Part shown: in pieces, positions 1-64,000 of the stretch | Numbering within the stretch: position 1 is the first letter of the stretch | How the letters are laid out: the number at the start of each line of letters is the position of its first letter | From: Bdellovibrionia bacterium | GTDB lineage: Bacteria > Bdellovibrionota > Bdellovibrionia > Bdellovibrionales > JAGQZY01 | Reading direction: 5' to 3' | DNA: 64,000 bases | NCBI GenBank assembly: GCA_030427805.1 | Contig: JAUICP010000001.1 | Coordinates: 1,054,001 to 1,118,000 of the forward strand | Notes under the pieces: model-generated | The model's input: the letters and a program-made list of their open reading frames with translations, nothing else | Databases searched by the model: none | What the model was told of the DNA's origin: nothing | Made by a program: the position numbers and the translations under genes

Positions 1-213
1 CATAATCACACCGAGGATTCCGAGCTCACTTGCGGGGAAAAGTCTGGTGATAAAGGGCATAGCCCCAATACTCAGTAATTGACTTGGAGCGCTACCGCCG
101 AGAAGGACCAGAATATTACGAAGAAAGGTCTTCTGACCCAGATATTTATCAAGAACTGATCGCTTCGAATTTTTGGGAGCTTCGGCCCCTGTGTTACTAC
201 TTTGTTGATCCAT
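1..213 (-). CDS. Polysaccharide flippase (Wzx/MATE-like), N-terminal part, runs off left edge
   Basis: Read on the minus strand from an ATG at 213, the frame is open to the window edge and gives 71 residues. After a hydrophilic N-terminus come the segments LRNILVLLGGSAPSQLL and AMPFITRLFPASELGIL, which is the characteristic first membrane region of oligosaccharide flippases (polysaccharide_synt family). Such proteins move undecaprenyl-linked repeat units across the inner membrane. It is divergent from the glycosyltransferase starting at 303, with a shared 89-base promoter region. The Shine-Dalgarno is weak, so the exact start is uncertain. The plus-strand frame open over the same bases is a shadow of this gene. 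Confidence 0.72.
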   Translation of the reverse strand, partial: MDQQSSNTGAEAPKNSKRSVLDKYLGQKTFLRNILVLLGGSAPSQLLSIGAMPFITRLFPASELGILGVIM

Positions 214-302
214 GGATTATCGGTTTCAATGCCTTGAAATATCAGCTATATCAGAACTATGACTATTTCAAATTTTTGGCTCCACAAGCGGAGACTAAGT
301 TA

Positions 303-1430
303 ATGAAAACAGTATTAAATATCGTTTTCAATAACTTTGAAAATGACGCAAGAGTCTTGCGAGAATCTCGGGAGCTGGTACGTCGGGGCTATAAGGTCAA
401 AGTCTTAGCCATTGGCAAAGAAGAATCGGACGATTTTGAGTTAGTCGATGGGATTGAGGTTTTTCGCCTAAAATTGAAATCAAAGAAACTTCCAAAGTCT
501 TTGCCTTTTCAAGCGCTCAAGTATGGTGAGTATTTAGGAAGAAGTCTTAAGTGGATTGGAAAAGTCGATTATATTCACTGTAACGACTTAGAGCCCTTAC
601 CCATTGGATTCGTGCACAAGCTTTTAAGTCTCGGGAAGACTAAAGTGATTTATGATTCCCACGAATTTCAAAGTGAGCGCCACGGAAGTAAAAATGGAAT
701 TCGAAAGAGTTTGCAGGTTTATTTAGAAAAGGCACTGATTCCGTTTACAGATGGTTTTATAACAGTGAGTCCAGGAATTGCTGAGGAGTATTATAAGATG
801 TCAGGAAAGAAGCCAGAAGTTGTTCCCAATTGTCCTGAGAGTTTTGACTTTAAATCTTCAAATTTTAACCTGAAAGAAGAGTTGGGCTTAAGTAGCGAGT
901 GCCAGCTCTTTATTTATCAGGGGCGCCTAGAAAAGGCCCGCGCCGTAGAAAAAATGGCTGAGTCTTTTGATCGCGCTGGGTTTTCGAATATCGCCCTAGT
1001 GATGATTGGTGAGGGAGCGTTAAAAGACTCACTTATTGAAAAATACAAGGCATCAAAAAAAGTTTTTATATTACCAGCTGTTCCCCATGAAGAACTTTTT
1101 AAAATCACGGCCTCGGCGGATTTTGGAATAGTTACGCTAGAAAAGTCTTGCCTTAACCATGAATTGGCCCTACCCAATAAGCTCTTTGAGTACCTCAATT
1201 GTGGGCTTCCGGTGCTTTGCAATGATCTTAAAGAAGTAAAAAAGATCGTCGAAGACTTTCAGTGTGGTGAGATTTTTAGTGAGTTCACCGATGAAGACAT
1301 TCATATGGCGGCCATTCGCTTGATTTGGAAAGATCCTGCGGAGTTGAAAAAATCAGTTGAGAGGGCGGCAAAAGAATTTAACTGGGAAAAGGCCAGCGAA
1401 ACATTTGGCGCTGTGTACGATAGTTTGTAA
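303..1430 (+). CDS. Glycosyltransferase, GT4-like
   Basis: 375 residues starting MKTVLNIVFNNFENDARVLR, the usual start of GT-B glycosyltransferases. The C-terminal half has the family-1 donor-domain pattern: LFIYQGRLEKAR, then VMIGEGALKDSL, ILPAVPHEEL, and the E-rich ELALPNKLFEYLNCGLPVL near residues 290-315. It probably adds a sugar to a lipid-linked surface polysaccharide at the inner face of the membrane. The frame is open upstream to about position 63, but the ATG at 303 has a GGAG 9 bases upstream and the upstream part overlaps the divergent flippase, so 303 is chosen. The acceptor and donor sugars cannot be told from sequence. Confidence 0.88.
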   Translation: MKTVLNIVFNNFENDARVLRESRELVRRGYKVKVLAIGKEESDDFELVDGIEVFRLKLKSKKLPKSLPFQALKYGEYLGRSLKWIGKVDYIHCNDLEPLPIGFVHKLLSLGKTKVIYDSHEFQSERHGSKNGIRKSLQVYLEKALIPFTDGFITVSPGIAEEYYKMSGKKPEVVPNCPESFDFKSSNFNLKEELGLSSECQLFIYQGRLEKARAVEKMAESFDRAGFSNIALVMIGEGALKDSLIEKYKASKKVFILPAVPHEELFKITASADFGIVTLEKSCLNHELALPNKLFEYLNCGLPVLCNDLKEVKKIVEDFQCGEIFSEFTDEDIHMAAIRLIWKDPAELKKSVERAAKEFNWEKASETFGAVYDSL

Positions 1431-1439
1431 GAGAAGGAT

Positions 1440-2213
1440 ATGAAAAGCATGATTCGAAAAATCATCAATATGTTGGGTCCTAATAATCGTAAGTACATTC
1501 CAGATCTTTTTGAGTGGGAAGTTTTTTCTCCCGTGGGTTTATGGCCATTTAATCAACGAGCTCGAAACATACGTAAAATGGTGCAAGCTGATTTTATGAG
1601 TCGCTATGAGAAGACGGGTCAAGGGTATTACTCGCGCTACGATTGGATGCGCCTTGAGTACTGTCTTCCGCTTTTAGTTGGGAAGTCTGTATTAGATATT
1701 GGTCCTTATAACGGTGCTTTTTTATTTATGATGAAAGAACTTGGGCAGTTTGATCGAATTGACTGTCTCGATATTGTTGAGCACCCCTGCTTGCAGTTGC
1801 CAGAGGGTTCGAAACTTCATCTCAAAGATGTAACAAAAATGGATTTTTCTGAAAATAGTTTTGATACCATCTGCGCAATGGAGATCATCGAGCACCTTCC
1901 ACCAGAAATGGTTCAGCCTGCTATTGATAAAATTAGAAAAGTTGCAGCTAAACGAGTGATTTACAGTCTTCCATTTAAAGAAGCCTTTCCGCTTTTTAAA
2001 GAAAACGAAGAAAGTGGCCACAAACAAAGTTTTGATGAAGTGAAAATTCATGGACTCTTTCCAAGTGCCAAGTTTGCTCCCGTGCAGGCGGGTTTAGGCG
2101 TACCATGGGTCATCATCGTTGAAGAACAAGACGAACTGGGGCAGATTAGACCCTTTGAATTATTGAGCCCTGAGAAACTTTTAAAAGAAAAAGCCACAAA
2201 GACTCTTCATTAA
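1440..2213 (+). CDS. SAM-dependent methyltransferase
   Basis: 257 residues. Motif I of class I methyltransferases is clear (SVLDIGPYNGAFL, about residues 81-93), followed by an acidic strand end (DCLDIVEH) and the motif FDTICAMEIIEHLPP. It lies 9 bases after the glycosyltransferase, with AAGGA before the ATG. The position suggests it methylates a sugar or another group of the surface polysaccharide, though the substrate is not visible. The first 80 residues have no recognisable domain and may bind the acceptor. Confidence 0.82.
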   Translation: MKSMIRKIINMLGPNNRKYIPDLFEWEVFSPVGLWPFNQRARNIRKMVQADFMSRYEKTGQGYYSRYDWMRLEYCLPLLVGKSVLDIGPYNGAFLFMMKELGQFDRIDCLDIVEHPCLQLPEGSKLHLKDVTKMDFSENSFDTICAMEIIEHLPPEMVQPAIDKIRKVAAKRVIYSLPFKEAFPLFKENEESGHKQSFDEVKIHGLFPSAKFAPVQAGLGVPWVIIVEEQDELGQIRPFELLSPEKLLKEKATKTLH

Positions 2214-2267
2214 TAGAATTAGTCGGAATAAATCGAGTGCCGAATTTGATTTGAAAAAGGAAAAAGC

Positions 2268-3080
2268 GTGATTGAAATGAATCAGAACCACTCCTCAGAT
2301 GATAATAATCGTTTTACGACCATTACTGAAATTTCAGGGGAGCCGGCTCCCAAAGAGCAAATTTCTCGACTTGAGGAGCGCTATCACTGGGCTGCAGAAA
2401 TTTGTAAAGATAAAGATGTGGTGGAGCTCGCCTGTGGCGCAGGGCCAGGTCTTGGACTTTTGCAAAAAGTCTCAAAGTCATTTGTGGCAGGAGACATTTC
2501 AGAAAAGCTTGTCGATCACTGTAAGAGCGTTTATGGCGACCGAGTTGATGTGCAGATTCTTGATGCTATGAAGCTTCCGTTTAAAGCGAAATCAAAAGAT
2601 GTCATTTTGATTTTTGAAGCTCTTTATTATTTGCCAGATGCAAAAGCTTTTTTTGCAGAGGTGAACCGAGTGCTAAGGCCTGGGGGAAAGCTCCTTATCG
2701 TTTCAGCCAATAAAGATCTCTATGACTTTAATCCTTCTCCTTTCTCGGTTCGTTATTATGGTACGAGAGAATTAAAGGCTTTAGCCGATGAAACGGGCTT
2801 TGAAACAAGGCTTTATGGTGGGACTCCTGTTGGCGATGTCTCCATAAGGCAAAGAGTTTTGCGACCCATTAAAAAAATTGCTGTGGATTATAATCTCATG
2901 CCCAAAACCATGAAGGGTAAAGAACTGCTCAAGCGTATTGTTTTTGGAGAAATGGAAAAGCTCCCCAAAGAAATCGCCTACGGTCATTCCCACTTAGGAC
3001 ATTTGACTGTGATTAGTCCCTATGAGGCCGATGAAGCCCATAAGGTTCTCTACTTTGAGGGAACAAAGACAAATGCATAA
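2268..3080 (+). CDS. SAM-dependent methyltransferase (Methyltransf_11 type)
   Basis: 270 residues with a GTG start and AAGG 8 bases upstream. An ATG three codons on is the alternative. The class I fold is shown by VVELACGAGPGLGLL (about 49-63), the FVAGDISEKLV strand and the EVNRVLRPGGKLLIVSA post-motif (about 135-151). It resembles UbiE/Methyltransf_11 enzymes acting on small molecules or lipid-linked sugars. The last codons overlap the start of the next gene (ATGCATAA), so the two are translationally coupled. Two different methyltransferases in one cluster suggest a methylated or methyl-capped glycan (inference). Confidence 0.83.
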   Translation: MIEMNQNHSSDDNNRFTTITEISGEPAPKEQISRLEERYHWAAEICKDKDVVELACGAGPGLGLLQKVSKSFVAGDISEKLVDHCKSVYGDRVDVQILDAMKLPFKAKSKDVILIFEALYYLPDAKAFFAEVNRVLRPGGKLLIVSANKDLYDFNPSPFSVRYYGTRELKALADETGFETRLYGGTPVGDVSIRQRVLRPIKKIAVDYNLMPKTMKGKELLKRIVFGEMEKLPKEIAYGHSHLGHLTVISPYEADEAHKVLYFEGTKTNA

Positions 3081-4359
3081 AGCCATTTTAGTGAGCCTTG
3101 CTCTCTATTCTATTGCCACTTTGACCTCTATGGCGGGAATGGAACTTTTCGGATGGCTTTCGGCCTTATTTGCACTGCTCGTAATTTTAAAACAATGTGG
3201 TGAAAAGTCTTATCTAGAAGAAATCCGACTTGGCCCAGACAAAGCTCTATTACTGCTTTTAGTTGTGACACTCATTGGTGCCGCCCTTAATGCTGAATCA
3301 TCAAAAGAGTTTTTTGATATGTCCGGGCGTCAGCGTTGGATTTTACTCTCATATTTACTTTTCGTAGCGTTGAGAGAAGTGCTAAACGTTGAAAGACTTA
3401 AAAAATGGCTTCCAGTTATAGTAACTATTGCTGGCATTTTAGCAATCTATGCCTTTTCACAATTTTTTACAGGTAAGGATCTCATCAGAGGGGCCGATCG
3501 CGTTTTGCATGTCGCTGTGGCTCACCCAGAAACCAATGAGCCGCTAAGGTGGCGCTCTACAGGGCCTTTTGGCTCGCCCATGACATTTGGCTATTCTTTT
3601 GGTTTGATTTTTAGTGTCTGTTTCGCCCTTTGTTTTTGGGCCGTTAAAGAAAAGAGTAAGAATCTACTTATTCCACTCGCGGTGGCGACTCCCTTTTTGT
3701 TTTTGAGCCTCGTCACTTCTTTTCAGCGAGGCGTGTGGATGGGGCTGACTGCAGCTATATTTGTCATGCTCTTTTTAATGATACGGAGTCGGAAAAAGTA
3801 CTTTATTTTAGTTTCAGCCATGGGCCTTCTGGGTATTGTGTTTATGTTTAATGAGAGTTTGAGTAACCGGTTAATGGCAGCCTTTGATCCTTCTAAGGCC
3901 AGTGTTTCGGATCGGCTTTATTTGTGGAAGGCCAATTGGTTGATGTTTACCGAAAACCCTATCTTCGGAGTCGGTTACGGTCGTAACGAAGATATTGCCC
4001 GGGAGTTTTTAGCTAGAGTCGGGGCACCGGATGGTTTTTCGGGCCACGCCCATAATACCTACCTGCAGTACCTATCTGGTACTGGAATTTTGGGGTTTAT
4101 CTCGTTTATGTGGTTTGTACTCTATTTTCTCGTAAAGTCTGTAAAAACCTATTTTGCCAAGCTCTCTCAAGATAGCTTTGTGGCCCATTTGGCCGTTGGT
4201 ATTTTTGGGGCCCAGGTTTTCTTAATGGTTGGAGGGCTAACAGAGTGCAACTTTAAGGATGCAGAAGTGAACCACCAATTCATGCTTTGGTTGGTGCTTT
4301 TGGCCTTTCTTTATCCAAAAAGAAAACACGCTGCGTCTGAGTCTGTGACTGGGACTTAA
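3073..4359 (+). CDS. O-antigen ligase / polymerase family membrane protein (Wzy_C)
   Basis: 428 residues with roughly ten hydrophobic segments. The large loop has family hallmarks: RWRSTGPFGSPMTFGYSFGL, FQRGVWMGL, SDRLYLWKANWLMFTENPIFGVGYG and GHAHNTYLQYLSGTGILGF. The last two are the typical Wzy_C periplasmic motifs with the conserved Arg and His. The protein either polymerises repeat units or ligates glycan to lipid A core in the inner membrane; sequence alone does not separate WaaL from Wzy. The start at 3073 overlaps the preceding stop. An upstream in-frame ATG at 3022 lies inside the previous gene and would spoil the membrane N-terminus. Confidence 0.85.
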   Translation: MHKAILVSLALYSIATLTSMAGMELFGWLSALFALLVILKQCGEKSYLEEIRLGPDKALLLLLVVTLIGAALNAESSKEFFDMSGRQRWILLSYLLFVALREVLNVERLKKWLPVIVTIAGILAIYAFSQFFTGKDLIRGADRVLHVAVAHPETNEPLRWRSTGPFGSPMTFGYSFGLIFSVCFALCFWAVKEKSKNLLIPLAVATPFLFLSLVTSFQRGVWMGLTAAIFVMLFLMIRSRKKYFILVSAMGLLGIVFMFNESLSNRLMAAFDPSKASVSDRLYLWKANWLMFTENPIFGVGYGRNEDIAREFLARVGAPDGFSGHAHNTYLQYLSGTGILGFISFMWFVLYFLVKSVKTYFAKLSQDSFVAHLAVGIFGAQVFLMVGGLTECNFKDAEVNHQFMLWLVLLAFLYPKRKHAASESVTGT

Positions 4360-4476
4360 TAGCTTCTTTTCGTGGCCCACATCTTGTCACAATTCGCCTC
4401 TGGGAGTATGTTTAAGGGGATTTTTAACAACTTTTGAGTGCTGTTCTAATTGTGCACTGAGTGAAAGAGGTCAACC

Positions 4477-5595
4477 ATGGCTGAAGCCCGCAAAGTTCCG
4501 TTTTTTAACTATCCATTTGTTTATACCCATGAAGAAAAGGAACTCACAGAAATCTTTCAGGACGTGGGCCGCAGAGGAGCTTTCATTCTTCAGCAAGACT
4601 TGCGTGATTTTGAAAAAAACTTGGCTGAATTCATGGGTGTTAAATTCGCACTTGGAGTGAGTAACGGTACCGATGGATTGCTTATGGCTTTACGAGCAGC
4701 TGGTATTGGTCAGGGTGACGAAGTTATTTTTTGCTCCCATACCTTTATAGCAACGGCTGCAGCCATTCATTATTCAGGGGCCACTCCTATCCCAGCTGAA
4801 ACAAATGAGGATCATCAAATTGATCCCGAACACGTAAAGACTCTTATTACCTCTAAAACAAAGGCCATTATGCCAACCCAACTCAATGGCCGTTGTTCTA
4901 ATATGGAGGCTTTGCAAAAAATCGCCGATGATCATGGTCTCCATATCATTGAAGATGCGGCACAAGGTTTAGGCGCAACTTTTAAGGGGAAAATGGCCGG
5001 AACCTTCGGAATTGGTGCTGCCATGAGTTTTTACCCAGCAAAAGTTCTTGGTTGCTTAGGAGATGGTGGGGCAGTTTTCACCAACGATGAAAACATATAT
5101 GAAAATTATTTATTACAAAGGGATCACGGCCGAGATCACAAAACAGGAGAAGTGGTCGCTTGGGGATTGAACTTAAGACTCGATAACTTACAGGCCGCTT
5201 TTTTAAATCACCGACTTAAAAAATATCCTGAGGTCATTAAGCGTCGTCGTGAAATGGCAGGGATGTACCAGGAGTTTTTAGAAGACATCGAAGAAATTGT
5301 TTTACCACCAGCTCCAACGGAAGAGGACGATTACTTTGATATTTATCAAAACTACGAAGTGAGAGTTCCCAATCGCGATGAGTACAAAGCCTTTTTAGCT
5401 GAACACGGAGTTGGTACTTTGATTCAGTGGGGTGGTCAGGGAATTCATCAAATGAAAAAACTCGGATTTACTCAGAGTCTTCCTAAGACCGAAGACATCG
5501 TCTCTAAAATTATTTTACTGCCAATGAATATGTCTCTATCTAATGACGATATTGAATATGTTTGCGGAATCACACGAAAGTACTTTAAGAAATAA
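4477..5595 (+). CDS. DegT/DnrJ/EryC1/StrS-family sugar aminotransferase
   Basis: 372 residues, typical length for the family. A PLP-dependent sugar aminotransferase is indicated by GVSNGTDGLLMAL (about 60-72), DEVIFCSHTFIAT, the HIIEDAAQGLGA strand with the Asp that contacts the PLP ring, and the Schiff-base lysine in SFYPAKVLGCLGDGG (Lys189). It would turn a nucleotide-linked keto-sugar into an amino sugar. AGAGG precedes the ATG by 8 bases. The stop overlaps the start of the transketolase N-half, so the two are coupled. No matching dehydratase lies in the window. Confidence 0.9.
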   Translation: MAEARKVPFFNYPFVYTHEEKELTEIFQDVGRRGAFILQQDLRDFEKNLAEFMGVKFALGVSNGTDGLLMALRAAGIGQGDEVIFCSHTFIATAAAIHYSGATPIPAETNEDHQIDPEHVKTLITSKTKAIMPTQLNGRCSNMEALQKIADDHGLHIIEDAAQGLGATFKGKMAGTFGIGAAMSFYPAKVLGCLGDGGAVFTNDENIYENYLLQRDHGRDHKTGEVVAWGLNLRLDNLQAAFLNHRLKKYPEVIKRRREMAGMYQEFLEDIEEIVLPPAPTEEDDYFDIYQNYEVRVPNRDEYKAFLAEHGVGTLIQWGGQGIHQMKKLGFTQSLPKTEDIVSKIILLPMNMSLSNDDIEYVCGITRKYFKK

Positions 5596-6422
5596 TGAAT
5601 ACTGAAGACCTTGCACTAAAAATCAGACAACATGCCGTCATCATGACTCATCTAGGAAAGAGCTCCCACGTTGGATCGGCCCTATCAATGGCCGATATCG
5701 TAGCTGTTCTTTATGGTGAAGTTCTCAATGTAAAACCTAAAGAGCCCACTTGGCCCGAAAGAGACCGTTTTATTCTCAGTAAAGGTCATGCAGGAGCTGG
5801 TATCTATGCGGCTTTGGCTGAAACAGGTTTTATGCCCATTGAAAAGTTAAAAACTCATTATCAAGATGGTTCTGACCTCAGTGGACATGTTTCTCACAAA
5901 GGGATTCCTGGAGTTGAGCTTTCCACCGGGTCACTCGGTCATGGTTTAAATGTCGGTTGTGGCATGGCTTTGGCTGCAAAAAAACAAGGTAAAAACCATA
6001 AGGTCTATGTTTTGCTCAGCGATGGTGAGTGCGATGAGGGATCAAACTGGGAAGCCATTTTATTTTCGTCTCATCACAAGCTTGATAATCTTGTAGCTGT
6101 TGTGGATTACAATAAAATTCAAAGTCTCGATAAAGTAGCCGACACCATAGGCTTAGAGCCCTTTTCTGATAAGTGGCGGGCTTTTGGTTGGGAAGTCGTC
6201 GAAGCTGACGGGCATAACCACAGCGATCTTAAAAGAGCTTTTGCGACCCAACACAAAGGCAAACCTCTTGTCGTTTTAGCTCATACCACCAAGGGTAAAG
6301 GCGTTTCATTTATGGAAGATACGGTTTTGTGGCATTACCGAACAGCCCAAGGCGAAGAATTCGATAATGCCATGAAAGAACTCGGTGCGAGCTTTAACTC
6401 TGATAGTGGAGGTAAGGCGTGA
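5595..6422 (+). CDS. Transketolase, N-terminal (TPP-binding) subunit
   Basis: 275 residues corresponding to the first half of a transketolase. It has the SKGHAGAGIYAAL and STGSLGHGL substrate/TPP segments and the TPP motif LLSDGECDEGSNWEA...NKIQ (about 141-175). The start overlaps the previous stop (TAATG) and its stop overlaps the next start (GTGA). Split transketolases transfer a two-carbon ketol unit using TPP bound between the two halves. Their position between a DegT aminotransferase and a phosphoglycosyl transferase points to synthesis of an unusual sugar precursor rather than the housekeeping pentose phosphate pathway (inference). Confidence 0.88.
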   Translation: MNTEDLALKIRQHAVIMTHLGKSSHVGSALSMADIVAVLYGEVLNVKPKEPTWPERDRFILSKGHAGAGIYAALAETGFMPIEKLKTHYQDGSDLSGHVSHKGIPGVELSTGSLGHGLNVGCGMALAAKKQGKNHKVYVLLSDGECDEGSNWEAILFSSHHKLDNLVAVVDYNKIQSLDKVADTIGLEPFSDKWRAFGWEVVEADGHNHSDLKRAFATQHKGKPLVVLAHTTKGKGVSFMEDTVLWHYRTAQGEEFDNAMKELGASFNSDSGGKA

Positions 6423-7339
6423 GAGATCATTTTATCAAGCAACTTTCAGAAGAAGTAAAAACCAATAAAGATATCCTTCTTGTTACCGGGGATCTTGGCT
6501 TTGGCGTTTTTAACGATTACCGCGCGGACTTTCCTGAAAATTTTATTAATGCTGGAGTGGCTGAACAGAACATGACTGGCATGGCAACAGGTCTTGCCAT
6601 GGAAGGCTTTAAAGTATTCACTTATTCGATCGCGAATTTTTCTACTCTGAGGTGCTTGGAGCAAATCAGAAACGATGCGTGTTATCACAATGCCAAGGTA
6701 ACTGTGGTCTCTATTGGTGGTGGATTTAGTTATGGGTCCCTTGGGATTTCTCATCACGCGACCGAAGATTATAGTATCTTAAGGTCTCTTCCTGATATGG
6801 AAGTTTATAGCCCGAGTTGTCTTTGGGAGACCATGGAAATCACGAAAGCGTTGATAGATAGACCAGGTACGAATTATTTACGACTTGATAAATCCAATGC
6901 TGGATTTACCAACAGAGATGGCGAGAAATTTGAATTGGGTAAAGTAAGAACTCTGCGAGATGGTACCGACCTAACTTTGATTTCGAGCGGTGGGATAATG
7001 ACACACGTACTTGGCGCAGCTGAAGAGCTCGAGAAAATGGGTTTGAGTACAAGAGTGCTAGCTGTGCACTCGTTAAAACCCCTTGATTATGAAACTATCG
7101 CGAAAGCTGCTAGTGAAACCAAGGGTATTATCACTATTGAAGAGCATACTGTAGATGGTGGACTTGGTGGATTGATTGCAGAAAATCTTTTAGAAAAAGG
7201 TCCGCGCCCTGGAATTTTTCACCGTATTGGACTGCGCGCGGGATTTAGTTCTGTTGTCGGAAGCCAAGAGTATTTACGAACAAAATATGAAATGGATCAG
7301 AATGCCATTGTAAATAAGGCTAAGGAGTTAATGTTATGA
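6419..7339 (+). CDS. Transketolase, C-terminal (pyrimidine-binding) subunit
   Basis: 306 residues with a GTG start overlapping the stop of the N-half. It matches the middle and C-terminal domains of transketolase. GVAEQNMTGMATGLAMEG (about 43-60) holds the catalytic Glu that activates TPP, followed by SYGSLGISHHATEDYSIL and a C-terminal domain with VLAVHSLKPLD and TIEEHTVDGGLGG. It must pair with the preceding product. Both stop/start overlaps suggest one polycistronic mRNA with roughly equal synthesis of the halves. Confidence 0.88.
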   Translation: MRDHFIKQLSEEVKTNKDILLVTGDLGFGVFNDYRADFPENFINAGVAEQNMTGMATGLAMEGFKVFTYSIANFSTLRCLEQIRNDACYHNAKVTVVSIGGGFSYGSLGISHHATEDYSILRSLPDMEVYSPSCLWETMEITKALIDRPGTNYLRLDKSNAGFTNRDGEKFELGKVRTLRDGTDLTLISSGGIMTHVLGAAEELEKMGLSTRVLAVHSLKPLDYETIAKAASETKGIITIEEHTVDGGLGGLIAENLLEKGPRPGIFHRIGLRAGFSSVVGSQEYLRTKYEMDQNAIVNKAKELML

Positions 7340-8085
7340 AGCGAGTGATGGACCTTGTTGCGTCGGTCAGTGGTTTAATGGCGACAAGCCCTATTACAGT
7401 GCCAGCGGCCCTTGCAGTTTTTTGGCAAGATAAGCACTCGCCCTTTTATGTGGCTGATCGAGTTGGCCAAGGTGGCGAGCTTTTTAAAATGATTAAACTT
7501 CGATCTATGAAAGTGAATGCCGATAAGTCGGGTGTTGATTCAACTAAATCAGATGACGACCGCATTACCCCGGTTGGTCACTTTATTCGAAAGTATAAGC
7601 TTGATGAACTCACTCAGCTCATTAACGTTGTGACTGGTGATATGTCCCTTGTAGGGCCGCGACCAAATGTTAAGCGAGATACCGATTTATACACCGAAGT
7701 TGAGCAGAACTTATTAAGAGTAAGACCCGGAATTACTGACCTGGCATCGATCGTTTTTGCCGATGAGGGAGATATTTTAGAGGGAAAAGAAGATCCGGAT
7801 ATCGCCTATAATCAATTGATTCGTCCGTGGAAGTCGCGTCTTGCGCTCTTTTATATCGAAAACCAGTCTGTGGCCCTGGATGCTGAAATCATTTTAGCGA
7901 CCATTGAAACGATCGTCGATCGCCCTAAAGCCTTAAAGCGTGTGCAGAAGATTTTAAGAAAATTGGGTGCGCCTGAAGACCTAATTGAAGTAGCGGGCCG
8001 AGAAAAAGAATTGGTACCAACACCTCCTCCGGGAAGTGAAGAAATAGTTACGACCCGGGAAACTAAACCTCAAGCAAATGCATAG
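7336..8085 (+). CDS. Phosphoglycosyl transferase (PglC/WcaJ-type initiating sugar transferase)
   Basis: 249 residues; the start overlaps the previous stop (ATGA). Bacterial sugar transferase hallmarks are present: KRVMDLVASVSGL at the N-terminal re-entrant membrane helix, FKMIKLRSMKVNA, GHFIRKYKLDELTQLINV with the catalytic Asp-Glu pair, and GDMSLVGPRPNV. It would attach a sugar-1-phosphate to undecaprenyl phosphate, starting repeat-unit assembly. The protein lacks the N-terminal membrane bundle of long WcaJ-type enzymes, so it is of the small monotopic kind. A Pro/Glu-rich tail of about 40 residues is unusual. Last gene of the operon. Confidence 0.87.
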   Translation: MKRVMDLVASVSGLMATSPITVPAALAVFWQDKHSPFYVADRVGQGGELFKMIKLRSMKVNADKSGVDSTKSDDDRITPVGHFIRKYKLDELTQLINVVTGDMSLVGPRPNVKRDTDLYTEVEQNLLRVRPGITDLASIVFADEGDILEGKEDPDIAYNQLIRPWKSRLALFYIENQSVALDAEIILATIETIVDRPKALKRVQKILRKLGAPEDLIEVAGREKELVPTPPPGSEEIVTTRETKPQANA

Positions 8086-8095
8086 GATTGAAATG

Positions 8096-8127
8096 AAAAA
8101 GCTCAGTTTGAACAACTGAGCTTTTTT
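8096..8127 (+). terminator. Rho-independent terminator of the polysaccharide operon
   Basis: Stem AAAGCTCAGTT / AACTGAGCTTT with loop TGAAC, followed by a T run, 10 bases after the stop of the sugar transferase. Reads as a terminator on the plus strand; with its A run it could also serve the convergent gene ending at 8189. Confidence 0.85.
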
Positions 8128-8188
8128 AGTAGATACCTATTTTCTTAAACGACAATGCACGTAAGTTGGCTTTTTTGCGAGCCCAGTC

Positions 8189-8806
8189 CTAGTCTTCGCA
8201 GTAGCTGTCAGCGACGGGGCTGCCGGCATTCATTGCGACATGGTCAGAAGTGTACTGGTAGCAGTAGGTGTGGCCATTGTGGGCCGTACCCCAAGAAAAG
8301 TAGCTCGGATCCACTTGTTCACAGAATTTATTGGCAACAGGTTGGCCTTCGTTGAGAACTCTTCCATCCTTTGTCCACTTGTAGCAATAACCGTAACCGT
8401 TGAGCGCTTTGCCCCAGCCATATTTTGAACCGGTGTTGGCCTCTTTGTGGGCATTGATTTCGATCTCGATATTTTGTGGGCCTTCTTTTTTGAGGAGGGC
8501 ATCAATTCCACCGCCATCAACACCTAAAATGTCAGCACCGAGGGCCTCACCATCGATCTCGATTTCAATTTCAGTATTCAGAGAAGGGTTGTAGTCCTCA
8601 GAAGTTTCGCCGCTGAGTTGGGCAATTTCCTCTTCGATTTCGAGTTCGACCTTGCGGATTTCTTCCATCATCAGTTCTACGATCTCAGAATCCTCGGCCC
8701 ACTGATAGGCACCACCAAATGGTATGTAAGGACCAGAACTTTGAGATTCGAAAGCCAAAGCCCACGAACTGGACAGCATAAGCACCAATGCCACAAGATA
8801 TTTCAT
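8189..8806 (-). CDS. Secreted acidic protein with two C-terminal repeats, unknown function
   Basis: 205 residues from an ATG preceded by GGGAGGA. The first 20 residues are a signal peptide (MKYLVALVLMLSSSWALA). The middle is strongly acidic (VELEIEEEIA, TEIEIEIDGEALG). The C-terminus has two tandem repeats of about 37 residues: YGWGKALNGYGYCYKW..VLNEGQPVANKFCE and FSWGTAHNGHTYCYQY..AMNAGSPVADSYCE. Each has two Cys that probably form a disulfide. No known family is recognised; the protein is probably periplasmic or exported. Codons upstream of 8806 are excluded because the Shine-Dalgarno and signal peptide fit only here. Confidence 0.7.
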   Translation of the reverse strand: MKYLVALVLMLSSSWALAFESQSSGPYIPFGGAYQWAEDSEIVELMMEEIRKVELEIEEEIAQLSGETSEDYNPSLNTEIEIEIDGEALGADILGVDGGGIDALLKKEGPQNIEIEINAHKEANTGSKYGWGKALNGYGYCYKWTKDGRVLNEGQPVANKFCEQVDPSYFSWGTAHNGHTYCYQYTSDHVAMNAGSPVADSYCED

Positions 8807-8989
8807 AAATCCTCCCGTTTGCAGAAAGTCTAACAAGTGATATCTCGCAAACCTACGAAAATGGCCTCTGAATCAGGGCATCAAATTGTAAAATTAGGCC
8901 GAGCTCTAATGCTGGGGCTAAGCCTCGGTTTATTCTCTGGACTTTAAGCAGACTTCGAACAATTGGACCGAATTGGTTAAAGCCGATTC

Positions 8990-9043
8990 AATCTAGTAGG
9001 CTTCTGCAATCTAGTAGGCTTCTGTAATCTAGTAGGCTTCTGC
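8990..9043. repeat. 18-bp tandem repeat, three copies, spanning a stop codon
   Basis: Three consecutive copies of an 18-base unit (aatctagtaggcttctg plus c or t) at 8990-9007, 9008-9025 and 9026-9043. The third copy contains the last codons and TAG stop of the minus-strand gene ending at 9029. The other two lie just after it, so the in-frame stop is repeated twice downstream. Confidence 0.9.
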
Positions 9044-11095
9044 CATTTCTTCGTTTCGCTGGTGGAGTGGAGAGCGGAAAAACTGGGACCAATTTTTTAG
9101 GGCCTCTTGGCTGAGTGCTTTCACTTGTGGGTCGTTTTCTAAATCCTGCCAAGTTTCGTAAGTAAAAACTATATTTTGAAAACTTAACTCTCTTTGAATC
9201 TTTAGAGTCATGGCAACGGCACTGGCATCTGCAATCGAGGCCAGAGATAGAAAATTCAAAGCCCCTTTTGGAAAAAGCTCTTTCGGCAAACCAACAAGAC
9301 GTTTTAAAAAGAATGCAGAAAGAAAGCCACCAGATTGAATCGTTTTTACAACGAAGCGAAAGAGGTAAAACGAAAAAGGATAGGAGCTTGGATTTAAAAT
9401 AGAAGTGGTCCAGTTTTCTTGAAATCGATTCCGACTCAGAGCTCGACTCAGAAGCTTTGTAAACTGATGGTTATCAATGACACTTTTTAAATAAAAATTT
9501 TCGGAGCGACAATAATCTTCTGGCATCAAGTAAGCCTGTTCAAGGGCCCTTGGGATTCCGAGATATTTTAAGTTCGCTAGAGTTTTTTTATCATAGTAAG
9601 AGCGAGACGTCGGACCTTCGAGTCCGGTTCTTTTATAAATATCAAAGACGAGTTGGGAGCAGGTCATGGAGGTTTTATCGTTAATGCTCTGGTTAAAATC
9701 AAAGGGATAGGGGTGTTCGAGGTATTCATGGGCCAGGTCTTCGATTTTTCTTCGTTGATCCGCGGTGATTCCCTCAGTTGGTGAGTAAATCTCATTGTAA
9801 GTACTCACGCGACTGGAAAGGGCCGCCTTGAGCGGCATACTGACCACACCGTTTTTGCACATCTCGATAATCGCCGGAAATTCGCGACCCTGGGACCTGA
9901 GCATAACGACAAGTGCGATATGACCAAATTGAATCGGAGAATTCGTCAGTGTCGAAAACATTCCATCGGAGTTATTTTCACTATTCATCAGCAAGACATC
10001 GCCGGTGTGAAATTTCTCACCTCGGTAGTAAACACCACCTTCTGGAGCCAGGGCGTAGGCTTCGCGAACAAATTCTTTTTTCTGACTCCACTCAGAAAAT
10101 TGAATGGTCTTTCGGTCTTCTGGTCCGTAACCGAAATCAAGGGCACCCCATTTGATATCATCATAGTCAGGCCTTTTATTTTTGAGTTGAAAAAGAGTTT
10201 GTTGAAACTGAAAGCGATCTTCATAACTAGGGTTTTTTCGTGCGATATAGGCTTTTTTGACGAAATCGAGATTGAATTCGACAGTGTCGTGCTCTGAAAA
10301 AGTGCTTGAATCCTGTTTAGCCGGATCGAGATCTTCATCGGAAGAGACGCAAGCATTTGTAGAAACTTTCCCGTGGGTTAAACTCCTTCCATGGGCTGAA
10401 CACTTGCCAAAAGCGAGTTCTAAATAGGTTTCCTTTTTCTGCGCGAAATCAAGTTCTTCGCTCGGAGAAAGCTTTTTAAAATGTCCGGTTAGGTAGTCAC
10501 CGCCAGGAACTAGGTTGAAATTATATTCGGGATACTTGTGATGAATATAGTGATTCTTTAAGGCCCAAAGCCCCAAAGGGCCCCTTGCAATCCAACGAAT
10601 CAGTTTATGGCTTTCAGGAATCGATTGGGGATTGTGAATCAAAGGATGGATGTATTTACTCATCCAAACGGGCGAAAAGGCGAGAATCAAGGCTCCTAAA
10701 AAGGCACTGCTGCCAAAAATCAATCCGATGATAAGGGGCCCGATCAAAAAAGGAATAGCAAAAGGAAGAGTTCCACTCAAGCCTTTGAGGGTGAGGTTAT
10801 AGTGTTCGAGCCAGATAAGGTTTGCGAGCTTTGAATTTAATTTTCTTTGGATCCAAGAATCTACCATGCGCTTGTGATCGAGAGATTCAAATTGCTGGAA
10901 AATATGGCTTTGATAGGTTTTACCGTGATGAATAATCAGATGTTGGTACATGGGATTTAAAAATGGGGAAAATAGAGAAGGGTATTTTCGGTAAAGGGCC
11001 CTTTGCCATTTTCTGGGATGACCAAAATACTTATGACCGAGGGATTCTGTGACTGTTCCTGAAATGTATCCGAGTAGTAAACCGATTAAAAACAT
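9029..11095 (-). CDS. Fusion: fatty-acid-hydroxylase-like membrane domain + permuted NlpC/P60 (YiiX-like) domain
   Basis: 688 residues. The N-terminal 200 are membrane-embedded, with the His clusters of the fatty acid hydroxylase/sterol desaturase superfamily: H21/H26, H52/H56/H57/H64, H150/H154 and HYIHH 182-186, which would hold a di-iron centre. Residues about 340-500 look like a circularly permuted papain-fold domain of the YiiX/LRAT type: FHTGDVLLMNS, QFGHIALVV (His392) and SMTCSQLVFDIY (Cys479). The remainder is unassigned. The combination suggests an enzyme that hydroxylates and acylates or deacylates lipid, peptide or lipoprotein substrates (inference). It sits downstream of a fatty acid desaturase on the same strand. 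Confidence 0.72.
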   Translation of the reverse strand: MFLIGLLLGYISGTVTESLGHKYFGHPRKWQRALYRKYPSLFSPFLNPMYQHLIIHHGKTYQSHIFQQFESLDHKRMVDSWIQRKLNSKLANLIWLEHYNLTLKGLSGTLPFAIPFLIGPLIIGLIFGSSAFLGALILAFSPVWMSKYIHPLIHNPQSIPESHKLIRWIARGPLGLWALKNHYIHHKYPEYNFNLVPGGDYLTGHFKKLSPSEELDFAQKKETYLELAFGKCSAHGRSLTHGKVSTNACVSSDEDLDPAKQDSSTFSEHDTVEFNLDFVKKAYIARKNPSYEDRFQFQQTLFQLKNKRPDYDDIKWGALDFGYGPEDRKTIQFSEWSQKKEFVREAYALAPEGGVYYRGEKFHTGDVLLMNSENNSDGMFSTLTNSPIQFGHIALVVMLRSQGREFPAIIEMCKNGVVSMPLKAALSSRVSTYNEIYSPTEGITADQRRKIEDLAHEYLEHPYPFDFNQSINDKTSMTCSQLVFDIYKRTGLEGPTSRSYYDKKTLANLKYLGIPRALEQAYLMPEDYCRSENFYLKSVIDNHQFTKLLSRALSRNRFQENWTTSILNPSSYPFSFYLFRFVVKTIQSGGFLSAFFLKRLVGLPKELFPKGALNFLSLASIADASAVAMTLKIQRELSFQNIVFTYETWQDLENDPQVKALSQEALKNWSQFFRSPLHQRNEEMAEAY

Positions 11096-11151
11096 ATTTG
11101 ACCTATTTGCGAGTGGTTTTTCTTCTTAAAACGTTTTCTAAATTGATAACT

Positions 11152-12273
11152 CTAAAGAAATTGAGGTTGATCTTGACCCACAATCAGTCGAGATGTCTTG
11201 ATTGTTCTGGCAAAAACCGATTGCTCCTTATAATCAACTTCATATTTCTGACATAAATTTTTAAGTTTAGGTTTTATGGCCCGGTACTGGTAAATCGATT
11301 CTCGGGGCCAGAGGTGGTGCTCGATCTGGTAATTGAGACCACCTAAGAAAAAATCAACAATCGGGCCGTTAGAAAAATTCACGCTGGATTCGATTTGACG
11401 GCGCATGGCTTCTTCACGACTTCGGTGTTTGTCGTGATAGAGGGGCACATCGTCTCCGGTGTGATTGGTGGCGATAACAACGAAGCCATAAAAATTTGCG
11501 AGAAATTCAGCGAGCACACTATTGATGATGACCGCAATGACGGCACTTTGGCCGAGCGGTAAAAACAACATGGGTATCAATAGAAAACGATAAAAAAAGT
11601 AGGGGAGCAAACTTTGAAGCCAAAGTTCTCGTCCCATTTTTTGAAATGGATTCCATACATCGAAGTCGATGTTTTTTGAGTCGCGAAGGCCCTTCCTGTG
11701 GTAGGTTTCAACAATTGTATTGGGGGCGTAGTAAAAAGGTTTCCAAATAATAGAAACAATAAATAAGAGAAGGTATTTTACAAAAAGAGGGGCCTGCATG
11801 TTGCGCAAATGTTTTGTATTTCTCCATACCAGGTCAGGATCAATGGAGTGATTAGTGTGATGGTGGTGAAGTTTATTGTGTTCGATATCCCAATAACGAG
11901 GGAGAATCCAATCGGGCCAATCGATAAATCGTCTCCAAGAGTGGGCAAACCTTGAGCTGTGCAGCCAAGAGGACTTTTTTACAAAGTGATCGGCGGCTCC
12001 GTGGTTGATCGTGTGAAAGACTAAGGACCAGCGAGTAAAATTTCCGAGGGCGAGAAAAAGAATGGCAAATAGGCTAATGCCACTCCATGAAAACCCATAA
12101 CCTATAATTGATATGAGCCAACTCAAGCCGTTAAAGAGGTGGAGTTGACGGATCATTTTTTGAGATCGCATGGATTTTATTTCAGTTCCTAAGGCGAGAA
12201 GATCTCTGTAGAAATCAGAATTCTTTCGGTTTGTGGATGGATTTGTTAGCTCTCTGGACTCTGTAATATTCAC
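11152..12273 (-). CDS. Membrane fatty acid desaturase
   Basis: About 373 residues from a GTG at 12273 preceded by GAGG with 9-base spacing. An in-frame GTG at 12363 gives 30 more residues but has no visible ribosome site. The three His boxes of acyl-lipid desaturases are present: HTINHGAADHF, HNKLHHHHTNH and the C-terminal NYQIEHHLWP. Several hydrophobic stretches lie between them. It would introduce double bonds into membrane acyl chains with a di-iron site. Divergent from a TetR gene and upstream of the hydroxylase fusion (gap about 56 bases), so the three may form one lipid-adaptation locus. Confidence 0.85.
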   Translation of the reverse strand: MNITESRELTNPSTNRKNSDFYRDLLALGTEIKSMRSQKMIRQLHLFNGLSWLISIIGYGFSWSGISLFAILFLALGNFTRWSLVFHTINHGAADHFVKKSSWLHSSRFAHSWRRFIDWPDWILPRYWDIEHNKLHHHHTNHSIDPDLVWRNTKHLRNMQAPLFVKYLLLFIVSIIWKPFYYAPNTIVETYHRKGLRDSKNIDFDVWNPFQKMGRELWLQSLLPYFFYRFLLIPMLFLPLGQSAVIAVIINSVLAEFLANFYGFVVIATNHTGDDVPLYHDKHRSREEAMRRQIESSVNFSNGPIVDFFLGGLNYQIEHHLWPRESIYQYRAIKPKLKNLCQKYEVDYKEQSVFARTIKTSRLIVGQDQPQFL

Positions 12274-12279
12274 AATATT
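12265..12279. promoter_or_regulatory. AT-rich inverted repeat over the desaturase start codon
   Basis: AATATT-CAC-AATATT is a perfect inverted repeat centred on the proposed GTG start of the desaturase (reverse strand). It could be a regulator site or an mRNA hairpin hiding the start. Short and AT-rich, so chance is possible. Confidence 0.25.
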
Positions 12280-12382
12280 GAACCTCAAGTTCTGGTTTTT
12301 ATTAATTCGCTGAATATCATCAACAGAATCAAAACTAACAAGAATTGAGCGAGAAGCCGACACGTACGAGTTTACACAATTT

Positions 12383-12392
12383 CAGAATTCTG
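12383..12392. promoter_or_regulatory. Palindrome CAGAATTCTG in the tetR-desaturase intergenic region
   Basis: A perfect 10-base palindrome between divergent tetR and desaturase genes, where a TetR operator is expected. A near copy (CAGAATTCT) lies at 12216-12224 inside the desaturase 5' region. No experimental support. Confidence 0.3.
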
Positions 12393-12427
12393 TTGCCTCA
12401 TGACCCTATTGAAGCAATATTTCGGAG

Positions 12428-12949
12428 GTGAGTGAAAAAAAGCGGTCTAGCAAATCAGATACTATTTACAAAATTTCCACTTCAATTTTTCAATTAGAGG
12501 CCAGCAAGGGCCACTTGCAGTGGAAGGTGACTGATTTGGTGAGAAAAGCTGATATTAGTCGCCCCCTTATTTATCGATATTTTGGCAGTTCAAAAAAAGA
12601 AATGCTCCAGGGAGCCTTGAGAAGTTTTGTCGATGTGTTCTATGCATTTGGTCCCGAGAGCAAAGGCTTGAGTTTTATAGAAATTTTGAAGAAATCGCGC
12701 CTTCGCATCGAAAACTGCCCCGAGGCGACATTGTTTTACACCTATTGGCGCTTCAAAGACTCTTGGATTCAAGAGGAATTTATTGGCATCGAAGAGAAGT
12801 TTTTAGGGAAGTTGCGCACTTACTTTCCGGATAAAGATGAGCAGAGCCTTTTGCGACTCTACGTATTCCTCCACGGTCTTGTTACGGCTCCCTTTATCCG
12901 ACTCGAAGATCATGAAGAGCTTTTCGATCATCTTGAATTGCCCCGCTGA
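12428..12949 (+). CDS. TetR-family transcriptional regulator
   Basis: 173 residues. The N-terminal helix-turn-helix is visible in VTDLVRKADISRPLIYRYFGSSKKEMLQGAL (about 33-63), the classic TetR DNA-binding pattern. The C-terminal ligand domain is short. The GTG start lies directly beside GGAGG, closer than usual, and no other in-frame start is available. It is divergent from the desaturase, so by analogy with DesT/FabR-type regulators it may control unsaturated lipid synthesis (inference). Confidence 0.82.
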   Translation: MSEKKRSSKSDTIYKISTSIFQLEASKGHLQWKVTDLVRKADISRPLIYRYFGSSKKEMLQGALRSFVDVFYAFGPESKGLSFIEILKKSRLRIENCPEATLFYTYWRFKDSWIQEEFIGIEEKFLGKLRTYFPDKDEQSLLRLYVFLHGLVTAPFIRLEDHEELFDHLELPR

Positions 12950-12967
12950 AAAGGTGGGCCGTCATAA

Positions 12968-13048
12968 AGCACCTCGGTTAGTAAGAACCTTCGCAAAAGT
13001 TGTCTCTAGGTTTAGATATCCGCCGAGGAACCCTCCGTTTAAGGTGCT
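12968..13048 (+). promoter_or_regulatory. Possible structured leader upstream of metF
   Basis: The leader can form mutually exclusive stems: AGCACCT (12968-12974) with AGGTGCT (13042-13048), or CCTCGG (12972-12977) with CCGAGG (13023-13028), plus GGTT/AACC inside. Alternative pairing upstream of a methionine/folate gene would fit an attenuator. It matches no riboswitch consensus that I can recall. Confidence 0.22.
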
Positions 13049-13132
13049 CAAAACAAGACTGTTGCCTGCGTCTAAAACCATCTTTTGAGAGCATTTTCTT
13101 GCTTTCTATGGCGATTGCAACATAATAGAACT

Positions 13133-14080
13133 ATGTATCAGCCGGACGTTAAAATCACAGATCTTATTGGTAAGGGGGATTTTACACTCTCAGCAGAGGT
13201 GATCCCGCCGCGCAATGGCGCTAATCGCGAGCGCATCCTCGCGCAAATCGAATCACTCCTTAAAACCGGAGCCGAGTTTTTATCGGTCACCAAAGGTGCA
13301 GGTGGTTCTTTGCGAGGGGGAAGTCTGCCCATTGCTCAGGCTATCAAAGAGCAATTTGGATTTCCGTGTATTGCCCACTTTACCTGTCGAGATATTTTGC
13401 CAGAAGAAGTTGAAAACCAGCTGGTTGATCACCATTACTTTGGAATTCGCAATATATTGGCCCTTCGTGGCGATCCACCCCAGGGGGAAAAAGAGTGGAA
13501 GGCGCGCCCAGGAGCCTATAATTACGCCTATGAATTGATCGAGCAGATTAAAAAGCTCAACCAGGGAAAGTATCTAGAGCGCCCCGGTTTTAAATCGTCA
13601 GGCCAAGATAAAACGGATTTTTGTATTGGCTGCGCGGTTTATCCCGACCATCCCAATCAAAATGAGCGCATTGAGTTTTTTAGAAAGAAAGTCGAGGCCG
13701 GTGCCGAGTACGGAATCACGCAAATGGTTTTTGACCACGCCAGCTATGGTGAGTTTTTAGAGACGTGCTCGAAAGAAAGGCTTGATATTCCGATTTTGCT
13801 TGGGACTCGTATATTAAAATCAAAAGAGCAGGCAAAGCGTATGACCGATCGCTTTGATGTGCCCATATCTAAAAAGTACTTTGACTCTTTACCTGACGAG
13901 ACAAAGACGGCCAGTCAAAATCAAATCACCGATTGCTTCTTAGAATTTGTAGAAGACCTAAAAGCAGTGGGAGCTCCTGGTATCCACCTTTTTGTGATTA
14001 ACGATACTGATTCGGCGATCAAAGCGCTTGCGACCATGACCACTCAACCCGAAGTATTTGCCGAAGAAGCCCACGCTTAA
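13133..14080 (+). CDS. metF: Methylenetetrahydrofolate reductase
   Basis: 315 residues, an FAD-dependent TIM barrel. It shows FTLSAEVIPPRNGANRE at the N-terminus, the SVTKGAGGSL strand, the IAHFTCRD motif, GIRNILALRGDPP and a late TQMVFDHASY strand. It reduces 5,10-methylene-THF to 5-methyl-THF for methionine synthesis. An in-frame TTG at 13085 exists, but the ATG at 13133 gives the family's normal N-terminus. Assignment to the family is firm; whether it is the main MetF of the cell is unknown. Confidence 0.85.
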   Translation: MYQPDVKITDLIGKGDFTLSAEVIPPRNGANRERILAQIESLLKTGAEFLSVTKGAGGSLRGGSLPIAQAIKEQFGFPCIAHFTCRDILPEEVENQLVDHHYFGIRNILALRGDPPQGEKEWKARPGAYNYAYELIEQIKKLNQGKYLERPGFKSSGQDKTDFCIGCAVYPDHPNQNERIEFFRKKVEAGAEYGITQMVFDHASYGEFLETCSKERLDIPILLGTRILKSKEQAKRMTDRFDVPISKKYFDSLPDETKTASQNQITDCFLEFVEDLKAVGAPGIHLFVINDTDSAIKALATMTTQPEVFAEEAHA

Positions 14081-14212
14081 CCGCTTGTATTGCTCCCAAT
14101 CCCTGATTAGACTGGTGCTATAAAAAGGGGCTATTTGCTGGTGATCGAGCGCGATCGTACTTGATATCAGACAAATACCCTCGGGGAATTTCAAACAAAG
14201 GACTGTTTGGCT

Positions 14213-15196
14213 ATGAAACTTCTGGTAACCGGTGGAGCCGGATATATCGGCAGTCATTTCTGTAAAACGGCTGCGGCTGAAGGCCACGAAGTCTTTACCT
14301 ATGACAATCTCTCAACGGGTCACGAAGACTTTGTTAAGTGGGGTGAGTTTATCGAAGGGGAGTTGTCGGATTCTAAAAAAATCCAAGACGTCCTCACCAG
14401 CCAAAATATCGATGCCGTGGTTCACTTTGCGGCCAAAGCCATAATCGCTGAATCTAATAAACATCCCGACATGTACTACGAAAATAATGTCGAAGGAACA
14501 CGCTCGTTATTATGGGCCATGTCCATGGCGGGTACTGATAAAATTCTCTTTTCTTCAAGTTGCACGACTTACGGAATTACAGACGAAGCATTTATTTCGG
14601 AAGATCATATTCAAGCCCCGATTAACCCCTACGGGGATACGAAAAAAGCTTGCGAAGAAATGGTGATTGATTTTCAGGATAGTTTTCCTGGCAAGGAAGC
14701 GGGGATTCTTCGCTACTTTAACGTTGTGGGATGTGACCCGGAAGGGGAGCTTTGGGAGTGGCACGATCCAGAAACCCATATTGTTCCGAATATGATTCGG
14801 GCGGGCCTTGAAAATCGCCCCGTTATGATCTTTGGCGATGATTACGATACTCGCGATGGTACTTGTGTCAGAGATTTTATTGATGTTAATGACCTGGCAA
14901 AAATTCACCTTAAGGCCCTTGATCAACTCAATACAGAAAAGGTTTTTATTTCAAATATTGGGTTGGGCCGTGGCTATTCTTTGTATGATTTAAAAACCAT
15001 CATCGAAGAGGTTTTAGAGCTAAAAATAAAACACGAAGTCGTGGGCCGAAGGCAGGGCGATCCGCCAAGGCTTGTGGCCGACTGTCAGTTCTTTAAATCT
15101 TGGTATTCCGAAGAGCTGAGTGATCTCAAAGCGAGTCTAAAAAATATTAAAGATACTGGCCTTGCTGAAAAGTTTTTGCCCGTGGAATTGCGGTAA
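14213..15196 (+). CDS. galE: UDP-glucose 4-epimerase
   Basis: 327 residues of the extended short-chain dehydrogenase family. The NAD-binding TGGAGYIGSHF opens the protein, followed by VVHFAAKAIIAESNKHP, the catalytic SSSCTTYG Ser/Thr and the YGDTK Tyr-Lys pair, then LRYFNVVGCDPEG and DGTCVRDFIDVNDLA. It interconverts UDP-glucose and UDP-galactose, supplying sugar for the surface glycans encoded nearby. The ATG at 14213 is taken; a TTG two codons earlier is in frame. AAAGGA lies upstream. Confidence 0.9.
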   Translation: MKLLVTGGAGYIGSHFCKTAAAEGHEVFTYDNLSTGHEDFVKWGEFIEGELSDSKKIQDVLTSQNIDAVVHFAAKAIIAESNKHPDMYYENNVEGTRSLLWAMSMAGTDKILFSSSCTTYGITDEAFISEDHIQAPINPYGDTKKACEEMVIDFQDSFPGKEAGILRYFNVVGCDPEGELWEWHDPETHIVPNMIRAGLENRPVMIFGDDYDTRDGTCVRDFIDVNDLAKIHLKALDQLNTEKVFISNIGLGRGYSLYDLKTIIEEVLELKIKHEVVGRRQGDPPRLVADCQFFKSWYSEELSDLKASLKNIKDTGLAEKFLPVELR

Positions 15197-15244
15197 GGCC
15201 AGACGGGCATCTACTCTGAAAAAATGTCGGAAAATCTATTGTTC

Positions 15245-15829
15245 CTATTGGAATTCGTAAAAAAGAATTCCAGCCGGCTCACCAGAGAAAAAGTCATTAA
15301 CGATGACTTGATAACTTAACAGCTCTTCAGGTGTGAGATTAAGGCTCTGTAGGTGGGCCAAGGATCGATTTAAATCAAGGGGCGTGTGAGTCTGAGAATT
15401 CAAATTAGCAAAAGCTTTAGGAATGATCCAATCGATCCATAGAGCTTTTGGGCTAGCATTTGGACGCGCTTGTGGGCTCGGTTCATCTGGCTCAATTAAA
15501 TAAATATTGCATGAAAACATATCGTCGTTCACCGTGCATTCGGCTCGCATCGAATCACTGATCCAACTATTTTCGGTTTGAGGAATTCGGGTGAATTCTA
15601 CGAGTTGGTCTTTGGCACCCACTAGAATTTCTGGAAAAACGTAGGAAATTTTCTGAGTCGACGGACCTTTAAAGGCTTCGACAATCTTAATATCAAAACG
15701 TGAATAGGAGACCAATTCAGGCGAGGTCGGCACAATATAAAAACCTTTATCGACAGTCTTTGGCCCCTTTGCCTGAGCAAAAGAAGTCCACACAAATGCA
15801 AATCCTATTAAAAGTATTCGAAACTGCAT
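15245..15829 (-). CDS. Secreted protein of unknown function
   Basis: 194 residues from an ATG preceded by GGAGGT. The signal peptide MQFRILLIGFAFVWTSFAQA should be cleaved after AQA. The rest is soluble with two Cys (SMRAECTVNDDMFSC) likely joined in a disulfide, a TPEELLSYQ helix near the C-terminus and an ending in YEFQ. No family is recognised. It stands alone, convergent with galE. Confidence 0.7.
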   Translation of the reverse strand: MQFRILLIGFAFVWTSFAQAKGPKTVDKGFYIVPTSPELVSYSRFDIKIVEAFKGPSTQKISYVFPEILVGAKDQLVEFTRIPQTENSWISDSMRAECTVNDDMFSCNIYLIEPDEPSPQARPNASPKALWIDWIIPKAFANLNSQTHTPLDLNRSLAHLQSLNLTPEELLSYQVIVNDFFSGEPAGILFYEFQ

Positions 15830-15916
15830 TGACTCAACCTCCGTTTATTTAGCTTGGTTACTAAGCCCGAATGTGTAGCCCTTCGGTTGGGCTTCTAGAA
15901 GATTTTTACCTTTAAT

Positions 15917-15958
15917 TTTGGGCCGAAACAAGGGGTTGGGGATATGAGTCGGCCCAAA
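15917..15958. repeat. Perfect 10-bp inverted repeat with 22-base spacer
   Basis: TTTGGGCCGA at 15917-15926 and its exact complement TCGGCCCAAA at 15949-15958, just downstream of the minus-strand gene ending at 15972. It lacks a T run, so it is not a standard terminator; it may protect the mRNA 3' end. Confidence 0.45.
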
Positions 15959-15971
15959 GTGAATGTATCGC

Positions 15972-16304
15972 TTATCGACAGGCAACTTCCTTCTTAAGGA
16001 CAGTACCACTGCGACTCCAGTCGTCGAACTGAAAGCAAGTATAAGTCATCTCGTTCCCATCACTGAGAGACAGAGTGACCAGACTTTCTCCTGCTTGGGG
16101 GATTTGAACCTGTAGACCTGTCACTTTTACTGCCATGTAAAATTGAGTTTGGCTAAAGATGCGCATTGAATGTTCCACCGATTCTGAGACAAAGCCAGCT
16201 TCGCTGTTCTTAAATTGAAGGTCTCGACCGTTACTACTTCCGCTAGAAGCAAAACTAAAAGTTGGAATTAAAACAAAGCTGAGTGTGATTAAAAGTTTTT
16301 TCAT
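15972..16304 (-). CDS. Small secreted protein, unknown function
   Basis: 110 residues with the signal peptide MKKLLITLSFVLIPTFSFA and AAAGGA upstream. The mature part is about 90 residues and looks like beta structure (MAVKVTGLQVQIPQAGESLVTLSLSDG), with two Cys (YTCFQF, EVACR) that could form a disulfide. It is probably periplasmic. No known domain is recognised. Confidence 0.66.
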   Translation of the reverse strand: MKKLLITLSFVLIPTFSFASSGSSNGRDLQFKNSEAGFVSESVEHSMRIFSQTQFYMAVKVTGLQVQIPQAGESLVTLSLSDGNEMTYTCFQFDDWSRSGTVLKKEVACR

Positions 16305-16597
16305 TGATGAATCCTTTGCTGATTATTTGTTGTTGAAATCAATTTAAGCGCCTTTGAAAAAATAGAATACCAACCGTTCCTTAGAAGAAATGTTTCGTAA
16401 TGTTTCGAATCAAGGTTAGAAACGGAGTCTTTTTGGATTCTCAAATCGAGATAAATACGAAGTGATTACAAATATTTAGACAGCTGTTTAGGTTTCGACA
16501 CCCGGTGGGGCTTCAGGTCTAACAGAGGGTACAACGAAGGTCGAGTCATGGTCCAAGCCTTGCTCTCTAAAGGGTATAGTTAACAAGGGTAGGTCCA
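16305..16597. other. Intergenic region: divergent promoters and an unassigned leader
   Basis: No gene is seen. The 16455-16597 part is G-rich and could fold: TTCGAC at 16494-16499 can pair with GTCGAG at 16540-16545, and GGGCTT can pair with AAGCCT. It would be the 5' leader of the small acidic protein gene. It matches no riboswitch consensus that I know. Confidence 0.3.
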
Positions 16598-16843
16598 ATG
16601 AAAGCACTTATTTTTTCGATTCTAGTTCTTTTTTCAGCCAGTTTTGCCATGGCCGAGAATATGGATTCTCAGCAAAGCCAAGAAATGGATTGGGCGGCCC
16701 AGTGGGATGCTGATGATCAATTTGATTGGGATGCTCCAGACGATTTCGACGATGAAGCCGAAGTCGAAGAAAACGCCGATAACGGTTTTGATAACGATGG
16801 CCCTAAGCAATCACAAGTTTTAGACTTGGCTGCTGAATCTTAG
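16598..16843 (+). CDS. Small secreted acidic (Asp-rich) protein
   Basis: 81 residues. The signal peptide MKALIFSILVLFSASFAMA is followed by a mature part of about 62 residues rich in Asp, Glu and Trp (WAAQWDADDQFDWDAPDDF). It is probably a periplasmic or surface acidic peptide, perhaps binding cations or basic partners. TAGGT precedes the ATG, and a strong terminator follows. It has no homologue that I recognise. Confidence 0.65.
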   Translation: MKALIFSILVLFSASFAMAENMDSQQSQEMDWAAQWDADDQFDWDAPDDFDDEAEVEENADNGFDNDGPKQSQVLDLAAES

Positions 16844-16872
16844 TCACACGATTCGAGTTATAAAAACTAATG

Positions 16873-16910
16873 AATAAAAAAGCTCCTTAGGTGGGAGCTT
16901 TTTTTTTTTT
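16873..16910 (+). terminator. Rho-independent terminator
   Basis: AAAAAAGCTCC, loop TTAGGT, GGGAGC, then ten or more T, about 30 bases after the stop of the acidic secreted protein. Confidence 0.88.
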
Positions 16911-16933
16911 ATAGTTATGGATTTGTGATGAGT

Positions 16934-16959
16934 CGCATTCCCAAAAGGTACTTGGTACC
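16934..16959 (-). repeat. Stop-adjacent GGTACTTGGTACC palindrome, copy 1
   Basis: Core palindrome at 16947-16959, one base past the TAG stop of the minus-strand XRE gene (16961). Its flank gcattcccaaaa is shared with the copies at 19941 and 21638. Confidence 0.75.
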
Positions 16960-16960
16960 A

Positions 16961-17257
16961 CTACGAGCGACGGGTGCGTGGACGCGGTTTTTTTGTTTTA
17001 TCTTTTTTTAAAACCGCTTTGAGGTAATCGCGAGTTTCTTCGCAAATGACATCAATCAATTGGTTGTGCGGAATTTGATAGATTTCCGCAATATTCGATA
17101 GGCGATCAATAGGTGGAGACGATATTCCTCTCTCCCAATTAGAAACAAATTGTGCTGAAGAATAACCGAGTTTCTTAGCCACTACTTCTTGCGAGAGGCC
17201 GGCTTCGACTCTGCGATCTCTTAGAAATTGTCCAAATTGCTTTCTTTCAACAAGCAT
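16961..17257 (-). CDS. XRE-family (Cro/C1) helix-turn-helix protein
   Basis: 98 residues. HTH_3 domain from about residue 8 to 65: FGQFLRDRRVEAGLSQEVVAKKLGYSSAQFVSNWERGISSPPIDRLSNIAEIYQIP. The tail is basic (KKDKTKKPRPRTRRS). It is probably a DNA-binding regulator; no toxin partner is adjacent, so it is not an obvious antitoxin. The start is supported by GGGAAGAG. It is divergent from manC, with about 200 bases between, and could control it (inference). Confidence 0.82.
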   Translation of the reverse strand: MLVERKQFGQFLRDRRVEAGLSQEVVAKKLGYSSAQFVSNWERGISSPPIDRLSNIAEIYQIPHNQLIDVICEETRDYLKAVLKKDKTKKPRPRTRRS

Positions 17258-17458
17258 TCTCTTCCCTGTGCTTTCGATCTTTGAGAAAGATCATTTCTGC
17301 TAAGCTATTAAAGTTATTTTAGTATATCAGAATAGCCATTTCAATAAAGCTTAGCGCCCCAAGTTAGTGCAATCTTAATTGACCCATTGCAAAGCGTTAT
17401 CAGTCCCTAAACACTGGCAAATAGCCTAACCTAGGGCTCAATAATATAGGGAGAGACA

Positions 17459-18856
17459 ATGATTCCAGTTGTTCTGTCTGGTGGTGTTGGTACCAGACTC
17501 TGGCCCCTTTCTCGGGCTAATTTTCCAAAACAGTTTTGTGAACTTCTCGATGAGTCTTTGTTGTTAAAAACTTTGAAGCGAATTAGTGAGTTTGGTTCTC
17601 CCTGGACTGTTACAGTCGGTGAAGTGAAGCACCTAACAGATCGAGTTTATCACGATCTTAATATTCCTACAGAGCAAATTTTGATTGAGCCCATGGGGCG
17701 CAACACAGCTCCTGCAGTGGCTTTGCTCCTTCACAAAATGCGACAAGAATCTAAAGAAAATGAAATTGTGGGAGTTTTTCCCGCAGATCACCTGATTCTT
17801 AAGACCGATGTTTTTAATGAGGCCATTCAAGTGGCCCAGGCCTGCGCAGAAAAAGGGCAGGTCGTGACCCTCGGTCTTAAGCCCCATTATCCGGCAACGG
17901 GTTTTGGTTATATTGAAGTCACTAATGACGTATTTGCCGAGGGAAAGCTCGATATCAAAGCCCACCCCACCAAAGGTTTTAGAGAAAAGCCCAACAAGGC
18001 CACGGCCCAAGAGTTTTTAGAACAAGGCCGCTTTTATTGGAATGCCGGCATGTTCTTTTTTAAAGTTTCAAAAATGATTGAGCACTTTCAAGAGCATTTG
18101 CCGGAACTTTGGAAGCAAGTAGAGAGTATCAAGGCCGACTTTTCAAATGTGGGTGAAGTTTACGGTGAGCTTGAGTCGATTAGTATCGATCACGGAATTA
18201 TGGAGAAGATCTCGGATCAGGTTTGTATTCCATGTGATTTAGGTTGGAGTGATTTGGGATCTTGGGATGATGTTTCGGAACTCAGTGAAACGTCCCCTAT
18301 GGGTTTAGCTAATAAGGCCACTGAACTTTCAATTGATAGTAGTAATAACTTTTCATTTTCTCCTTCTAAAAAAATTGTGGGTTTAGTGGGAGTGGAAGAC
18401 TTAATCATTGTCGATATGCCCGACGCTCTGATGGTGGCAAAAAAAGGGCAAACTCAAAAAGTAAAACAACTGGTCGAAAAGATTCGTGAGCTTGAGATGA
18501 AAGAAGCCCACGAACATATTTTTGATGTCAGGCCCTGGGGTAAGTACGCAGTTCTTTACGACCATGGAGCTTTTAAGGCGAAATATATTACTGTGGACCC
18601 AGGCCATCAGCTGTCTTACCAGCGCCACAAGGAGCGGGCGGAACATTGGGTAATTGTGCAAGGACAGGGTCGTGTGACTTTGGATGATCAAATTCATGAC
18701 CTTGATAAAGGTCAAAGTGTGACCATCGGTAAAGGTGTGAAGCACAGGATTAAAAATACAGGAGATGAACCACTCATTTTTGTCGAAGTGCAAACGGGCA
18801 CCTATTTTGGCGAAGATGACATCGAACGATTCGAGGACGATTATGGTCGTGGCTAA
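17459..18856 (+). CDS. manC: Mannose-1-phosphate guanylyltransferase / mannose-6-phosphate isomerase
   Basis: 465 residues, the usual size of the bifunctional ManC/AlgA enzymes. The N-terminal nucleotidyltransferase shows LSGGVGTRLWPLSR (6-19), PMGRNTAPA, VFPADHLI and GFREKP. The C-terminal type II isomerase cupin shows RPWGKYAVL, QLSYQRHKERAEHW and EVQTGTYFGEDDI. It makes GDP-mannose for surface polysaccharide. GGGAGA precedes the ATG. A FecR-domain gene overlaps its 3' end. Confidence 0.93.
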   Translation: MIPVVLSGGVGTRLWPLSRANFPKQFCELLDESLLLKTLKRISEFGSPWTVTVGEVKHLTDRVYHDLNIPTEQILIEPMGRNTAPAVALLLHKMRQESKENEIVGVFPADHLILKTDVFNEAIQVAQACAEKGQVVTLGLKPHYPATGFGYIEVTNDVFAEGKLDIKAHPTKGFREKPNKATAQEFLEQGRFYWNAGMFFFKVSKMIEHFQEHLPELWKQVESIKADFSNVGEVYGELESISIDHGIMEKISDQVCIPCDLGWSDLGSWDDVSELSETSPMGLANKATELSIDSSNNFSFSPSKKIVGLVGVEDLIIVDMPDALMVAKKGQTQKVKQLVEKIRELEMKEAHEHIFDVRPWGKYAVLYDHGAFKAKYITVDPGHQLSYQRHKERAEHWVIVQGQGRVTLDDQIHDLDKGQSVTIGKGVKHRIKNTGDEPLIFVEVQTGTYFGEDDIERFEDDYGRG

Positions 18857-19859
18857 AAGGGATTTTAGAGTGAGTTTACTGTGCGTGTTTATTGTCAGTA
18901 TTTTTGGACTGAGTGCTTTGGCGCAAACAAAAGCGGACAGTAAAAAAAATGAGGTGAGTAAAACCAAGGGGACAAGCTCGGTACAGACGAAGCCTGGGAA
19001 TACTCAAGCGGCGAAAGATAAAAAACAAAAGTCCATGACGGCCGATCTATTAGAAGATAAAGAGCGAAGAGTTCCCCGTATCGTGCGCAGTTGTGCCGTC
19101 TTAACCCATGTTAAAAATACGGTTTTAGTAAGACGTCGTTTAATTGATAATGACCCAAAAAGTGATCAGGTTGCCTTTAGGCCCAAGCGCTTTGAAAAAA
19201 TTGGTTGTAACGACCAAATCGAAACCGGTAAGGCATCAAGAGCCATCGTTAAGGGCCGAAATTTTAAAGTCGCCTTGGGCCCTTTTACGGTCATTCGAAT
19301 TGACGAGCAGGTTTCAAAGAAAAAACGAAAGCGTTCTATTGTCGATATGACCTACGGAAAAATTAGGGCCTTTGTTAAGCCCTCTAAAAAAGACAAGAAG
19401 AAGAAAACTCCTGAAGAACAAAAGGGAGCTTCTCGCTTTAAGGTCATCACAAAGGCGGCGGTGGCCGGCGTTCGTGGGACGGACTTTTACTCTTCATTTA
19501 ACTTGAAAACAGGGAAGTCAGAACAGGCAACACTAAAAGGAAGTATCTTTGTCGAACGTCTTCGCGATAAAAAGACCGTTGAGGTTGATCAAGGTCAGCA
19601 AGTCGTTTTTGTTGAACCGAGCAAAGAAGAAGAAGCTAAAGGCCCCAAAAAAGCTTCGGCGCCAGCGGTCGAGGAATTAAAAGTGGTTCCCATTAAAGAG
19701 GGAGTTGCCGAGAGAATTCGTGCGACCTCGAGTATCGCAAAGAAAGAAAAAGAATTTGCCAGTAATGAAGCCATAAAAGTTATTGGTAAACCAGAAACTT
19801 GGAAAGCTCCAAAAGAGCAGCTACCAGGTGACCTCGACGATATGGAAAATGAATTCTAA
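18843..19859 (+). CDS. FecR-domain secreted protein
   Basis: 338 residues from an ATG that overlaps the end of manC and has GAGG 6 bases upstream. The n-region KRDFR plus VSLLCVFIVSIFGLSALAQ is a signal peptide. A Lys-rich linker (18.9-19.05 kb) is followed by a FecR-like beta domain: VLVRRRLI, SRAIVKGRNFKVALGPFTVIRID, RIRAFVKP and AAVAGVRGTDFYSSF..EQATLKGSIFVE. FecR domains usually sense or scaffold at the periplasm. Very basic overall. A second FecR-like gene faces it. The function is not known. Confidence 0.75.
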   Translation: MVVAKRDFRVSLLCVFIVSIFGLSALAQTKADSKKNEVSKTKGTSSVQTKPGNTQAAKDKKQKSMTADLLEDKERRVPRIVRSCAVLTHVKNTVLVRRRLIDNDPKSDQVAFRPKRFEKIGCNDQIETGKASRAIVKGRNFKVALGPFTVIRIDEQVSKKKRKRSIVDMTYGKIRAFVKPSKKDKKKKTPEEQKGASRFKVITKAAVAGVRGTDFYSSFNLKTGKSEQATLKGSIFVERLRDKKTVEVDQGQQVVFVEPSKEEEAKGPKKASAPAVEELKVVPIKEGVAERIRATSSIAKKEKEFASNEAIKVIGKPETWKAPKEQLPGDLDDMENEF

Positions 19860-19861
19860 AA

Positions 19862-19874
19862 GGTGCCTGGCACC
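19862..19874 (+). repeat. Stop-adjacent GGTGCCTGGCACC palindrome
   Basis: Lies two bases after the TAA stop (19857-19859) of the FecR gene. Variant of the GGTACTTGGTACC element with compensating changes in both arms. Confidence 0.7.
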
Positions 19875-19928
19875 AAATGGTAGCGCACCTGCGTATTTGA
19901 AATTCAACTAAAGCTTTTGCTTCGCACT

Positions 19929-19957
19929 GCATCCCCGAAAGGTACTTGGTACCTTTT
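19929..19957 (-). repeat. Stop-adjacent GGTACTTGGTACC palindrome, copy 2
   Basis: Core at 19941-19953, extended stem AAAGGTAC/GTACCTTT, six bases past the TAA stop of the minus-strand FecR/barrel gene. Flank gcatccccgaaa matches the other copies. The 3' T run on the plus strand means it could also end transcription of the facing gene. Confidence 0.75.
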
Positions 19958-19959
19958 GT

Positions 19960-21360
19960 TTACTCTTCGAAAAACTGTAGGTATGTGCCGATAAACAGGC
20001 GAATACCCGTATTATTCCAACTCCCATCGCGATCAATAAGTTCGTTGGGTGGGTTCGGAAAGTCTTCGAATTCTTGGGTGAGACCGATACTCTGATAATG
20101 AAATATTTCTGCACCAAGATATAAACCCGTCCAAGAAAAGTCCTTGGATGGAGCTGTTAGGTGAGCTTCGACACCAATGTGTATGTTTAAAGAGTTCTGT
20201 GCGGCCGATGTTTTAAGTCGAGTGACGCCATCATCGGCTTCGATGGTCATATTGTGGCTACCGACACCAAAATTGAAATAGGTCGACCACCACTTTTGGT
20301 GGTGATAGCGAAAGCCCAGCCCAAGGCTTCGTGTTTTATTATTTTCGTCAATAAAGACACTGCCGTTACCACCTTCGCCATTTTCTGAGCGATCGATATC
20401 GAGGGTCTCAACATAGGCAATAAAGCTATACTCTCCGCCGGGGAAGTTTGCACTTAAGCGAATGGACTCGACATCAAGGTCCGCAGAGTTAGCGCCTTCG
20501 GTGTATTTAAAGTTTCCGTTACCGAAGCCATAGGCTGCGGTGAATCGAGTTTGTACGCGGTTTTCTTTGGCCTTCTTTTCTTTTTCCGCTTCTTCTTTTG
20601 CTTTTTGTGCTGTTAGTAATTCTAACTCTTTTTCTCTTTGCGCCACCCTTGGATCGATGACTGGATAGCTGTCTTTAGGTGCCGGATAAACCGAGTTCAA
20701 TTCAAAGAAATTAACTTGTTTTGCAAAAGCAGGGTTCTTATCGTTTTTCTTTGGCTTTTCTAGGACCCATTTTCGTTTCTTTTGCACGTAGACTTCGCCG
20801 GATTTGAGCTCTTGTCCACTGGCTTTTAGAAGACCATTAACGACGACAAGTCTTTTATCGTCGAGAACAAACTCTCCCCTTTGAATTTCAAAGGTTTCCT
20901 TGCCTCGTCGAACGATTTCTGGAATTCGATTTTCTTTGCAAATCACACGCAAAGGACCTTTTGCCAGTCGCCAGTAGTAGAGTTTTGATTTTGTGCGATC
21001 GGCTTTCACTCGAGTCGAAGAGTAGAGAACAATTTTACAGCGTGATCGTGAAATGATTTTTGCAATGGATTGCCGGCTGGTAAGAACTTCGTCGTCCACA
21101 AGAATGAGATCTTTGAATTCAGCATCGACTGATTTTTTACCGCGCTTATGACGGACTTCGCCTTCGATAAATTGAAAGGTTCCTGAAAACTTATCGCTTT
21201 GCTCTTGAGCGACAACTTCAGAGCTAGCTATGAAGTTCATTGAAATTGGAATGAGAAAACACAGAGTCTTTAACCCACCAAAGAAAGGCGAAAGCCTTTC
21301 AAGTATTTGGACTCCCATAAAAGAGGACTCGAATGTTATTAAGTCAAAGATGCGTTTCAC
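19960..21360 (-). CDS. FecR-like domain plus outer-membrane beta-barrel protein
   Basis: 466 residues from a GTG with GAGGA upstream. The N-terminus has a long signal region ending ...NFIASSEVVAQ. Next comes a FecR-like domain (FIEGEVRHKRGKKSVDAEFKDLILVDDEVLTS, SRCKIVLYSSTRVKA), a charged coiled coil near 240-270 (EKELELLTAQKAKEEAEKEKKAKE), then alternating strands typical of a barrel (RFTAAYGFGNGNFKYT, LGLGFRYHHQKWWSTYFNFGVGS, GIRLFIGTYLQFFEE). It is probably an outer-membrane protein that presents or anchors the FecR domain in the periplasm. Convergent with the other FecR gene. Confidence 0.66.
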   Translation of the reverse strand: MKRIFDLITFESSFMGVQILERLSPFFGGLKTLCFLIPISMNFIASSEVVAQEQSDKFSGTFQFIEGEVRHKRGKKSVDAEFKDLILVDDEVLTSRQSIAKIISRSRCKIVLYSSTRVKADRTKSKLYYWRLAKGPLRVICKENRIPEIVRRGKETFEIQRGEFVLDDKRLVVVNGLLKASGQELKSGEVYVQKKRKWVLEKPKKNDKNPAFAKQVNFFELNSVYPAPKDSYPVIDPRVAQREKELELLTAQKAKEEAEKEKKAKENRVQTRFTAAYGFGNGNFKYTEGANSADLDVESIRLSANFPGGEYSFIAYVETLDIDRSENGEGGNGSVFIDENNKTRSLGLGFRYHHQKWWSTYFNFGVGSHNMTIEADDGVTRLKTSAAQNSLNIHIGVEAHLTAPSKDFSWTGLYLGAEIFHYQSIGLTQEFEDFPNPPNELIDRDGSWNNTGIRLFIGTYLQFFEE

Positions 21361-21531
21361 AATTCCTCAAGTATATTCATGTCTTACATAGTTCTTATCG
21401 GTAGGCCCTCGTTAAAATTCAAGAAATGACCCAGAAGTGTAATAAGACAAAGGTTATCGAGGGGGATTCATCGACTTTTGTTTGAGTGTGGCGATGGGAT
21501 TCAATATTTAGGTCGGGTTTTGGGCATGAAA

Positions 21532-21563
21532 AAAGGGAAAGTCCGTTAGGTACTTTCCCTTTC
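21532..21563 (-). terminator. Rho-independent terminator downstream of bcp
   Basis: AAAGGGAAAGT / ACTTTCCCTTT stem. Read on the minus strand it ends in a run of T, so it fits transcription coming from bcp about 130 bases away. Confidence 0.75.
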
Positions 21564-21625
21564 GTCGCCCTGAAAATCTAAAACAGATCTATAGGCTCTA
21601 ATGTGTCGATGAAGTTTGGCGCTCG

Positions 21626-21692
21626 GCATTCCCAAAAGGTACTTGGTACCTATTGGAGTGACACGAGCGCGCTACTCTTTGGTGCCGGGCAC
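21626..21692 (-). repeat. Stop-adjacent palindromes after bcp (GGTGCCGGGCACT and GGTACTTGGTACC copy 3)
   Basis: GGTGCCGGGCACT at 21681-21692 abuts the bcp TAA stop (21693). A second core, GGTACTTGGTACC, lies at 21638-21650 with the shared flank gcattcccaaaa. Confidence 0.72.
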
Positions 21693-22148
21693 TTACTTCA
21701 TGGATTTGATGTCGTCGAGGAGGGTGCGCTCGTGGCCTTCTGGGTTTACGCCCGTGTAGACTTTTCTGAGAATACCTTCGCCGTCGATAACAAAGCTTGT
21801 GCGGTTCCAAAACATGGTGCCGTTGAATTCTTTTTGTCCAATGCCGAGTTGCTTTAAAAGAGTTTCTTCGGGGTCGGCAAGGAGGTCGATGTTAAAAGAA
21901 AACTTATTGCAAAAGTCTTTGTGAGAGGCGACATCGTCAGCGCTCAAGCCAAGAACTTTTATGTTTTCTTGATCGAATTCTTCTTTAGTGGCCGTAAACG
22001 ACTTTCCTTGAATGGTGCATCCAGGAGTATCGTCTTTTGGGTAAACATAAAGAACAACCCATTGGTCTTTGAAATCTTTAAGACTCATGGTTTGGCCGTC
22101 TTGATTGGGCAAACTAAACTGTGGAAATGCAGTTCCAACTTCTAGCAT
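21693..22148 (-). CDS. bcp: Thioredoxin-dependent thiol peroxidase (Bcp-type peroxiredoxin)
   Basis: 151 residues, normal Bcp length. PKDDTPGCTIQGKSFTA holds the peroxidatic Cys; the next Cys typical of 2-Cys Bcp is replaced (TPGCTIQG, without the usual second Cys five residues on), so the resolving Cys must be elsewhere (CNKFSF). It reduces hydroperoxides in the cytoplasm. GAGGAGA precedes the ATG. It follows nhaA on the same strand by 23 bases and is probably co-transcribed. A terminator and palindromes lie just downstream. Confidence 0.9.
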   Translation of the reverse strand: MLEVGTAFPQFSLPNQDGQTMSLKDFKDQWVVLYVYPKDDTPGCTIQGKSFTATKEEFDQENIKVLGLSADDVASHKDFCNKFSFNIDLLADPEETLLKQLGIGQKEFNGTMFWNRTSFVIDGEGILRKVYTGVNPEGHERTLLDDIKSMK

Positions 22149-22171
22149 ATTACTCTCCTCGATGTTTAAAG

Positions 22172-23365
22172 TTACTTCTTAACTTTAAACATCTTTCCGA
22201 GAATAAATGCAATCGGTGCTGCGATAACAGAGAGTAAGGCACCCATTTTTGCAGCGCCCTGTAGGCTAGGTTCAACGTAGGCTTCACCAGAAACGAATAG
22301 GGCCACGGTGAGTCCGAGACCGGCAATAACTCCGGCAACAACTACCGATTTAAAGTCCATTCCTTGTGGAAGCTTGAAGCCGATGAGATTGGCGACCATT
22401 CCGAAGCCAGCAATACCGACCGTTTTACCAATGATGAGTGAGGCCAAAACAACCCATGTGATCTGGTTGATTCCGGCAAAAAGAACACCAGCGTTGGCCA
22501 GACCAAATCCAAAGAGTCCGAGATCGACCGGGAGTTTGTGAAAATGTTCGAAGTTGGCAATGGTGGTGTGTTCATTTTCTTGATCAAAAAGTTGCGCGTG
22601 GCGACCGTGACCAGCAGGCATAAATGGAACCACAAAGACAAGGGCCAGTGCCGGGTGCAAGTGGGCCGAAATTAATCCTACCCAGCTAAGACCTCCACCA
22701 ATAATTACGTAGGGCCAAAAGTTTTTAACGCTCATGCGATTCATACCAAAAGCCACAGCCATACCGAGCAGAGTGAAAAGAAGGTAAATCGGCTCAACCG
22801 GGTGATCGGGGCTTGGGTAGAAAATAGCAATAATTCCTAAACCGATGGCATCATCGGCAACGGCTAATAGTAAGAGGTAACTGACCGCTGGATGTTTTGC
22901 TCCGAATACGAGTCGAGCGACCAGCCAGGCCAGTGCAATATCTGTCGCCGTTGGAATCCCCCAACCATTAACAATCGTTGCTTGAGTAATATCCCCTTGA
23001 ATGAGGTTATCCATCGGAATGATTGCACAAAGTAAAAAGAAGACTCCGACCGGGCCAAGGACTCCACCGAGAGTACCAAAGAGGGGGTTAATCGCTTTCG
23101 AAATTGGATTGAGTGAACCACCGGGCATTACGGCCTGGGTAATTTCAACGGCTGCGATTCCGAAGAATAGAACCATGAATAAATCGTTCATTAAAAAGTG
23201 AAAATTAAACTCGTAGCCGAACATTCCGACACCTTCACCGAGAAGAGGGTAGTGCAGAAAGTGGTGGTAGGAGTGCTCATCAATATTTGCCCAAAGTAGT
23301 GCGGCGATAACTCCACCGATCAGAGGGATAGAAAATTCTTGTAGCAAATTGATGGTTTTTTTCAC
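22172..23365 (-). CDS. nhaA: Na+/H+ antiporter NhaA
   Basis: 397 residues with about twelve membrane helices. The family signature region is present: GWGIPTATDIALAWLV, and the paired Asp of the ion site in LLLAVADDAIGLGIIAIFY. It exports Na+ in exchange for protons at the inner membrane. It starts with GTG and has GGGAG 10 bases upstream. Located before bcp on the minus strand. The long final helices (GLTVALFVSGEAYVEP) agree with NhaA. Confidence 0.9.
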   Translation of the reverse strand: MKKTINLLQEFSIPLIGGVIAALLWANIDEHSYHHFLHYPLLGEGVGMFGYEFNFHFLMNDLFMVLFFGIAAVEITQAVMPGGSLNPISKAINPLFGTLGGVLGPVGVFFLLCAIIPMDNLIQGDITQATIVNGWGIPTATDIALAWLVARLVFGAKHPAVSYLLLLAVADDAIGLGIIAIFYPSPDHPVEPIYLLFTLLGMAVAFGMNRMSVKNFWPYVIIGGGLSWVGLISAHLHPALALVFVVPFMPAGHGRHAQLFDQENEHTTIANFEHFHKLPVDLGLFGFGLANAGVLFAGINQITWVVLASLIIGKTVGIAGFGMVANLIGFKLPQGMDFKSVVVAGVIAGLGLTVALFVSGEAYVEPSLQGAAKMGALLSVIAAPIAFILGKMFKVKK

Positions 23366-23749
23366 AGCAGACGCTCCCGTTTAATAATGATCATTTTAGA
23401 GATGTTTGCGTGATGGTGCAATGAATTGCAGTGGTCTTAGCACGCTCTTAAGTTTCGGGATCTATTTTGATTTATGTCTTAGGGTTTTCTTCGAAATTCC
23501 GTTTTCAATCGATACTGATTAGGAGCTCTTGGTAACATAATTCTTGGGGTATTCTTGTCCATTTGGAAAGTCGGATGGAAAGTCGGATGGAAAGTCGGGT
23601 GAAAAGGTGACGCGCCAACGCAGTGGCTGCTTAAAAAGCGGGCAGTCGTTAGGGAGGTGAAACAAGATCCACTCCCAATTCAACGAAAAAGGGCCTAGGA
23701 CAACTGATGTGTGTTTGGTAAATAATTGAAATATTAGGGAAAGTCGAAA
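23366..23749. other. Intergenic region between nhaA and tRNA-Arg
   Basis: No convincing gene. It holds the nhaA promoter region and a 12-base tandem repeat (ggaaagtcggat, three copies, 23565-23600). A minus-strand frame crosses it (23519-23755) but starts inside the tRNA 3' end and has low-complexity PSDF repeats. Confidence 0.4.
23565..23600. repeat. 12-bp tandem repeat, three copies
   Basis: ggaaagtcggat twice, then ggaaagtcgggt, contiguous, between nhaA and the tRNA. Confidence 0.85.
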
Positions 23750-23826
23750 TGGCACGCCTGTGAGGACTCGAACCTCAAACCCTCGCCTTAGAAGGGCGAT
23801 GCTCTATCCAGTTGAGCTACAGGCGC
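23750..23826 (-). tRNA. tRNA-Arg (anticodon TCT)
   Basis: 77 bases including encoded CCA, read on the minus strand. Acceptor GCGCCTG pairs with CAGGCGT (one G-T pair). The D arm is GCTC..GAGC, the anticodon arm TCGCC-CTTCTAA-GGCGA, the T arm TGAGG-TTCGAGT-CCTCA. The anticodon TCT reads AGA/AGG arginine codons. Confidence 0.96.
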
Positions 23827-23953
23827 ACTTCTGGGCTTTAAAAAAGCCTAGGGCCATTTTATAGGCCCCATTTTTCTGAATTTCAATGATTTTGTGCCCC
23901 GATTTTTGGATCTGACCCAGGGCTCTGACTTGAAAGCCCCGGTCCCAATCGGC

Positions 23954-25435
23954 CTAGTTCGCTTTTTGGTAGCTAATAGTGATCTTCGTATAGGGTGGAG
24001 GAGTTTGGTCAAACACCACGCGCATGCCCTCAACCTTGTAAGGGATCACTAATCCACCAGAGAGAGTGACTTTTACACTGCTCGGAACTGGTTTATGGGC
24101 AAGTTTAAAGCTTCGAGCCAGTTGGTTGGCGTCTTCACCAATACCCTTCAGGGTTTTTCCGAAGTTCTTATCACAGATGCTTCCGACTTTTCCTTCAGTC
24201 AGGTCAGAGGCTTCTTTTAACTTACAACCGTAGTTTCCACCGGCTAAGCACAAGAACATCTGACAGGCCTGCTTACGCTTACACTGGCGATCGCCAGGTT
24301 TGATAATGATAGAGTGGATGCGCAGCTCTTTGCCCGAGTCACTTCCAAAAATATCATCAAAGGCATCTTTTACCATTTGGCCGGTCGTAAGCCCTTCACC
24401 CTGACCATTACTCATTTCGTCTTCGTCACTGAGAATGACAACGTGAAGGTCGGCGTTGGGTCTAAAGAAGCCGCGGTTTTCGCTGTCTTTTTGAAGCATC
24501 GCCATAATGCTGGCTTTGAGAGGCTGTTCGTTCACCGTCGGACACGCTTGTGGCGTATCTCCGTAGTAACAACCAATGGTTTCTTTTCGTTGAACCGTAT
24601 TGAGGAAAATCTCGTTGGCGTTAGAGAAACTTGGCGTGAGAATCGTGTCTCCCAATTCTCCGTGTTTGTCTTCGAGTCTTAGGAGGCGGCCACCTTGGTT
24701 GTAGTACTTGCTCTGTAGATCCGTCGTTGTGAATCCCATTTGCCAGTCAAGGTTTCCAAGACCCTGAATAAAGTTCGGGAAGCGCTTACTCATTTCTCTT
24801 TGGTCTTTTTCCATAGAGTCGGAGTTGTCGGTAACTATAAGGATATCAACCTGGTTGTAGTCGGCTTGCTCAAAAACCTCTTCATAGGTTTCTGGGGTTG
24901 GTGCCGGCGTTGGCGTAGGTGCCGGCGTCGGCGTAGGTGTAGGAGTCGGCGTAGGTGTAGGAGTCGGCGTAGGTGTAGGAGTCGGCGTAGGTGTAGGAGT
25001 CGGCGTAGGTGTAGGTGTAGGTGTAGGAGTCGGAGTTGGCGTAGGAGTTGGTGTAGGTGTAGGAGTCGGCGTAGGTGTAGGAGTTGGCGTAGGTGTAGGA
25101 GTTGGCGTAGGTGTAGGAGTAGGTGTAGGTGTAGGTGTAGGTGTAGGTGTAGGTGTAGGATCAGGAGACGGAGCGGGTGTTGGCGTCGGTGATGGCGCAG
25201 GAGTTGGGCTTGGATCTGGAGATGGCGCGGGAGTCGGTGTTGGGTTTGGATCGACAGGATCTTCAGGATCATCCGGAATATCAGGGCGATCGGCGTTAGC
25301 CGGGTCATCCTGACTAGAATTATCATCACCGGGGACAGTTTTGCTACCTGTCTCAACTTGAGTAAATTGATATCCTTTTTCAGAACATCCAGTAAATGCG
25401 AATATTGCTAGTGCTGCGATCCAAAGTAATTTCAT
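23954..25435 (-). CDS. Lipoprotein with long Pro-Thr stalk and von Willebrand factor A domain
   Basis: 493 residues from an ATG with GAGGA upstream. The lipobox is FTGCSEKG, giving an acylated Cys after a short signal peptide. Residues about 55-180 are almost wholly Pro-Thr/Pro-Ala dipeptides, a rigid stalk. The domain after it has [13 protein letters not shown], the MIDAS DxSxS metal site of a VWA fold, followed by [21 protein letters not shown] and several Cys. Anchored in the outer membrane and held away from the surface, it likely binds a ligand or other cell (inference). No adjacent partner gene. Confidence 0.78.
24890..25250 (-). repeat. Low-complexity Pro-Thr coding repeat
   Basis: About 300 bases of short repeats (gtaggtgtaggagtcggc and close variants on the plus strand), coding alternate Pro and Thr in the VWA lipoprotein. 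Its length may vary between strains. Confidence 0.9.
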
Positions 25436-25673
25436 ACCGGTCCTCGTTTCTACCCAACACTTATTATCGCAAATTCTTTGCCACCCTATCAACTTAAAGC
25501 CCAGTCTGGTTTTAGTCCCCTAAGGTCTTGAGGTTCCTTAAAAACTTAAGAATCTTGCGACACTAGTGATTCCTACGAAAGTGTTGAGTAAAAGAACATC
25601 GACAAAACTCTCAACAAAAACCTGAAAATTTGCCTGGGTGAATCAATTTGGATTTTCAATTCGAAGGTCTAGT

Positions 25674-25727
25674 GTTTTGTTTAAATTGCTAACACTTTTA
25701 AAAAGAAAAACTCGTCTTAAACAAAAC
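25674..25727. repeat. 11-bp perfect inverted repeat upstream of the VWA lipoprotein gene
   Basis: GTTTTGTTTAA at 25674-25684 and TTAAACAAAAC at 25717-25727, spacer 32. The left arm overlaps a competing stem with 25691-25696. Confidence 0.4.
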
Positions 25728-25765
25728 TAAGAAGATAAAATTGCGCTCAATCTCTCGGAAAGTGT

Positions 25766-25801
25766 AAAAAAAATAGGACCTCGTTATCGACAAAGGTCCT
25801 A
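25766..25801 (-). terminator. Rho-independent terminator of korAB
   Basis: TAGGACCT / AGGTCCTA stem, loop of 12 bases. On the minus strand it is followed by eight T, about 50 bases after the korB stop. Confidence 0.85.
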
Positions 25802-25848
25802 ATTTATTGGGCATTTTTTAAAAACGAAATTCTCTTTCGGAACGAATT

Positions 25849-26868
25849 TTAAACAAATTCTTTCATAATTTCTTTGAGACTTTCTTCGGAAGGGCGGCAG
25901 TCTTTGGCGTTAAGGTGAGTTAAACCTTTGGGAGACATGTCGAGCCCTTCGTGAAGAGCGGGCTTTGATTCATCAATGTAAAAAAGACCCGTCAGAATCT
26001 TACCTTCGTTACGAGCACTGTTAATGACATTAATGGCTTCCATGCGATTGGTAAAATCGTGAAGCTTTGAATCGAGTTTTTTAAGAACCAAAACAGATCC
26101 ATCATTGAGTTCAACTTTTTGATCCTGTCCCTCTTCGTAATCAACTTTCTTTTCTTGGGACTCCATGATCATTCCCAATTGCTGAAGGTGAACGAGGTTC
26201 TCTCGAACGGCATCATAACTCTTGGTGGAACCTTCGTGGTTAGCAAAAGTCACACAAGGAGAAATTACATCGATGAAGGCGGTGCCGTGGTGATGAAAGG
26301 CTGCTTGTAAGAGAGGAACCAATTGCTTGGCATCGCCAGAAAAAGAACGTGCAACAAAAGTACAGCCCAAATCAACGGCCATTGAACAAAGATCGATGCT
26401 ATCGAGTTTGTTAGCTTCACCGGATTTAAGTGTGGTGCCGAGATCGGCTGTTGCTGAGAACTGCCCCTTGGTTAATCCGTACACCCCGTTATTCTCTACA
26501 ATGTATACCATCTTCACGTTTCGGCGCATCAGGTGGACGAGGCCACCGATACCGATGGAAGCGGAATCACCATCGCCAGAAACACCGATGATATTCAGAT
26601 TCGTATTTGCGACCGACACTCCAGTGGCAACGGGCGCCATTCGTCCGTGAATCGAGTTAAACCCAGAGGACTTATCTAAAAAATAGGTGGGAGTTTTCGA
26701 CGAGCAACCAATCCCAGAGAGTTTTGCAACACTGTAAGGATCGACGTTTCCTAAAAACATAGACGAGATCAGATTGTTGGTAATACTGTCATGGCCACAT
26801 CCAGAACAAAGGGTGGATTTTGCGCCTGTATAGTCTTTTCGAGTTAATCCGCGACTGTTTGTGCTCAC
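25849..26868 (-). CDS. korB: 2-oxoacid:ferredoxin oxidoreductase, beta subunit
   Basis: 339 residues. TPP-binding beta subunit: STLCSGCGHDSITNNL at the N-terminus, KLSGIGCSSKTPTYFL, GVSGDGDSASIGIGGL with the Mg-TPP GDGxx motif, and ENNGVYGLTKGQFSAT. It carries the Cys that usually hold the [4Fe-4S] cluster (CSGCGH plus others). The pair oxidises a 2-oxoacid (2-oxoglutarate or pyruvate) to acyl-CoA with ferredoxin reduction. The start overlaps the alpha gene stop by four bases. Confidence 0.9.
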   Translation of the reverse strand: MSTNSRGLTRKDYTGAKSTLCSGCGHDSITNNLISSMFLGNVDPYSVAKLSGIGCSSKTPTYFLDKSSGFNSIHGRMAPVATGVSVANTNLNIIGVSGDGDSASIGIGGLVHLMRRNVKMVYIVENNGVYGLTKGQFSATADLGTTLKSGEANKLDSIDLCSMAVDLGCTFVARSFSGDAKQLVPLLQAAFHHHGTAFIDVISPCVTFANHEGSTKSYDAVRENLVHLQQLGMIMESQEKKVDYEEGQDQKVELNDGSVLVLKKLDSKLHDFTNRMEAINVINSARNEGKILTGLFYIDESKPALHEGLDMSPKGLTHLNAKDCRPSEESLKEIMKEFV

Positions 26869-28661
26869 TTCAGACCTCCCAATTGCTCTAACATTTTTTC
26901 TTTCAAGCCGAGTGCTGTTACCGGCAGACCGTTGTAGTGGCGAACCGACTTCAGTTTGGCGTAGTGTTCGGGGTAATCAATACTCAATAGGTGGTGCATT
27001 TGCCCTTCTTGGTTTTGATCGACGATGAGAACTTCTTCGTGTTCGTTGATAAACTGGTCGACCTCTTCGGTAAAGGGCCAGGCTCTCAAGCGAAGGTAAT
27101 CGGTTTCGACCCCATCGGCTTTAAGAAGGGCGCGAGTTTCTTTAATCGCAGAATCGGTTGAACCAAAAGCGATGATCCCCACTTTTTTGCTGTGGCCCGT
27201 ATCGGCGATAGGTTTAGGTACAACCTTTTTTGCAGTATCGAATTTTTTGCGAAGGCGATCGAGAAGACCTGCAAAAACATCTGGGTCCTCTGAATAGGCA
27301 GCACTCGGTGCGTGACCTGAGCCCCTCGTAAAATAGGCGGCAAGATCACTCTGTGTCCCAGGAAGGGTTCGGTAGGGAATTCCATCACCATCCACATCTT
27401 CGTAACGATTAAACTCGGTCATCTTTTTGAGGTCTTCTTCGTAGTAGACTTTACCGCGATCAAATTCTCCTGAATTATAATCAAAAGGTTCGCTGATCCA
27501 GGTGTTCATACCAAGATCAAGATCGCTGAGAACAAAAACCAATGTTTGCTGTCTTTCGGCCACATCGAAGGCTGTTTGTGCAAACTCAAAACACTCTTTT
27601 GGGGAGCCCGGTAAAAGAAGAATATGTCGGGTATCACCGTGGCTCAGAAAAGCGGCCGATAGAATATCTCCTTGAAGAGTTCGCGTCGGCAAACCCGTTG
27701 AAGGGCCTGCCCGTTGCACATCCCAAATAACACCTGGAATTTCTGCAAAATACATCAGTCCCGCGGCTTCTGCCATTAAACTAATTCCGGGGCCACTGGT
27801 TGTGGTCATCGCTCGAGCTCCGGCCCATCCGGCACCGACGACCATACTGATCGCACCGAGTTCGTCTTCAGCCTGAACGACGGCATAGGTCTTTTTACCA
27901 TTCTCATCTTTGCGGTACTTGCCTGCATAGTGAATAAAACCTTCTGCAAGAGAACTCGATGGTGTGATCGGGTACCAAGAGACAAAGTGGCATCCGCCGT
28001 AGGTGAGTCCAAGGGCTCCCGAAGTGTTTCCGTCGATAAGAATTTTCCCCTGGGTTTCGTTCATGGGTTCAAGGGCGTAGGGAATTTCATCTTTGATATT
28101 TTCTTTGGCGTAGTTTTGGCCGACTTCGATGGCCTTTAAGTTGGAGTCGACGACCTTTTCTTTGCCCTTAAATTGCGTGGCAACGGCTGAGTGCAGAGCT
28201 TCGCTTTCGATATTAAGAAGTTCTGCGAGAATTCCCACGTAAACCATATTGGTTAATAGTTTTCTCAGGCGAACTGAATCGGTTACATCTTTAACGAGTG
28301 TTTTAAAACTCACGGGGATGTTGGTGTTTTTAGGATTCAGTTTTTCGGCATCAAACTTAAGATCCGAGTTGTAAATAAAAATTCCACCTTCTTCAACGCG
28401 ACTGACATCTTCTTCAATGGTTTTGGCGTTCATGGCGACAAAGATTTGTGAGTGCTTGGTGCGCGAGGTATAGCCCTCTTTATTGACTCGAATACTAAAC
28501 CATGTGGGAAGCCCAGCAATGTTCGAAGGAAAGAGGTTTTTTCCTTCGATGGGGATTCCCATCCTGAAAATGGAGCGAATTAAAATATTATTTGAAGATT
28601 GTGAACCCGAGCCATTTACGGTGGCCACTTCAATGGTAAAATCGTTCACTTTTTTTGACAT
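26865..28661 (-). CDS. korA: 2-oxoacid:ferredoxin oxidoreductase, alpha subunit with fused gamma domain
   Basis: 598 residues. The N-terminal part (about 1-190) is the gamma domain: ATVNGSGSQSSNNILIRSIFRMGIPIEG. From about 205 comes the alpha pyrimidine domain (GNTSGALGLTYGGCHFVSWYPITPSSSLAEGF, AVVQAEDELGAISMVVGAGWAGARAMTTTSGPGISLM), then a transketolase-C-like end. It binds the 2-oxoacid and TPP together with KorB. The sequence suggests a 2-oxoglutarate-type enzyme, but substrate choice cannot be fixed here. AAAGGA precedes the ATG. Confidence 0.9.
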   Translation of the reverse strand: MSKKVNDFTIEVATVNGSGSQSSNNILIRSIFRMGIPIEGKNLFPSNIAGLPTWFSIRVNKEGYTSRTKHSQIFVAMNAKTIEEDVSRVEEGGIFIYNSDLKFDAEKLNPKNTNIPVSFKTLVKDVTDSVRLRKLLTNMVYVGILAELLNIESEALHSAVATQFKGKEKVVDSNLKAIEVGQNYAKENIKDEIPYALEPMNETQGKILIDGNTSGALGLTYGGCHFVSWYPITPSSSLAEGFIHYAGKYRKDENGKKTYAVVQAEDELGAISMVVGAGWAGARAMTTTSGPGISLMAEAAGLMYFAEIPGVIWDVQRAGPSTGLPTRTLQGDILSAAFLSHGDTRHILLLPGSPKECFEFAQTAFDVAERQQTLVFVLSDLDLGMNTWISEPFDYNSGEFDRGKVYYEEDLKKMTEFNRYEDVDGDGIPYRTLPGTQSDLAAYFTRGSGHAPSAAYSEDPDVFAGLLDRLRKKFDTAKKVVPKPIADTGHSKKVGIIAFGSTDSAIKETRALLKADGVETDYLRLRAWPFTEEVDQFINEHEEVLIVDQNQEGQMHHLLSIDYPEHYAKLKSVRHYNGLPVTALGLKEKMLEQLGGLK

Positions 28662-28834
28662 TGGTCATTGTCCTTTTTGGTCTCTAAACAAGGGGTTACT
28701 ATAATCCTTCAGGTTTATTTTGTGAAGTGAAATGGCGGGGGAGCTGCGCTAAAAGCTTTGGGAAATGGGTTATTAAATCCGGTGTTTAAATGGGTTTCTT
28801 GATTTGGTGGCCCATTGGCTTTGAAAGCAGTGAA

Positions 28835-29599
28835 TTAGGACTTATTTGCCTCTGAGTCTTCTTTTTTAGCCGCTTGATTCTGAATGGGGATATCGGGGTT
28901 GATCGTCGAAACCCAGTCTAAGTAGTGCTCATAAATCAGGTCAATAGGGCCTGGTGGATGGACAGGGCCCACGTGGATTCGAAGCTTACCCGGTTTGGCA
29001 AAAATCCTTCCCTTGGGCCATAGCTCGGTATTCCCCTCCAGGTACATGAAAAGAAGGGGGCAATTACTCTTTTCAGAAAAGAGGCTGACTCCGCGCTTAA
29101 AGTTTCTGAGGGATCCGTCGGGAGACCGGGTGCCCTCTGGGAATATGATTAACCAAATCTTATCAAGGCGTTTTAGCAGATTGACACAAAGTTGAATGGC
29201 CTCACCCTTTTTGTCTTTGCGGTCGATGGGAATCGCACCGAGAGCGTGTTGGGAGAAAAAGGTAAAAAGAGGGTTTGAGAAAAAGTAATCCTTTGCTGCG
29301 GCAATGTACAAATTGCTCCACCACGAAAAGGGGACAGCAGCGGCAATGGAGGTCGCATCCAAGTGACTACCGTGGTTGGAGATCACGAGCAACTTAGGAT
29401 AGTTTTTTTGGATTTGTTTAATATCACCCACAACTGTGAGTCGAACGTAAAAACGGAAGGCGATGAGTTTCAGAAAGATAGCCCAAAGCATGCGAAAAAA
29501 CTTACTCATCAAATCAAAGTGACGGGTAAAAAGTGGGAGGTGTTTTAAATGATAGGGAAGCTGAGTCCACTGCTCATTTTCGTAATCCCAATTTCTCAC
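28835..29599 (-). CDS. plsC: 1-acyl-sn-glycerol-3-phosphate acyltransferase family
   Basis: 254 residues with the PlsC signatures ISNHGSHLDATS (NHxxxxD, 75-81) and IIFPEGTRSPDGSLRNFKRG (153-158 core FPEGTR). A membrane segment lies around 35-55. It adds an acyl chain to lysophosphatidate on the way to phospholipids. The GTG start overlaps the stop of the CdsA-like gene (GTGA), so it is translated with it. Exact substrate is not certain, as several acyltransferases share these motifs. Confidence 0.85.
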   Translation of the reverse strand: MRNWDYENEQWTQLPYHLKHLPLFTRHFDLMSKFFRMLWAIFLKLIAFRFYVRLTVVGDIKQIQKNYPKLLVISNHGSHLDATSIAAAVPFSWWSNLYIAAAKDYFFSNPLFTFFSQHALGAIPIDRKDKKGEAIQLCVNLLKRLDKIWLIIFPEGTRSPDGSLRNFKRGVSLFSEKSNCPLLFMYLEGNTELWPKGRIFAKPGKLRIHVGPVHPPGPIDLIYEHYLDWVSTINPDIPIQNQAAKKEDSEANKS

Positions 29600-30516
29600 A
29601 GACCGATCCTCTGAAAGTAGGACATGGCTAAGTAGAAAATCGGAGCGACAAAAATCAAACGATCGAGACGACTGAGAAAATCACTGCGCCCTAAAATAAA
29701 GGCACCGGTATTTTTAATACCTAAATCTCTGCGAATTACAGCCATGGTCACATCGCCAAGTCCACCAAAGAAAACCGCAATCAGACCGGCTGTCATCCAA
29801 TAGGCTTCGGTTCGGACCGGAAGAAGGTGGCGCATTCCCCAGGCGAGGAGCAAGGTAAAAACGAAAGAAGCAATAAAGCCCTCAAAAGATCTCTTCACCG
29901 TGATCTTGGAAGCGAGTTTGATGCGATTAAAAAAGCGGCTAAAACCGAGAAAGAAATTATCGCAAACTTCGGTGAGGATGATGATGTAGATCAGCATAAA
30001 GGCCCCACCCTCGAGATTGTAAATAAATCCCAGGTGTAAGAACGCCCATAGAAAACTAAAGTTTAACAGGGTCAAAGCGATATACTGAATCATGCGCTTA
30101 TAGCTATTACGCCAAATTGGAATCAGGCAGGTGAGCCCCAAAAGAATCATGGGAAGTCCCACATAGATGGGGTAATTGTTTTTGTGAATGAGATAACCAG
30201 CGGCGATTAAACCCAAGTAAGTCAACCAAACGAAATTCGTTCGGTGATACATTCCGGTGAATTGAAAAAATATTTTTGCGGCGGCTATCGAAACTAGTGT
30301 GAGAAAGATGGTGGGGTAGGGATTAGCGAGCCCCAACACAAAGAGAATGACAGGGGCTGCAATCAACCAACTTTTGAAGCTGGCCCAGGCTGCTGTTAAG
30401 TGCATATTCTTTTTACGTAAAATGAATATGCCGATTCCGATGAAAAAAATAAAACCGAGGACGAGGCCGACCGTTTCTCTAAAAAGTTCTTCAGACCACA
30501 AGCTGTTTTCGAACAA
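29596..30516 (-). CDS. Phosphatidate cytidylyltransferase (CdsA-like)
   Basis: 306 residues with about eight membrane helices and a TTG start behind AAGGGG. The C-terminal region corresponds to the CDP-diglyceride synthase signature: SFEGFIASFVFTLLL, FFGGLGDVTMAVIRRDLGIKNTGAFILGRSDFLSRLDRLIF. The usual KD is replaced by RRDLGIKN and PGHGG by LGRSD, so the family is clear but catalysis is less certain. It would make CDP-diacylglycerol next to plsC. Confidence 0.72.
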   Translation of the reverse strand: MFENSLWSEELFRETVGLVLGFIFFIGIGIFILRKKNMHLTAAWASFKSWLIAAPVILFVLGLANPYPTIFLTLVSIAAAKIFFQFTGMYHRTNFVWLTYLGLIAAGYLIHKNNYPIYVGLPMILLGLTCLIPIWRNSYKRMIQYIALTLLNFSFLWAFLHLGFIYNLEGGAFMLIYIIILTEVCDNFFLGFSRFFNRIKLASKITVKRSFEGFIASFVFTLLLAWGMRHLLPVRTEAYWMTAGLIAVFFGGLGDVTMAVIRRDLGIKNTGAFILGRSDFLSRLDRLIFVAPIFYLAMSYFQRIGL

Positions 30517-30519
30517 GAA

Positions 30520-31866
30520 TTAACCCCTTATTTCAATCTCGTGGTCCTTAACTTTTTTATAAAGACTCGAGCGAGAAATTTTCAGAATTTTAGATAGCTC
30601 GTCTATATCTTTATTCTGATGGAGCCCTTCTTCAATGACTTTTTTCTCAAAGGCCTGCATAAGTTGGTTAAGACCTAAATGAATGTTGATATCTTGACTT
30701 TCGATATCCACAGTCTTTTTCGGATCAATAATGTTTTTTAGGTCTTCAGCCCGAATAATAGGCAAGGGAGAGGTGAGTGATAATTGTTCGCACACGCGCT
30801 TGAGTTCGCGCACATTTCCGGGCCACTCGTATTGTCTCATCACTTCAATAGCATCATCCGTGAAACTTTTATTGCGAAAGGGTTTTTGTTCACTCAAAAA
30901 TTTGAGGCTAAGGGCCTTGATGTCGGATTTTCGGTCGCGCAAAGGGGGAAGCTTGATTTTTTTACCGCTGAGTCGCCATAAAAGATCCTCGCGAAATTCT
31001 CCTTTTTCGACCTTCTCCGATAAATTCTGATTGGTGGCAGCAATCACTCGAACATTGACTTTGATATCTTTTTTGTCGCCCACGCGGCGGATTTCGCCGC
31101 TTTCTAAAAAGCGCAGAAGCTTGGCCTGAAGGGCCATTGGCAGGGCCTCAATTTCGTCAAGAAACAGATCTCCATTGTGAGCCGCTTCGGCCAGGCCCAT
31201 TTTATTTTGGTCTGCTCCGGTAAAGGCTCCTTTAACATGGCCAAAAATTTCGGACTCAAAAAGACTTTCTGGAAGTGCGGCAACATTGACCGTGACAAAA
31301 GGTCCCCTTTTTTCTTGGGCGTGGATCCATTGGGCAGCGACTTCTTTTCCGGTGCCGGACTCTCCTTCAAGGAGAATGGGGCCACCTTCGCCCTTGAGTT
31401 CAGCTATTTGCCGTTGCACTTGAAGAGCGGCCTCGGATTCTCCGAGCCAGCGTTCTTTTCCGAGGGTGCTTCTTCGCTCGGCATCTCGGAGGAGGTGGAG
31501 GGCTTCGATTTTTTCAAGGAGAAGTCTGACCTCGGCTGTGCTCAAGGGTTTGGCCAGATAGCGGGAAGCTCCATTTTTTAAACACTGCTCCATCAAATGG
31601 CGATCCAGATCCCCTGAAATGGCGATGATTTCGAGGCGAGGGTCTTTTTTAGCGAGCATCTCGATGACCTTGAGCCCATGGGGTTCACGCTCTTCGCCTT
31701 CGAGGTGCATATCTACGAAAGCAGCATCAAATGAGCCCTCGGGAATGGTTCTAAAATCAGAGTGCCCCGTGAATTGCCAGTTGTCGGGGACGGCGAGCGG
31801 GAAGGACTCGAGAATCAGTTCATCATCATCGACAACCAGGAGTTTAAAGTCGGATTTTCGTTCCAT
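30520..31866 (-). CDS. Sigma-54-dependent response regulator (NtrC type)
   Basis: 448 residues. The receiver domain has LLVVDDDELILESF and the phosphoacceptor Asp in AFVDMHL (about residue 52). The AAA+ domain shows GESGTGKEVAAQWIH (Walker A), the sigma-54 contact loop GAFTGADQ and FLDEIEALP (Walker B), then the Arg-finger region VRVIAATN. It ends with a Fis-type HTH (DELSKILKISRSSLYKKVK). GGAGGG precedes the ATG. The 3-base gap to cdsA-like and the overlap with plsC suggest one operon. No sensor kinase is adjacent. Confidence 0.92.
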   Translation of the reverse strand: MERKSDFKLLVVDDDELILESFPLAVPDNWQFTGHSDFRTIPEGSFDAAFVDMHLEGEEREPHGLKVIEMLAKKDPRLEIIAISGDLDRHLMEQCLKNGASRYLAKPLSTAEVRLLLEKIEALHLLRDAERRSTLGKERWLGESEAALQVQRQIAELKGEGGPILLEGESGTGKEVAAQWIHAQEKRGPFVTVNVAALPESLFESEIFGHVKGAFTGADQNKMGLAEAAHNGDLFLDEIEALPMALQAKLLRFLESGEIRRVGDKKDIKVNVRVIAATNQNLSEKVEKGEFREDLLWRLSGKKIKLPPLRDRKSDIKALSLKFLSEQKPFRNKSFTDDAIEVMRQYEWPGNVRELKRVCEQLSLTSPLPIIRAEDLKNIIDPKKTVDIESQDINIHLGLNQLMQAFEKKVIEEGLHQNKDIDELSKILKISRSSLYKKVKDHEIEIRG

Positions 31867-31897
31867 TATCCCTCCCCTAGACTCACATCATCGAGCC

Positions 31898-31926
31898 TTG
31901 GAACTTAAAGAAATTTGCAGTCTAAT
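31898..31926 (+). promoter_or_regulatory. Sigma-70-like promoter for serA
   Basis: TTGGAA at 31898-31903, 17-base spacer, TCTAAT at 31921-31926, then an A-rich leader with AAGGA before the serA ATG at 31956. Confidence 0.4.
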
Positions 31927-31955
31927 AGCTGGGAAGCTAGAAAAAAGGATGCTCT

Positions 31956-33179
31956 ATGTCAGCAAGCAGTCACCAAGCACGAAAAAATGTCCTTCTCCTA
32001 GAAGGAATACACCCTATTGCTAAAGAAAATTTTGCACAATCGGGCTACGAAGTAGAGCTTTTAAGTACTTCTCTGGGTGAGGATGAGCTGATATCTAAGC
32101 TCAAGGATTTTGATATTGTTGGTATTCGATCTAAAACCAAGCTGACTTCGAAGGTGCTCCTCGAAAACCCCCATCTGGTGGGAATCGGATGCTTCTGTAT
32201 TGGTACCGACCAAGTTGATACCCACCAGGCAAAGCTTTTGGGAATTCCCGTTTTTAATTCGCCCTATTCGAATACTCGATCTGTTGCAGAGCTGGTCCTT
32301 GCAGAAATTGTGGCTCTTTCAAGGCACCTTGGTGATGTGAATCGAAAGGCCCACGAAGGCACCTGGTTAAAATCGGCTAAAGGGAATTTTGAAGTTCGCG
32401 GAAAAGTTTTGGGAATTGTTGGCTACGGACATATCGGTAGCCAGGTCAGTGTCTTAGCTGAAGCCTTTGGTTTGCGCGTACAATATTTTGATGTTGTTAA
32501 AAAGCTTCCCCTTGGTAACGCTCGAGCTTGCGATAGTTTACAAGAACTACTTTCGACCAGCGACTTTGTGACTCTACATGTGCCGGATACGCCTGAGACA
32601 CGAAACATGATGACCGCAAAAGAACTCGGACAAATGAAAAAGGCTTCGTACTTACTGAATCTCAGTCGCGGAAAAGTGGTTGATATCGAAGCCCTGGCCG
32701 AAAAGCTTGAAGCTGGACATATTCACGGAGCAGCTGTGGATGTATACCCCAAAGAGCCTAAGAGTAATAAAGAGTCTTTTGAATCGCGACTACAAAACAT
32801 TGAAAACGTTATTCTCACTCCGCACATTGGTGGCAGTACCGAAGAAGCCCAAGAAAATATTGGAAACGAAGTGAGTGCGAGTGTTATGTCTTTGATTCGC
32901 GAGGGGAGCACCTATGGTAGTGTTAACTTTCCGATTGTTGCCCAGGCCTACCGAGAAAATTCCCACCGCCTGATCAACGTTCATAAAAACGTTCCAGGGG
33001 TTTTGGGAGATATCAACTCGATTGTTTCAAAACATGGTGTGAACATTTTAGGTCAGTACTTGGCAACTGATCCTGATATTGGTTATTTGGTGATGGATAT
33101 GGCCGAAGGCCAGCCTGCGAAAATTATTGATGAAGTTAATGAACTCGATGCTTGTTTAAGGACACGCATTTCGTATTAG
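31956..33179 (+). CDS. serA: D-3-phosphoglycerate dehydrogenase
   Basis: 407 residues, the length of the E. coli type. NAD-binding GIVGYGHIGSQVSVLAEAFG (about 154-173) and the D-2-hydroxyacid dehydrogenase motifs LNLSRGKVVD and AAVDVYPKEP...LTPHIGGSTEEAQ are visible. The C-terminal ACT domain (HKNVPGVLGDINSIVSKHGVNI) is the serine-feedback site. It makes 3-phosphohydroxypyruvate for serine synthesis. The promoter lies in the gap shared with the divergent sigma-54 regulator. Confidence 0.93.
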   Translation: MSASSHQARKNVLLLEGIHPIAKENFAQSGYEVELLSTSLGEDELISKLKDFDIVGIRSKTKLTSKVLLENPHLVGIGCFCIGTDQVDTHQAKLLGIPVFNSPYSNTRSVAELVLAEIVALSRHLGDVNRKAHEGTWLKSAKGNFEVRGKVLGIVGYGHIGSQVSVLAEAFGLRVQYFDVVKKLPLGNARACDSLQELLSTSDFVTLHVPDTPETRNMMTAKELGQMKKASYLLNLSRGKVVDIEALAEKLEAGHIHGAAVDVYPKEPKSNKESFESRLQNIENVILTPHIGGSTEEAQENIGNEVSASVMSLIREGSTYGSVNFPIVAQAYRENSHRLINVHKNVPGVLGDINSIVSKHGVNILGQYLATDPDIGYLVMDMAEGQPAKIIDEVNELDACLRTRISY

Positions 33180-33269
33180 ATTTTAATTTGGACTCGAAGT
33201 CGAAAAGACTTTTATAGTTGTGATTTGGGCTAAAGAGCCGTGTTTAAAAAGTGATATTTTGAGGGGATT

Positions 33270-34046
33270 ATGGGGCGTTTATTAAGTGTACTTTTAATGG
33301 CATTTGTTTTTAGTGGTTGCGTTTCGGCTTTTAAAAAAGCCTGTGAAAATACCAATTGGTATGAGCACGGAAAAAAAGTAGCCATGTCAGGAGTGCGGTT
33401 TAACGCCGATAGTTTCGCAAAAAAATGTGAAGCAGAAGATGTCTATGTTGATTACCAGGCTATTGACCTGGGGTTTAAAGCGGGGATGAGTAAGTACTGT
33501 AAGCCAGAAACGGTTTTTCAAACCGGAAAGAGCGGTAAAGAATTTAACCCGGATCTCTGTGATGGAAGTAACCTCAAAGTTTTACGGGCTAAGCACGAGG
33601 CGGGAGTTCGCGTTTACTGTAAGCCAGAAAACGCCCACCGCTTGGGCTCAAGCGGGTCGGGATTTAATAAAATCTGTCCTGGGGATCTCGAACCCGAATT
33701 TATTAAAAAATACTCTGAGGGACGAAAAAAGTATTTAAGCGAACTGGCGGTACAAAAAGAAAAGGAACTGCGCCTTCTTCGCAGTCAAGAGCGCCAGGTG
33801 AATCGCGACCTCCGCAGCAGTCGAGCTCGTTTGGCAAAACTTCCCTTTGTTTCGGAACCTAAAAAAGATGACAAAGGTAATGTCATTCGCCCCCTGAGCA
33901 ATCGACAACAGGCCATTTTAGAAGAGAGAAAACTCCTCGATAAAGAAATCAAAGATTTAAATTCGAGACTGCAGAGTTTGCGCGGACAACAACGGGGCTT
34001 GCGCACCGAGATCAGTAAGATGAAAGCCGAAGCAGCTGCCTTGTAG
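33270..34046 (+). CDS. DUF2799-domain lipoprotein
   Basis: 258 residues with GAGGGG upstream. The N-terminal lipobox VFSGCVSAF marks it as a lipoprotein. A DUF2799-like region with Cys-rich repeats follows: WYEHGKKVAMSG, YQAIDLGFKAGMSKYCKPETVFQTGKSGKEFN, then YKAKH..GVRVYCKPENAHRLGSSGSGFN. The C-terminal half is a long charged coiled coil (about 160-255) with many Lys, Arg and Glu. Function unknown; probably envelope-associated. It is short of any obvious enzymatic motif. Confidence 0.76.
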   Translation: MGRLLSVLLMAFVFSGCVSAFKKACENTNWYEHGKKVAMSGVRFNADSFAKKCEAEDVYVDYQAIDLGFKAGMSKYCKPETVFQTGKSGKEFNPDLCDGSNLKVLRAKHEAGVRVYCKPENAHRLGSSGSGFNKICPGDLEPEFIKKYSEGRKKYLSELAVQKEKELRLLRSQERQVNRDLRSSRARLAKLPFVSEPKKDDKGNVIRPLSNRQQAILEERKLLDKEIKDLNSRLQSLRGQQRGLRTEISKMKAEAAAL

Positions 34047-34284
34047 TGGCCTGTGTTAGTTTTTCGGCAATAAGTACTTCTTAAGGCTCCGTTTGAGTTC
34101 AAGAAAAAGCTAGGCTTTTACGGCACGGGTGGTGCCAAAATGGGTATGATTGTCGAAGAGTTGGGCGTCAATTTCACGCATCAGTCTTTCATATCGGCAA
34201 GACGAGTGTTCAATATTCAATGGAAATTCAGAAAATAGACTGGAATGAGTCTTCCATAGCAATTCACCGGATTGGAGACTTGCT

Positions 34285-35106
34285 ATGAAAAATCTATTTT
34301 TTATTTTGGTCATGCTCGGCCTTATGTACCCAATGTTTGCCGGTGCAGAGTCAGGCCTCTACACAAATGAAGACGTAAATCTTGATTTAAATTTGTCGGA
34401 CTTCGGACTGGATGGTGAGAGGCATCCGGTTTCGAATCTTTTTATAAATGTTCCTGAGGACCGACCGCGAACGGACCGTGTTGCTTTTAGAGATGATGAA
34501 CCCGTACGTGTGCCCATTACTGAAACCTGGTTTGCCGGTGGGTATATCTTTCTAAAATATGAAGGGGCCTGCTTTACTCCCAATTATTGGGCCGGTGGTT
34601 TTGAAGCTCCTCAAGCTGGCTGTCTTGATACCTACGCGGTTAAGATCCCTGATTTTTACTGGGCCCGTTGGATTGAAAAAGTGAGTTTTCGTCAAAGTTA
34701 CCTCGATCGCATCGAGGCGAACCAAGAAGACTTTGAAATACAAAGTTTTTCTAGTTTTTTGACTTATCTTGATGGCATCGATCGGCCAAAAGTGATTGAT
34801 GCTAATTCCAATGGAATATGTGTGGTGGGTTACTATACCAGCGACGCAAAGATTGCTGAAATCAAAGAGCGTTACCGGTACTCAAAAGTTGAAAAAGGTC
34901 AACTCAGATATTGGTGCAGTATCATGTACCCTAAACTCGATGTCCCCTTATTTTACTTTTCAAAACTGACAGACTGGGATCGTCGCGATGGTCTACGCTT
35001 TGATCATCTTATCAACGATGAAGAAACCCTCGAAGAGACCTCTCTTTTTTACGATATCTTTCCTGCCTTGGACCCTGAAAAGACCGGCGCCCGCGGGCAA
35101 AGGTAA
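34285..35106 (+). CDS. Secreted protein, unknown function
   Basis: 273 residues with GGAG upstream and a signal peptide, MKNLFFILVMLGLMYPMFAGA. The mature protein is rich in aromatic residues (FAGGYIFLKYEGACFTPNYWAGGFEAPQAGC) with four or five Cys. No domain recognised. It ends at 35106, immediately before the fragment of another gene on the opposite strand and a terminator. Neighbours are secreted proteins too. Confidence 0.72.
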   Translation: MKNLFFILVMLGLMYPMFAGAESGLYTNEDVNLDLNLSDFGLDGERHPVSNLFINVPEDRPRTDRVAFRDDEPVRVPITETWFAGGYIFLKYEGACFTPNYWAGGFEAPQAGCLDTYAVKIPDFYWARWIEKVSFRQSYLDRIEANQEDFEIQSFSSFLTYLDGIDRPKVIDANSNGICVVGYYTSDAKIAEIKERYRYSKVEKGQLRYWCSIMYPKLDVPLFYFSKLTDWDRRDGLRFDHLINDEETLEETSLFYDIFPALDPEKTGARGQR

Positions 35107-35112
35107 GCAGAT

Positions 35113-35157
35113 TTAGTAATCGTAGTTACTGATATGGTAGGTCCAATTAAAAACCGG
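35113..35157 (-). pseudogene. Relic 3' end of a paralogue of the 37562-37975 secreted protein gene
   Basis: Read on the minus strand this encodes VFNWTYHISNYDY and a stop, closely matching VFYTYHIGNYDY and a stop at the end of the gene at 37562. The DNA matches too (gatatggtaggt present in both). The rest of the gene is missing: the frame breaks upstream within a terminator hairpin. It is therefore a remnant of a deleted or partially copied paralogue. Confidence 0.6.
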
Positions 35158-35187
35158 AGTCAGAAGTACTCCGGTTTTATTTTTTTA
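35149..35187 (+). terminator. Rho-independent terminator after the 34285 gene
   Basis: AAACCGGAGT / ACTCCGGTTT with loop cagaagt, then TTTATTTTTTT. Overlaps the upstream edge of the relic gene end. Confidence 0.85.
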
Positions 35188-35244
35188 GTATTTGAATTAT
35201 GACCATTTACAATTCAACTCTAATGGTTCAATTTTTGGGTTTCA

Positions 35245-37317
35245 TCACTTCAGCCAATTGGGAAGTGGAAATCCATTGGACATTAAAAAGTTTCTGGCTC
35301 GTGTCGGCGAGTCGATAATTTTTTGTCGATCGCTCTTGGTTTGACCGCTAAGAACAGTGGTACTCGCACCAAAAATAATATCTTTTTCAGTCACTGTAGC
35401 CCCTCGACTTCGATAGAGCGGGGTCCAATAATTGAGACCGGCTTGTTCCGCATTTCGAGAAAAGTATCTCTGGTAAATTGCATTAACGGCTCTTTCGTCG
35501 GCACTGAGTTGTGGTGTTGGGCTCGGTGTCGGAGTTGGAGTGGGTGTAACTCTTACACAGCTTGTTCCAGATTGTTGGTACCCTGAATTACAACGGACAA
35601 GAGAGCAAGAGCCAAAACCGGATAATGTCGAATTACATCGAGCATAGATTGCACCATTTGAAATATTTCGACAAAAACGAATTGTATTAGGGGAACAAAC
35701 AGCTAACCAGTTGGGGAGCGAGAAGCCATTTCCGAGTAGAAAGCTTCTTGCCGAATTCGCTGTGTTCTGAATGATATAACTTCGGTCACTGAGTCCACTC
35801 GCGGTCATGCTACCGTTGGTAGAACTAGCGCCATAAATAATATCTTTTTCAACGACCGTGGCACTTCGAGACTGAAGTTGTTGCGCCCAGTAGTTCAGCC
35901 CGGCCATTTCTGGCATACGGTTGAAATACTTTTGATAGATCGCTTTTATGACGTTTTCACCCTGAGGAGTTACTGGCGCTTGCATCGCGACACATGAATT
36001 TCCTAATCTTCGATAGCCAGAGTTACACTCTACGATGTTACAAGCACCGTAGGCTGTTCCATCGCCATTACAGGTTTGAAAAAGTTTACCGTTGGCGATG
36101 CTACCGCACTCGTTCCGAGTCCCTGGAGAACAGAAAAGGAGCCAGCTTGGAATTGCAAAGCCATTTTCCGTAAGAAACTGTCTTGCTTCTTGGGATCTGT
36201 TATTAATAAGAAAGTTTCTATCACTTCCCTGGGAATTGACTAAAATATCTCTTTTAACGATGTTTTCGTTTTTAGTTTGGAGTTGTGTGGTCCAGTAGTT
36301 GAGACCGTTATCACCAGGCATACGATTAAAGAAATCCTGAAAAACTTGCCTTACAAAATCTCGATTGTCTTCAACGGATTGAGGCTGTCCATAAACCATG
36401 GATAGAATTTGATTATCCAGTGCTGATGGTACTCTGTTTAATGGAATAAGGTCGGTCATTCCACCATTTCTGCAAATATTGTCTGGATAGCTTGGATTGG
36501 GATACTGACAATTACTGGGTGCAACACGAACCCTTTGTTTTCTTGTGATTGTGTGCAGGCCTCTCATCCTTTGGCTTTGAAAGGAAGCATAGTGCATGAT
36601 GGAGTCGAAATCATATTGACCTGTCTTAACGGTGTCGACAGTGATTTTGGCAAAGTTTGAACGACTGCTTTGGTTCATATTGTTCCAGTGAATATCTACG
36701 AACTGGTCGCGATCAATTCTGTTCTGTTCGTGGCCAACCCCAAAAGCGTGCATAATTTCGTGTTTTATCGTTCTTTCAACAAAACATTCAGAGTCATTAT
36801 AGAGCCAAAGTTCTTGTTTGCCGCCGATTCGACCGTAATAACTTCCACCACATCGATAGCGGCTACTGAATTGAACTTCGACGTAATCGCTTTCGTTTTC
36901 ACGGCGTTTACAGCGAATGTTTGCGTTACGGGCCATTTCTTCACAAAAAGACAAAACCTGGTTTTGTTGGTTGCGGTTGAGCCCTCTAAATGTCAAGGGC
37001 ATGACTCCGCCTGGCCATGTATTAATATTGGATTCAAAAACCCCGGATTGTTTAACTTCTTCGATATGGGCTTCGTACTCTTCAGGGAAAAGGTTCTTTA
37101 GATCTTCTTCATCGATTTGACTGCGGTGAACGGCGAGGTCGCCCACTAATACATAGCCTTCTCTGAGTTCAAGATCCGATGCATCCACAGACTCGGCATG
37201 GTGATCGAGTTGAAAGAGATTAGGATCTGCAAAGAAATTATTTCCACATGCGGTTAATGCCAATAAAAAACAAGAAAGTAGAAGCGCTCTGAATAGAGCC
37301 GTCAAAGAAACCATCAT
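35245..37317 (-). CDS. Astacin-family zinc metalloprotease lipoprotein with DUF4214-like and Cys-rich modules
   Basis: 690 residues from the ATG just after GGGG; the frame extends 36 residues upstream but the lipobox LLALTACGNN fixes the start. The protease domain shows TIKHEIMHAFGVGHEQNRID (HExxHxxGxxH, His about 186/190/196) and the Met-turn SIMHYAS. Three DUF4214-like units (VFQDFFNRMPGDNGLNYW, IYQKYFNRMPEMAGLNYW, IYQRYFSRNAEQAGLNYW) alternate with two Cys-rich modules ending GYRRLGNSCV and GYQQSGTSCV. Probably surface-anchored, degrading or binding protein targets; a Pro-Thr linker precedes the last unit. Confidence 0.82.
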   Translation of the reverse strand: MMVSLTALFRALLLSCFLLALTACGNNFFADPNLFQLDHHAESVDASDLELREGYVLVGDLAVHRSQIDEEDLKNLFPEEYEAHIEEVKQSGVFESNINTWPGGVMPLTFRGLNRNQQNQVLSFCEEMARNANIRCKRRENESDYVEVQFSSRYRCGGSYYGRIGGKQELWLYNDSECFVERTIKHEIMHAFGVGHEQNRIDRDQFVDIHWNNMNQSSRSNFAKITVDTVKTGQYDFDSIMHYASFQSQRMRGLHTITRKQRVRVAPSNCQYPNPSYPDNICRNGGMTDLIPLNRVPSALDNQILSMVYGQPQSVEDNRDFVRQVFQDFFNRMPGDNGLNYWTTQLQTKNENIVKRDILVNSQGSDRNFLINNRSQEARQFLTENGFAIPSWLLFCSPGTRNECGSIANGKLFQTCNGDGTAYGACNIVECNSGYRRLGNSCVAMQAPVTPQGENVIKAIYQKYFNRMPEMAGLNYWAQQLQSRSATVVEKDIIYGASSTNGSMTASGLSDRSYIIQNTANSARSFLLGNGFSLPNWLAVCSPNTIRFCRNISNGAIYARCNSTLSGFGSCSLVRCNSGYQQSGTSCVRVTPTPTPTPSPTPQLSADERAVNAIYQRYFSRNAEQAGLNYWTPLYRSRGATVTEKDIIFGASTTVLSGQTKSDRQKIIDSPTRARNFLMSNGFPLPNWLK

Positions 37318-37561
37318 TTTCCCCCCAAATTTAACCTCGAAGCTTTCGAAGCCAAACCCATAGTTAATGTACCCGTTACTATCTAATACAAGCTTTAGGC
37401 CAAGAGTTGGGCATCGAGGACTCAAAGAGGAGAGCTATAAGCCTCTGAAATGAGGGAGTTTCTGTGGACCCTTTAGAGAATGTTTAGGATTGAAACGTCA
37501 AAACTGTAGACAGATGTGTCTCATAATTAACAGGACAGTCATGTAAATTGCGGTAGCAATT

Positions 37562-37975
37562 CTAATAGTCGTAGTTGCCGATATGGTAGGTGTAAAAGAC
37601 GCCATCAACTCTTCGAGCGAGGAAATAAAGTCGTCTTGTGAAGAGTTCTCCGTGCTTTAAAATATCAATCGAAAAGCTATAGGAGATGATTTCACCCTCT
37701 TTTTTTCCGACGTAGCTGACCGGGTGAAGTTCGTAGCTAAAGCCCACAGAAAAAAGGTCGTAGATGCGAGCAAATTCAAGAAGGGATTCGAGCTCCCACT
37801 GCCTCACGTCTTCAATACTTGCTGGTAAAGGCGAAGCCTCTGAATAGGTTGTGCCCTGGTAGATATAGGGTTCCCGTAACTCCATCCTATGGTGAAAGGT
37901 ATCAGCCATAGGGTCATTACTGGCATTGGCTAATGGGCTAAACACTAATAGTATTGAAAAAAGAAAAGTCCTCAT
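37562..37975 (-). CDS. Secreted protein of unknown function
   Basis: 137 residues from an ATG with AAGGAG upstream. A signal peptide RTFLFSILLVFSPLANA is followed by a mature part with RQWELESLLEFARIYDLF and a beta-rich end SFSIDILKHGELFTRRLYFLARR. It ends with DGVFYTYHIGNYDY. A short copy of this end exists at 35113-35157. Upstream it is preceded by a terminator-like hairpin from the lipoprotein gene. Function not known. Confidence 0.66.
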   Translation of the reverse strand: MRTFLFSILLVFSPLANASNDPMADTFHHRMELREPYIYQGTTYSEASPLPASIEDVRQWELESLLEFARIYDLFSVGFSYELHPVSYVGKKEGEIISYSFSIDILKHGELFTRRLYFLARRVDGVFYTYHIGNYDY

Positions 37976-37991
37976 CCTTGGTCTCCTTGAA

Positions 37992-38014
37992 AAGCCACCA
38001 TCCCGGTGGCTTTG
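37992..38014 (-). terminator. Terminator-like hairpin after the 38054 lipoprotein gene
   Basis: AAAGCCACC / GGTGGCTTT stem with loop atccc, between two minus-strand genes. The T run is short, so termination would be partial. Confidence 0.5.
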
Positions 38015-38053
38015 ATTCAATAGGATTGAATAATTGAGTGTGACGACACCAAC

Positions 38054-39847
38054 TTAAAGTTGGATGTCGCCATTGATAGCGAGGTCGACAGCTTTTTCAG
38101 GGTCGTCCTCAACGTCGACAAGAAACTGAGTTCTTGTCTTATTACCGAGAAGTGAAAGAGCACTAATTACTTCTCTGACGTCTTCTCTTGAACATTGACC
38201 ATCTTGGGCCACTTGACCAGTTTTTAGGTTCCAATTGATATCGGTCGCACAAAAACCTTTCATCGTAGCAAATCGTTTGATCATTAAGACCAAAGGAAGT
38301 TGCAGGTCGGTGAGGCTATTTCGCAAAATACTGCCTTGTCCATCGGGGCCAAGGATCTCATCCAATTCTTCTTGGGCAAACATGGTTCGACCGAGAAGTT
38401 GAGCGAGAGTCGATTTTGAAAGTGCTCCGTTCATGCTCTCAAGGTAGTCGGGAGTTTTTTGCGACATACGATCGAGAAGGTCCGAGAGATAAACGACAGT
38501 TCTAAAAAGTGATGTCACGTTTTTAATTGAGAGCTGAGTTTCATCTGTCGATACACTGGGGTTAATCAGAGCAAAGCCAGCTGCGCTCTCACCTTCGCCA
38601 AGACGTTGCCCTTTAGCGTTTGTGAAAACGATGTTTTGTGCTGCCAAGTTTTTAAAGCCAATAAGAAGTAAACCAAGCGCCAATGAATGGGCTTCAGCCG
38701 GAGCCAGTGCCGGTGACTCTGGATTCGTAGTATCACCAAAGAGGTAGTCATTATCGGCCACCCAAGAGTTCACTGGGCTTGTTGCCTCTAATATATAGGT
38801 CATGCTCTCGATGTAGCTGAGAAGCTCTTCGAGTTCCTTACCTTGCGTCTCTGGACGTGGATTTAAAACCAGAGGTTTTGCCGGTGAATAATTGGCAATT
38901 TCGTCAGGAGAGAGAATAACACTTCCGCCCTGGGGATCAGTGAAGCCACCAAAGACATCATAGGTGTCAAATGGGAGTTCTTCGCTATCGATTTTAGCAA
39001 GACGTCCGTTTGATTTTGGTAGAGTCGCCTCGTAACCCTTTAGAGCGAGGAGTTGACCAAAAAGTCTTTGCATTAAAATAAAGCCACAGAGTTTTTGTTC
39101 GGCGGGAACAAAAGTGTTCTCAGGTCCATAGACTCCGGCGAGAGCCGAGCGAAGAGATGTGGCCATTTCTTGGCTGCGCGTTGACCAAATGCTCGAAGTA
39201 AAAAGCGGCATTTCTTGGGTCATGTATTTATTAATAAAACTTGGATCGACCTTTGATAGATCAGTCGCCTTGTTCATTAAAGAGCCGTAAAGAGACTTAT
39301 CAAAGGCAGTACCTTCAGCAAAAAGGCCGGGCATGGCTGACTCAACTTCGTCATTGACCGCGCCGTACTTAAGCTTGCGGTAAATACCGTTGTTGGCACT
39401 TTTTGCCAGCTTAAGCGCGTTGTACTCGAGCCAACTCAATTGACCTGAGTTATAGCGGTCGGTCGCGAGTTGAAAAAACTCTTCATCGCCAGGAACTTCA
39501 ATGTTTTCAGTTAATACAAACTCAGTGAATGGGTTGCCGAGGTAAACCTGGGCTTCATTGGTTTGATAATTGAAGGTTTCGAAGATGGCGAAGTCATTTC
39601 TGATCATTGGATCATTAACACCCATCATGCTCAATTCTTCGATTCGGGTACAAGCATCTGTCGTCGTACCGACACCGAGTTGGGCAACGGGACTGTGAAC
39701 AGGCTTGAAGACATTATTGGTCCCCTGGCCTGGTGTTTTTGGTTCAACAAAAGTTCTCGTCTTAAACTCTTCTTTTTCAGGAGAGCAGGCAACGGCCAGT
39801 GAGGCGAGAATTAGAAGTAGTATTTTTTGTGTCGTTAGTTTTAACAT
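38054..39847 (-). CDS. Large lipoprotein, unknown function
   Basis: 597 residues from the ATG placed 8 bases after AGGAGA; an ATG two codons earlier lies within the ribosome site. The lipobox is LASLAVACSPEK. The mature part is mostly alpha-helical and acidic (LSWLEYNALKLAKSANNGIYRKLK, AAEAHSLALGLLLIGFKNLA, LDRMSQKTPDYLESM), with three or four Cys near the C-terminus. No known family. It is 15 bases from the beta-barrel gene upstream (39863), so the two may be translated together and act in the same envelope complex (inference). Confidence 0.72.
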   Translation of the reverse strand: MLKLTTQKILLLILASLAVACSPEKEEFKTRTFVEPKTPGQGTNNVFKPVHSPVAQLGVGTTTDACTRIEELSMMGVNDPMIRNDFAIFETFNYQTNEAQVYLGNPFTEFVLTENIEVPGDEEFFQLATDRYNSGQLSWLEYNALKLAKSANNGIYRKLKYGAVNDEVESAMPGLFAEGTAFDKSLYGSLMNKATDLSKVDPSFINKYMTQEMPLFTSSIWSTRSQEMATSLRSALAGVYGPENTFVPAEQKLCGFILMQRLFGQLLALKGYEATLPKSNGRLAKIDSEELPFDTYDVFGGFTDPQGGSVILSPDEIANYSPAKPLVLNPRPETQGKELEELLSYIESMTYILEATSPVNSWVADNDYLFGDTTNPESPALAPAEAHSLALGLLLIGFKNLAAQNIVFTNAKGQRLGEGESAAGFALINPSVSTDETQLSIKNVTSLFRTVVYLSDLLDRMSQKTPDYLESMNGALSKSTLAQLLGRTMFAQEELDEILGPDGQGSILRNSLTDLQLPLVLMIKRFATMKGFCATDINWNLKTGQVAQDGQCSREDVREVISALSLLGNKTRTQFLVDVEDDPEKAVDLAINGDIQL

Positions 39848-39862
39848 TCCCATTCTCCTTTC

Positions 39863-41137
39863 TTAGAAATAAACCACGAGATCGGCGCGTCCGTATGAAG
39901 ACATACTTACGTTTTGACCTGAGAGTTTTCGGTTGTACTGAAGACTAAACTCATAAGGAATAGAAGCTTTCTTGTTAACAAAGGCTCTGAGAGTTGAGTA
40001 TTTAAAGCCAATTTCTCCACCCCAGTATTGGTAGAAGCTATCAGCACCTAGGCCTTCATAGTAAAGATCTCCTGGACCCGAGTATGAAGCAGACCCTTCG
40101 GTTTCGTATTGAGTGGCCGCCCAAAACTGAACGGAACGATCGTACATATAAGTCGTGGCACCAAGTTCTCCCATAAACTGAAGTCCACGGGTACGAGTGA
40201 CATCTTGAACCTGTCCATCGGCATCGAGAATAGAAGGAATTGAATCACCAGGATTGAGGGGAACCGCTCTTCTTCGAGTGTCAGAGAAGTGGTACTCGAA
40301 TTTCTGTGCAGCAGAGAGCATAATACGATCCGTTGGATTATACTCTTCAAAAAAGTAAGCTCCAAACGAAAGACTTCCTTCGCCAACACCGCTATCAAAA
40401 AAGTTATCGAGTTCACCCATAGTACCGGTCGGTAGACGAAAACCCAATTGAGTTGTCGCCATGACTTTTTCGGACTTAAAGAAGTTATAGGCGGCACCGA
40501 CTTCGACATCGCCGAGTTCAGTTCCTTGAATACGTCCATTGGGTGACTGGTAGCCTTTACTTGTGAAAAGGGCCGACTCAAAAAATCGTGTGTTTAAAGT
40601 CGTCGCTGAAGCTTGTTGGAGGCCAGCTGTTAAGGCGGGAGAGAGTGTTCCCATGGTTGCCGCAATGGCAGCTGAGTTATTGACGCCATCAACACGCATG
40701 GAGGTGCGAATATCTCTTTGCACCATGGGAACTCGAATCCCTAAGCTGAGTTTGCTGGTTAGGCCGTACTCGAGAGCGGGAACGAATTGAGCGACTTGAG
40801 CATCAAAGTCGCTGTAAATATTAGCGGCCATTAATTCTTGGCCCAAACCCGGAGAAAGATTGTTCAAAGCATCTCTTAACTGGCCGAGTGCTGGTTCGCT
40901 TGCAGCTAAGGTGTCGACGGTTACGGACTGATTAAGGCCGCCCGCGATCGGAGCCAGTTGGCCAGAGCTATTGTAAGTATCGGTAATTGAACCCGTTCTT
41001 ACGGTAGCCAGTCGCGCTCTAAAGATTCCCTTAGGCAATACTCGAGCAGTCTCGATGGCCAAAAGAATCTGTGAATTAAAAAATAGGATGCTAAAGATGA
41101 GCGCCTTATTCCTAAGGCTCTTTAAGCTAGATTGCAT
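39863..41137 (-). CDS. Outer-membrane beta-barrel protein, putative
   Basis: 424 residues with GGGAGGA before the ATG and a signal peptide (KALIFSILFFNSQILLA). Alternating amphipathic strands follow: FVPALEYGLTSKLSLGIRVPM, VEVGAAYNFFKSEKVMATTQLGFRLPTGT, SLSFGAYFFEEY, YGRADLVVYF at the C-terminus with a terminal Phe, a barrel sorting signal. It resembles transporters of the phenol-degradation MetA type in general shape only. First gene of a pair with the lipoprotein at 38054. Confidence 0.68.
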   Translation of the reverse strand: MQSSLKSLRNKALIFSILFFNSQILLAIETARVLPKGIFRARLATVRTGSITDTYNSSGQLAPIAGGLNQSVTVDTLAASEPALGQLRDALNNLSPGLGQELMAANIYSDFDAQVAQFVPALEYGLTSKLSLGIRVPMVQRDIRTSMRVDGVNNSAAIAATMGTLSPALTAGLQQASATTLNTRFFESALFTSKGYQSPNGRIQGTELGDVEVGAAYNFFKSEKVMATTQLGFRLPTGTMGELDNFFDSGVGEGSLSFGAYFFEEYNPTDRIMLSAAQKFEYHFSDTRRRAVPLNPGDSIPSILDADGQVQDVTRTRGLQFMGELGATTYMYDRSVQFWAATQYETEGSASYSGPGDLYYEGLGADSFYQYWGGEIGFKYSTLRAFVNKKASIPYEFSLQYNRKLSGQNVSMSSYGRADLVVYF

Positions 41138-41347
41138 TTTTCCTCCCCAGATATTCGAAGAGCCCTCTTTGCGGAGAGCTCTATAGAACTTCAGTTTTCC
41201 TAAACCCTGGTTCTGTTGAACAAAATATCCACCAATTTGTCAAAATCTTATCTTTGTATTGAAATATGTTTTGTCTATATATGTAATTTTGCGCTAGCAG
41301 CAGACGGAACTCGGATTCTCCCAGTCAGTTCAAGGCTTTATGAATTG

Positions 41348-41369
41348 AGGCTCAGAAAGAACTGAGCCT
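41348..41369 (-). terminator. Terminator-like hairpin after the FAD-linked dehydrogenase gene
   Basis: AGGCTCAG / CTGAGCCT with loop aaagaa, 13 bases past the stop at 41382. The following run is T-poor, so termination may be weak. Confidence 0.5.
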
Positions 41370-41381
41370 AGTTTGAGGGGT

Positions 41382-42764
41382 TTAATCAAAGATTTTTCCG
41401 GGATTGAGGATCTGATCCGGGTCAAAGTAAGCTTTGATGGCCTTCATGGCCGAAATTTCAGCTTCAGATCGAGTATAATTCAGATGTTTTTTCTTAATAA
41501 TTCCAACACCATGCTCCGCCGAGACTGAGCCCTTATACTCCCTCACCTTAGAGAAAACCACATCATCAATAGATTGGGATGATTTGTAGAATTCTTCGGG
41601 GGTCATGTTTTCGGGCCGAAGTATGGAGATGTGCAGGTTACCATCTCCGACGTGACCAAACCAAACCACCTCAGAGCTGGGATATTCTTTTTTAAGGACG
41701 ATATCGAGGTCTTTCAAAAAGGGTGTCACCTCAGAAATTTTGACTGATACGTCGTTTTTATAGGGAGTTCTATGGGCACAGGCCTCGGTGATGTTCTCTC
41801 GAATGGCCCAAAGGTCTTTACTCTGCTGATCAGACTGACTGAGTATACCATCGGTGAGCCACTCTTTTTCGAGACAGGACTCAAAAACACTGAGGACCTT
41901 TTCTTCGGAGTTATCGCCTTCGCTTTCAACTTCGATGAGCAAATAAAATGGAGCCACGGTTTCGAGGGGGCGCGATAGATTACTTTGCGCCTTTAAAACG
42001 TATTGAAGGGCCAGTTCGTCGTAAATTTCAAAAGCCAAAAGATTTGTTTGATCTCGAAAGGCTTTAAAAACATCCATGGTATTATCGAGGTGGTTGAGAG
42101 CCACTAAAAACAAAAGGGGATCGTTGGGTTTACGAGTGAATTTTATTGAAGCTTCTGTGACTAAACCTAGAGTTCCTTCCGATCCAATCATTAAGTGTCT
42201 CAAGTCATATCCGCTGGCATTTTTAATGAGATCATTGTTGAGTTCCATGACTTCACCGCGGCCTGTAACCACCGTCATTGAACTGACCCAATCGCGCATC
42301 AATCCGTAGCGAATGACTTTAACCCCTCCGGCATTGGTAGCGATATTGCCACCAATGTGACTGGAGCCTTTGGCTGCAAAATCTACAGGAAAGTATTGGC
42401 CTTTTTCGGAAGCAAAATTTTGCAGGTCTTCAGTGACAACTCCGGCTTGCACGCGGGCGATGCGGTCTTCATCTGAATAGGAAAGAATCTTATTCATTTT
42501 CTCAAAGGAAACCACCACTTCTTTTTGAATGGCCACGGCCCCACCACTGAGTCCGGTTCTTCCACCAGAAGGAACGAGGGCTGTTTTTGTTGTGCGAGCC
42601 CATTTAACTAATTCGAAAACTTCTTCGGTGGATTTAGGAAAGACAATGGCTTGGGCATTTGGGGTAAAGAATTTAGTCCAATCCCGACCGTAGTTTTTTA
42701 TATCAGCATCGCCGGTTAGAATTTGATCATCTTTTAAAAACTGGTCCAGTCCCGTTAAAGCCAT
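41382..42764 (-). CDS. FAD-linked 2-hydroxyacid dehydrogenase (GlcD/D-lactate dehydrogenase type)
   Basis: 460 residues with GGGAGGA upstream. FAD_binding_4 domain: IVFPKSTEEVFELVKWARTTKTALVPSGGRTGLSGG (about 35-75), then GSSHIGGNIATNAGGVKVIRYG. FAD-oxidase C domain: VVWFGHVGDGNLHISIL with the conserved His, and VSAEHGVGIIKK near the end. It oxidises a 2-hydroxyacid (D-lactate, glycolate or similar) and passes electrons to the quinone pool or cytochromes. Exact substrate is uncertain. Confidence 0.85.
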   Translation of the reverse strand: MALTGLDQFLKDDQILTGDADIKNYGRDWTKFFTPNAQAIVFPKSTEEVFELVKWARTTKTALVPSGGRTGLSGGAVAIQKEVVVSFEKMNKILSYSDEDRIARVQAGVVTEDLQNFASEKGQYFPVDFAAKGSSHIGGNIATNAGGVKVIRYGLMRDWVSSMTVVTGRGEVMELNNDLIKNASGYDLRHLMIGSEGTLGLVTEASIKFTRKPNDPLLFLVALNHLDNTMDVFKAFRDQTNLLAFEIYDELALQYVLKAQSNLSRPLETVAPFYLLIEVESEGDNSEEKVLSVFESCLEKEWLTDGILSQSDQQSKDLWAIRENITEACAHRTPYKNDVSVKISEVTPFLKDLDIVLKKEYPSSEVVWFGHVGDGNLHISILRPENMTPEEFYKSSQSIDDVVFSKVREYKGSVSAEHGVGIIKKKHLNYTRSEAEISAMKAIKAYFDPDQILNPGKIFD

Positions 42765-42873
42765 GGGTCCTCCCTGTAGAGCTATTGATCTTTAGATTAG
42801 GACTTGGGATGGGATATGTAAACTAAAAGGACTGCATTGCGCACCCAGTGAAAATCGAGATTACAAGCGAGAA

Positions 42874-42892
42874 CCCGACCTTTTGGGTCGGG
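42874..42892 (-). terminator. Hairpin after the HPt gene
   Basis: CCCGACC / GGTCGGG with loop TTTTG, 6 bases past the HPt stop at 42899 (minus strand). The T run that follows is poor, so this may be a partial terminator or a 3' stabiliser. Confidence 0.45.
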
Positions 42893-42898
42893 CGAGGT

Positions 42899-43243
42899 CT
42901 ATTCTGCGATGGATTCCAGCTTTAAAAAGCTGGAGTTTGCTTTAAGGTCGATCCCTTTTTCTTGGCTGCGTTCTTGAACGATGAGGTGTATTAATTCGAT
43001 GGCAAGTGGAAAGGCTTCGGTAATTGCGTTTTGCTTTGTCTGGCAAATTTTTTCGACGACGTAACCGAGTTGAGAAATCTCGGGTATGCCATAGGTTTCG
43101 CCCGTACCTTTCATTTTGTGAAACTCAAGTTCTATCAGGTCGTACTCTTTGTTTTCGAGATTGCCCGCTAGATTTTTTACTTTTACTTCAAAACTCTGTA
43201 GGTACTCCTCGCGGAGTTCCCCCATAACGTCATCTAAATTCAT
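42899..43243 (-). CDS. HPt (histidine phosphotransfer) domain protein
   Basis: 114 residues of helical HPt type. The phospho-His is in LIELEFHKMKGTGETYGIPEI (about residue 43). Helices follow with LGYVVEKICQ. It would relay phosphate between the neighbouring kinase and receivers. The ATG overlaps the kinase stop by four bases, so they are coupled. Located last in the operon. Confidence 0.82.
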   Translation of the reverse strand: MNLDDVMGELREEYLQSFEVKVKNLAGNLENKEYDLIELEFHKMKGTGETYGIPEISQLGYVVEKICQTKQNAITEAFPLAIELIHLIVQERSQEKGIDLKANSSFLKLESIAE

Positions 43244-44640
43244 GCCGCTGCCCTTGGTGTGGTCTTAGTTGTTTCATTTACAGTTTTGCTTTTATTGGTA
43301 AAGACGATCGGTTCGACGGGAGCCTTACGCCATTCTTTTAATACAACATAAAATGTAGAGCCCTGGCCGGGTGCTGACTGTACACCAATCATTCCGCCGT
43401 GCTCAAAAATAAGTGCCTTCGCTATGGCTAATCCGAGACCAGTTCCCTTAACGAGCTGACTTTCTTGGGTGCCATTGGTTTGTCTGAACTTCTCAAAAAT
43501 GAGTTCCTGGTCCTCTATAGCAATGCCTGGGCCCTGATCCTTAACATCGATTGCGAGATCACCCTTTTGATTGAGGTGAACGTGAACCAAGACCTCAGAG
43601 CCTTGGGGGCTAAATTTAATGGCATTGGAGACCAAGTTGGTGATGATTTGTTGAAAACGATCGGCGTCGACCTTTATTTCGATGGACTTTTTAAAGGTCT
43701 GAAGCTTTAAGCGAACCTCTGCCGTCTCAGCCAGTCCGAGTAGTCCCTCGAGAGACTTTTCTAGGACATTGTCCAGGGGAACCCAATCTTTCTTAAGAGC
43801 GAGAGACCGGGACTCAATCTTTGCAAGATCAAGTAGATCGTTAATCAAGCGGATGAGTCGATCGGATTCACTTTCCGCAATTCTTATTAGGCGGAGCGAG
43901 GACTTGTCGAGTTGTCCAAGGACTCCACTTTTTAAAAGACTGAGTGAACCTTTGATGGATGTCATAGGCGTTCGCAACTCGTGGGAAGCGATACTTAAAA
44001 ATTCTGATTTAGCGCGATCCAAGTCTTTAAGCTCATCCATGTTATTGAGAACTCGTTGGGCCAATGAGTTGAAAGTGCGTTGGAGATCGCCGATTTCATT
44101 ATCCTCGGGGATCATAAATTTAAACGAGTACTTATCGCCAAGAAAATCGAGCATGCGATCCGAAAGTCTTTTTAGGGGATTAAATAGACCAATTTTCAAG
44201 TAGCCGATGAGTAAAAGTATAAAAAACAAGGGGAGGGCAAAAGCCAGAGTTCCATTGCGATAGAGCATTTGTTTTTCGGCCGAGATGGTTTCTTTAATTA
44301 TCTTGTATTGCTTCTGTTCGAATGATTCATATTGTTCGGCCCGGCGTGAGAGAAGCTGTGGGTTTCGCGAACCGTAAGCAGCAATCACATGGGTGAGAAG
44401 TTGTCTTCGATTTTCGTCTTTGAGCTGATTTCTTAGGGTTTTTAGTTTTTCAAAGTAGTCCTTATCAAATTGGTAGCGGGGAAGTTGACCGACCAGGTTT
44501 CGCAATTGAAAGCTGGAATCCATTGAGTCTTGGGCTTCTGAAATTCGGTCATAGGAATCCACTGCGGCGAGACTAAATATCACGCCACTACCTATAACGA
44601 GAATAAATAGAATGTTGAATCGACTCCGCAAGGTTCTCAT
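43240..44640 (-). CDS. Membrane sensor histidine kinase (HAMP-HisKA-HATPase)
   Basis: 466 residues. Two membrane segments flank a periplasmic loop (N-terminal FNILFILVIGSGVIF, and FALPLFFILLLIGYLKIG about 132-150). HAMP follows (LFNPLKRLSDRMLDFLG), then HisKA with the phospho-His in FLSIASHELRTPMTSIKGSLSLL, and HATPase_c with DADRFQQIITNLVSNAIKFSPQG, DVKDQGPGIAIED and GTGLGLAIAKALI. It senses an external or envelope signal. Overlaps the upstream receiver gene (ATGA) and the HPt gene. Confidence 0.92.
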   Translation of the reverse strand: MRTLRSRFNILFILVIGSGVIFSLAAVDSYDRISEAQDSMDSSFQLRNLVGQLPRYQFDKDYFEKLKTLRNQLKDENRRQLLTHVIAAYGSRNPQLLSRRAEQYESFEQKQYKIIKETISAEKQMLYRNGTLAFALPLFFILLLIGYLKIGLFNPLKRLSDRMLDFLGDKYSFKFMIPEDNEIGDLQRTFNSLAQRVLNNMDELKDLDRAKSEFLSIASHELRTPMTSIKGSLSLLKSGVLGQLDKSSLRLIRIAESESDRLIRLINDLLDLAKIESRSLALKKDWVPLDNVLEKSLEGLLGLAETAEVRLKLQTFKKSIEIKVDADRFQQIITNLVSNAIKFSPQGSEVLVHVHLNQKGDLAIDVKDQGPGIAIEDQELIFEKFRQTNGTQESQLVKGTGLGLAIAKALIFEHGGMIGVQSAPGQGSTFYVVLKEWRKAPVEPIVFTNKSKTVNETTKTTPRAAA

Positions 44641-45014
44641 GAGGCTTGTTTGCTTTCTCCTTCCATAAAGTCAGCAATTTTTTGGTTTATCTTTTCTGGA
44701 TCAAAAGGCTTTTGTATGTGGCCGGCACCGAGTGTTTTGATTTCGTCTAAATCCTTTTGATCGGTCTTCGCACTTAAATAGATGACGGGAGGTCTTTGTG
44801 GAAGTTCTTTACTAATGGTTCGTAGAACTTCGAGGCCAGTCATCTTGGGCATCATTCCATCGAGAAGAATGAGGTCGTAGCTATTGTTGAGGGCCTTTTC
44901 TAAGGCCACTTGACCGTTTTCGGCCAAAGTCACTTGGTGTTTGCCCAATTTCTCCAGGACAAGTTGTAGAATCAAAGTAATATTTTTGTCGTCTTCAGCA
45001 AGTAGTATATGCAT
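44637..45014 (-). CDS. Single-domain response regulator (CheY-like)
   Basis: 125 residues: LLAEDDKNITLIL acidic pocket, LILLDGMMPKMTGLEVL with the phosphoacceptor Asp (about residue 52), VIYLSAKTD and AGHIQKPFDPEKI with the conserved Lys. No output domain, so it works as a relay or binds a partner. AAAGGA precedes the ATG. Stop overlaps the kinase start. Confidence 0.9.
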   Translation of the reverse strand: MHILLAEDDKNITLILQLVLEKLGKHQVTLAENGQVALEKALNNSYDLILLDGMMPKMTGLEVLRTISKELPQRPPVIYLSAKTDQKDLDEIKTLGAGHIQKPFDPEKINQKIADFMEGESKQAS

Positions 45015-45025
45015 AATACTTTCCT

Positions 45026-45733
45026 TTATGAGGCCATCTTCTGTTGGTTCATGGACTGTATCCAGTCATTCACTTTCTTTTTAAAATCTTCGGTCGCTCC
45101 ACAGTAGACTGTTTTTACCAGCCAGTGTTCTCTTCCGTCTTTTTCGATGGGACTGCTCTGTGAAACTTTTAGTTGGGGGAGTTGGAGGCTGTGTTCGCTC
45201 AGAACGATACTCCCAAGGCTCAGTGCTGTGCCCTTGTCGAAAAACTGCGGTGTTATAAATTCAACGCCCTGGGCGTTGATGCCCGTAAGATTAATATCGA
45301 GTCTTACAAAACCAGTGGCATCCAGCTTCACTCCAGTAGAACCTTCACGGTTTTTCTTAGCCTGACCTTTTCGATCGAGAAGGCTTCTGACTTTTTCGAT
45401 GAAGAGTTCGGGCTTAATCGGTTTGATAATGTAGTCATCAATACCGAGTGCGATGGCTCGTTTGATATCTTCTTTTTCTTTACGTCCGGTGAGCATGGCG
45501 ACGGGGAGATCTTTGAAGCGTTCTTCAGAACGAAGAGTCCGCACCAAATCAAAGCCCGTAAAACGTGGCATATTGGCGTCAGTTAAGACGAGGTCGAAGC
45601 TGTTGTGTTTGATCTTTTCAATAGCATCGAGGACATTATCTGATGTCTTTACTGAGTAGCCAAATTTCCCTAATAGAACCTCGCCGAATTTTAAAATTGC
45701 GACGTCGTCATCGACGATTAGGATATCTGCCAT
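45026..45733 (-). CDS. Response regulator with C-terminal PilZ-like domain
   Basis: 235 residues with GGAGGAG upstream. Receiver domain: ILIVDDDVAILKFG, LVLTDANMPRFTGFDLV (Asp about 53), AMLTGRKEKE, DDYIIKPIKPELF. The C-terminal 100 residues have a PilZ-like shape (VRLDINLTGINAQGVEFITPQFFDKGTALSLGSIVL), but the RxxxR motif needed for c-di-GMP binding is not clearly visible, so binding is unproven. First gene of the four-gene phosphorelay operon. It may control motility or envelope output (inference). Confidence 0.8.
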   Translation of the reverse strand: MADILIVDDDVAILKFGEVLLGKFGYSVKTSDNVLDAIEKIKHNSFDLVLTDANMPRFTGFDLVRTLRSEERFKDLPVAMLTGRKEKEDIKRAIALGIDDYIIKPIKPELFIEKVRSLLDRKGQAKKNREGSTGVKLDATGFVRLDINLTGINAQGVEFITPQFFDKGTALSLGSIVLSEHSLQLPQLKVSQSSPIEKDGREHWLVKTVYCGATEDFKKKVNDWIQSMNQQKMAS

Positions 45734-45853
45734 GATTAAACTCCTCCATAATAGTTTTCGGAATTTAATCCCAGGAGCTTAAAGCCAAGTTATTGAAATT
45801 CTTAGATAAGTTTAGGGCAAAGTGTCGAACTTATGGACTAAAGTCGAGCTAAA

Positions 45854-46042
45854 TTAGGACTTTTCTCTAAGTGTCCCAGTTTTTAGCAAGGCGTAGGTCG
45901 GAGAGAAGCCCCAGGCGCCGGTTGCAAGGGAAACGATACCGATGAACATCCACCACGGACCACCCATGAAAGCCCAGGTCAGGAGTATGAATCCTGTAAA
46001 GATTCTCAATGCACGATCCCAAGTCGCTATATTACACTTCAT
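45854..46042 (-). CDS. DUF2892 (YgaP-type) membrane protein
   Basis: 62 residues, one or two membrane helices. The pattern MKCNIATWDRALRIFTGFILLTWAF..WWMFIGIVSLATGAWGFSPTYALL is that of the DUF2892 family, small inner-membrane proteins often linked to rhodanese or sulfur genes. AAGGA precedes the ATG by about 10 bases. It is divergent from the nitronate monooxygenase. Role unknown. Confidence 0.76.
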   Translation of the reverse strand: MKCNIATWDRALRIFTGFILLTWAFMGGPWWMFIGIVSLATGAWGFSPTYALLKTGTLREKS

Positions 46043-46113
46043 TTTACGAGTATCCTTATTTGCGGGAAGACTTTAATGGTTTTCCATAATCCAATTTAAA
46101 AAAAAGGCTGTTG

Positions 46114-47115
46114 ATGTCAATTACAAACGAATTTACGCAACTCATGAAATGTGATTATCCCATTATCGCCGCTCCAATGTTTCTCGTTTCTAATGAAGAC
46201 ATGGTTGTCGAGAGTTCGGAGGCCGGTGCCATAGGGGCCGTTCCCTCATTGAATTTTAGGCCGGCAGAAGAATTTGCAAAAGCTCTCAAGCGAATTCGTG
46301 AGCGTACGAAAAAACCAATTTGTGTGAATATCATCGTCAACAAATCAAATCCCAGGCAGGCTCCGGATATCAAAGCCAGTCTTGATCACGGTGTGGATTT
46401 GTTTATTACGTCTTTAGGCAACCCAAAAGATGTAATTAAAGAGGCCCATAAAAATGGCGCCAAAGTATTTTGTGATGTGACTAATCTTGAGCACGGCAAG
46501 AAGGTTCAAGACCTGGGGGCCGATGGTGTAATCGCTGTTGGTTCGGGAGCCGGTGGCCATGCAGGTCCCATTTCTCCCTTGGTTTTAATTCCATGGCTTA
46601 AAAGTGAATTGACGATTCCAATAGCAGCGGCAGGTGGAATTGCAAGTGGTCGGCAAATGGCAGCGGCCCTGGCTTTGGGGGCGAGCGCAGTGAGTGTAGG
46701 AACGCGTTTTATTGCCTGTACTGAGGCGAAGATCGATCAAAATTATAAAAAAGCCGTGGTGGATTCAACTCCAGAAGACATCGTTTTGACTTCGAAAGTT
46801 TCTGGGACCCCAGCGGCTGTCATAAACACTCCCTACGTAAAAAAGATGGGAACAGAACTTCCGTGGCTCGTTAAAAAACTAAAAGATAATAAGTATTCGA
46901 AGCAATACATTACTCCTTTGATTCACCTGGCAGGAATGAAGACCCTAGAGAAGGCAGCTACTAAAAGCAGCTGGAAAGAAGTTTGGAGTGCCGGTCAGTC
47001 CGTTGGACTTGTTCACGATATAAAACCCTGTCGGGAAATTATCGAAGAGTTTATAAAAGATTACGAAAAGACATTGGCCGAAATGCCAAGGTCTTCTGTT
47101 GCTGAGAGTAAATAA
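46114..47115 (+). CDS. Nitronate monooxygenase / FabK-like FMN enzyme
   Basis: 333 residues from an ATG with AAGG upstream; the TTG one codon earlier is ignored. TIM-barrel FMN enzyme of the 2-nitropropane dioxygenase family: YPIIAAPMFLVSNEDMVVESSEAGAIGAVPSLN, GAKVFCDVTNLEHG, VGSGAGGHAGPISPL (about 145-160) and PIAAAGGIASGRQMAAALALGASAVSVGTRF. It could act as a nitronate monooxygenase or as an enoyl-ACP reductase of the FabK kind; motifs do not separate them. A hotdog gene follows after 24 bases. Confidence 0.85.
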   Translation: MSITNEFTQLMKCDYPIIAAPMFLVSNEDMVVESSEAGAIGAVPSLNFRPAEEFAKALKRIRERTKKPICVNIIVNKSNPRQAPDIKASLDHGVDLFITSLGNPKDVIKEAHKNGAKVFCDVTNLEHGKKVQDLGADGVIAVGSGAGGHAGPISPLVLIPWLKSELTIPIAAAGGIASGRQMAAALALGASAVSVGTRFIACTEAKIDQNYKKAVVDSTPEDIVLTSKVSGTPAAVINTPYVKKMGTELPWLVKKLKDNKYSKQYITPLIHLAGMKTLEKAATKSSWKEVWSAGQSVGLVHDIKPCREIIEEFIKDYEKTLAEMPRSSVAESK

Positions 47116-47139
47116 TTAAAATAAAGCGAAAGAGAAATC

Positions 47140-47631
47140 ATGAAATTTGACCCTTTTAAATTGACCGAGAATATTCCAATCGACTCTTTGCGCAGAAGGG
47201 CCCTCGATACAATACTTTCTGTGGGCGTGCCTTTTAATTTAGGTTTGGGTTTGCACATTATCGAACTGAATCCCTGTGCCATCAAAGTGGAATCCCCCGA
47301 GCGATTTTTTAGAAAAAACCACGTTGGAGGAGCCCATGCCTGCGCCCTTGCGACCATGGGAGAATACGCGGCAGGGGTTTTGATTGCCCAGCATTTTCCG
47401 GTTTCAGACTTCAGAGTGATCATTCAAAAACTAGAAATCGAATACCATAAACAGGGAAAGGGGAAACTCATAGTGGAGTCCCAAGCGCCGACTGCATATC
47501 CTGAGATTGTGCCTGATGGAACATTTATCGATATGCGAACGGAGATTACAAATAAAAATGGTGACCTAGTGGCCGAGTGTAAGACCCGCTGGCAGATCAA
47601 GCGGTGGGATGATGTTCGCTCCAAAAAATGA
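47140..47631 (+). CDS. DUF4442 hotdog-fold protein (putative thioesterase)
   Basis: 163 residues. The segment KVESPERFFRKNHVGGAHACALATMGEYAAGVLIAQHF is a hotdog helix with a typical His and Gly pair, near the DUF4442/PaaI thioesterase family. The rest alternates strands (IIQKLEIEYHKQGKGKLIVESQAP). It would act on an acyl-CoA or acyl-ACP, consistent with the adjacent FMN enzyme (inference). 24 bases after it. Confidence 0.76.
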   Translation: MKFDPFKLTENIPIDSLRRRALDTILSVGVPFNLGLGLHIIELNPCAIKVESPERFFRKNHVGGAHACALATMGEYAAGVLIAQHFPVSDFRVIIQKLEIEYHKQGKGKLIVESQAPTAYPEIVPDGTFIDMRTEITNKNGDLVAECKTRWQIKRWDDVRSKK

Positions 47632-47721
47632 GCCTTGGTGTTAGCAAATTAACGCCACTTTCGGCCTCTAAGTGATGAAATGTAAGGAAAACTGGCCCTG
47701 TCTTTGCTCTAAGATGGACGT

Positions 47722-50280
47722 ATGTTCATTCAGAAGAAAATCTACCACTTGGTAGTATTTGCACTCTTTTTCATATTTGCTTTTTCGGCCCAGGCTCGTT
47801 TTCAAGGGGCCTGCGAGTATGTGTTTTTAGCTGAAGCCAACCTTGATATTGATCACGATGTTTCCTATCACGACCGCGAAGAGCTTCAACGGGATATCGA
47901 AAAAAATCGTACGGAATTTTGGACTCAACATCGAGCCAAAGGTATTTATCGCTTCTGGAGTAGTACCAAAGAGGGGATTGCCAATCGCCTTCGAAAAAAG
48001 ATTTTCCAGCCGAGAAATCAGGAAACCCCATTTCGCTACAAAGATGAAAACCCGGTCGTCGCCTTTTCGATTGGTCTCGTCTTCGACGAGGAAATCAGTA
48101 AGAAGAAGGCAGAAAAAGATCAATTGCTGTTAAAGAAAGCCTCTTTATTGGCTTCCATTGATGCTTTAAGAAATACTGAAAATATCTCAGAAAGCGATCG
48201 AGTTGAATTGCTCAAGCTCGAAGAAGAGCTCGAAAATCTTGACCACGAAATCGAAGAAGATGACAAGTACATCGCTTCAATCACAGCACAACAGCAAAAA
48301 GGTCTCGATTTAATCGACCGAGATTTGAGCTTAGTTAAGAATTATACGAAAAACATAAACTCTGAGATCGTTCAGGGGTTGAATCTTCGATTTAAAATAC
48401 GAGCTTTAAAAGAGGCACGAAGGTATTTTCTCGGTTACGAACTTCACCCCGAGGTTTTCGAGGGGTTTTGGTCCTCGTTTTTTAGAGAAGACCCCAACAA
48501 CCACAGTCTCATCCTTCGCGAATATACCAAGTGGATGGTCAACTGGGGTGGTATCGATATTTTCGGCCGCATGGCTAATTTTGTCGAAACGAGAAGCCTA
48601 AGAGAACGTGAAGTCATAGTCACCTTTCCAAAATATGTTCAAGAGAGTCCGGACCAAGAAGGCGAGTGGAAGGAAGAGCGAATCGTTGTTCACACCCGCC
48701 CTGGTGTTGATGCTGAAATTCGTGGAGCTCGCAATGATCTTGTTAAATTTCGAGGTGGTTTTTTTAGAAAATATGCCTTTGGATTTGGCCTGGGAATGTT
48801 GACCCATGAGCGCGACTTCGCTGAGGCAATTGGTCGGCTTAAAGAATTTTCTCGAACCATTGGCCGAGTATTTAATCGCTATAAAGATAAAGATGCCTCC
48901 TTTGAGATGCCTGCTTCGGTAACCAATTTACGCGATGAAATTGAATACAATATCAATCCAAGTCGCATGTCTCCCTCGGTTCGCGGAAGAGCTTGGTTGG
49001 CGTGGCAACTCATGCGCGATGAATTTCGCGCGCGTAGGGATGCTATTAATGAGGTCTCTAAAATTGTTCTCGATGAATACGTTCAGAGAACGGGTACAGC
49101 TCAAGACGTCAAAGCCTTCGAAAAAGAATTTGGTGTTACCGATCGATCACTACTTGGTTTTGCCCAAGGTTTTTTCAGATCAATTCTTCGTAGATTATCT
49201 CTAGCAGCTCTTGTGGCGAGTACTGCTGTTGCTGGTGTATTCTTTCAGCAAACAATCGATGGAACCGTTTACCTCTATCATAAAACCCAAGACGTCATGC
49301 TCGATCAGTACTATGAATACGTCGCCAGTGATGAAACCAGAATTCGCGATATCATTAGTGGTCGGTTTCTCGATGATGGAGAATCTCCTCAGGATGCCTT
49401 CAACAAGTTCATGGAGGAAAATTTTGGTGATGTTGTCGATTTCGCCTTCGAAAGAGATCGCGCTCTTTTAGCTCAACAAAGACTCAAAGAAGAAGGCAAG
49501 ATTGAAGAGGCCAATCGATTCCCGATACCTGAATTCGAAGACTCTGCCCGATTGAATTATGCCCAATATTTAATGTCCTACTTTGCTCAAGAATACAATC
49601 AAAGGCAACGCATACTGAGACTTCAGCAAATTGATGAAGAAGAGGCACAAATGCTTCGTGAGTTTAAAAGAGAATGGCGATCAGTGATTTTTGCAGAAAC
49701 CTCTAATATGGAGGAGATGATTTCTCGAATCGCTCTCATGCAAGAGCCCATTAAAAGGTATTTAGCTTTGGAGACCTTCTTTAAAGAAGCTCGAGGTCAG
49801 GACCAAGAAATTACGGATCAAATTCTTCTGACCATTTACAATACCGGGCAAGAGAATTGGCTGACGCAAATCAATTTGGAAGAGGCCCAATTGAGTGAAG
49901 AAGAAGTAGAACTCATCGAAAGACTTCGTGAGAAGCGAGCGAGTATTCACAATTTAACGGATGTCCCCGGTGACTTTGTTTTGGATATGAACTCGTTCCA
50001 TTATTATCAAACGATTCGCGATGAGTACCATCGCGCAGATGAAGATAATCGAAGGGTTCTTCTTGCAGAATCAATTACCCAGCGGGCACAAATTCGATTT
50101 ACCGACCATGACTTTATTCTTGATGTCATCATGGAGTTGGATCTAAGGCTAGCTGAAAAAGAAGAGGATACCTCGGTGAGTTCTGGGTCCACTGACGCCG
50201 CTCTCGATGCGGCCCAAACGGCTCTTGAGGCCGCCCAGGCAGCGGTTGAAGCTGCTCGGCAAGCGACTGAGAATCAATAA
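47722..50280 (+). CDS. Large secreted/membrane coiled-coil protein, unknown
   Basis: 852 residues. A signal peptide VVFALFFIFAFSAQA is followed by charged helical domains. A long coiled coil runs about 130-200 (KKAEKDQLLLKKASLLASIDALRNTENISESDRVELLKLEEELENLD). One internal membrane helix lies near residue 500 (SLAALVASTAVAGVFF). The C-terminus is Ala-rich coiled coil (ALDAAQTALEAAQAAVEAARQATE). No known family. It stands between a hotdog gene and the efflux operon, with no obvious partner. Confidence 0.74.
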   Translation: MFIQKKIYHLVVFALFFIFAFSAQARFQGACEYVFLAEANLDIDHDVSYHDREELQRDIEKNRTEFWTQHRAKGIYRFWSSTKEGIANRLRKKIFQPRNQETPFRYKDENPVVAFSIGLVFDEEISKKKAEKDQLLLKKASLLASIDALRNTENISESDRVELLKLEEELENLDHEIEEDDKYIASITAQQQKGLDLIDRDLSLVKNYTKNINSEIVQGLNLRFKIRALKEARRYFLGYELHPEVFEGFWSSFFREDPNNHSLILREYTKWMVNWGGIDIFGRMANFVETRSLREREVIVTFPKYVQESPDQEGEWKEERIVVHTRPGVDAEIRGARNDLVKFRGGFFRKYAFGFGLGMLTHERDFAEAIGRLKEFSRTIGRVFNRYKDKDASFEMPASVTNLRDEIEYNINPSRMSPSVRGRAWLAWQLMRDEFRARRDAINEVSKIVLDEYVQRTGTAQDVKAFEKEFGVTDRSLLGFAQGFFRSILRRLSLAALVASTAVAGVFFQQTIDGTVYLYHKTQDVMLDQYYEYVASDETRIRDIISGRFLDDGESPQDAFNKFMEENFGDVVDFAFERDRALLAQQRLKEEGKIEEANRFPIPEFEDSARLNYAQYLMSYFAQEYNQRQRILRLQQIDEEEAQMLREFKREWRSVIFAETSNMEEMISRIALMQEPIKRYLALETFFKEARGQDQEITDQILLTIYNTGQENWLTQINLEEAQLSEEEVELIERLREKRASIHNLTDVPGDFVLDMNSFHYYQTIRDEYHRADEDNRRVLLAESITQRAQIRFTDHDFILDVIMELDLRLAEKEEDTSVSSGSTDAALDAAQTALEAAQAAVEAARQATENQ

Positions 50281-50327
50281 TCCTCATTTTTGAACGAACC
50301 TTCCCGGTAGTGATTTGAACCTAAGGA

Positions 50328-50347
50328 TACATTTTTTAAAAAATGTA
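50328..50347. promoter_or_regulatory. 20-bp perfect palindrome upstream of the RND efflux operon
   Basis: TACA, six T, six A, TGTA: a perfect palindrome, 73 bases before the -35 box at 50420 and just after the preceding stop. Could be an operator or a bidirectional terminator-like hairpin. Confidence 0.5.
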
Positions 50348-50410
50348 ATGGGATTTTTACCTCAATTTACAAGACTTACCTTCTAAATATTATAAAAATG
50401 TTTGAAATCC

Positions 50411-50428
50411 TAAGGGGCATTGACCCTT
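50411..50428 (+). promoter_or_regulatory. Hairpin overlapping the -35 region of the efflux operon
   Basis: AAGGG...CCCTT with a 7-base loop at the -35 box. Could affect regulator binding. Confidence 0.3.
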
Positions 50429-50448
50429 TGAAAGGCATCAAATACAAA
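50420..50448 (+). promoter_or_regulatory. Sigma-70-like promoter of the efflux operon
   Basis: TTGACC at 50420-50425, 17-base spacer, TACAAA at 50443-50448. The start would fall near 50455, just before the GTG at 50481. Confidence 0.45.
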
Positions 50449-50480
50449 ATGGTCGTTGCGATCTCTCGGGGGTGTTGACA

Positions 50481-51356
50481 GTGCGAAAATATTTCATAGT
50501 TGTGGTTCTCTTAGCCAGCTTTCAAGTCGGAGCAGCGCCCGAGAAAAAGCCCGAAGCCATTCAAGTCGACAGTCTCAAAATTCTTGATAGCGATGTTAAA
50601 ATTCCGTTCAGATACCCTGGTGTTGTTGAGTCCCAAGTGCAAGGTAAGCTCGTAAGTGAGACCCAAGGAATTGTGACAAAGGTTCGAAAGAGACTTGGCG
50701 AGAGAGTTCGCAAAAACGAAATCATTTTTTACGTCAAAAATTATCAGGTCGGTCTTAACTACAATAGTTATGGAGTAAGAGCTCCTGTTGCTGGAATTGT
50801 TTCTCACCTCGATATCGAAGTGGGCCAGGCATTAAAACCTGGCCAGGTTGTTGGCGAGGTCATTCGGCCTGGTCAGCTAAAAATTATTGTGCAAATTCCT
50901 GCCAGTGACCTCCCAGATATAAACAACAAGAGTGAAGCCTTCTTTGAAACGGCCAATCGCAAGATTAAGTTAAAGGTACGAGGAATCTCCCCCGTAGTGA
51001 ATTCGATGACGGGGACGGCGGAGGCCGAGTTGATTCCCGAGTCTGGTGATGAAAACTCTAAAGTACTTCGTCCTGGCCTTGTCGGCAAAGTTCACCTATT
51101 TAGCGACTCAAGAAAGATCATTAGCATACCACCTAAGGCTCTCGTTTCGATTGGTTCGCGATACTATGTTCGCCTGATTGGTGACGATAATCTGATAAAA
51201 GTTCAAGAGGTCAAAATTGGTCGTCTCCTTGGGGCCCAGCAAGTTATTGAGTCAGGTTTGACTGCCGATGATGAAATTGTCTTGCGATCGATGGATCACC
51301 TTAAAGATGGTGACCTGGTGAAGCGTAGAAAAAAAGATATTAAAAAGACACTCTAG
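50481..51356 (+). CDS. RND efflux periplasmic adaptor (membrane fusion protein)
   Basis: 291 residues from a GTG behind GGGGG at about 8 bases; an earlier GTG at 50472 overlaps the ribosome site. The signal peptide is YFIVVVLLASFQVGAA. HlyD-like adaptor signature: FRYPGVVESQVQGKLVSETQGIVTKVRKRLGERVRKNEIIF (barrel-sandwich start), VRAPVAGIVSHLDIEVGQALKPGQVV and RPGLVGKVHLFSD, with a short hairpin region. It joins the inner-membrane pump to the outer-membrane channel. Followed by the pump gene after 8 bases. Confidence 0.88.
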   Translation: MRKYFIVVVLLASFQVGAAPEKKPEAIQVDSLKILDSDVKIPFRYPGVVESQVQGKLVSETQGIVTKVRKRLGERVRKNEIIFYVKNYQVGLNYNSYGVRAPVAGIVSHLDIEVGQALKPGQVVGEVIRPGQLKIIVQIPASDLPDINNKSEAFFETANRKIKLKVRGISPVVNSMTGTAEAELIPESGDENSKVLRPGLVGKVHLFSDSRKIISIPPKALVSIGSRYYVRLIGDDNLIKVQEVKIGRLLGAQQVIESGLTADDEIVLRSMDHLKDGDLVKRRKKDIKKTL

Positions 51357-51364
51357 GACTCTCT

Positions 51365-54300
51365 GTGGCAAAAATTTATTCTCATCCTAAGAAAGTATTT
51401 TTAATCCTTCTGAGTTTGACCGCCTTTGGGATTTTTAGTTTTACCCAACTTCCGGTGGGGCTTTATCCTAACTCGGCTAAGCCAGAGTTTAGTGTGCGCT
51501 TCGGACTCGAGGGTATGGACCCTCGTGACTTTCTCAATCAGTATGGACCAAGCCTCAAGGGAAGTTTTAATAAACTAGAGGGACTTGAAACTCTGAAGGT
51601 CAAGGCGCGAAAGAACGCCGTTCGCTTTAATCTCTATTATGAGTGGGGTGTCGATCCTAAAGAGGTCGAAAAAGACCTAAAGGCTGCGATTTCGAGTGCT
51701 AAAGGGATTCTGCCCCAAGAACTGCAAAGACGGGTTGGGCATTGGCAGAATAAAAAGAACGGTGGCTTCATCGCAATTAGTTTTTACGATGACTCCGGAG
51801 ACCTATCGACTTTGCAAAAAAGACTATCTCCGATTTTGTTACCTAAAGTAAAAGCGATTAAAGGTGTCGATGAGGCGAGTCTTTGGGATCCAAATCACAA
51901 AAATCTGTACATTACCCTGGATCCACAAAAAATTGCCCAGTACCGGCTCCCGCTGGCACAGTTAAATAATCATATTCGCAGCACCATTAATCAGTGGAAC
52001 GCGGGTAGTATGCAGATTGGTGAGAATGTTTACACCGTTGTAATGAGAAACAAAGTCGTCGACTTTGAGAGCCTTGAAAATTTGAGTTTGAAGGGGATTG
52101 GCCGTGAATCTCTGCGGCTCAAAGATATCGCTCGAGTTGAACTGGCTCCTCAGGCTGAAGGTAACAATGTCATGCGCACGGATGGCAAGCCCTCTTTGAT
52201 CCTTCACGTGGTACCCGATGGCGAGTCCAATATGAAAGCGATTTGTGACTCAGTGATCGATCTCGTACACGAGTCGGCATCTCTTTATCCCAAAGGCACA
52301 GACTTTAGAGTTTTGGTTAATCCGTCGACCTTTATAAAATCAGCAATTTTTAATGTGAAGAAAGATATTCTTCTCGGTGGTTTGTTTGCCGTTCTTACTC
52401 TTCTGCTATTTGTGGGCTCCATAAAAGCCTCTATATTTGCGGCTATCGAGATCCCTCTTGCCATCGTTTGGGCTTTCATTTTGATGTATCTCTTTGACGT
52501 ATCAATAAACCTGATTTCTCTAGGTGGATTGGCTCTGACTGCTGGTATGAATATCGATGCCAGTGTCGTAATGGTCGAAAATATTTTGCGGCATTTTAGA
52601 ATCGTAAATCCAAAAAATAAAAAGGAACAATTAGAGACCGTTGCAAAGGCAGCTCGAGAGGTTCTTATTCCGATATTGAGCTCTACACTGTCGACAGTCA
52701 TAGTCTTCTTGCCCCTGTCAGCAACAAGTGGAATTACTTACGCTATTCTTGGTGATTTGGCTAAAGCGGTGGTATTTTCTCACCTATTCTCTTTACTGGT
52801 GGCCCTTGTCTTAGTGCCTACCATTCGCTCCCATATTTCGATGTCAGAAGAAAGAGTTCCAGGTCTCTTAGCCGGCTTTCAGAGTTTCTTTGATCGAGTG
52901 AGTGGATATTATTTAAAGGTTTTATCGGGATTAATATCCCATAAGAAGTACCGTCTTGGTCTTTTTATCGGTTTTATTTCTGCATTCGTTTTGGTTTTAA
53001 CTCTCTTGGGACCAAGAATTGATAAGACCATTGTGGCCATGCCAAAAACCGATGGAATCTGGATTAATGTGAACATTCCAGGTATTAAAACGACTGGCCA
53101 ATTTTCGCAAAAGGTACGATCGGTTGAAAAACTGTTATTAGATACCCAGAAAAAGTATGTGAGTTTTGTTTTTACGAACATTTGGTCGGCCAATAATGGT
53201 GGCATGCTCGTTCGCATACACGATAAGCACATGATTGATGATGCATTGAAGTCGATTCGTGAAGTCCTTCCAAACGGTCCGGATATGTCATTGAGCGCGT
53301 GGCCCTGGAACCCTTCGAGTTTACCCATTCCAAACCCAAGAGATATAACGATTCAGATTACTGGTCCTGAAAAGGAGCGAGTGGAGCTTGCCCAGCAGAT
53401 GCGCTTTGATATGCGAGGCTCGAAGAAATTCAGTTATATCGAGTCAACGGTGGTGCGCGGTAAGCAACTTAAGTTGGAGCCTCGCTTTGAGTACATTGAA
53501 AACCTTCGAAAGAAAGGTGGCCCTTCAACCCAAGATATTGGTGAGTATGTTCGAACTCTTTTAAGCGGTCGAACCGTCGGTTATTTGAGCACCAAAGAAG
53601 GGGCTAAAGAAATTCAAGTTCGTTTTCCGAGTGAGCTTATTTTATCAGCTGATGATATTTCGGCGGCTCCCATTCAAGCGGGCCAATGGCTTCTGCCATT
53701 AAAGGCTCTCGTCGACATCAAGAGTGAGTCCTATTTGATGGGACTCTACGAAAAATCCGGGCGAGAAATGACAGAGCTTGAGGGTAACCTAAAATATGAA
53801 TTTAAAAATGATGAAGAGATAGACCATTTAAAAGGTCAGTTGGCAAGCCTTCCCCATTCTGATGAGATACAGATCCTATTTACTGATGCCAAAAAGGAAA
53901 TTAACGAAAGTTTGATGGGGCTTCTATTTGCTTTGGGAATTAGCTTTCTATTGATCGGCCTTTTACTCTATTTGCAGTTTGAAAATTTAAAGTCTGTAGC
54001 CATCGTTATGTGTACAATTCCATTGGGCCTACTTGGTGTCACAATATCGCTTTATGTTTTCGGATCTACTTGGAGTATTAATTCTCTTTTGGGAGTCATA
54101 ATGCTTGGGGGAATCTCTGTGAATAACTCAATCTTATTGGTGAGTTTCTTCAAGCAAAAATTAAAAGATGGTTTAGGAACTCAAGCTGCTGCCCTCGAGT
54201 CGGCTCAGTTAAGACTTCGCCCGATTCTTGTAACGAGCTTTACTACTATTTTTGCGATGGCTCCCATTGCTTTTGGTTTTGGCGAAGGTGCCGAAGTATT

Positions 54301-54418
54301 ACAACCCCTTGGTATCGCCGTTAGTGGTGGAATGTTGTTTTCGACTTTTTTGACCTTATTTTTTATTCCCCTTTTGGAAGTACAGTTTTTATCAGACCGC
54401 AAAGAGGCCCATTCTTGA
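51365..54418 (+). CDS. RND efflux transporter (AcrB/CzcA superfamily)
   Basis: 1017 residues from a GTG with AGGA upstream. Twelve helices with two large periplasmic loops. TM4 shows LTAGMNIDASVVMVENI, with one Asp followed by Ala (the DA pattern seen in heavy-metal type pumps, not the DD of AcrB). TM10 shows GGISVNNSILLVSF, with Asn where AcrB has Lys940, common in some relatives. It exports substrates by proton flow with the adaptor and TolC. The substrate cannot be predicted. Stop overlaps the TolC gene start. Confidence 0.9.
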   Translation: MAKIYSHPKKVFLILLSLTAFGIFSFTQLPVGLYPNSAKPEFSVRFGLEGMDPRDFLNQYGPSLKGSFNKLEGLETLKVKARKNAVRFNLYYEWGVDPKEVEKDLKAAISSAKGILPQELQRRVGHWQNKKNGGFIAISFYDDSGDLSTLQKRLSPILLPKVKAIKGVDEASLWDPNHKNLYITLDPQKIAQYRLPLAQLNNHIRSTINQWNAGSMQIGENVYTVVMRNKVVDFESLENLSLKGIGRESLRLKDIARVELAPQAEGNNVMRTDGKPSLILHVVPDGESNMKAICDSVIDLVHESASLYPKGTDFRVLVNPSTFIKSAIFNVKKDILLGGLFAVLTLLLFVGSIKASIFAAIEIPLAIVWAFILMYLFDVSINLISLGGLALTAGMNIDASVVMVENILRHFRIVNPKNKKEQLETVAKAAREVLIPILSSTLSTVIVFLPLSATSGITYAILGDLAKAVVFSHLFSLLVALVLVPTIRSHISMSEERVPGLLAGFQSFFDRVSGYYLKVLSGLISHKKYRLGLFIGFISAFVLVLTLLGPRIDKTIVAMPKTDGIWINVNIPGIKTTGQFSQKVRSVEKLLLDTQKKYVSFVFTNIWSANNGGMLVRIHDKHMIDDALKSIREVLPNGPDMSLSAWPWNPSSLPIPNPRDITIQITGPEKERVELAQQMRFDMRGSKKFSYIESTVVRGKQLKLEPRFEYIENLRKKGGPSTQDIGEYVRTLLSGRTVGYLSTKEGAKEIQVRFPSELILSADDISAAPIQAGQWLLPLKALVDIKSESYLMGLYEKSGREMTELEGNLKYEFKNDEEIDHLKGQLASLPHSDEIQILFTDAKKEINESLMGLLFALGISFLLIGLLLYLQFENLKSVAIVMCTIPLGLLGVTISLYVFGSTWSINSLLGVIMLGGISVNNSILLVSFFKQKLKDGLGTQAAALESAQLRLRPILVTSFTTIFAMAPIAFGFGEGAEVLQPLGIAVSGGMLFSTFLTLFFIPLLEVQFLSDRKEAHS

Positions 54419-55677
54419 GATTAGCAAAAGTACTGATTCCGTTTCTATTCACCCTGTGTTTTTTTAGCTTGAGCTACGGAGAAGTGGCTCAGCAACCAGG
54501 CAAACTTTCTGGATTTAAATCTTTAGTTGAAGAGTTGCAAAATCATCCTGAAGTGTCAGTTTTGAAGTCGAACAATAGGTTGGGTGAGCTGCAGGTCAAT
54601 CAAAGTATTTATTCCAACTTACCAGGATTGAGTTTTAATAAAAATTGGTTCGGTCCAGAAACTGATGATCTATCTCGGCAAACGGGTGGAATTAATGCGC
54701 GACTCAATCTTTTTAGAGGTGGAAAGAGTTTATTTGATTACCATGTTAGCCGCAGTGAAGAGGATCGAATCAAGTCAGAGAGTTCCCAGGCGACAAATCG
54801 TATTTTTAAAGACGCTTTTAGACTCTACTTTCAGTGTCTCTATCAAAAAGAGCGTTATGCTTGGTCTAAGAAGGCTCGAGAACTTCGAGAAAAGTTACTT
54901 ACGGTCGCTCAGCGTCGATTCAAGCGGGGAACTTTGCCCGAGTCAGAAGTTTTAAAGTTGAGTATCGATTTTCGATCGGCTCAGAATCGTGAAAATAACA
55001 ACCAAAAGAGTAATGAGCAGTGCCAAGATCGATTGGCCTACTGGTTCAAGGGGCCGATTCAATTCGAACCGGTATCGGCGACGAGTCTTTCGGGTATTCG
55101 AAGTTTTTCGGCGATAAAAACGGAGCGACTCAAACTTCATCCCCAGGTTTTGTCTAAGAAGGCCGCATTAGCCGCGGCAGAAAATGATTTTTATCGTAGT
55201 TTAGGGAATTACCTGCCCGAGGTGAGTCTTGGCTACTCTGAATCTTCGGTCAGCGTAGGGCAGGTTATCGATCGCCAATGGTTGGTCAGTCTCAATTGGA
55301 ATATTTTTGATTCGGGACAAAGTATTGTAGAAATGCAAAAAGCTAATGTGAGAGAGGATCGGGCTCGAAGCAGTTTAGAGACTACTGAAAAGCAGGTTCT
55401 AAGAGATCTAGAGGTCGCCCAGGCAGAATATCGCCAGGCTGTAAAAGCATTGAAGTTAATTGAGTCTAATTCGAAAGATGCTAAAAAATTAATTCGTTCA
55501 ACTTTACGTCGATTTGAAATGGGCGCTATTAGCGCCAATGAAATTTCGATCGACCAGGGAAGAATCATAGAAACTGAGTTTCAGTTAATTGATGCTCGAT
55601 CGAGTCTTTTAGAGAATTGGATTCAGGTTTTATTTGAGGCTGGGGAGGATGTCTCCTCCCACATCGAAAAACTATAG
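54415..55677 (+). CDS. TolC-family outer-membrane efflux protein
   Basis: 420 residues, TTG start overlapping the pump stop. The signal peptide is FLFTLCFFSLSYG. OEP-type repeats include LSFNKNWFGPETDD, GINARLNLFRGGKSLFDY, RRFKRGTLPESEVLKLSIDFRSAQ and, in the second half, LVSLNWNIFDSGQSIVEM and RRFEMGAISANEISIDQGRII. It is the trimeric outer-membrane channel of the complex. The last codons and TAG stop are copied downstream in a 21-base tandem repeat. Confidence 0.88.
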   Translation: MRLAKVLIPFLFTLCFFSLSYGEVAQQPGKLSGFKSLVEELQNHPEVSVLKSNNRLGELQVNQSIYSNLPGLSFNKNWFGPETDDLSRQTGGINARLNLFRGGKSLFDYHVSRSEEDRIKSESSQATNRIFKDAFRLYFQCLYQKERYAWSKKARELREKLLTVAQRRFKRGTLPESEVLKLSIDFRSAQNRENNNQKSNEQCQDRLAYWFKGPIQFEPVSATSLSGIRSFSAIKTERLKLHPQVLSKKAALAAAENDFYRSLGNYLPEVSLGYSESSVSVGQVIDRQWLVSLNWNIFDSGQSIVEMQKANVREDRARSSLETTEKQVLRDLEVAQAEYRQAVKALKLIESNSKDAKKLIRSTLRRFEMGAISANEISIDQGRIIETEFQLIDARSSLLENWIQVLFEAGEDVSSHIEKL

Positions 55678-55721
55678 GGCCACATCGAAAAGCTATAGGG
55701 CCAATCGAAAAGAGATAGTGC
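55660..55721. repeat. 21-bp tandem repeat, three copies, spanning the tolC-like stop codon
   Basis: Copies at 55660-55680, 55681-55701 (one base different) and 55702-55721 (more diverged, one base short). Each contains the last codons and a TAG stop of the TolC gene. Same arrangement as the 18-base repeat at 8990. Confidence 0.9.
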
Positions 55722-55726
55722 CGTTT

Positions 55727-56032
55727 CTACTTTAGAGACTCAGCAAGTTCTCCACTTTCAAACATTTCCATCATGATGTCACTTCCACCAATGAGTTCTT
55801 TATTCACATAAAGTTGTGGAATGGTTGGCCAGTTACCAAACTCTTTAATTCCGCTGCGGATTTCATCGTCTTCTAAAACGTTTACAGTGTGAAAGTCGGT
55901 TCCAAGTTCTTTTAGAATTAAAGTGGCTCTTTGAGAAAAACCACATTGTGGAAACTGTGGAGTCCCTTTCATAAAAAGGACAACTTTGTTTTCTTCGAGA
56001 ATTTTTTCGATACGTTCATTGATTGCAGACAT
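55727..56032 (-). CDS. grxD: Monothiol glutaredoxin, Grx4 family
   Basis: 101 residues. VVLFMKGTPQFPQCGFSQRATLIL holds the CGFS active site of class II monothiol glutaredoxins. WPTIPQLYVNKELIGGSDIMMEM supplies the cis-Pro TIPQL and the GG-SD glutathione site. It binds an Fe-S cluster with BolA and donates it to other proteins. AGGAG precedes the ATG. Located directly after bolA in the same operon. Confidence 0.93.
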   Translation of the reverse strand: MSAINERIEKILEENKVVLFMKGTPQFPQCGFSQRATLILKELGTDFHTVNVLEDDEIRSGIKEFGNWPTIPQLYVNKELIGGSDIMMEMFESGELAESLK

Positions 56033-56054
56033 GGATTTCTCCTCTATTTAAATT

Positions 56055-56279
56055 TTAATCTTCGGCTTTTATCGTGAGGGCGTGAACTTCACCAGATTTG
56101 AGTTCGGCATCAAACACTGACATAACTTCTTGGTGTCTCTTAACCCGGCTGAGGTCTTTGAAACTTTCTGACTTAATATAGACCTGAAAATTACTACCCG
56201 CGCCCGTCATATCGTGGACTTGGATTTGTGCATTGGGGTATTTTTCTTGAAGCCTTTGGTTTACTTCTTCTTCAGTCAC
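56055..56279 (-). CDS. BolA family protein
   Basis: 74 residues with a GTG start behind AGGAG. The BolA fold shows VNQRLQEKYPNAQIQVHDMTGAGSNFQVYIKSESFKDLSRVKRHQEVMSVF with the conserved His in KRHQEV, a probable cluster ligand in the Grx4 heterodimer. The pair bolA-grxD is a common iron-sulfur module. Confidence 0.92.
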   Translation of the reverse strand: MTEEEVNQRLQEKYPNAQIQVHDMTGAGSNFQVYIKSESFKDLSRVKRHQEVMSVFDAELKSGEVHALTIKAED

Positions 56280-56475
56280 AGACTCAAACTCCTAAAAAAC
56301 GATATAAGGTCCTAATAATGCTCCTAAAATGCACTAAGGGATCACTTCTGTAAATAGACTTTTTTGGACTCAATTGAAATCGGGGAGCAAGAAGCTATCT
56401 ATTTGAAATTAATAGTTTTATTTATGATTATTATGCGGAGTGGTGAAAACTTCGATCCTGTGGTAAAAGCGGGGC

Positions 56476-56748
56476 ATGGACGGATTTGTCGATAAATCAC
56501 AAATTAAAAAGGAGAGGGAAAAGGCTCGAGCCCTCAAAAAAAGTCAGTGGTGGAAGCAGCAGATAGGCCCCGGAATCTGCTATCACTGCGGCGAAAAATT
56601 TCCGAAAGAAGAGCTGACCATGGATCACCTTCTCCCCATTTCGCGGGGAGGTAAGTCCACTAAAAAGAATGTTGTTCCATCATGTCATGGCTGTAATGCG
56701 GGCAAAGGTCATCTCACGCGAGCCGAGCGTTTACTCGAAGAAGAGTAG
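56476..56748 (+). CDS. HNH endonuclease-domain protein
   Basis: 90 residues. The HNH domain shows CYHCGEKFPKEELTMDHLLPISRGGKSTKKNVVPSCHGCNAGKG: Cys-x2-Cys zinc pairs, DHLLPISRGG and NVVPSCHGCN (the second CxxC plus the HNH His and Asn). The N-terminus is basic. Such small proteins are DNA nucleases. It precedes topoisomerase VI by 113 bases on the same strand, but a shared transcript is not proven. GGGG is the only ribosome-site-like run. Confidence 0.83.
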   Translation: MDGFVDKSQIKKEREKARALKKSQWWKQQIGPGICYHCGEKFPKEELTMDHLLPISRGGKSTKKNVVPSCHGCNAGKGHLTRAERLLEEE

Positions 56749-56861
56749 TCGCAGAGCATCAAATGCCTGATCATTCAGGGAATTTTCTTTACTAGCCCCA
56801 GGGGCTTAGCGGTACATTCAAAATAGCACTCCTTTATTAAATAGAATGAAGAGGTTTCAAC

Positions 56862-58781
56862 TTGGCAAAATCGAAGATTACTTCCAGTAGTACGGCTGAA
56901 TATTTTGCGAAGAACCTGCAACAGGTGGGATTTTCATCTCCAGTAAAAGCGGTTCTCACAACACTCAAAGAAGCTGTCGATAATTCATTAGACGCCTGCG
57001 AAGAAGAGGGGATCCCCCCAGAGTTGTTTGTTTCCATCAAAAAGGTGGGAAAGGGCTCCCAGCGAAATACTGATTTAATAGAGATCATTATTGAAGATAA
57101 TGGTCCAGGGCTTGAGGCTGAGATGCTGCCAAAAGTTTTTGGGGAATATCTGGCTTCGTCTAAATTTGGCCGTGGGCAGTGTTCTCGAGGGCAGCAAGGT
57201 ATCGGTATCAGTGCCGCCACGACATGGGCTCAATTGACCAACGCCGCTGGCGTTACCGTCATGTCAAAGACCAAACGCATGCGAAAAGCCATTACGGGTC
57301 TTATTGATGTGGATATTAAGGGTAATAAAGGGGTTTTTCGCGATAAAAAGTCCGTCGATTGGGAAAAAGACCACGGTTTGAGAGTCGAATTTCGAATTGA
57401 TGGTCGGGTTCAACTTAATGGAGACGGTGGGTTACTAACATACCTCGAGGGTACGACCCTGGTGAACCCACACTTATCTTTGCGCTATCAACTACTCGAT
57501 AATGAGGAAGTAAAAGTAGACCGGGTTTCTGATGATATTCCAAGGGTTCCGCCGCCGACGTTACCCCATCCTCACACTATGAAACTCGGTGAGTTCATTA
57601 CTCACGCCGGCCTTTTCGGGAAAATGCCGCTGACGAACTTTTTGAAAAAGGGTTTTTCACGAGTTACTGACAATACAATTAAAGAACTCGTATCAAATGG
57701 TCTCCAGAAGAAATTCCTCAAGGAGTCATTGAGTAAGTTTAACGAGCAAGACTATAAATCTGTTTTTCAGATTATTCAGAAAACTCCACTTTCTAATCCA
57801 TCAACACGTTCGGTTTTAACCGTTGGCGAAGAGTCACTTGCAAAGAGTATTCGGCGCCTAGGTGAGGTGGACTTTTTTAGTGTTGTAACTAGAAAGCCAC
57901 GGATTTGTGACTTTAAGCCCGTTGTGGTTGAGGTGGCTCTGGCGCGATTTGTAAACCGTGGAGAGGCAGATAGTCCGATCCAACTTTTGCGCTTCGCCAA
58001 CCGGGTTCCACTTCAATTCGATAAGGGGAACTGTGCGATTACAAAGGCCATCGAATCTGTGAACTGGAGAAGCTATGGTCTTCAGCAACAGCGAAACTCT
58101 GTTCCCGTAGGTCCTTATATTTTTGCCGTTGCAGTGACGTCGCCATTTATTAAGTTTAAGAACGCATCAAAGGAAACAATTGACGCATCTGAAGAGCTGG
58201 TTGAAGAAATTCGTCTCGCTTGTATGCGAGCGGGGCAGAAGCTTTCTCGCCATATCAAAAAAGAGGCTAAAGAAGCTGACCTTGAACGAAAACTTGCACA
58301 CATTGAAAGCTTTGGTCCGATCCTTGTCGAGGGATTGGTCGAGCTCACTAAGTCCAGTGAAACTCGAAAAAAACGGGCTGAAGAGGGCTTGGCTAAGTTA
58401 TTGGGTAGAGATTCGAAGGCTGCTGAAAAAGATTTAAAAGAAGCGGATCAGAAATTGGCTGCTCTTAAAGAAAAGCAAAAGGCCAAGGGGATCGTTCTTG
58501 ATGAGGCTGCTGAAAAAGCGCCGGTCGAAGAGTCGGGCGGTGCAAAAAAAAAGTCTTCTACGAAAAAGACCGCGAGCCGGAAATCAGCCACTAAAGCTGT
58601 AAAGAAGACGACGAAGAAGGCAGCGTCCAAGAAAAAGACGACGAAAAAAGCGGCGGCAAAGAAGACCACAAAAAAGGCTGCTGCAAAAAAGAAAACCACA
58701 AAAAAAGTGGCAAAAAAGACGACTACTAAAAAGGCAGCCAAAAAGAAGACCACAGCTAAAAAAGCTAAGAAGAAGAGGTAA
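56862..58781 (+). CDS. top6B: DNA topoisomerase VI subunit B with histone-H1-like C-terminal tail
   Basis: 639 residues from a TTG behind AAGAGG. The GHKL ATPase motifs are clear: LKEAVDNSLDACEEEGIPP (N-box, 36-53), EDNGPGLE (78-85), GRGQCSRGQQGIGIS (103-117). The H2TH and transducer regions follow (LPHPHTMKLGEFITHAGLFG, CDFKPVVVEVALARFVNRGEADSP, LLRFANRVPLQFDKGNCAIT). After about 500 there is a charged coiled coil, and the last 75-80 residues are Lys/Ala/Thr repeats (KKTTKKAAAKKKTTKK), like histone H1. It is an ATP-driven type IIB topoisomerase subunit. Topo VI is mainly archaeal and plant; sporadic in bacteria. Confidence 0.92.
   Translation: MAKSKITSSSTAEYFAKNLQQVGFSSPVKAVLTTLKEAVDNSLDACEEEGIPPELFVSIKKVGKGSQRNTDLIEIIIEDNGPGLEAEMLPKVFGEYLASSKFGRGQCSRGQQGIGISAATTWAQLTNAAGVTVMSKTKRMRKAITGLIDVDIKGNKGVFRDKKSVDWEKDHGLRVEFRIDGRVQLNGDGGLLTYLEGTTLVNPHLSLRYQLLDNEEVKVDRVSDDIPRVPPPTLPHPHTMKLGEFITHAGLFGKMPLTNFLKKGFSRVTDNTIKELVSNGLQKKFLKESLSKFNEQDYKSVFQIIQKTPLSNPSTRSVLTVGEESLAKSIRRLGEVDFFSVVTRKPRICDFKPVVVEVALARFVNRGEADSPIQLLRFANRVPLQFDKGNCAITKAIESVNWRSYGLQQQRNSVPVGPYIFAVAVTSPFIKFKNASKETIDASEELVEEIRLACMRAGQKLSRHIKKEAKEADLERKLAHIESFGPILVEGLVELTKSSETRKKRAEEGLAKLLGRDSKAAEKDLKEADQKLAALKEKQKAKGIVLDEAAEKAPVEESGGAKKKSSTKKTASRKSATKAVKKTTKKAASKKKTTKKAAAKKTTKKAAAKKKTTKKVAKKTTTKKAAKKKTTAKKAKKKR
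58540..58781 (+). repeat. Lys-Ala-Thr coding repeat (histone-H1-like tail)
   Basis: Low-complexity segment rich in aag/aaa, coding KKTTKKAAAKK units at the end of topoisomerase VI B. Confidence 0.85.
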
Positions 58782-58784
58782 TTC

Positions 58785-59948
58785 GTGGCAACGATGAATA
58801 GAGTAAAGCGAATAAAGAAAGATATCCCAAAAGAAGCCCGTGAAATTGCTAACAAAATGTTGAGTGATTTAGAAAAGGCGAAGCGACCGACTCTAACAGC
58901 TATTAAGTGCTCGCTCGATAATTCAATTTATAATAGTAAAGTTGGTTATCTGACTCCGGGTAAGAAGATGGTGACAACAGAACTCAATGTGAGTTCTGTG
59001 CAAAAGCTTGCACGAGTCGTTTTTCTACTCGAGATTTTAATCAGAAATATCGAAATTGATTCAGTTAACACCAAGCGTGAAATTTACTATATGGCTAAAG
59101 GTTTGGTGAAGTCTGATAAGAAGTTAAAGCCCCTCGATTTTGATGATCAGCCTGAATCAGACGCCATCATCGACTTTATTTGTGACTTAATGGAAGTCTA
59201 TCGCGAAGAAATGAACTGTTTCGCCAACGATCGAGGTGGGCAGACCTACTCTCAGCATCTTGTCGTCCAGGAAACTCTGGCTGATGGAGAAATTGCGACG
59301 GTGGATTTAAGCACACTTGGTACCTCGCCTTTTCAACCTAAGAACAAGCCCCAGGTTTTTAAACTCAAAGCCAAAAAGAAAATGGACTTCGTGCTTGTGG
59401 TCGAATCAGAAGGTACGGCCAACACACTTGTCGCTAATGGTATGACCAAGCGACATAAATGTGTAGTTGTCGGTGCCCAAGGGGTTCCAAGTAATGCGGT
59501 TCGCGGTTGGGTTCGCACGATTCAGAATCAAATTAATACGCCGATCTTCTTCTTTGGAGATTTGGATGCCTATACATTGCAGAATATTTATCGAACTTTG
59601 AAGGCCGGCTCAGCAGCTTCTTTAATTAGAAATTCAGACTTTTCGGCACCGGATGTTCACTTCTTAGGTGTACTTCCAGAAGATGTTAAGAAGTATGACC
59701 TTCACTGCTACGATGTGAAATCATCGGATCCCAAAGAAATGCGTTCACTAAAGAAGGCCAAGGATGCTCTTTCGAATGATCCATTCTTTGCAGATCGCAA
59801 GAATAAGAAGTTGGCCAATATTCTCAATTGGTTGATAAAAGAAAAGGTTCGTTGTGAGCAACAGGCCTTTTTCAGTGTGGACCCGAAAGATCCTCATATG
59901 TGTGAGAAAATCATTGTCGAGAAGATTAAAGCAGGTTCATTTATTTAG
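58785..59948 (+). CDS. top6A: DNA topoisomerase VI subunit A (Spo11-like)
   Basis: 387 residues from a GTG 3 bases after the B stop, with AAGAGG 6 bases upstream. The winged-helix part holds the DNA-cleaving Tyr in NTKREIYYMAKG (Tyr101/102). The Toprim domain has VLVVESEGTA (Glu207/209) and FFFGDLDAYTLQNIYRTLKAG (Asp259, Asp261), the metal ligands. Middle: SCIT-like LGTSPFQPKN. With subunit B it makes a double-strand break and passes DNA through. The operon ends with a terminator. Confidence 0.93.
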   Translation: MATMNRVKRIKKDIPKEAREIANKMLSDLEKAKRPTLTAIKCSLDNSIYNSKVGYLTPGKKMVTTELNVSSVQKLARVVFLLEILIRNIEIDSVNTKREIYYMAKGLVKSDKKLKPLDFDDQPESDAIIDFICDLMEVYREEMNCFANDRGGQTYSQHLVVQETLADGEIATVDLSTLGTSPFQPKNKPQVFKLKAKKKMDFVLVVESEGTANTLVANGMTKRHKCVVVGAQGVPSNAVRGWVRTIQNQINTPIFFFGDLDAYTLQNIYRTLKAGSAASLIRNSDFSAPDVHFLGVLPEDVKKYDLHCYDVKSSDPKEMRSLKKAKDALSNDPFFADRKNKKLANILNWLIKEKVRCEQQAFFSVDPKDPHMCEKIIVEKIKAGSFI

Positions 59949-59968
59949 TTCTTAAAAGAAATTGAAAC

Positions 59969-60003
59969 AAAAAAGCTTCTCTAGTTAGAGAAGCTTTTTT
60001 TTG
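59969..60003 (+). terminator. Rho-independent terminator of the topoisomerase VI operon
   Basis: AAAAAAGCTTCTC / GAGAAGCTTTTTT with loop tagtta, then a T run, 20 bases after the subunit A stop. Confidence 0.92.
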
Positions 60004-60053
60004 TCTTGGCCTTGTCTTAGGCTTCGTTTCAATAGGGTCGGTATAGCTAGAAA

Positions 60054-61625
60054 TTAGAACTCAAAAGGCCGGAGTCTACAGTTCTCATCCTGGAGGTAAT
60101 AGATTTCGTGGGCTACAGGGTTTTGTCGCGGAAAGATAACGCGAAAGCCGGGCTCAAGTATTTGACCGAGAGGATTCATTGAAATCTGGTTTCTTCGCAG
60201 CTCGATTCGACGCTGACCCAACATCAACACCTGTTCAAAGGCTCCGATCTCGGTTTGCATTTGGAGGGCGCATTGGTTCAGAAAACTTAAAGCTTCTTTT
60301 CTGTGGAAGTCAGCATTTCTGGCTGGATTGGTAATGTTCTCAATCAGTCTAGGAGCTAAGAGCAGACCACTTTGGCTGAGGTTGACTAGAAATTCATTGA
60401 CCCAACCTGAACTGAAAGTGGGCGGAAGCGCGTTGAGGAGTTCACAGCGGAAAACACTAAATACTGGGTTTCTGAAATCCACAGCAAGGACATCCAAAAC
60501 AAATTCTTCATTGAGTACACCGAGACGAATTAAATTGCGAATAGCATTCCGATCCTGAAAGGACTTCACCGGAGTGAGCCAAGCATGGTCGGCATCAACA
60601 AGGTTTTCAACTTCTGGAAACTTTGAGCTGAGCTGGGCGAGGGCATTCACATAAAGTCCTCGCGACATAATTACATCAGCTTTAGCAAGTCTTGGGTCCA
60701 CAAAGTGTGTTGAAGGGACTCTAATTTGCGAACTTCCCAGTTCGTTAGCGAATAGGTCACTCTCTAAATTGATTTCGACAGGGCAAAAAAGAGGTCTCAA
60801 TATTTCAGGAAGTGATAGGGATTGTTTAACAAATTGGTATCCATCACTAACCTCTAGAGATTCGATTCCCTCTTGAACGGCGGCTTGAAAAATAGCGACG
60901 TCACCCAGTTTTTGCAGATCGCTTTCGAGGCGCGCTGTAACGGGGCGAAGTGTTCCGATTGGTAAGGGGCGGTTAATACTCCACCAATCATTAAAGGGCG
61001 GGTTGAATTCCTTGAGAATCGGACCACCTGATGAATGACATCCTGAACATCGCATGCGATTGCCAAACTTAGGGGGGCTGGGTACACGGTGTAAAAGCTC
61101 GGTATCTAGTAGAGCGTCGTGAGAATCCCCGCGGTAAAACCAGGTTGTCGTGCCATTTTCGTTCGTAATGAGTTCATAGAAATTGTAGTAACCCTTGTCA
61201 TAATCCCAGACGATGAGTTCGATAGTGAGTCCGGCGGACGATGCCCAATCAAGGGCCCCTTGTGAATTGGGTAATACAAAGTGGCCGAAGAAGAATTGGC
61301 CGGGTAAAAGGTCGGCTGGAAGATTTGGAGTTCTTCCAACAACAATTTCAAAAAGGGAGTAACTGCCTCTGGTAGAGTGGTAACCGCGATTGTTTACGAG
61401 GTAGGGCTCTGTGACGAGGCCAACTTGCTCTAAGAGTACTTTGAATTCTTGAACATTTTGCGGGCAGCGTGGAACCTGGGTCATTAAGATGGAGAGAGCG
61501 TCATTGTTGCGGACTTGAAGACTCTGATCTTTGTATTGAATTTCACACTCAGCTTGGGCCAATGAGGGGCCGATTAAAAGGAAGCTTAAAAAAAACAGCT
61601 GCGCGGTCCAAATTATTGATTTCAT
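60054..61625 (-). CDS. Secreted protein with a single CxxCH heme-binding motif
   Basis: 523 residues. A signal peptide IIWTAQLFFLSFLLIGPSLAQA is followed by a long beta-rich N-domain. RMRCSGCHSSGGPILKEF (CSGCH at 193-197) is a c-type heme site. The C-terminal half is helical with Arg and Asn repeats (FLNQCALQMQTEIGAFEQVLMLGQRRIELRRNQ). No other cytochrome motif. It could be an exported electron carrier or have only a structural heme. Convergent with topoisomerase VI A. Confidence 0.74.
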   Translation of the reverse strand: MKSIIWTAQLFFLSFLLIGPSLAQAECEIQYKDQSLQVRNNDALSILMTQVPRCPQNVQEFKVLLEQVGLVTEPYLVNNRGYHSTRGSYSLFEIVVGRTPNLPADLLPGQFFFGHFVLPNSQGALDWASSAGLTIELIVWDYDKGYYNFYELITNENGTTTWFYRGDSHDALLDTELLHRVPSPPKFGNRMRCSGCHSSGGPILKEFNPPFNDWWSINRPLPIGTLRPVTARLESDLQKLGDVAIFQAAVQEGIESLEVSDGYQFVKQSLSLPEILRPLFCPVEINLESDLFANELGSSQIRVPSTHFVDPRLAKADVIMSRGLYVNALAQLSSKFPEVENLVDADHAWLTPVKSFQDRNAIRNLIRLGVLNEEFVLDVLAVDFRNPVFSVFRCELLNALPPTFSSGWVNEFLVNLSQSGLLLAPRLIENITNPARNADFHRKEALSFLNQCALQMQTEIGAFEQVLMLGQRRIELRRNQISMNPLGQILEPGFRVIFPRQNPVAHEIYYLQDENCRLRPFEF

Positions 61626-61754
61626 TTCGACTCTCCAAATTGATCTTAGGCCTAATAAGCACTAAACTAAGGCCTCAAGTCATCAAAATTCAGTAAAATG
61701 AGCAAGATAGACAGGATGACTTGTAATTTTTATAGCTCTTTTAGCGAGGAATCT

Positions 61755-62339
61755 ATGGGGCATATTGCGAAGTACTTTATAATTGGCGGAGGCCTTCTCA
61801 TAGGTGTGGGGCTGATTCTGCTCTTTAAAGATCGAATTCCTTTATTTAAGTACTTGGGGAACCTGCCTGGTGACTTCGAGATGAGCGGAGAGAGTTTTCG
61901 CTTTTACTTTCCGCTGACCAGTAGTTTGATAATAAGCGTTCTGTTGAGTTTAGTGATCTTATTTTCAAGTATGCAGTTTGGCTCAAAAGATGTTGGAGCC
62001 AATTTATCGGTGAGCTCCGATAATCCCTCTAAAGATAAAGCTCTCTTCGCTAAGACCGGCGATAGTCAGGTGAAAATGAGCCTGCCAGAGGTTGAGGCTA
62101 TCATCGACTTAAAGATGGATCGTGGAAAGATATACCTCAGTAGGGATGACTTCTTAGTTGATCTCAGTCTTTTTGTTCCCAGCTCTGGACAAATCAACTT
62201 TGAGGAGGACTTACAGTCGGGTCGTATGGTTCTTCGTGATGGAAGTGTCATTCATATATTCATGCCTTCAAAAGACATTATTTACCTCGTTCCCGAGGGC
62301 AATAAAAAAGAAGAAGGCCAACTATTCATTAAAAAGTAG
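61755..62339 (+). CDS. DUF2905-domain membrane protein with C-terminal extension
   Basis: 194 residues from an ATG with GAGGA upstream; the earlier ATG at 61698 is less likely. Membrane segments IAKYFIIGGGLLIGVGLILLF and SSLIISVLLSLVILF enclose IPLFKYLGNLPGDFEMSGESFRFYFPL, the DUF2905 signature (usually a protein of 60-80 residues). An extra soluble domain of about 120 residues follows with strands (VEAIIDLKMDRGKIYLSR). Role unknown; the extra part is unusual. Confidence 0.8.
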   Translation: MGHIAKYFIIGGGLLIGVGLILLFKDRIPLFKYLGNLPGDFEMSGESFRFYFPLTSSLIISVLLSLVILFSSMQFGSKDVGANLSVSSDNPSKDKALFAKTGDSQVKMSLPEVEAIIDLKMDRGKIYLSRDDFLVDLSLFVPSSGQINFEEDLQSGRMVLRDGSVIHIFMPSKDIIYLVPEGNKKEEGQLFIKK

Positions 62340-62360
62340 AAATTTCTAATGGGAGAGAAA

Positions 62361-62972
62361 ATGAGGGAACGAATTAAAGAGTTGCAGACTGAGATTTATC
62401 AGAAGCAAATGGAGCTCAACAAGCTCCGTAAAGAAGTCGAAGCGACTCCTGTCAAAAACTATGAATTTCAAACATTGAATGGTAACACCAGTTTACTCGA
62501 TCTTTTTGCAGGTAAAGAGTTTCTTTACGTCATTCACAATATGGGAGCCGGTTGTCGGTACTGTACTCTTTGGGCCGATGGCTTCAATGCCTTTTTACCG
62601 CATTTAGAGGATAAGGTTTCGGTGGTTCTTGCATCAAAAGATTCACCTGAAAAGCAGAGAGCGATGGCCAATGATCGCGGTTGGCGCTTTCGCATGGTTT
62701 CTCACGGCGGTGGAGAATACTTGAAAGAACAGTCTGTGGGCGGGGCTGAAGGAGACAAGGCTCTGAATTACCCAGGTATCGTTGTTTACCAAAGAAAGGG
62801 TAATGAGATTCTTAAAAAGAACTGGGCTGTTTTTGGGCCAGGCGATGAATTTTGCAGTCAGTGGAACCTTTTAAGTCTTGCCGGAATTGGTGAAGGCGAA
62901 TGGACTCCTCAATTTCACTATTGGAAGCGCCCCGAAAAGATGGAAGACGGTGGGCAGAATCTTAATGATTAA
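62361..62972 (+). CDS. DUF899 thioredoxin-like protein
   Basis: 203 residues from the ATG after GGGAGAG; an ATG at 62349 lies in the ribosome site. A coiled coil at residues 1-30 precedes a thioredoxin-like fold: IHNMGAGCRYCTLWADGFNAFLPHL (CRYC redox pair as in DUF899) and VVLASKDSPEKQRAMANDRGWRFRMVS. Probably a cytoplasmic redox protein. 21 bases after the DUF2905 gene; an operon is likely. Confidence 0.82.
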   Translation: MRERIKELQTEIYQKQMELNKLRKEVEATPVKNYEFQTLNGNTSLLDLFAGKEFLYVIHNMGAGCRYCTLWADGFNAFLPHLEDKVSVVLASKDSPEKQRAMANDRGWRFRMVSHGGGEYLKEQSVGGAEGDKALNYPGIVVYQRKGNEILKKNWAVFGPGDEFCSQWNLLSLAGIGEGEWTPQFHYWKRPEKMEDGGQNLND

Positions 62973-62979
62973 ATAGAAT

Positions 62980-63012
62980 AAAAAAAGAGAGATCTCGGTC
63001 TCTCTTTTTTTC
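62980..63012 (+). terminator. Rho-independent terminator after the DUF899 gene
   Basis: AAAAAAGAGAGA / TCTCTCTTTTTT with loop tctcgg, 8 bases past the stop. It is symmetrical and may also serve the convergent gene ending at 63050. Confidence 0.9.
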
Positions 63013-63049
63013 GATTCAAAATTTTATACCAATTCTATCTGGCTTTTTT

Positions 63050-63862
63050 TTATAATTCTTGGACCGAAGATGTGCCCGCAGCTCCTGCACCAGCGCCTTG
63101 AGCTTCAGCCATTCGTGTCGTATTCAGGTCGGAGTTCGTTCGCACACCTAAAGCAACTTGGCAGGATTCGCCCAAAAGACTTTGATGTCTGATCGCACAG
63201 GTTTGCCTTTGCACTGTGTTTTCACTTCTAGAACAATAGGTGCTCATGGCGTTTGCACAAGATGGGTTTTGCTCGAGGGGATCAAGAGAGACTCCTAAAA
63301 ACTCGTCTTCTCTGTCGCCCGCTTCATCGGGTTCAGAGTCACTACAGTTATTCTCATTATACCTTCGTTCAATGTCATCCCAATCAATTCCGGGCTCGTC
63401 ACTATCTTCCTGAGGACCACCTACTTGAATGATTCGAGCTTCACCTGAACGATTGCTCACATTGTATCCTATCTGACCTAGAAATGTCTCTCCACCGGGA
63501 AGTCTTCTCATCCATTGAAGGAGCTGATCGGCGGTGGGGAGGTCTGGATTGTAGAGACCAGAGCGATCGATGTGTTGATGCTCCAAATACGCTCCACCTT
63601 GTCTTGGAAACCTTCTTCGCTCCATTTCTCGAAGTATTTCGCCATTCGGCCTATAGAGTTTTTTGTAGTACGTTCGACCTTGTAAAAGGTCTCTCATACG
63701 CATCATACTCCGTAGATAGTTGCAAGGATCTAAGCTGAGTAAATCATAGGCTCCTTGATTGCTTTGATCATCAGGGCCGCCAGCCATGAAAAGAGAGTCG
63801 TTTTCAGCCTGAGCTTGAATACTGAGACTAAAAGCAAGAATAAGCAGAGCTAGAATTTTCAT
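63050..63862 (-). CDS. Secreted protein of unknown function, Cys- and Arg-rich
   Basis: 270 residues from an ATG with AGAGGA upstream; the signal peptide MKILALLILAFSLSIQAQA. The mature protein has a basic, aromatic N-part (MMRMRDLLQGRTYYKKLYRPNGEILREMERRRFP) and a Cys-rich C-part with six Cys (SCANAMSTYCSRSENTVQRQTCAIRHQ..ESCQVALG). An Asp/Glu stretch separates them. No recognised family; probably periplasmic or surface exposed with disulfides. The C-terminus is Gly/Ala-rich. Confidence 0.7.
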   Translation of the reverse strand: MKILALLILAFSLSIQAQAENDSLFMAGGPDDQSNQGAYDLLSLDPCNYLRSMMRMRDLLQGRTYYKKLYRPNGEILREMERRRFPRQGGAYLEHQHIDRSGLYNPDLPTADQLLQWMRRLPGGETFLGQIGYNVSNRSGEARIIQVGGPQEDSDEPGIDWDDIERRYNENNCSDSEPDEAGDREDEFLGVSLDPLEQNPSCANAMSTYCSRSENTVQRQTCAIRHQSLLGESCQVALGVRTNSDLNTTRMAEAQGAGAGAAGTSSVQEL

Positions 63863-64000
63863 AGTGTCCTCTTTCAAAATTGATTCTTACTGTTAAATAG
63901 TACAAAGACTGAGCCATGGTTCTTTTGAGGCCTCTGTCGAGAGTTTCAGTCTAGGGGTATGACGCTTTAGACACCTGTAAAGCGAATTTGCGTTCTAGAT

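Follow-up and report, generated by a model that had tools for sequence, protein, structure and literature searches.

Permuted NlpC/P60 enzymes of the LRAT/HRASLS type act on phospholipids by taking up an acyl chain as a thioester and then releasing it or transferring it to an acceptor. The bacterial YaeF/YiiX-type enzymes, represented in Pfam by Peptidase_C92 (PF05708), have the permuted order His, acid, Cys (PMC3142127), and their functions have been called poorly understood (PMC7387801). There are precedents that connect such proteins with acyl lipids: a fatty acid was bound in the pocket of the YiiX crystal (PMC3142127), LnsA was required for lipoprotein N-acylation in the staphylococcal LnsA/LnsB system (PMC7387801), and Tox-Act1, a permuted NlpC/P60 protein, was identified as a phospholipase (PMC12994826). 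The FA_hydroxylase superfamily (PF04116), which includes the Scs7/FA2H branch, is a separate family of enzymes characterized by ordered His boxes.

The window, a stretch of 64,000 nucleotides from a Bdellovibrionia bacterium, contains on its reverse strand a single 688-aa open reading frame with no internal stop (9029-11095), in which relatives of both families are joined. The encoded protein consists of an N-terminal FA2H/Scs7-like membrane domain (residues 1-205, 10481-11095) supported by hhalign, a bridging homologue and hydropathy, a variable linker (residues 226-290, 10226-10420), a Peptidase_C92 domain of the permuted papain-like family (residues 362-500, 9596-10012) and a conserved C-terminal extension (residues 501-688, 9032-9595). 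The original prediction had described this gene as a fusion of a hydroxylase-like membrane domain with a permuted NlpC/P60-type domain, and both domain assignments as well as the joined frame were borne out by the Pfam search, profile comparison and the occurrence in three genomes. The gene is a combination of known domain families for which we found no earlier description; no open-access paper on the pairing of FA_hydroxylase-like and C92 domains was found, which is weak evidence of novelty as most journals lay outside the search.

Integrity and distribution of the joined gene

The joined frame is a genuine fusion. In one relative, G342, the two halves were consecutive genes of 241 and 423 codons with a 4-bp ATGA overlap, so that one frameshift could join them, and the long frame might accordingly be ascribed to a sequencing or frame-shift artefact or to chance read-through of two genes. 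We consider this explanation extremely improbable, however, as the joined frame was also present in the sister species G001 (94% identical, with an in-frame 18-nt indel in the linker) and in the diverged G235. The frame was thus unbroken in three genomes drawn from two families, which disposed of the suspicion of an artefact, while the neighbouring genes in G342 turned out to form an overlapping operon, an arrangement favouring the fusion.

The gene of G001, a Bdellovibrionia MAG representing the second species of the genus (locus L015), showed 93-94% identity to that of the window. The dN/dS values between the two were 0.044 for the hydroxylase half and 0.060 for the C92 half, indicating strong purifying selection on both, and the linker varied, with many substitutions besides the indel. 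G235, belonging to another family of the phylum, had a joined gene of 661 residues with approximately 49% identity in the first half and approximately 31% in the second. The proteins of the window, G235 and G342 clustered together in both the hydroxylase tree and the C92 tree (support of 0.93 and 0.999, respectively), suggesting that the hydroxylase and C92 pair travelled as a unit. As for one fusion with a later split versus two fusions, the two trees disagreed with weak support. In G107 the hydroxylase-like gene and a C92 gene were located on separate contigs, indicating that the pairing was not obligatory.

The fusion gene is rare and belongs to the Bdellovibrio group. A scan of a large collection of genome contigs returned only the sister species G001, and no relative was found in the plasmid and viral collections. 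A search of 291-369 genomes of Bdellovibrionota yielded a small family of relatives for the N-terminal domain. Downstream of the fusion, the window encodes a small predicted secreted protein (8189-8836) with two tandem copies of a Cys/Tyr-rich motif of approximately 35 residues, and the sister species has a conserved counterpart in the corresponding place.

The N-terminal hydroxylase-like domain

The alignment of six relatives, compared with Scs7, displayed the four His boxes of the FA_hydroxylase family in order, with at least eight His. The boxes, all on the reverse strand, were E17-x3-H21-x4-H26 (11018-11047), H52-x3-H56-H57 followed by H64 (10904-10942), H150-x3-H154 (10634-10648) and H182-x2-H185-H186 (10538-10552) followed by N194-L195. 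E17, H21, H56, H57, H150, H154, H182, H185, H186, N194 and L195 were invariant among the six members down to 23% identity, a degree of conservation indicating that the clusters did not arise by chance. The four His clusters noted within the first 186 residues thus lay where the original prediction had put them.

Searches of residues 1-205 gave no Pfam family above threshold and nothing useful from NCBIfam or the PDB, and even the relatives at L049 and L102 reached only 19 bits against PF04116, for which the cut-off is 31. When a profile of the N-terminal domain built from ten relatives was compared with the FA_hydroxylase proteins of the phylum, hhalign gave a probability of 82% (E 1.1e-5), whereas the probability was 4.6% for the linked desaturases and 1.8% for a reversed control. 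The profile search also retrieved a bridging protein, L091, which is a clear member of PF04116 (63 bits) and matched yeast Scs7 in the PDB with E 8.5e-11; the window protein, L091 and Scs7 all share the box 1 spacing E-x3-H-x4-H. From these sequence comparisons we place residues 1-205 in the FA_hydroxylase superfamily, on a remote branch that resembles FA2H/Scs7; since the domain falls below the PF04116 cut-off, we regard it as a distant relative and not as a Pfam member. The earlier statement that the His clusters match di-iron hydroxylases thus held for the profile comparison and the L091 bridge but not for a direct Pfam match to FA_hydroxylase.

Hydropathy analysis of the fusion protein located hydrophobic segments at residues 1-19 and 105-149, the latter being long enough for a hairpin. 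The domain is linked to the Scs7/FA2H branch by the profile and L091, and has in common with it the way in which the His boxes are ordered and spaced, E-x3-H-x4-H and the last box, H-x2-HH, among them, as well as a hydrophobic hairpin that separates box 2 from box 3. The fusion differs from Scs7/FA2H in being below Pfam detection, in having H-x3-HH as box 2 and a single hydrophobic segment before box 1, and in being joined to C92, with no cytochrome b5 domain found. An AlphaFold model of this half, calculated with no deep alignment, had a mean pLDDT of 46, too low a confidence for the fold to be judged.

Other members of this family were found in different settings. The genome of the window itself encodes on contig C1 a second, longer protein of approximately 480 aa (L099:7586-9049), in which the same hydroxylase-like His boxes follow an apparently exported N-terminal region, and comparable long versions are present in G024, G349, G362 and G283. 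Around a stand-alone hydroxylase-like gene of G227 (L049:9809-10480) several multi-pass membrane proteins are encoded; by eye, two of them look like apolipoprotein N-acyltransferase (nitrilase-type) proteins.

The permuted papain-like C92 domain

Peptidase_C92 was the sole Pfam domain detected in the fusion protein, at residues 362-500 with E 4.4e-14 and 53.3 bits against a cut-off of 27. NCBIfam and the PDB gave weak support over the same region, the best match being YiiX (2if6, E 6.5e-4). Alignment of eight C92 proteins showed that H392 (9920-9922), E411 (9863-9865) and C479 (9659-9661), all encoded on the reverse strand, were invariant and arranged in the permuted order of His, polar residue and Cys. 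H392 is the predicted catalytic His, C479 the predicted nucleophile, and E411 the predicted third, polar catalytic residue by comparison with Glu64 of BcPPNE (PMC3142127). The motif GDVLLMN, H392 and C479, which had been proposed to fit the YiiX-type permuted papain family, all fell within the Peptidase_C92 match.

The fusion thus resembles YaeF/YiiX in its significant Pfam match, the GD[VIL] start motif, the permuted His, Glu and Cys and the match to 2if6. It departs from YaeF/YiiX in the attached hydroxylase-like membrane domain, the lack of a signal peptide, and the long conserved C-terminal extension, which is typical of Bdellovibrionota C92 proteins and common to the long ones in the eight-protein alignment. 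A further apparent difference concerns the fourth conserved residue, which is Tyr in permuted NlpC/P60 enzymes: its place seemed to be taken by Phe (F465, 9701-9703) in the window, G235 and G342 proteins, whereas all four stand-alone relatives aligned had Tyr at the equivalent position; the HMMER alignment of the window protein placed a Tyr two residues before F465. The AlphaFold model of the C92 half, likewise calculated with no deep alignment, had a mean pLDDT of 37, again too low for the fold to be judged. No other domain fusions were seen among the longer C92 relatives.

As judged from hydropathy and by eye, the stand-alone C92 relatives of the phylum mostly had signal peptides or lipoboxes, while the separate C92 protein of G342 had no signal sequence. 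The export or lipoprotein nature of many stand-alone relatives, together with the Pfam label of C92 as an amidase/peptidase family, would suit an amidase or protease whose substrates are proteins, lipoproteins or pieces of peptidoglycan, with the hydroxylase domain being mainly a membrane anchor or having an independent substrate. This is an unlikely reading in our judgement, because the His boxes are kept down to approximately 23% identity under selection as strong as that on the C92 half, arguing that the N-terminal domain is no mere anchor, and because the genes found alongside encode desaturases and not enzymes of the cell wall.

Desaturase neighbourhood and a proposed lipid-tailoring function

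The original prediction had placed a desaturase and a TetR regulator beside the fusion gene, and both were found. A gene for an FA_desaturase (11152-12363; PF00487, E 3.2e-23), of 403 aa when counted from its earliest potential start, precedes the fusion in the same orientation with a gap of 56 bp, and the two genes probably form an operon. A divergent TetR-family gene on the forward strand (12428-12949; PF00440, TetR_N, E 4.1e-6), an arrangement repeated in G001 (L055), possibly regulates this operon. In G342 the C92 gene overlaps in turn, again in ATGA fashion, a desaturase gene of 356 codons. Upstream of the G235 fusion a desaturase fragment at the contig edge was orthologous to the window desaturase (44% over 59 aa, E 7e-18), and a second desaturase was present downstream. 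The desaturases of G107 and G209 adjoin stand-alone hydroxylase-like genes. A desaturase was thus adjacent in five (window, G235, G342, G107 and G209) of the seven compact members, the others being G227 and G122. Eight desaturase genes are spread over the 4.5 Mb of the genome of the window, from which we roughly estimate that a given locus would have a desaturase beside it by chance in about one case in a hundred. The relatives in which the two parts are neighbouring genes beside a desaturase suggest one lipid-modifying unit.

The window desaturase itself was rare, being found in 4 of 369 genomes at E <1e-20, in addition to the G235 fragment. In G358 (L115:6718-10864) its orthologue has downstream of it genes for an MBOAT acyltransferase, a different acyl-transfer partner, and for an uncharacterised 396-aa protein. 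The presence of the desaturase alone as a sign of the fusion was ruled out by this locus.

The adjacency of desaturases, and the precedent of a permuted NlpC/P60 protein with phospholipase activity (PMC12994826), would also suit a different reading. In it the N-terminal domain would be a desaturase-like or other dimetal oxidase that shares fatty acyl or other hydrocarbon chains as substrates with the neighbouring desaturase, and the C92 domain would only free a fatty acid as a lipase or thioesterase. The profile comparison, in which FA_hydroxylase reached 82% and the linked desaturases 4.6%, makes this improbable in our view. The N-terminal domain could nonetheless catalyse another oxidation, as hydroxylases and desaturases share His-box chemistry.

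On the precedents of YiiX, LnsA and Tox-Act1, we propose that an acyl chain is hydroxylated and then cleaved or transferred through a thioester on C479. The fusion would then be a bifunctional inner-membrane lipid-tailoring enzyme, with the desaturase acting on the same lipid pool, an interpretation for which we hold the chances to be evenly balanced. In the scheme that we infer, the N-terminal FA2H/Scs7-like domain would carry a dimetal centre and hydroxylate a membrane-presented acyl chain at the cytoplasmic face. The C92 domain, flexibly tethered and likewise at the cytoplasmic face, would afterwards form an acyl-thioester on C479 and release the hydroxylated chain or move it to an acceptor in an LRAT/HRASLS-like manner. 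The desaturase, hydroxylase and C92 domains would constitute one tailoring unit sharing a lipid substrate, possibly controlled by the TetR-type regulator. Such hydroxylate-then-cleave/transfer chemistry would fit both families. Residues rich in Lys and Arg follow the first membrane helix, so that the His boxes, like the C92 domain, would be expected on the cytoplasmic side; the lack of a signal sequence in the separate C92 protein of G342 was in line with this location. The lipid substrate of the C92 domain is suggested by analogy, the family being annotated as amidase/peptidase. The apparent Phe at the conserved-Tyr position and the dispensability of the pairing in G107 are points against the lipid-tailoring function.

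Comparison with the two described systems acting on acyl lipids shows the extent of the analogy. In the LnsA/LnsB system, too, acyl chains are handled jointly by a permuted NlpC/P60 protein and a second protein of the membrane, but LnsA is exported, its partner is a CAAX-protease relative and no hydroxylase is involved, so that the likeness is one of analogy only (PMC7387801). Tox-Act1, whose His/Cys pair acts on phospholipids, is of the same permuted fold class as the C92 domain of the fusion, although it is a secreted antibacterial effector with no hydroxylase and another genomic context (PMC12994826).

The hydroxylated sphingolipids of Bdellovibrio-like bacteria were considered as a possible link to the fusion. 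More speculatively, and with less confidence than in the tailoring function itself, one polypeptide might hydroxylate a membrane acyl chain and transfer that same chain to an acceptor by means of its tethered permuted papain-like domain, giving rise to a hitherto undescribed class of hydroxy-acylated lipids or lipoproteins in these bacteria. The N-terminal domain family outlines a hydroxylase branch missed by current Pfam models. The fusion and the G342 operon with a desaturase are evidence at the genome level for an action on acyl lipids by this branch of C92 at least, and thereby name acyl lipids as a candidate substrate class.

Follow-up and report, generated by a model that had tools for sequence, protein, structure and literature searches.

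A predicted lipid-tethered bacterial astacin with a candidate aspartate latch and a modular DUF4214 array

Introduction

What keeps a bacterial astacin latent, and what does it hold on to once it is active? The question is raised by a gene in a 64,000-nucleotide stretch of DNA (the window) from a Bdellovibrionia bacterium (assembly GCA_030427805.1, contig JAUICP010000001.1, positions 1,054,001 to 1,118,000). An initial annotation, made from the sequence of the window, had read a surface astacin protease at 35245-37317, with a lipobox, an astacin zinc site, a Met-turn and a modular C-terminal array, and had suggested that in a predatory bacterium the protein could hold or cut prey proteins. All four of these elements are found at the locus; the suggested role is weighed below.

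In animals, the latency of astacins depends on a prosegment: an Asp of the crayfish zymogen blocks the catalytic zinc (PMC9629494, PMC9848320), and cleavage frees the cleft, after which the new N-terminus pairs with a family-specific Glu (PMC9629494). The aspartate motif is common to animal orthologues, whereas the bacterial enzyme myroilysin is without it and uses a Cys (PMC9629494). This cysteine switch has been taken as a sign that holozoan and bacterial latency diverge (PMC9629494; PMC9848320). Bacterial astacins themselves have been reviewed as sporadic xenologues of animal genes, in hosts mostly living with animals (PMC9848320). Our literature search, with most subscription papers outside its reach, found neither DUF4214 described as part of an astacin nor an aspartate switch described as general among the bacterial members, and nothing on astacins in Bdellovibrionota.

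Organization of the gene

The gene is on the minus strand, with an ATG at 37317, a GGGGGG stretch 5' of it, and a stop codon at 35245-35247, and it encodes 690 aa. A plus-strand reading of 35245-37317 was ruled out, as it has stop codons throughout. From the N- to the C-terminus the protein consists of a signal peptide, a prosegment, an astacin (M12A) domain, and an array in the order DUF4214-Cys-DUF4214-Cys-Pro/Thr linker-DUF4214, which bears out the modular C-terminus that had been proposed. The features are as follows:

35245-37317, minus: whole ORF, predicted lipoprotein astacin with C-terminal array, 690 aa (ORF call and Pfam)
37246-37317, minus: signal peptide and lipobox LTAC, Cys24 being the predicted lipid-bearing residue (read from the sequence)
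37033-37245, minus: prosegment, residues 25 to about 95 (cleavage point inferred from pro-astacin alignment)
37138-37140, minus: codon of Asp60 in V-G-D-L-A-V, candidate aspartate switch (column conservation and profile alignment with EGDI)
36382-37032, minus: astacin catalytic domain, residues 96-312 (Pfam and model alignment with 1ast)
36727-36762, minus: zinc site HEIMHAFGVGHE, residues 186-197, including the family-specific Glu197 (sequence and conserved columns)
36589-36603, minus: SIMHY Met-turn, residues 239-243, with zinc-site Tyr243 (sequence and conserved columns)
36133-36381, minus: DUF4214 unit 1, residues 313-395 (Pfam and unit comparison)
35989-36132, minus: Cys module 1, six Cys, residues 396-443 (module comparison)
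35698-35988, minus: DUF4214 unit 2, residues 444-540 (Pfam and unit comparison)
35554-35697, minus: Cys module 2, six Cys, residues 541-588 (module comparison)
35509-35553, minus: Pro/Thr-rich linker, residues 589-603 (sequence)
35248-35508, minus: DUF4214 unit 3, residues 604-690, the weakest unit by Pfam (Pfam and identity to unit 2)
35480-35767, minus: divergent tract (Cys module 2 and linker), 288 bp, 62-66% identity to a sister genome, with stretches of 86-91% on either side (pairwise comparison)
35150-35178, reported on plus: terminator-like hairpin between the astacin gene and the convergent gene 34285-35106 (pattern match only)

Four terminator-like hairpins were found in the searched region against 2.7 expected. 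No promoter was found clearly upstream of the astacin gene, the searched stretch holding eight promoter-like sites against 4.3 expected. Four of the five neighbouring genes, including 34285-35106, 37562-38020 and 38054-39853, have no Pfam match, so that the gene context names no pathway. Elsewhere in the window, a tRNA gene at 23753-23826 (minus) is the sole Rfam match over its gathering score.

The lipobox, LLALTAC after a hydrophobic signal peptide, was read by eye; its L-T-A-C ends in Cys24. A strict script missed this gene, an Arg lying inside the stretch it scans, and likewise missed the orthologue. The script found lipoboxes in 22 of 113 bacterial astacins from several groups (5/12 in the tree group of the window protein), and L046 and L017 also have one by eye. 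As read from the lipobox alone, the lipoprotein may be located at the surface, or may face the periplasm. After the signal peptide, and with Cys24 excluded, the protein has 18 Cys, an even number that would fit disulphides in an exported protein.

The catalytic domain and its relatives

The family assignments are far beyond chance by their Pfam E-values: Astacin (PF01400) matches residues 101-262 (profile positions 2-162 of 189) at E 6.7e-31, with 107.9 bits against a cut-off of 22.5, and the domain search that had been proposed for this locus places both Astacin and DUF4214 over their Pfam cut-offs. The residues agree with this. The protein has Trp101 and reads HEIMHAFGVGHEQNRIDRD at residues 186-204; the HExxHxxGxxHE site of the initial annotation is HEIMHAFGVGHE at 186-197, its columns being conserved across 114 bacterial astacin rows; HEQNRIDRD shows, after the Glu, the xxRxDRD pattern by which astacins are recognized; and the Met-turn, also as annotated, is SIMHY at 239-243, of the SxMxY form. 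Structure prediction, likewise proposed, gave a catalytic domain of astacin fold (Z 24.9 to crayfish astacin 1ast, rmsd 1.7 over 187 residues). After the Met-turn there is an insertion carrying two Cys (270 and 282). Membership of the LegP family (NCBIfam NF045530) was ruled out, the score of 96.5 bits being far below the curated cut-off of 300. Judged by its sequence and fold model, the window protein is almost certainly an astacin-family protease.

The annotation had called astacins rare in bacteria. This is only partly right. It fits Bacteroidia, where 12 of 295 genomes (seed genome included) have a match over the cut-off, but not the order to which the organism belongs, where 53 of 126 genomes pass it. 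In GTDB genomes a single degenerate pattern found at least 585 stretches and at least 545 confirmed astacin loci. The cut-off is also passed in 28 of 59 relatives, astacins occur in 12 plasmid records, and the window's own genome (G000; 4.5 Mb, 11 contigs) has seven astacin matches, six of them over the cut-off. From these counts the family is patchy and enriched in the order of Bdellovibrio, and it is not confined to animal-associated hosts; the rows examined span many phyla, including Thermus, Anaerolineae and Planctomycetota.

A quick tree of 111 rows, from which nine rows (the window's own locus with its near copies) were left out, as was one row lacking a recognized start Trp, places the window protein in an 11-row Bdellovibrionota group (SH-aLRT 98), among them four other G000 astacins and one from G001. 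Six animal rows are close together inside the bacterial variety and need two changes, since two long-branched Myxococcus rows fall among them. The tree is unrooted and comes from a short search, so that the direction of transfer is not decidable from it.

A candidate aspartate switch in the prosegment

The prosegment of the window protein reads YVLVGDLAV, with Asp60 inside, a motif first noticed in the paralogues. Without any alignment, 80 of 113 prosegments contain a [GE]D[IM] motif; 200 shuffles gave it in 6.9 on average and in 15 at most. In the 114-row bacterial astacin alignment the Asp60 column holds D in 105 rows, C in 3, A in 2, N in 2 and a gap in 2. This alignment was used for the counts because a 58-row alignment (A4), in which D60 is invariant, covers 56 of 77 listed loci and leaves out the Cys-bearing ones. 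All 16 rows that a first Met-turn filter had dropped also have Asp. Later searches yielded 20 ORFs, of which five without the Arg after the zinc site were set aside (one D, four gaps); the 15 with the full astacin signature have D in 12, C in one (L239), T in one (L249) and a gap in one (L240). Over the three row sets, Asp is thus present in 133 of 145. The best 80 GTDB loci are those closest to the window protein, so that their Asp share could be inflated; the Bdellovibrionota rows, with D in 51 of 51, were retrieved by the Pfam model and not by similarity to the window protein.

Alignment connects the motif to the animal one. The 58-row profile pairs its GDI with the EGDI of crayfish astacin in 6ht9 and of the zymogen 3lq0, although the Phe and Ile of the animal F-x-G-D-I are absent from the window protein (V-L-V-G-D-L). 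The structure model is of low confidence at residues 60-62, and the fold comparison spanned residues 96-314, with the prosegment outside it. A Cys, likewise a residue that blocks zinc, stands in the Asp60 column of L102, L107, L114 and L239, in motifs such as VEGCIVVP, VQGCIILG and VEGCIVIG; as L102 and L107 are in different parts of the tree, Asp and Cys have seemingly been exchanged at least twice. Of the nine rows without D among the 114, L134, L138, L141, L146 and L172 have a Cys nearby in the prosegment, and L151 has neither. These five are planctomycete-type sequences (one is unclassified) without a GD motif; a Cys that looks conserved lies a short way ahead of their mature domain and may be a cysteine switch.

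On this evidence Asp60 is very probably a zinc-blocking latch of the animal pro-astacin type, which would keep the precursor inactive. The Asp counts in bacterial astacins disagree with the published divergence of latency (PMC9629494; PMC9848320) as a general rule. Myroilysin (5gwd), a bacterial member of the same catalytic family, is farther from the bacterial astacin profile (E 1.3e-18) than is crayfish astacin (E 2.6e-69), and its latch is a Cys, without a GD motif, where the window protein has Asp (PMC9629494).

The C-terminal array

DUF4214 (PF13946) matches the whole protein at E 5.7e-19, with 68.4 bits against a cut-off of 23.2. The earlier wording, "DUF4214-like", was right as to relationship and understated, as the units are DUF4214 domains by the Pfam cut-off. 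Three stretches are found at a permissive limit of 10, two at 0.001, and two over the cut-off in a genome search; unit 3 is counted as DUF4214 because it is 57% identical to unit 2. The annotation had also seen three xNRMPxxxGLNYW units. Two are present, as FNRMPxxxGLNYW at 330 and 465, but the third reads SRNAEQAGLNYW at 620.

In G000 five genes have DUF4214: the astacin, a GH10 xylanase (E 2.9e-82; L040:324-3062, plus, on G000:C7) with two C-terminal units, a pair of small lipoprotein-like ORFs, each with two units and no other recognized domain, and one short ORF with a single unit. At L043:1231-2337 (minus), compared with L264, G000 has about 1.9 kb that the sister genome lacks; the extra DNA holds a metzincin-like ORF, with Reprolysin_5 over the cut-off, next to a DUF4214 lipoprotein-like gene. 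A second astacin with DUF4214 is L053 of G018, in which the Cys-rich modules are different. A Pfam scan of the window protein and 79 other bacterial astacins showed C-terminal additions such as fn3, FG-GAP, BACON, PKD and Ig, and in some proteins ricin-type lectin, cellulose-binding or dockerin domains; DUF4214 is absent among the 25 of 55 families listed, so that at most very few of the 80 astacins share it.

We know of no ligand of DUF4214. Searches of PDB sequences with DUF4214 profiles found phycobilisome linkers (best E 3.3e-5 and 0.001), and neither search listed RsaA. Phycobilisome linkers bind proteins, not glycans. L058, a canonical DUF4214 protein from a relative, resembles RsaA_NTD at E 0.002, below the Pfam cut-off, and the window protein has no Pfam match to RsaA_NTD (PF19198); with weak likeness in L058 only, the RsaA N-terminal domain of Caulobacter, which binds the LPS O-antigen (PMC6978808), is a lead and not a sign of membership. 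In the literature, DUF4214 of segmented filamentous bacteria has been described as probably serving to anchor proteins at the surface (PMC12780176), and the Caulobacter S-layer protein was in part the template for a model of one DUF4214 protein from Halomonas (PMC11970703). Like such S-layer and surface-anchored DUF4214 proteins the window protein has units over the cut-off, to which it adds an astacin. Its array has no confident structure model, and a fold search with a unit model gave 33 Foldseek matches, all of E 1.5 or worse, and in a fold comparison a best Z of 3.2; none of the matches is convincing.

The two Cys modules have six Cys each, spanning 396-442 and 541-587. Among 191 genomes of the phylum, 15 have the module: it is in tandem in L180 and L189, beside DUF4214 in L202 of G031, and, in another genome of the phylum, on an M4 thermolysin-like protease (L183, minus, 39-2591). 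The six-Cys modules are perhaps EGF-like: Pfam cEGF matches below its cut-off (E 0.0088, 16.3 bits against 26.6), and EGF-like chains match at Z 2.5-3.2, possibly by chance.

Comparison with a sister genome

The sister genome G001, of the same genus, has an orthologue of identical architecture and 91% identity, but the two proteins do not differ evenly. Residues 1-395 are about 97% identical with a dS of 0.13; dS is 0.55 at 444-525, 2.87 in Cys module 2 (541-588), where amino-acid identity is 47.9%, and 0.80 in the last DUF4214 unit. A 10-kb comparison in steps of 150 bp gives an identity of 62-66% at 35767-35480 and of 73-86% at 35479-35030 (gene end and intergenic), the other steps lying at 86.7-100%. 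The reading frame is kept across the divergent tract. A second dip, to 89-93%, is seen at 40268-41017 of the window, in ORF 39863-41137, which has no Pfam match.

Point-by-point positive selection was rejected as the cause of the tract, since synonymous sites there are likewise close to saturation; the tract is better accounted for by imported or replaced DNA, or by an old allele. Searches of G000, G001 and G003 for a donor copy returned, apart from the gene itself at 67% across 146 bases, only a 46-base match at 81%. The comparison, of two genomes of which one is a MAG, shows one exchange event or one old allele, and gives no rate. A chimeric assembly may also be behind the tract, the sister genome being a MAG and its contig of low coverage.

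Discussion

The features of the locus are best explained as a whole, we are slightly inclined to think, by a lipid-tethered, self-locked astacin precursor with a binding arm. An exported metalloendopeptidase would be tethered by lipid and made in an inactive form, with Asp60 ligating the catalytic zinc and maintaining latency. The prosegment would be removed through a cut near residues 91-100, made by another protease or by another copy of the enzyme. As the predicted lipid is on the prosegment, its removal should free the catalytic domain together with the array; such release upon activation is possible, if somewhat doubtful. The array, with its three DUF4214 helical units and two six-Cys modules, could then be a multivalent arm that holds the freed protease on a glycan-bearing surface, be it the envelope of the producing cell, a target cell or a matrix, and there the protease would cut neighbouring proteins. 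A binding function of the array is predicted with a little more confidence than doubt, glycans or the envelope being the best guess for what is bound, and the arm would evolve through module exchange.

The lipid anchor precedes the whole chain, and could instead mean that the lipoprotease stays on the predator's own envelope and is active with its prosegment, the GD motif being structural and the array serving to space or stack the protein. Lipobox astacins do occur in several groups, and the phycobilisome linker is one of the assembly folds to which DUF4214 bears a likeness. We consider this unlikely, as the alternation of Asp and Cys and the alignment with EGDI speak for a zinc latch, and as animal astacins need a free mature N-terminus for the family-specific Glu (PMC9629494), which is present here as Glu197. 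If the enzyme is instead taken to be secreted and to degrade matrix or biomass, the array would bind polysaccharide in the manner of carbohydrate-binding modules while the protease cuts matrix proteins. The two DUF4214 units of the G000 xylanase, and the lectin, cellulose-binding, dockerin, fn3 or PKD domains on some of the 80 astacins, agree with such a role; DUF4214 is also on two lipoproteins without another recognized domain, and we regard this reading as rather unlikely.

The role in predation, in which the array would hold the prey for the protease to open its surface proteins, draws on the position of the organism in the order of Bdellovibrio and on its gene content. G000 has an HMG-CoA reductase (G000:C11:5243-6322) and no detected DXP reductoisomerase, so that its isoprenoid synthesis is, from these genes, of the mevalonate type, and it has the predator-marker family kynA. 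The latter is present in 53 of 59 relatives and hence cannot discriminate predators. In group g15, which we take to be Bdellovibrio, the frames in genomes that pass the astacin cut-off are short, at 306-354 aa, and one of 11 genomes has DUF4214; with DUF4214 in 13 of 59 relatives, the DUF4214 array is not a general predator trait. The units on the xylanase, moreover, would fit plant or matrix polymers equally, and we consider a prey-handling protease improbable. Against the preferred reading of a tethered precursor with a binding arm, the xylanase and the small lipoproteins of G000 are already lipid-anchored, so that DUF4214 is not needed there for holding on to the cell's own surface.

Comparison with known systems delimits what is particular to the window protein. 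It shares with crayfish astacin and animal pro-astacins (MEROPS M12A; 1ast, 3lq0) the catalytic fold and residues, the Met-turn, the Glu and the GD motif, and differs in the lipid anchor of its prosegment and in the two-Cys insertion (270, 282). Where it has DUF4214 and Cys modules, crayfish astacin has no C-terminal array, and other animal astacins have MAM, TRAF, CUB or EGF. An astacin domain followed by C-terminal modules is also the plan of BMP1/tolloids and meprins, in which EGF-like modules are described (PMC9848320), but the modules of the window protein are DUF4214 and unclassified six-Cys ones, and its anchor is N-terminal; the likeness is probably parallel and not one of shared descent. 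LegP (NF045530) likewise has an astacin domain, and the window protein is far below the 300-bit cut-off of that family.

More broadly, and with rather more doubt than confidence, we suggest that the animal aspartate switch may also be the common and probably old latency mechanism of bacterial astacins, in which Asp has been replaced by Cys in more than one lineage. In the lineage of the window protein the switch would be joined to an N-terminal lipid tether, so that activation itself would detach the zymogen from the membrane, and also to a C-terminal arm with modules exchanged between strains, which would leave the choice of target changeable and the enzyme fixed. With Asp in 133 of 145 rows from many phyla, the origin of the animal astacin family and the exchange of Asp and Cys latches become directly testable in bacterial enzymes that are easy to work with. 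The layout with the lipid on the prosegment suggests a simple release mechanism, and the C-terminal arm may be a naturally occurring example of a protease that exchanges modules.
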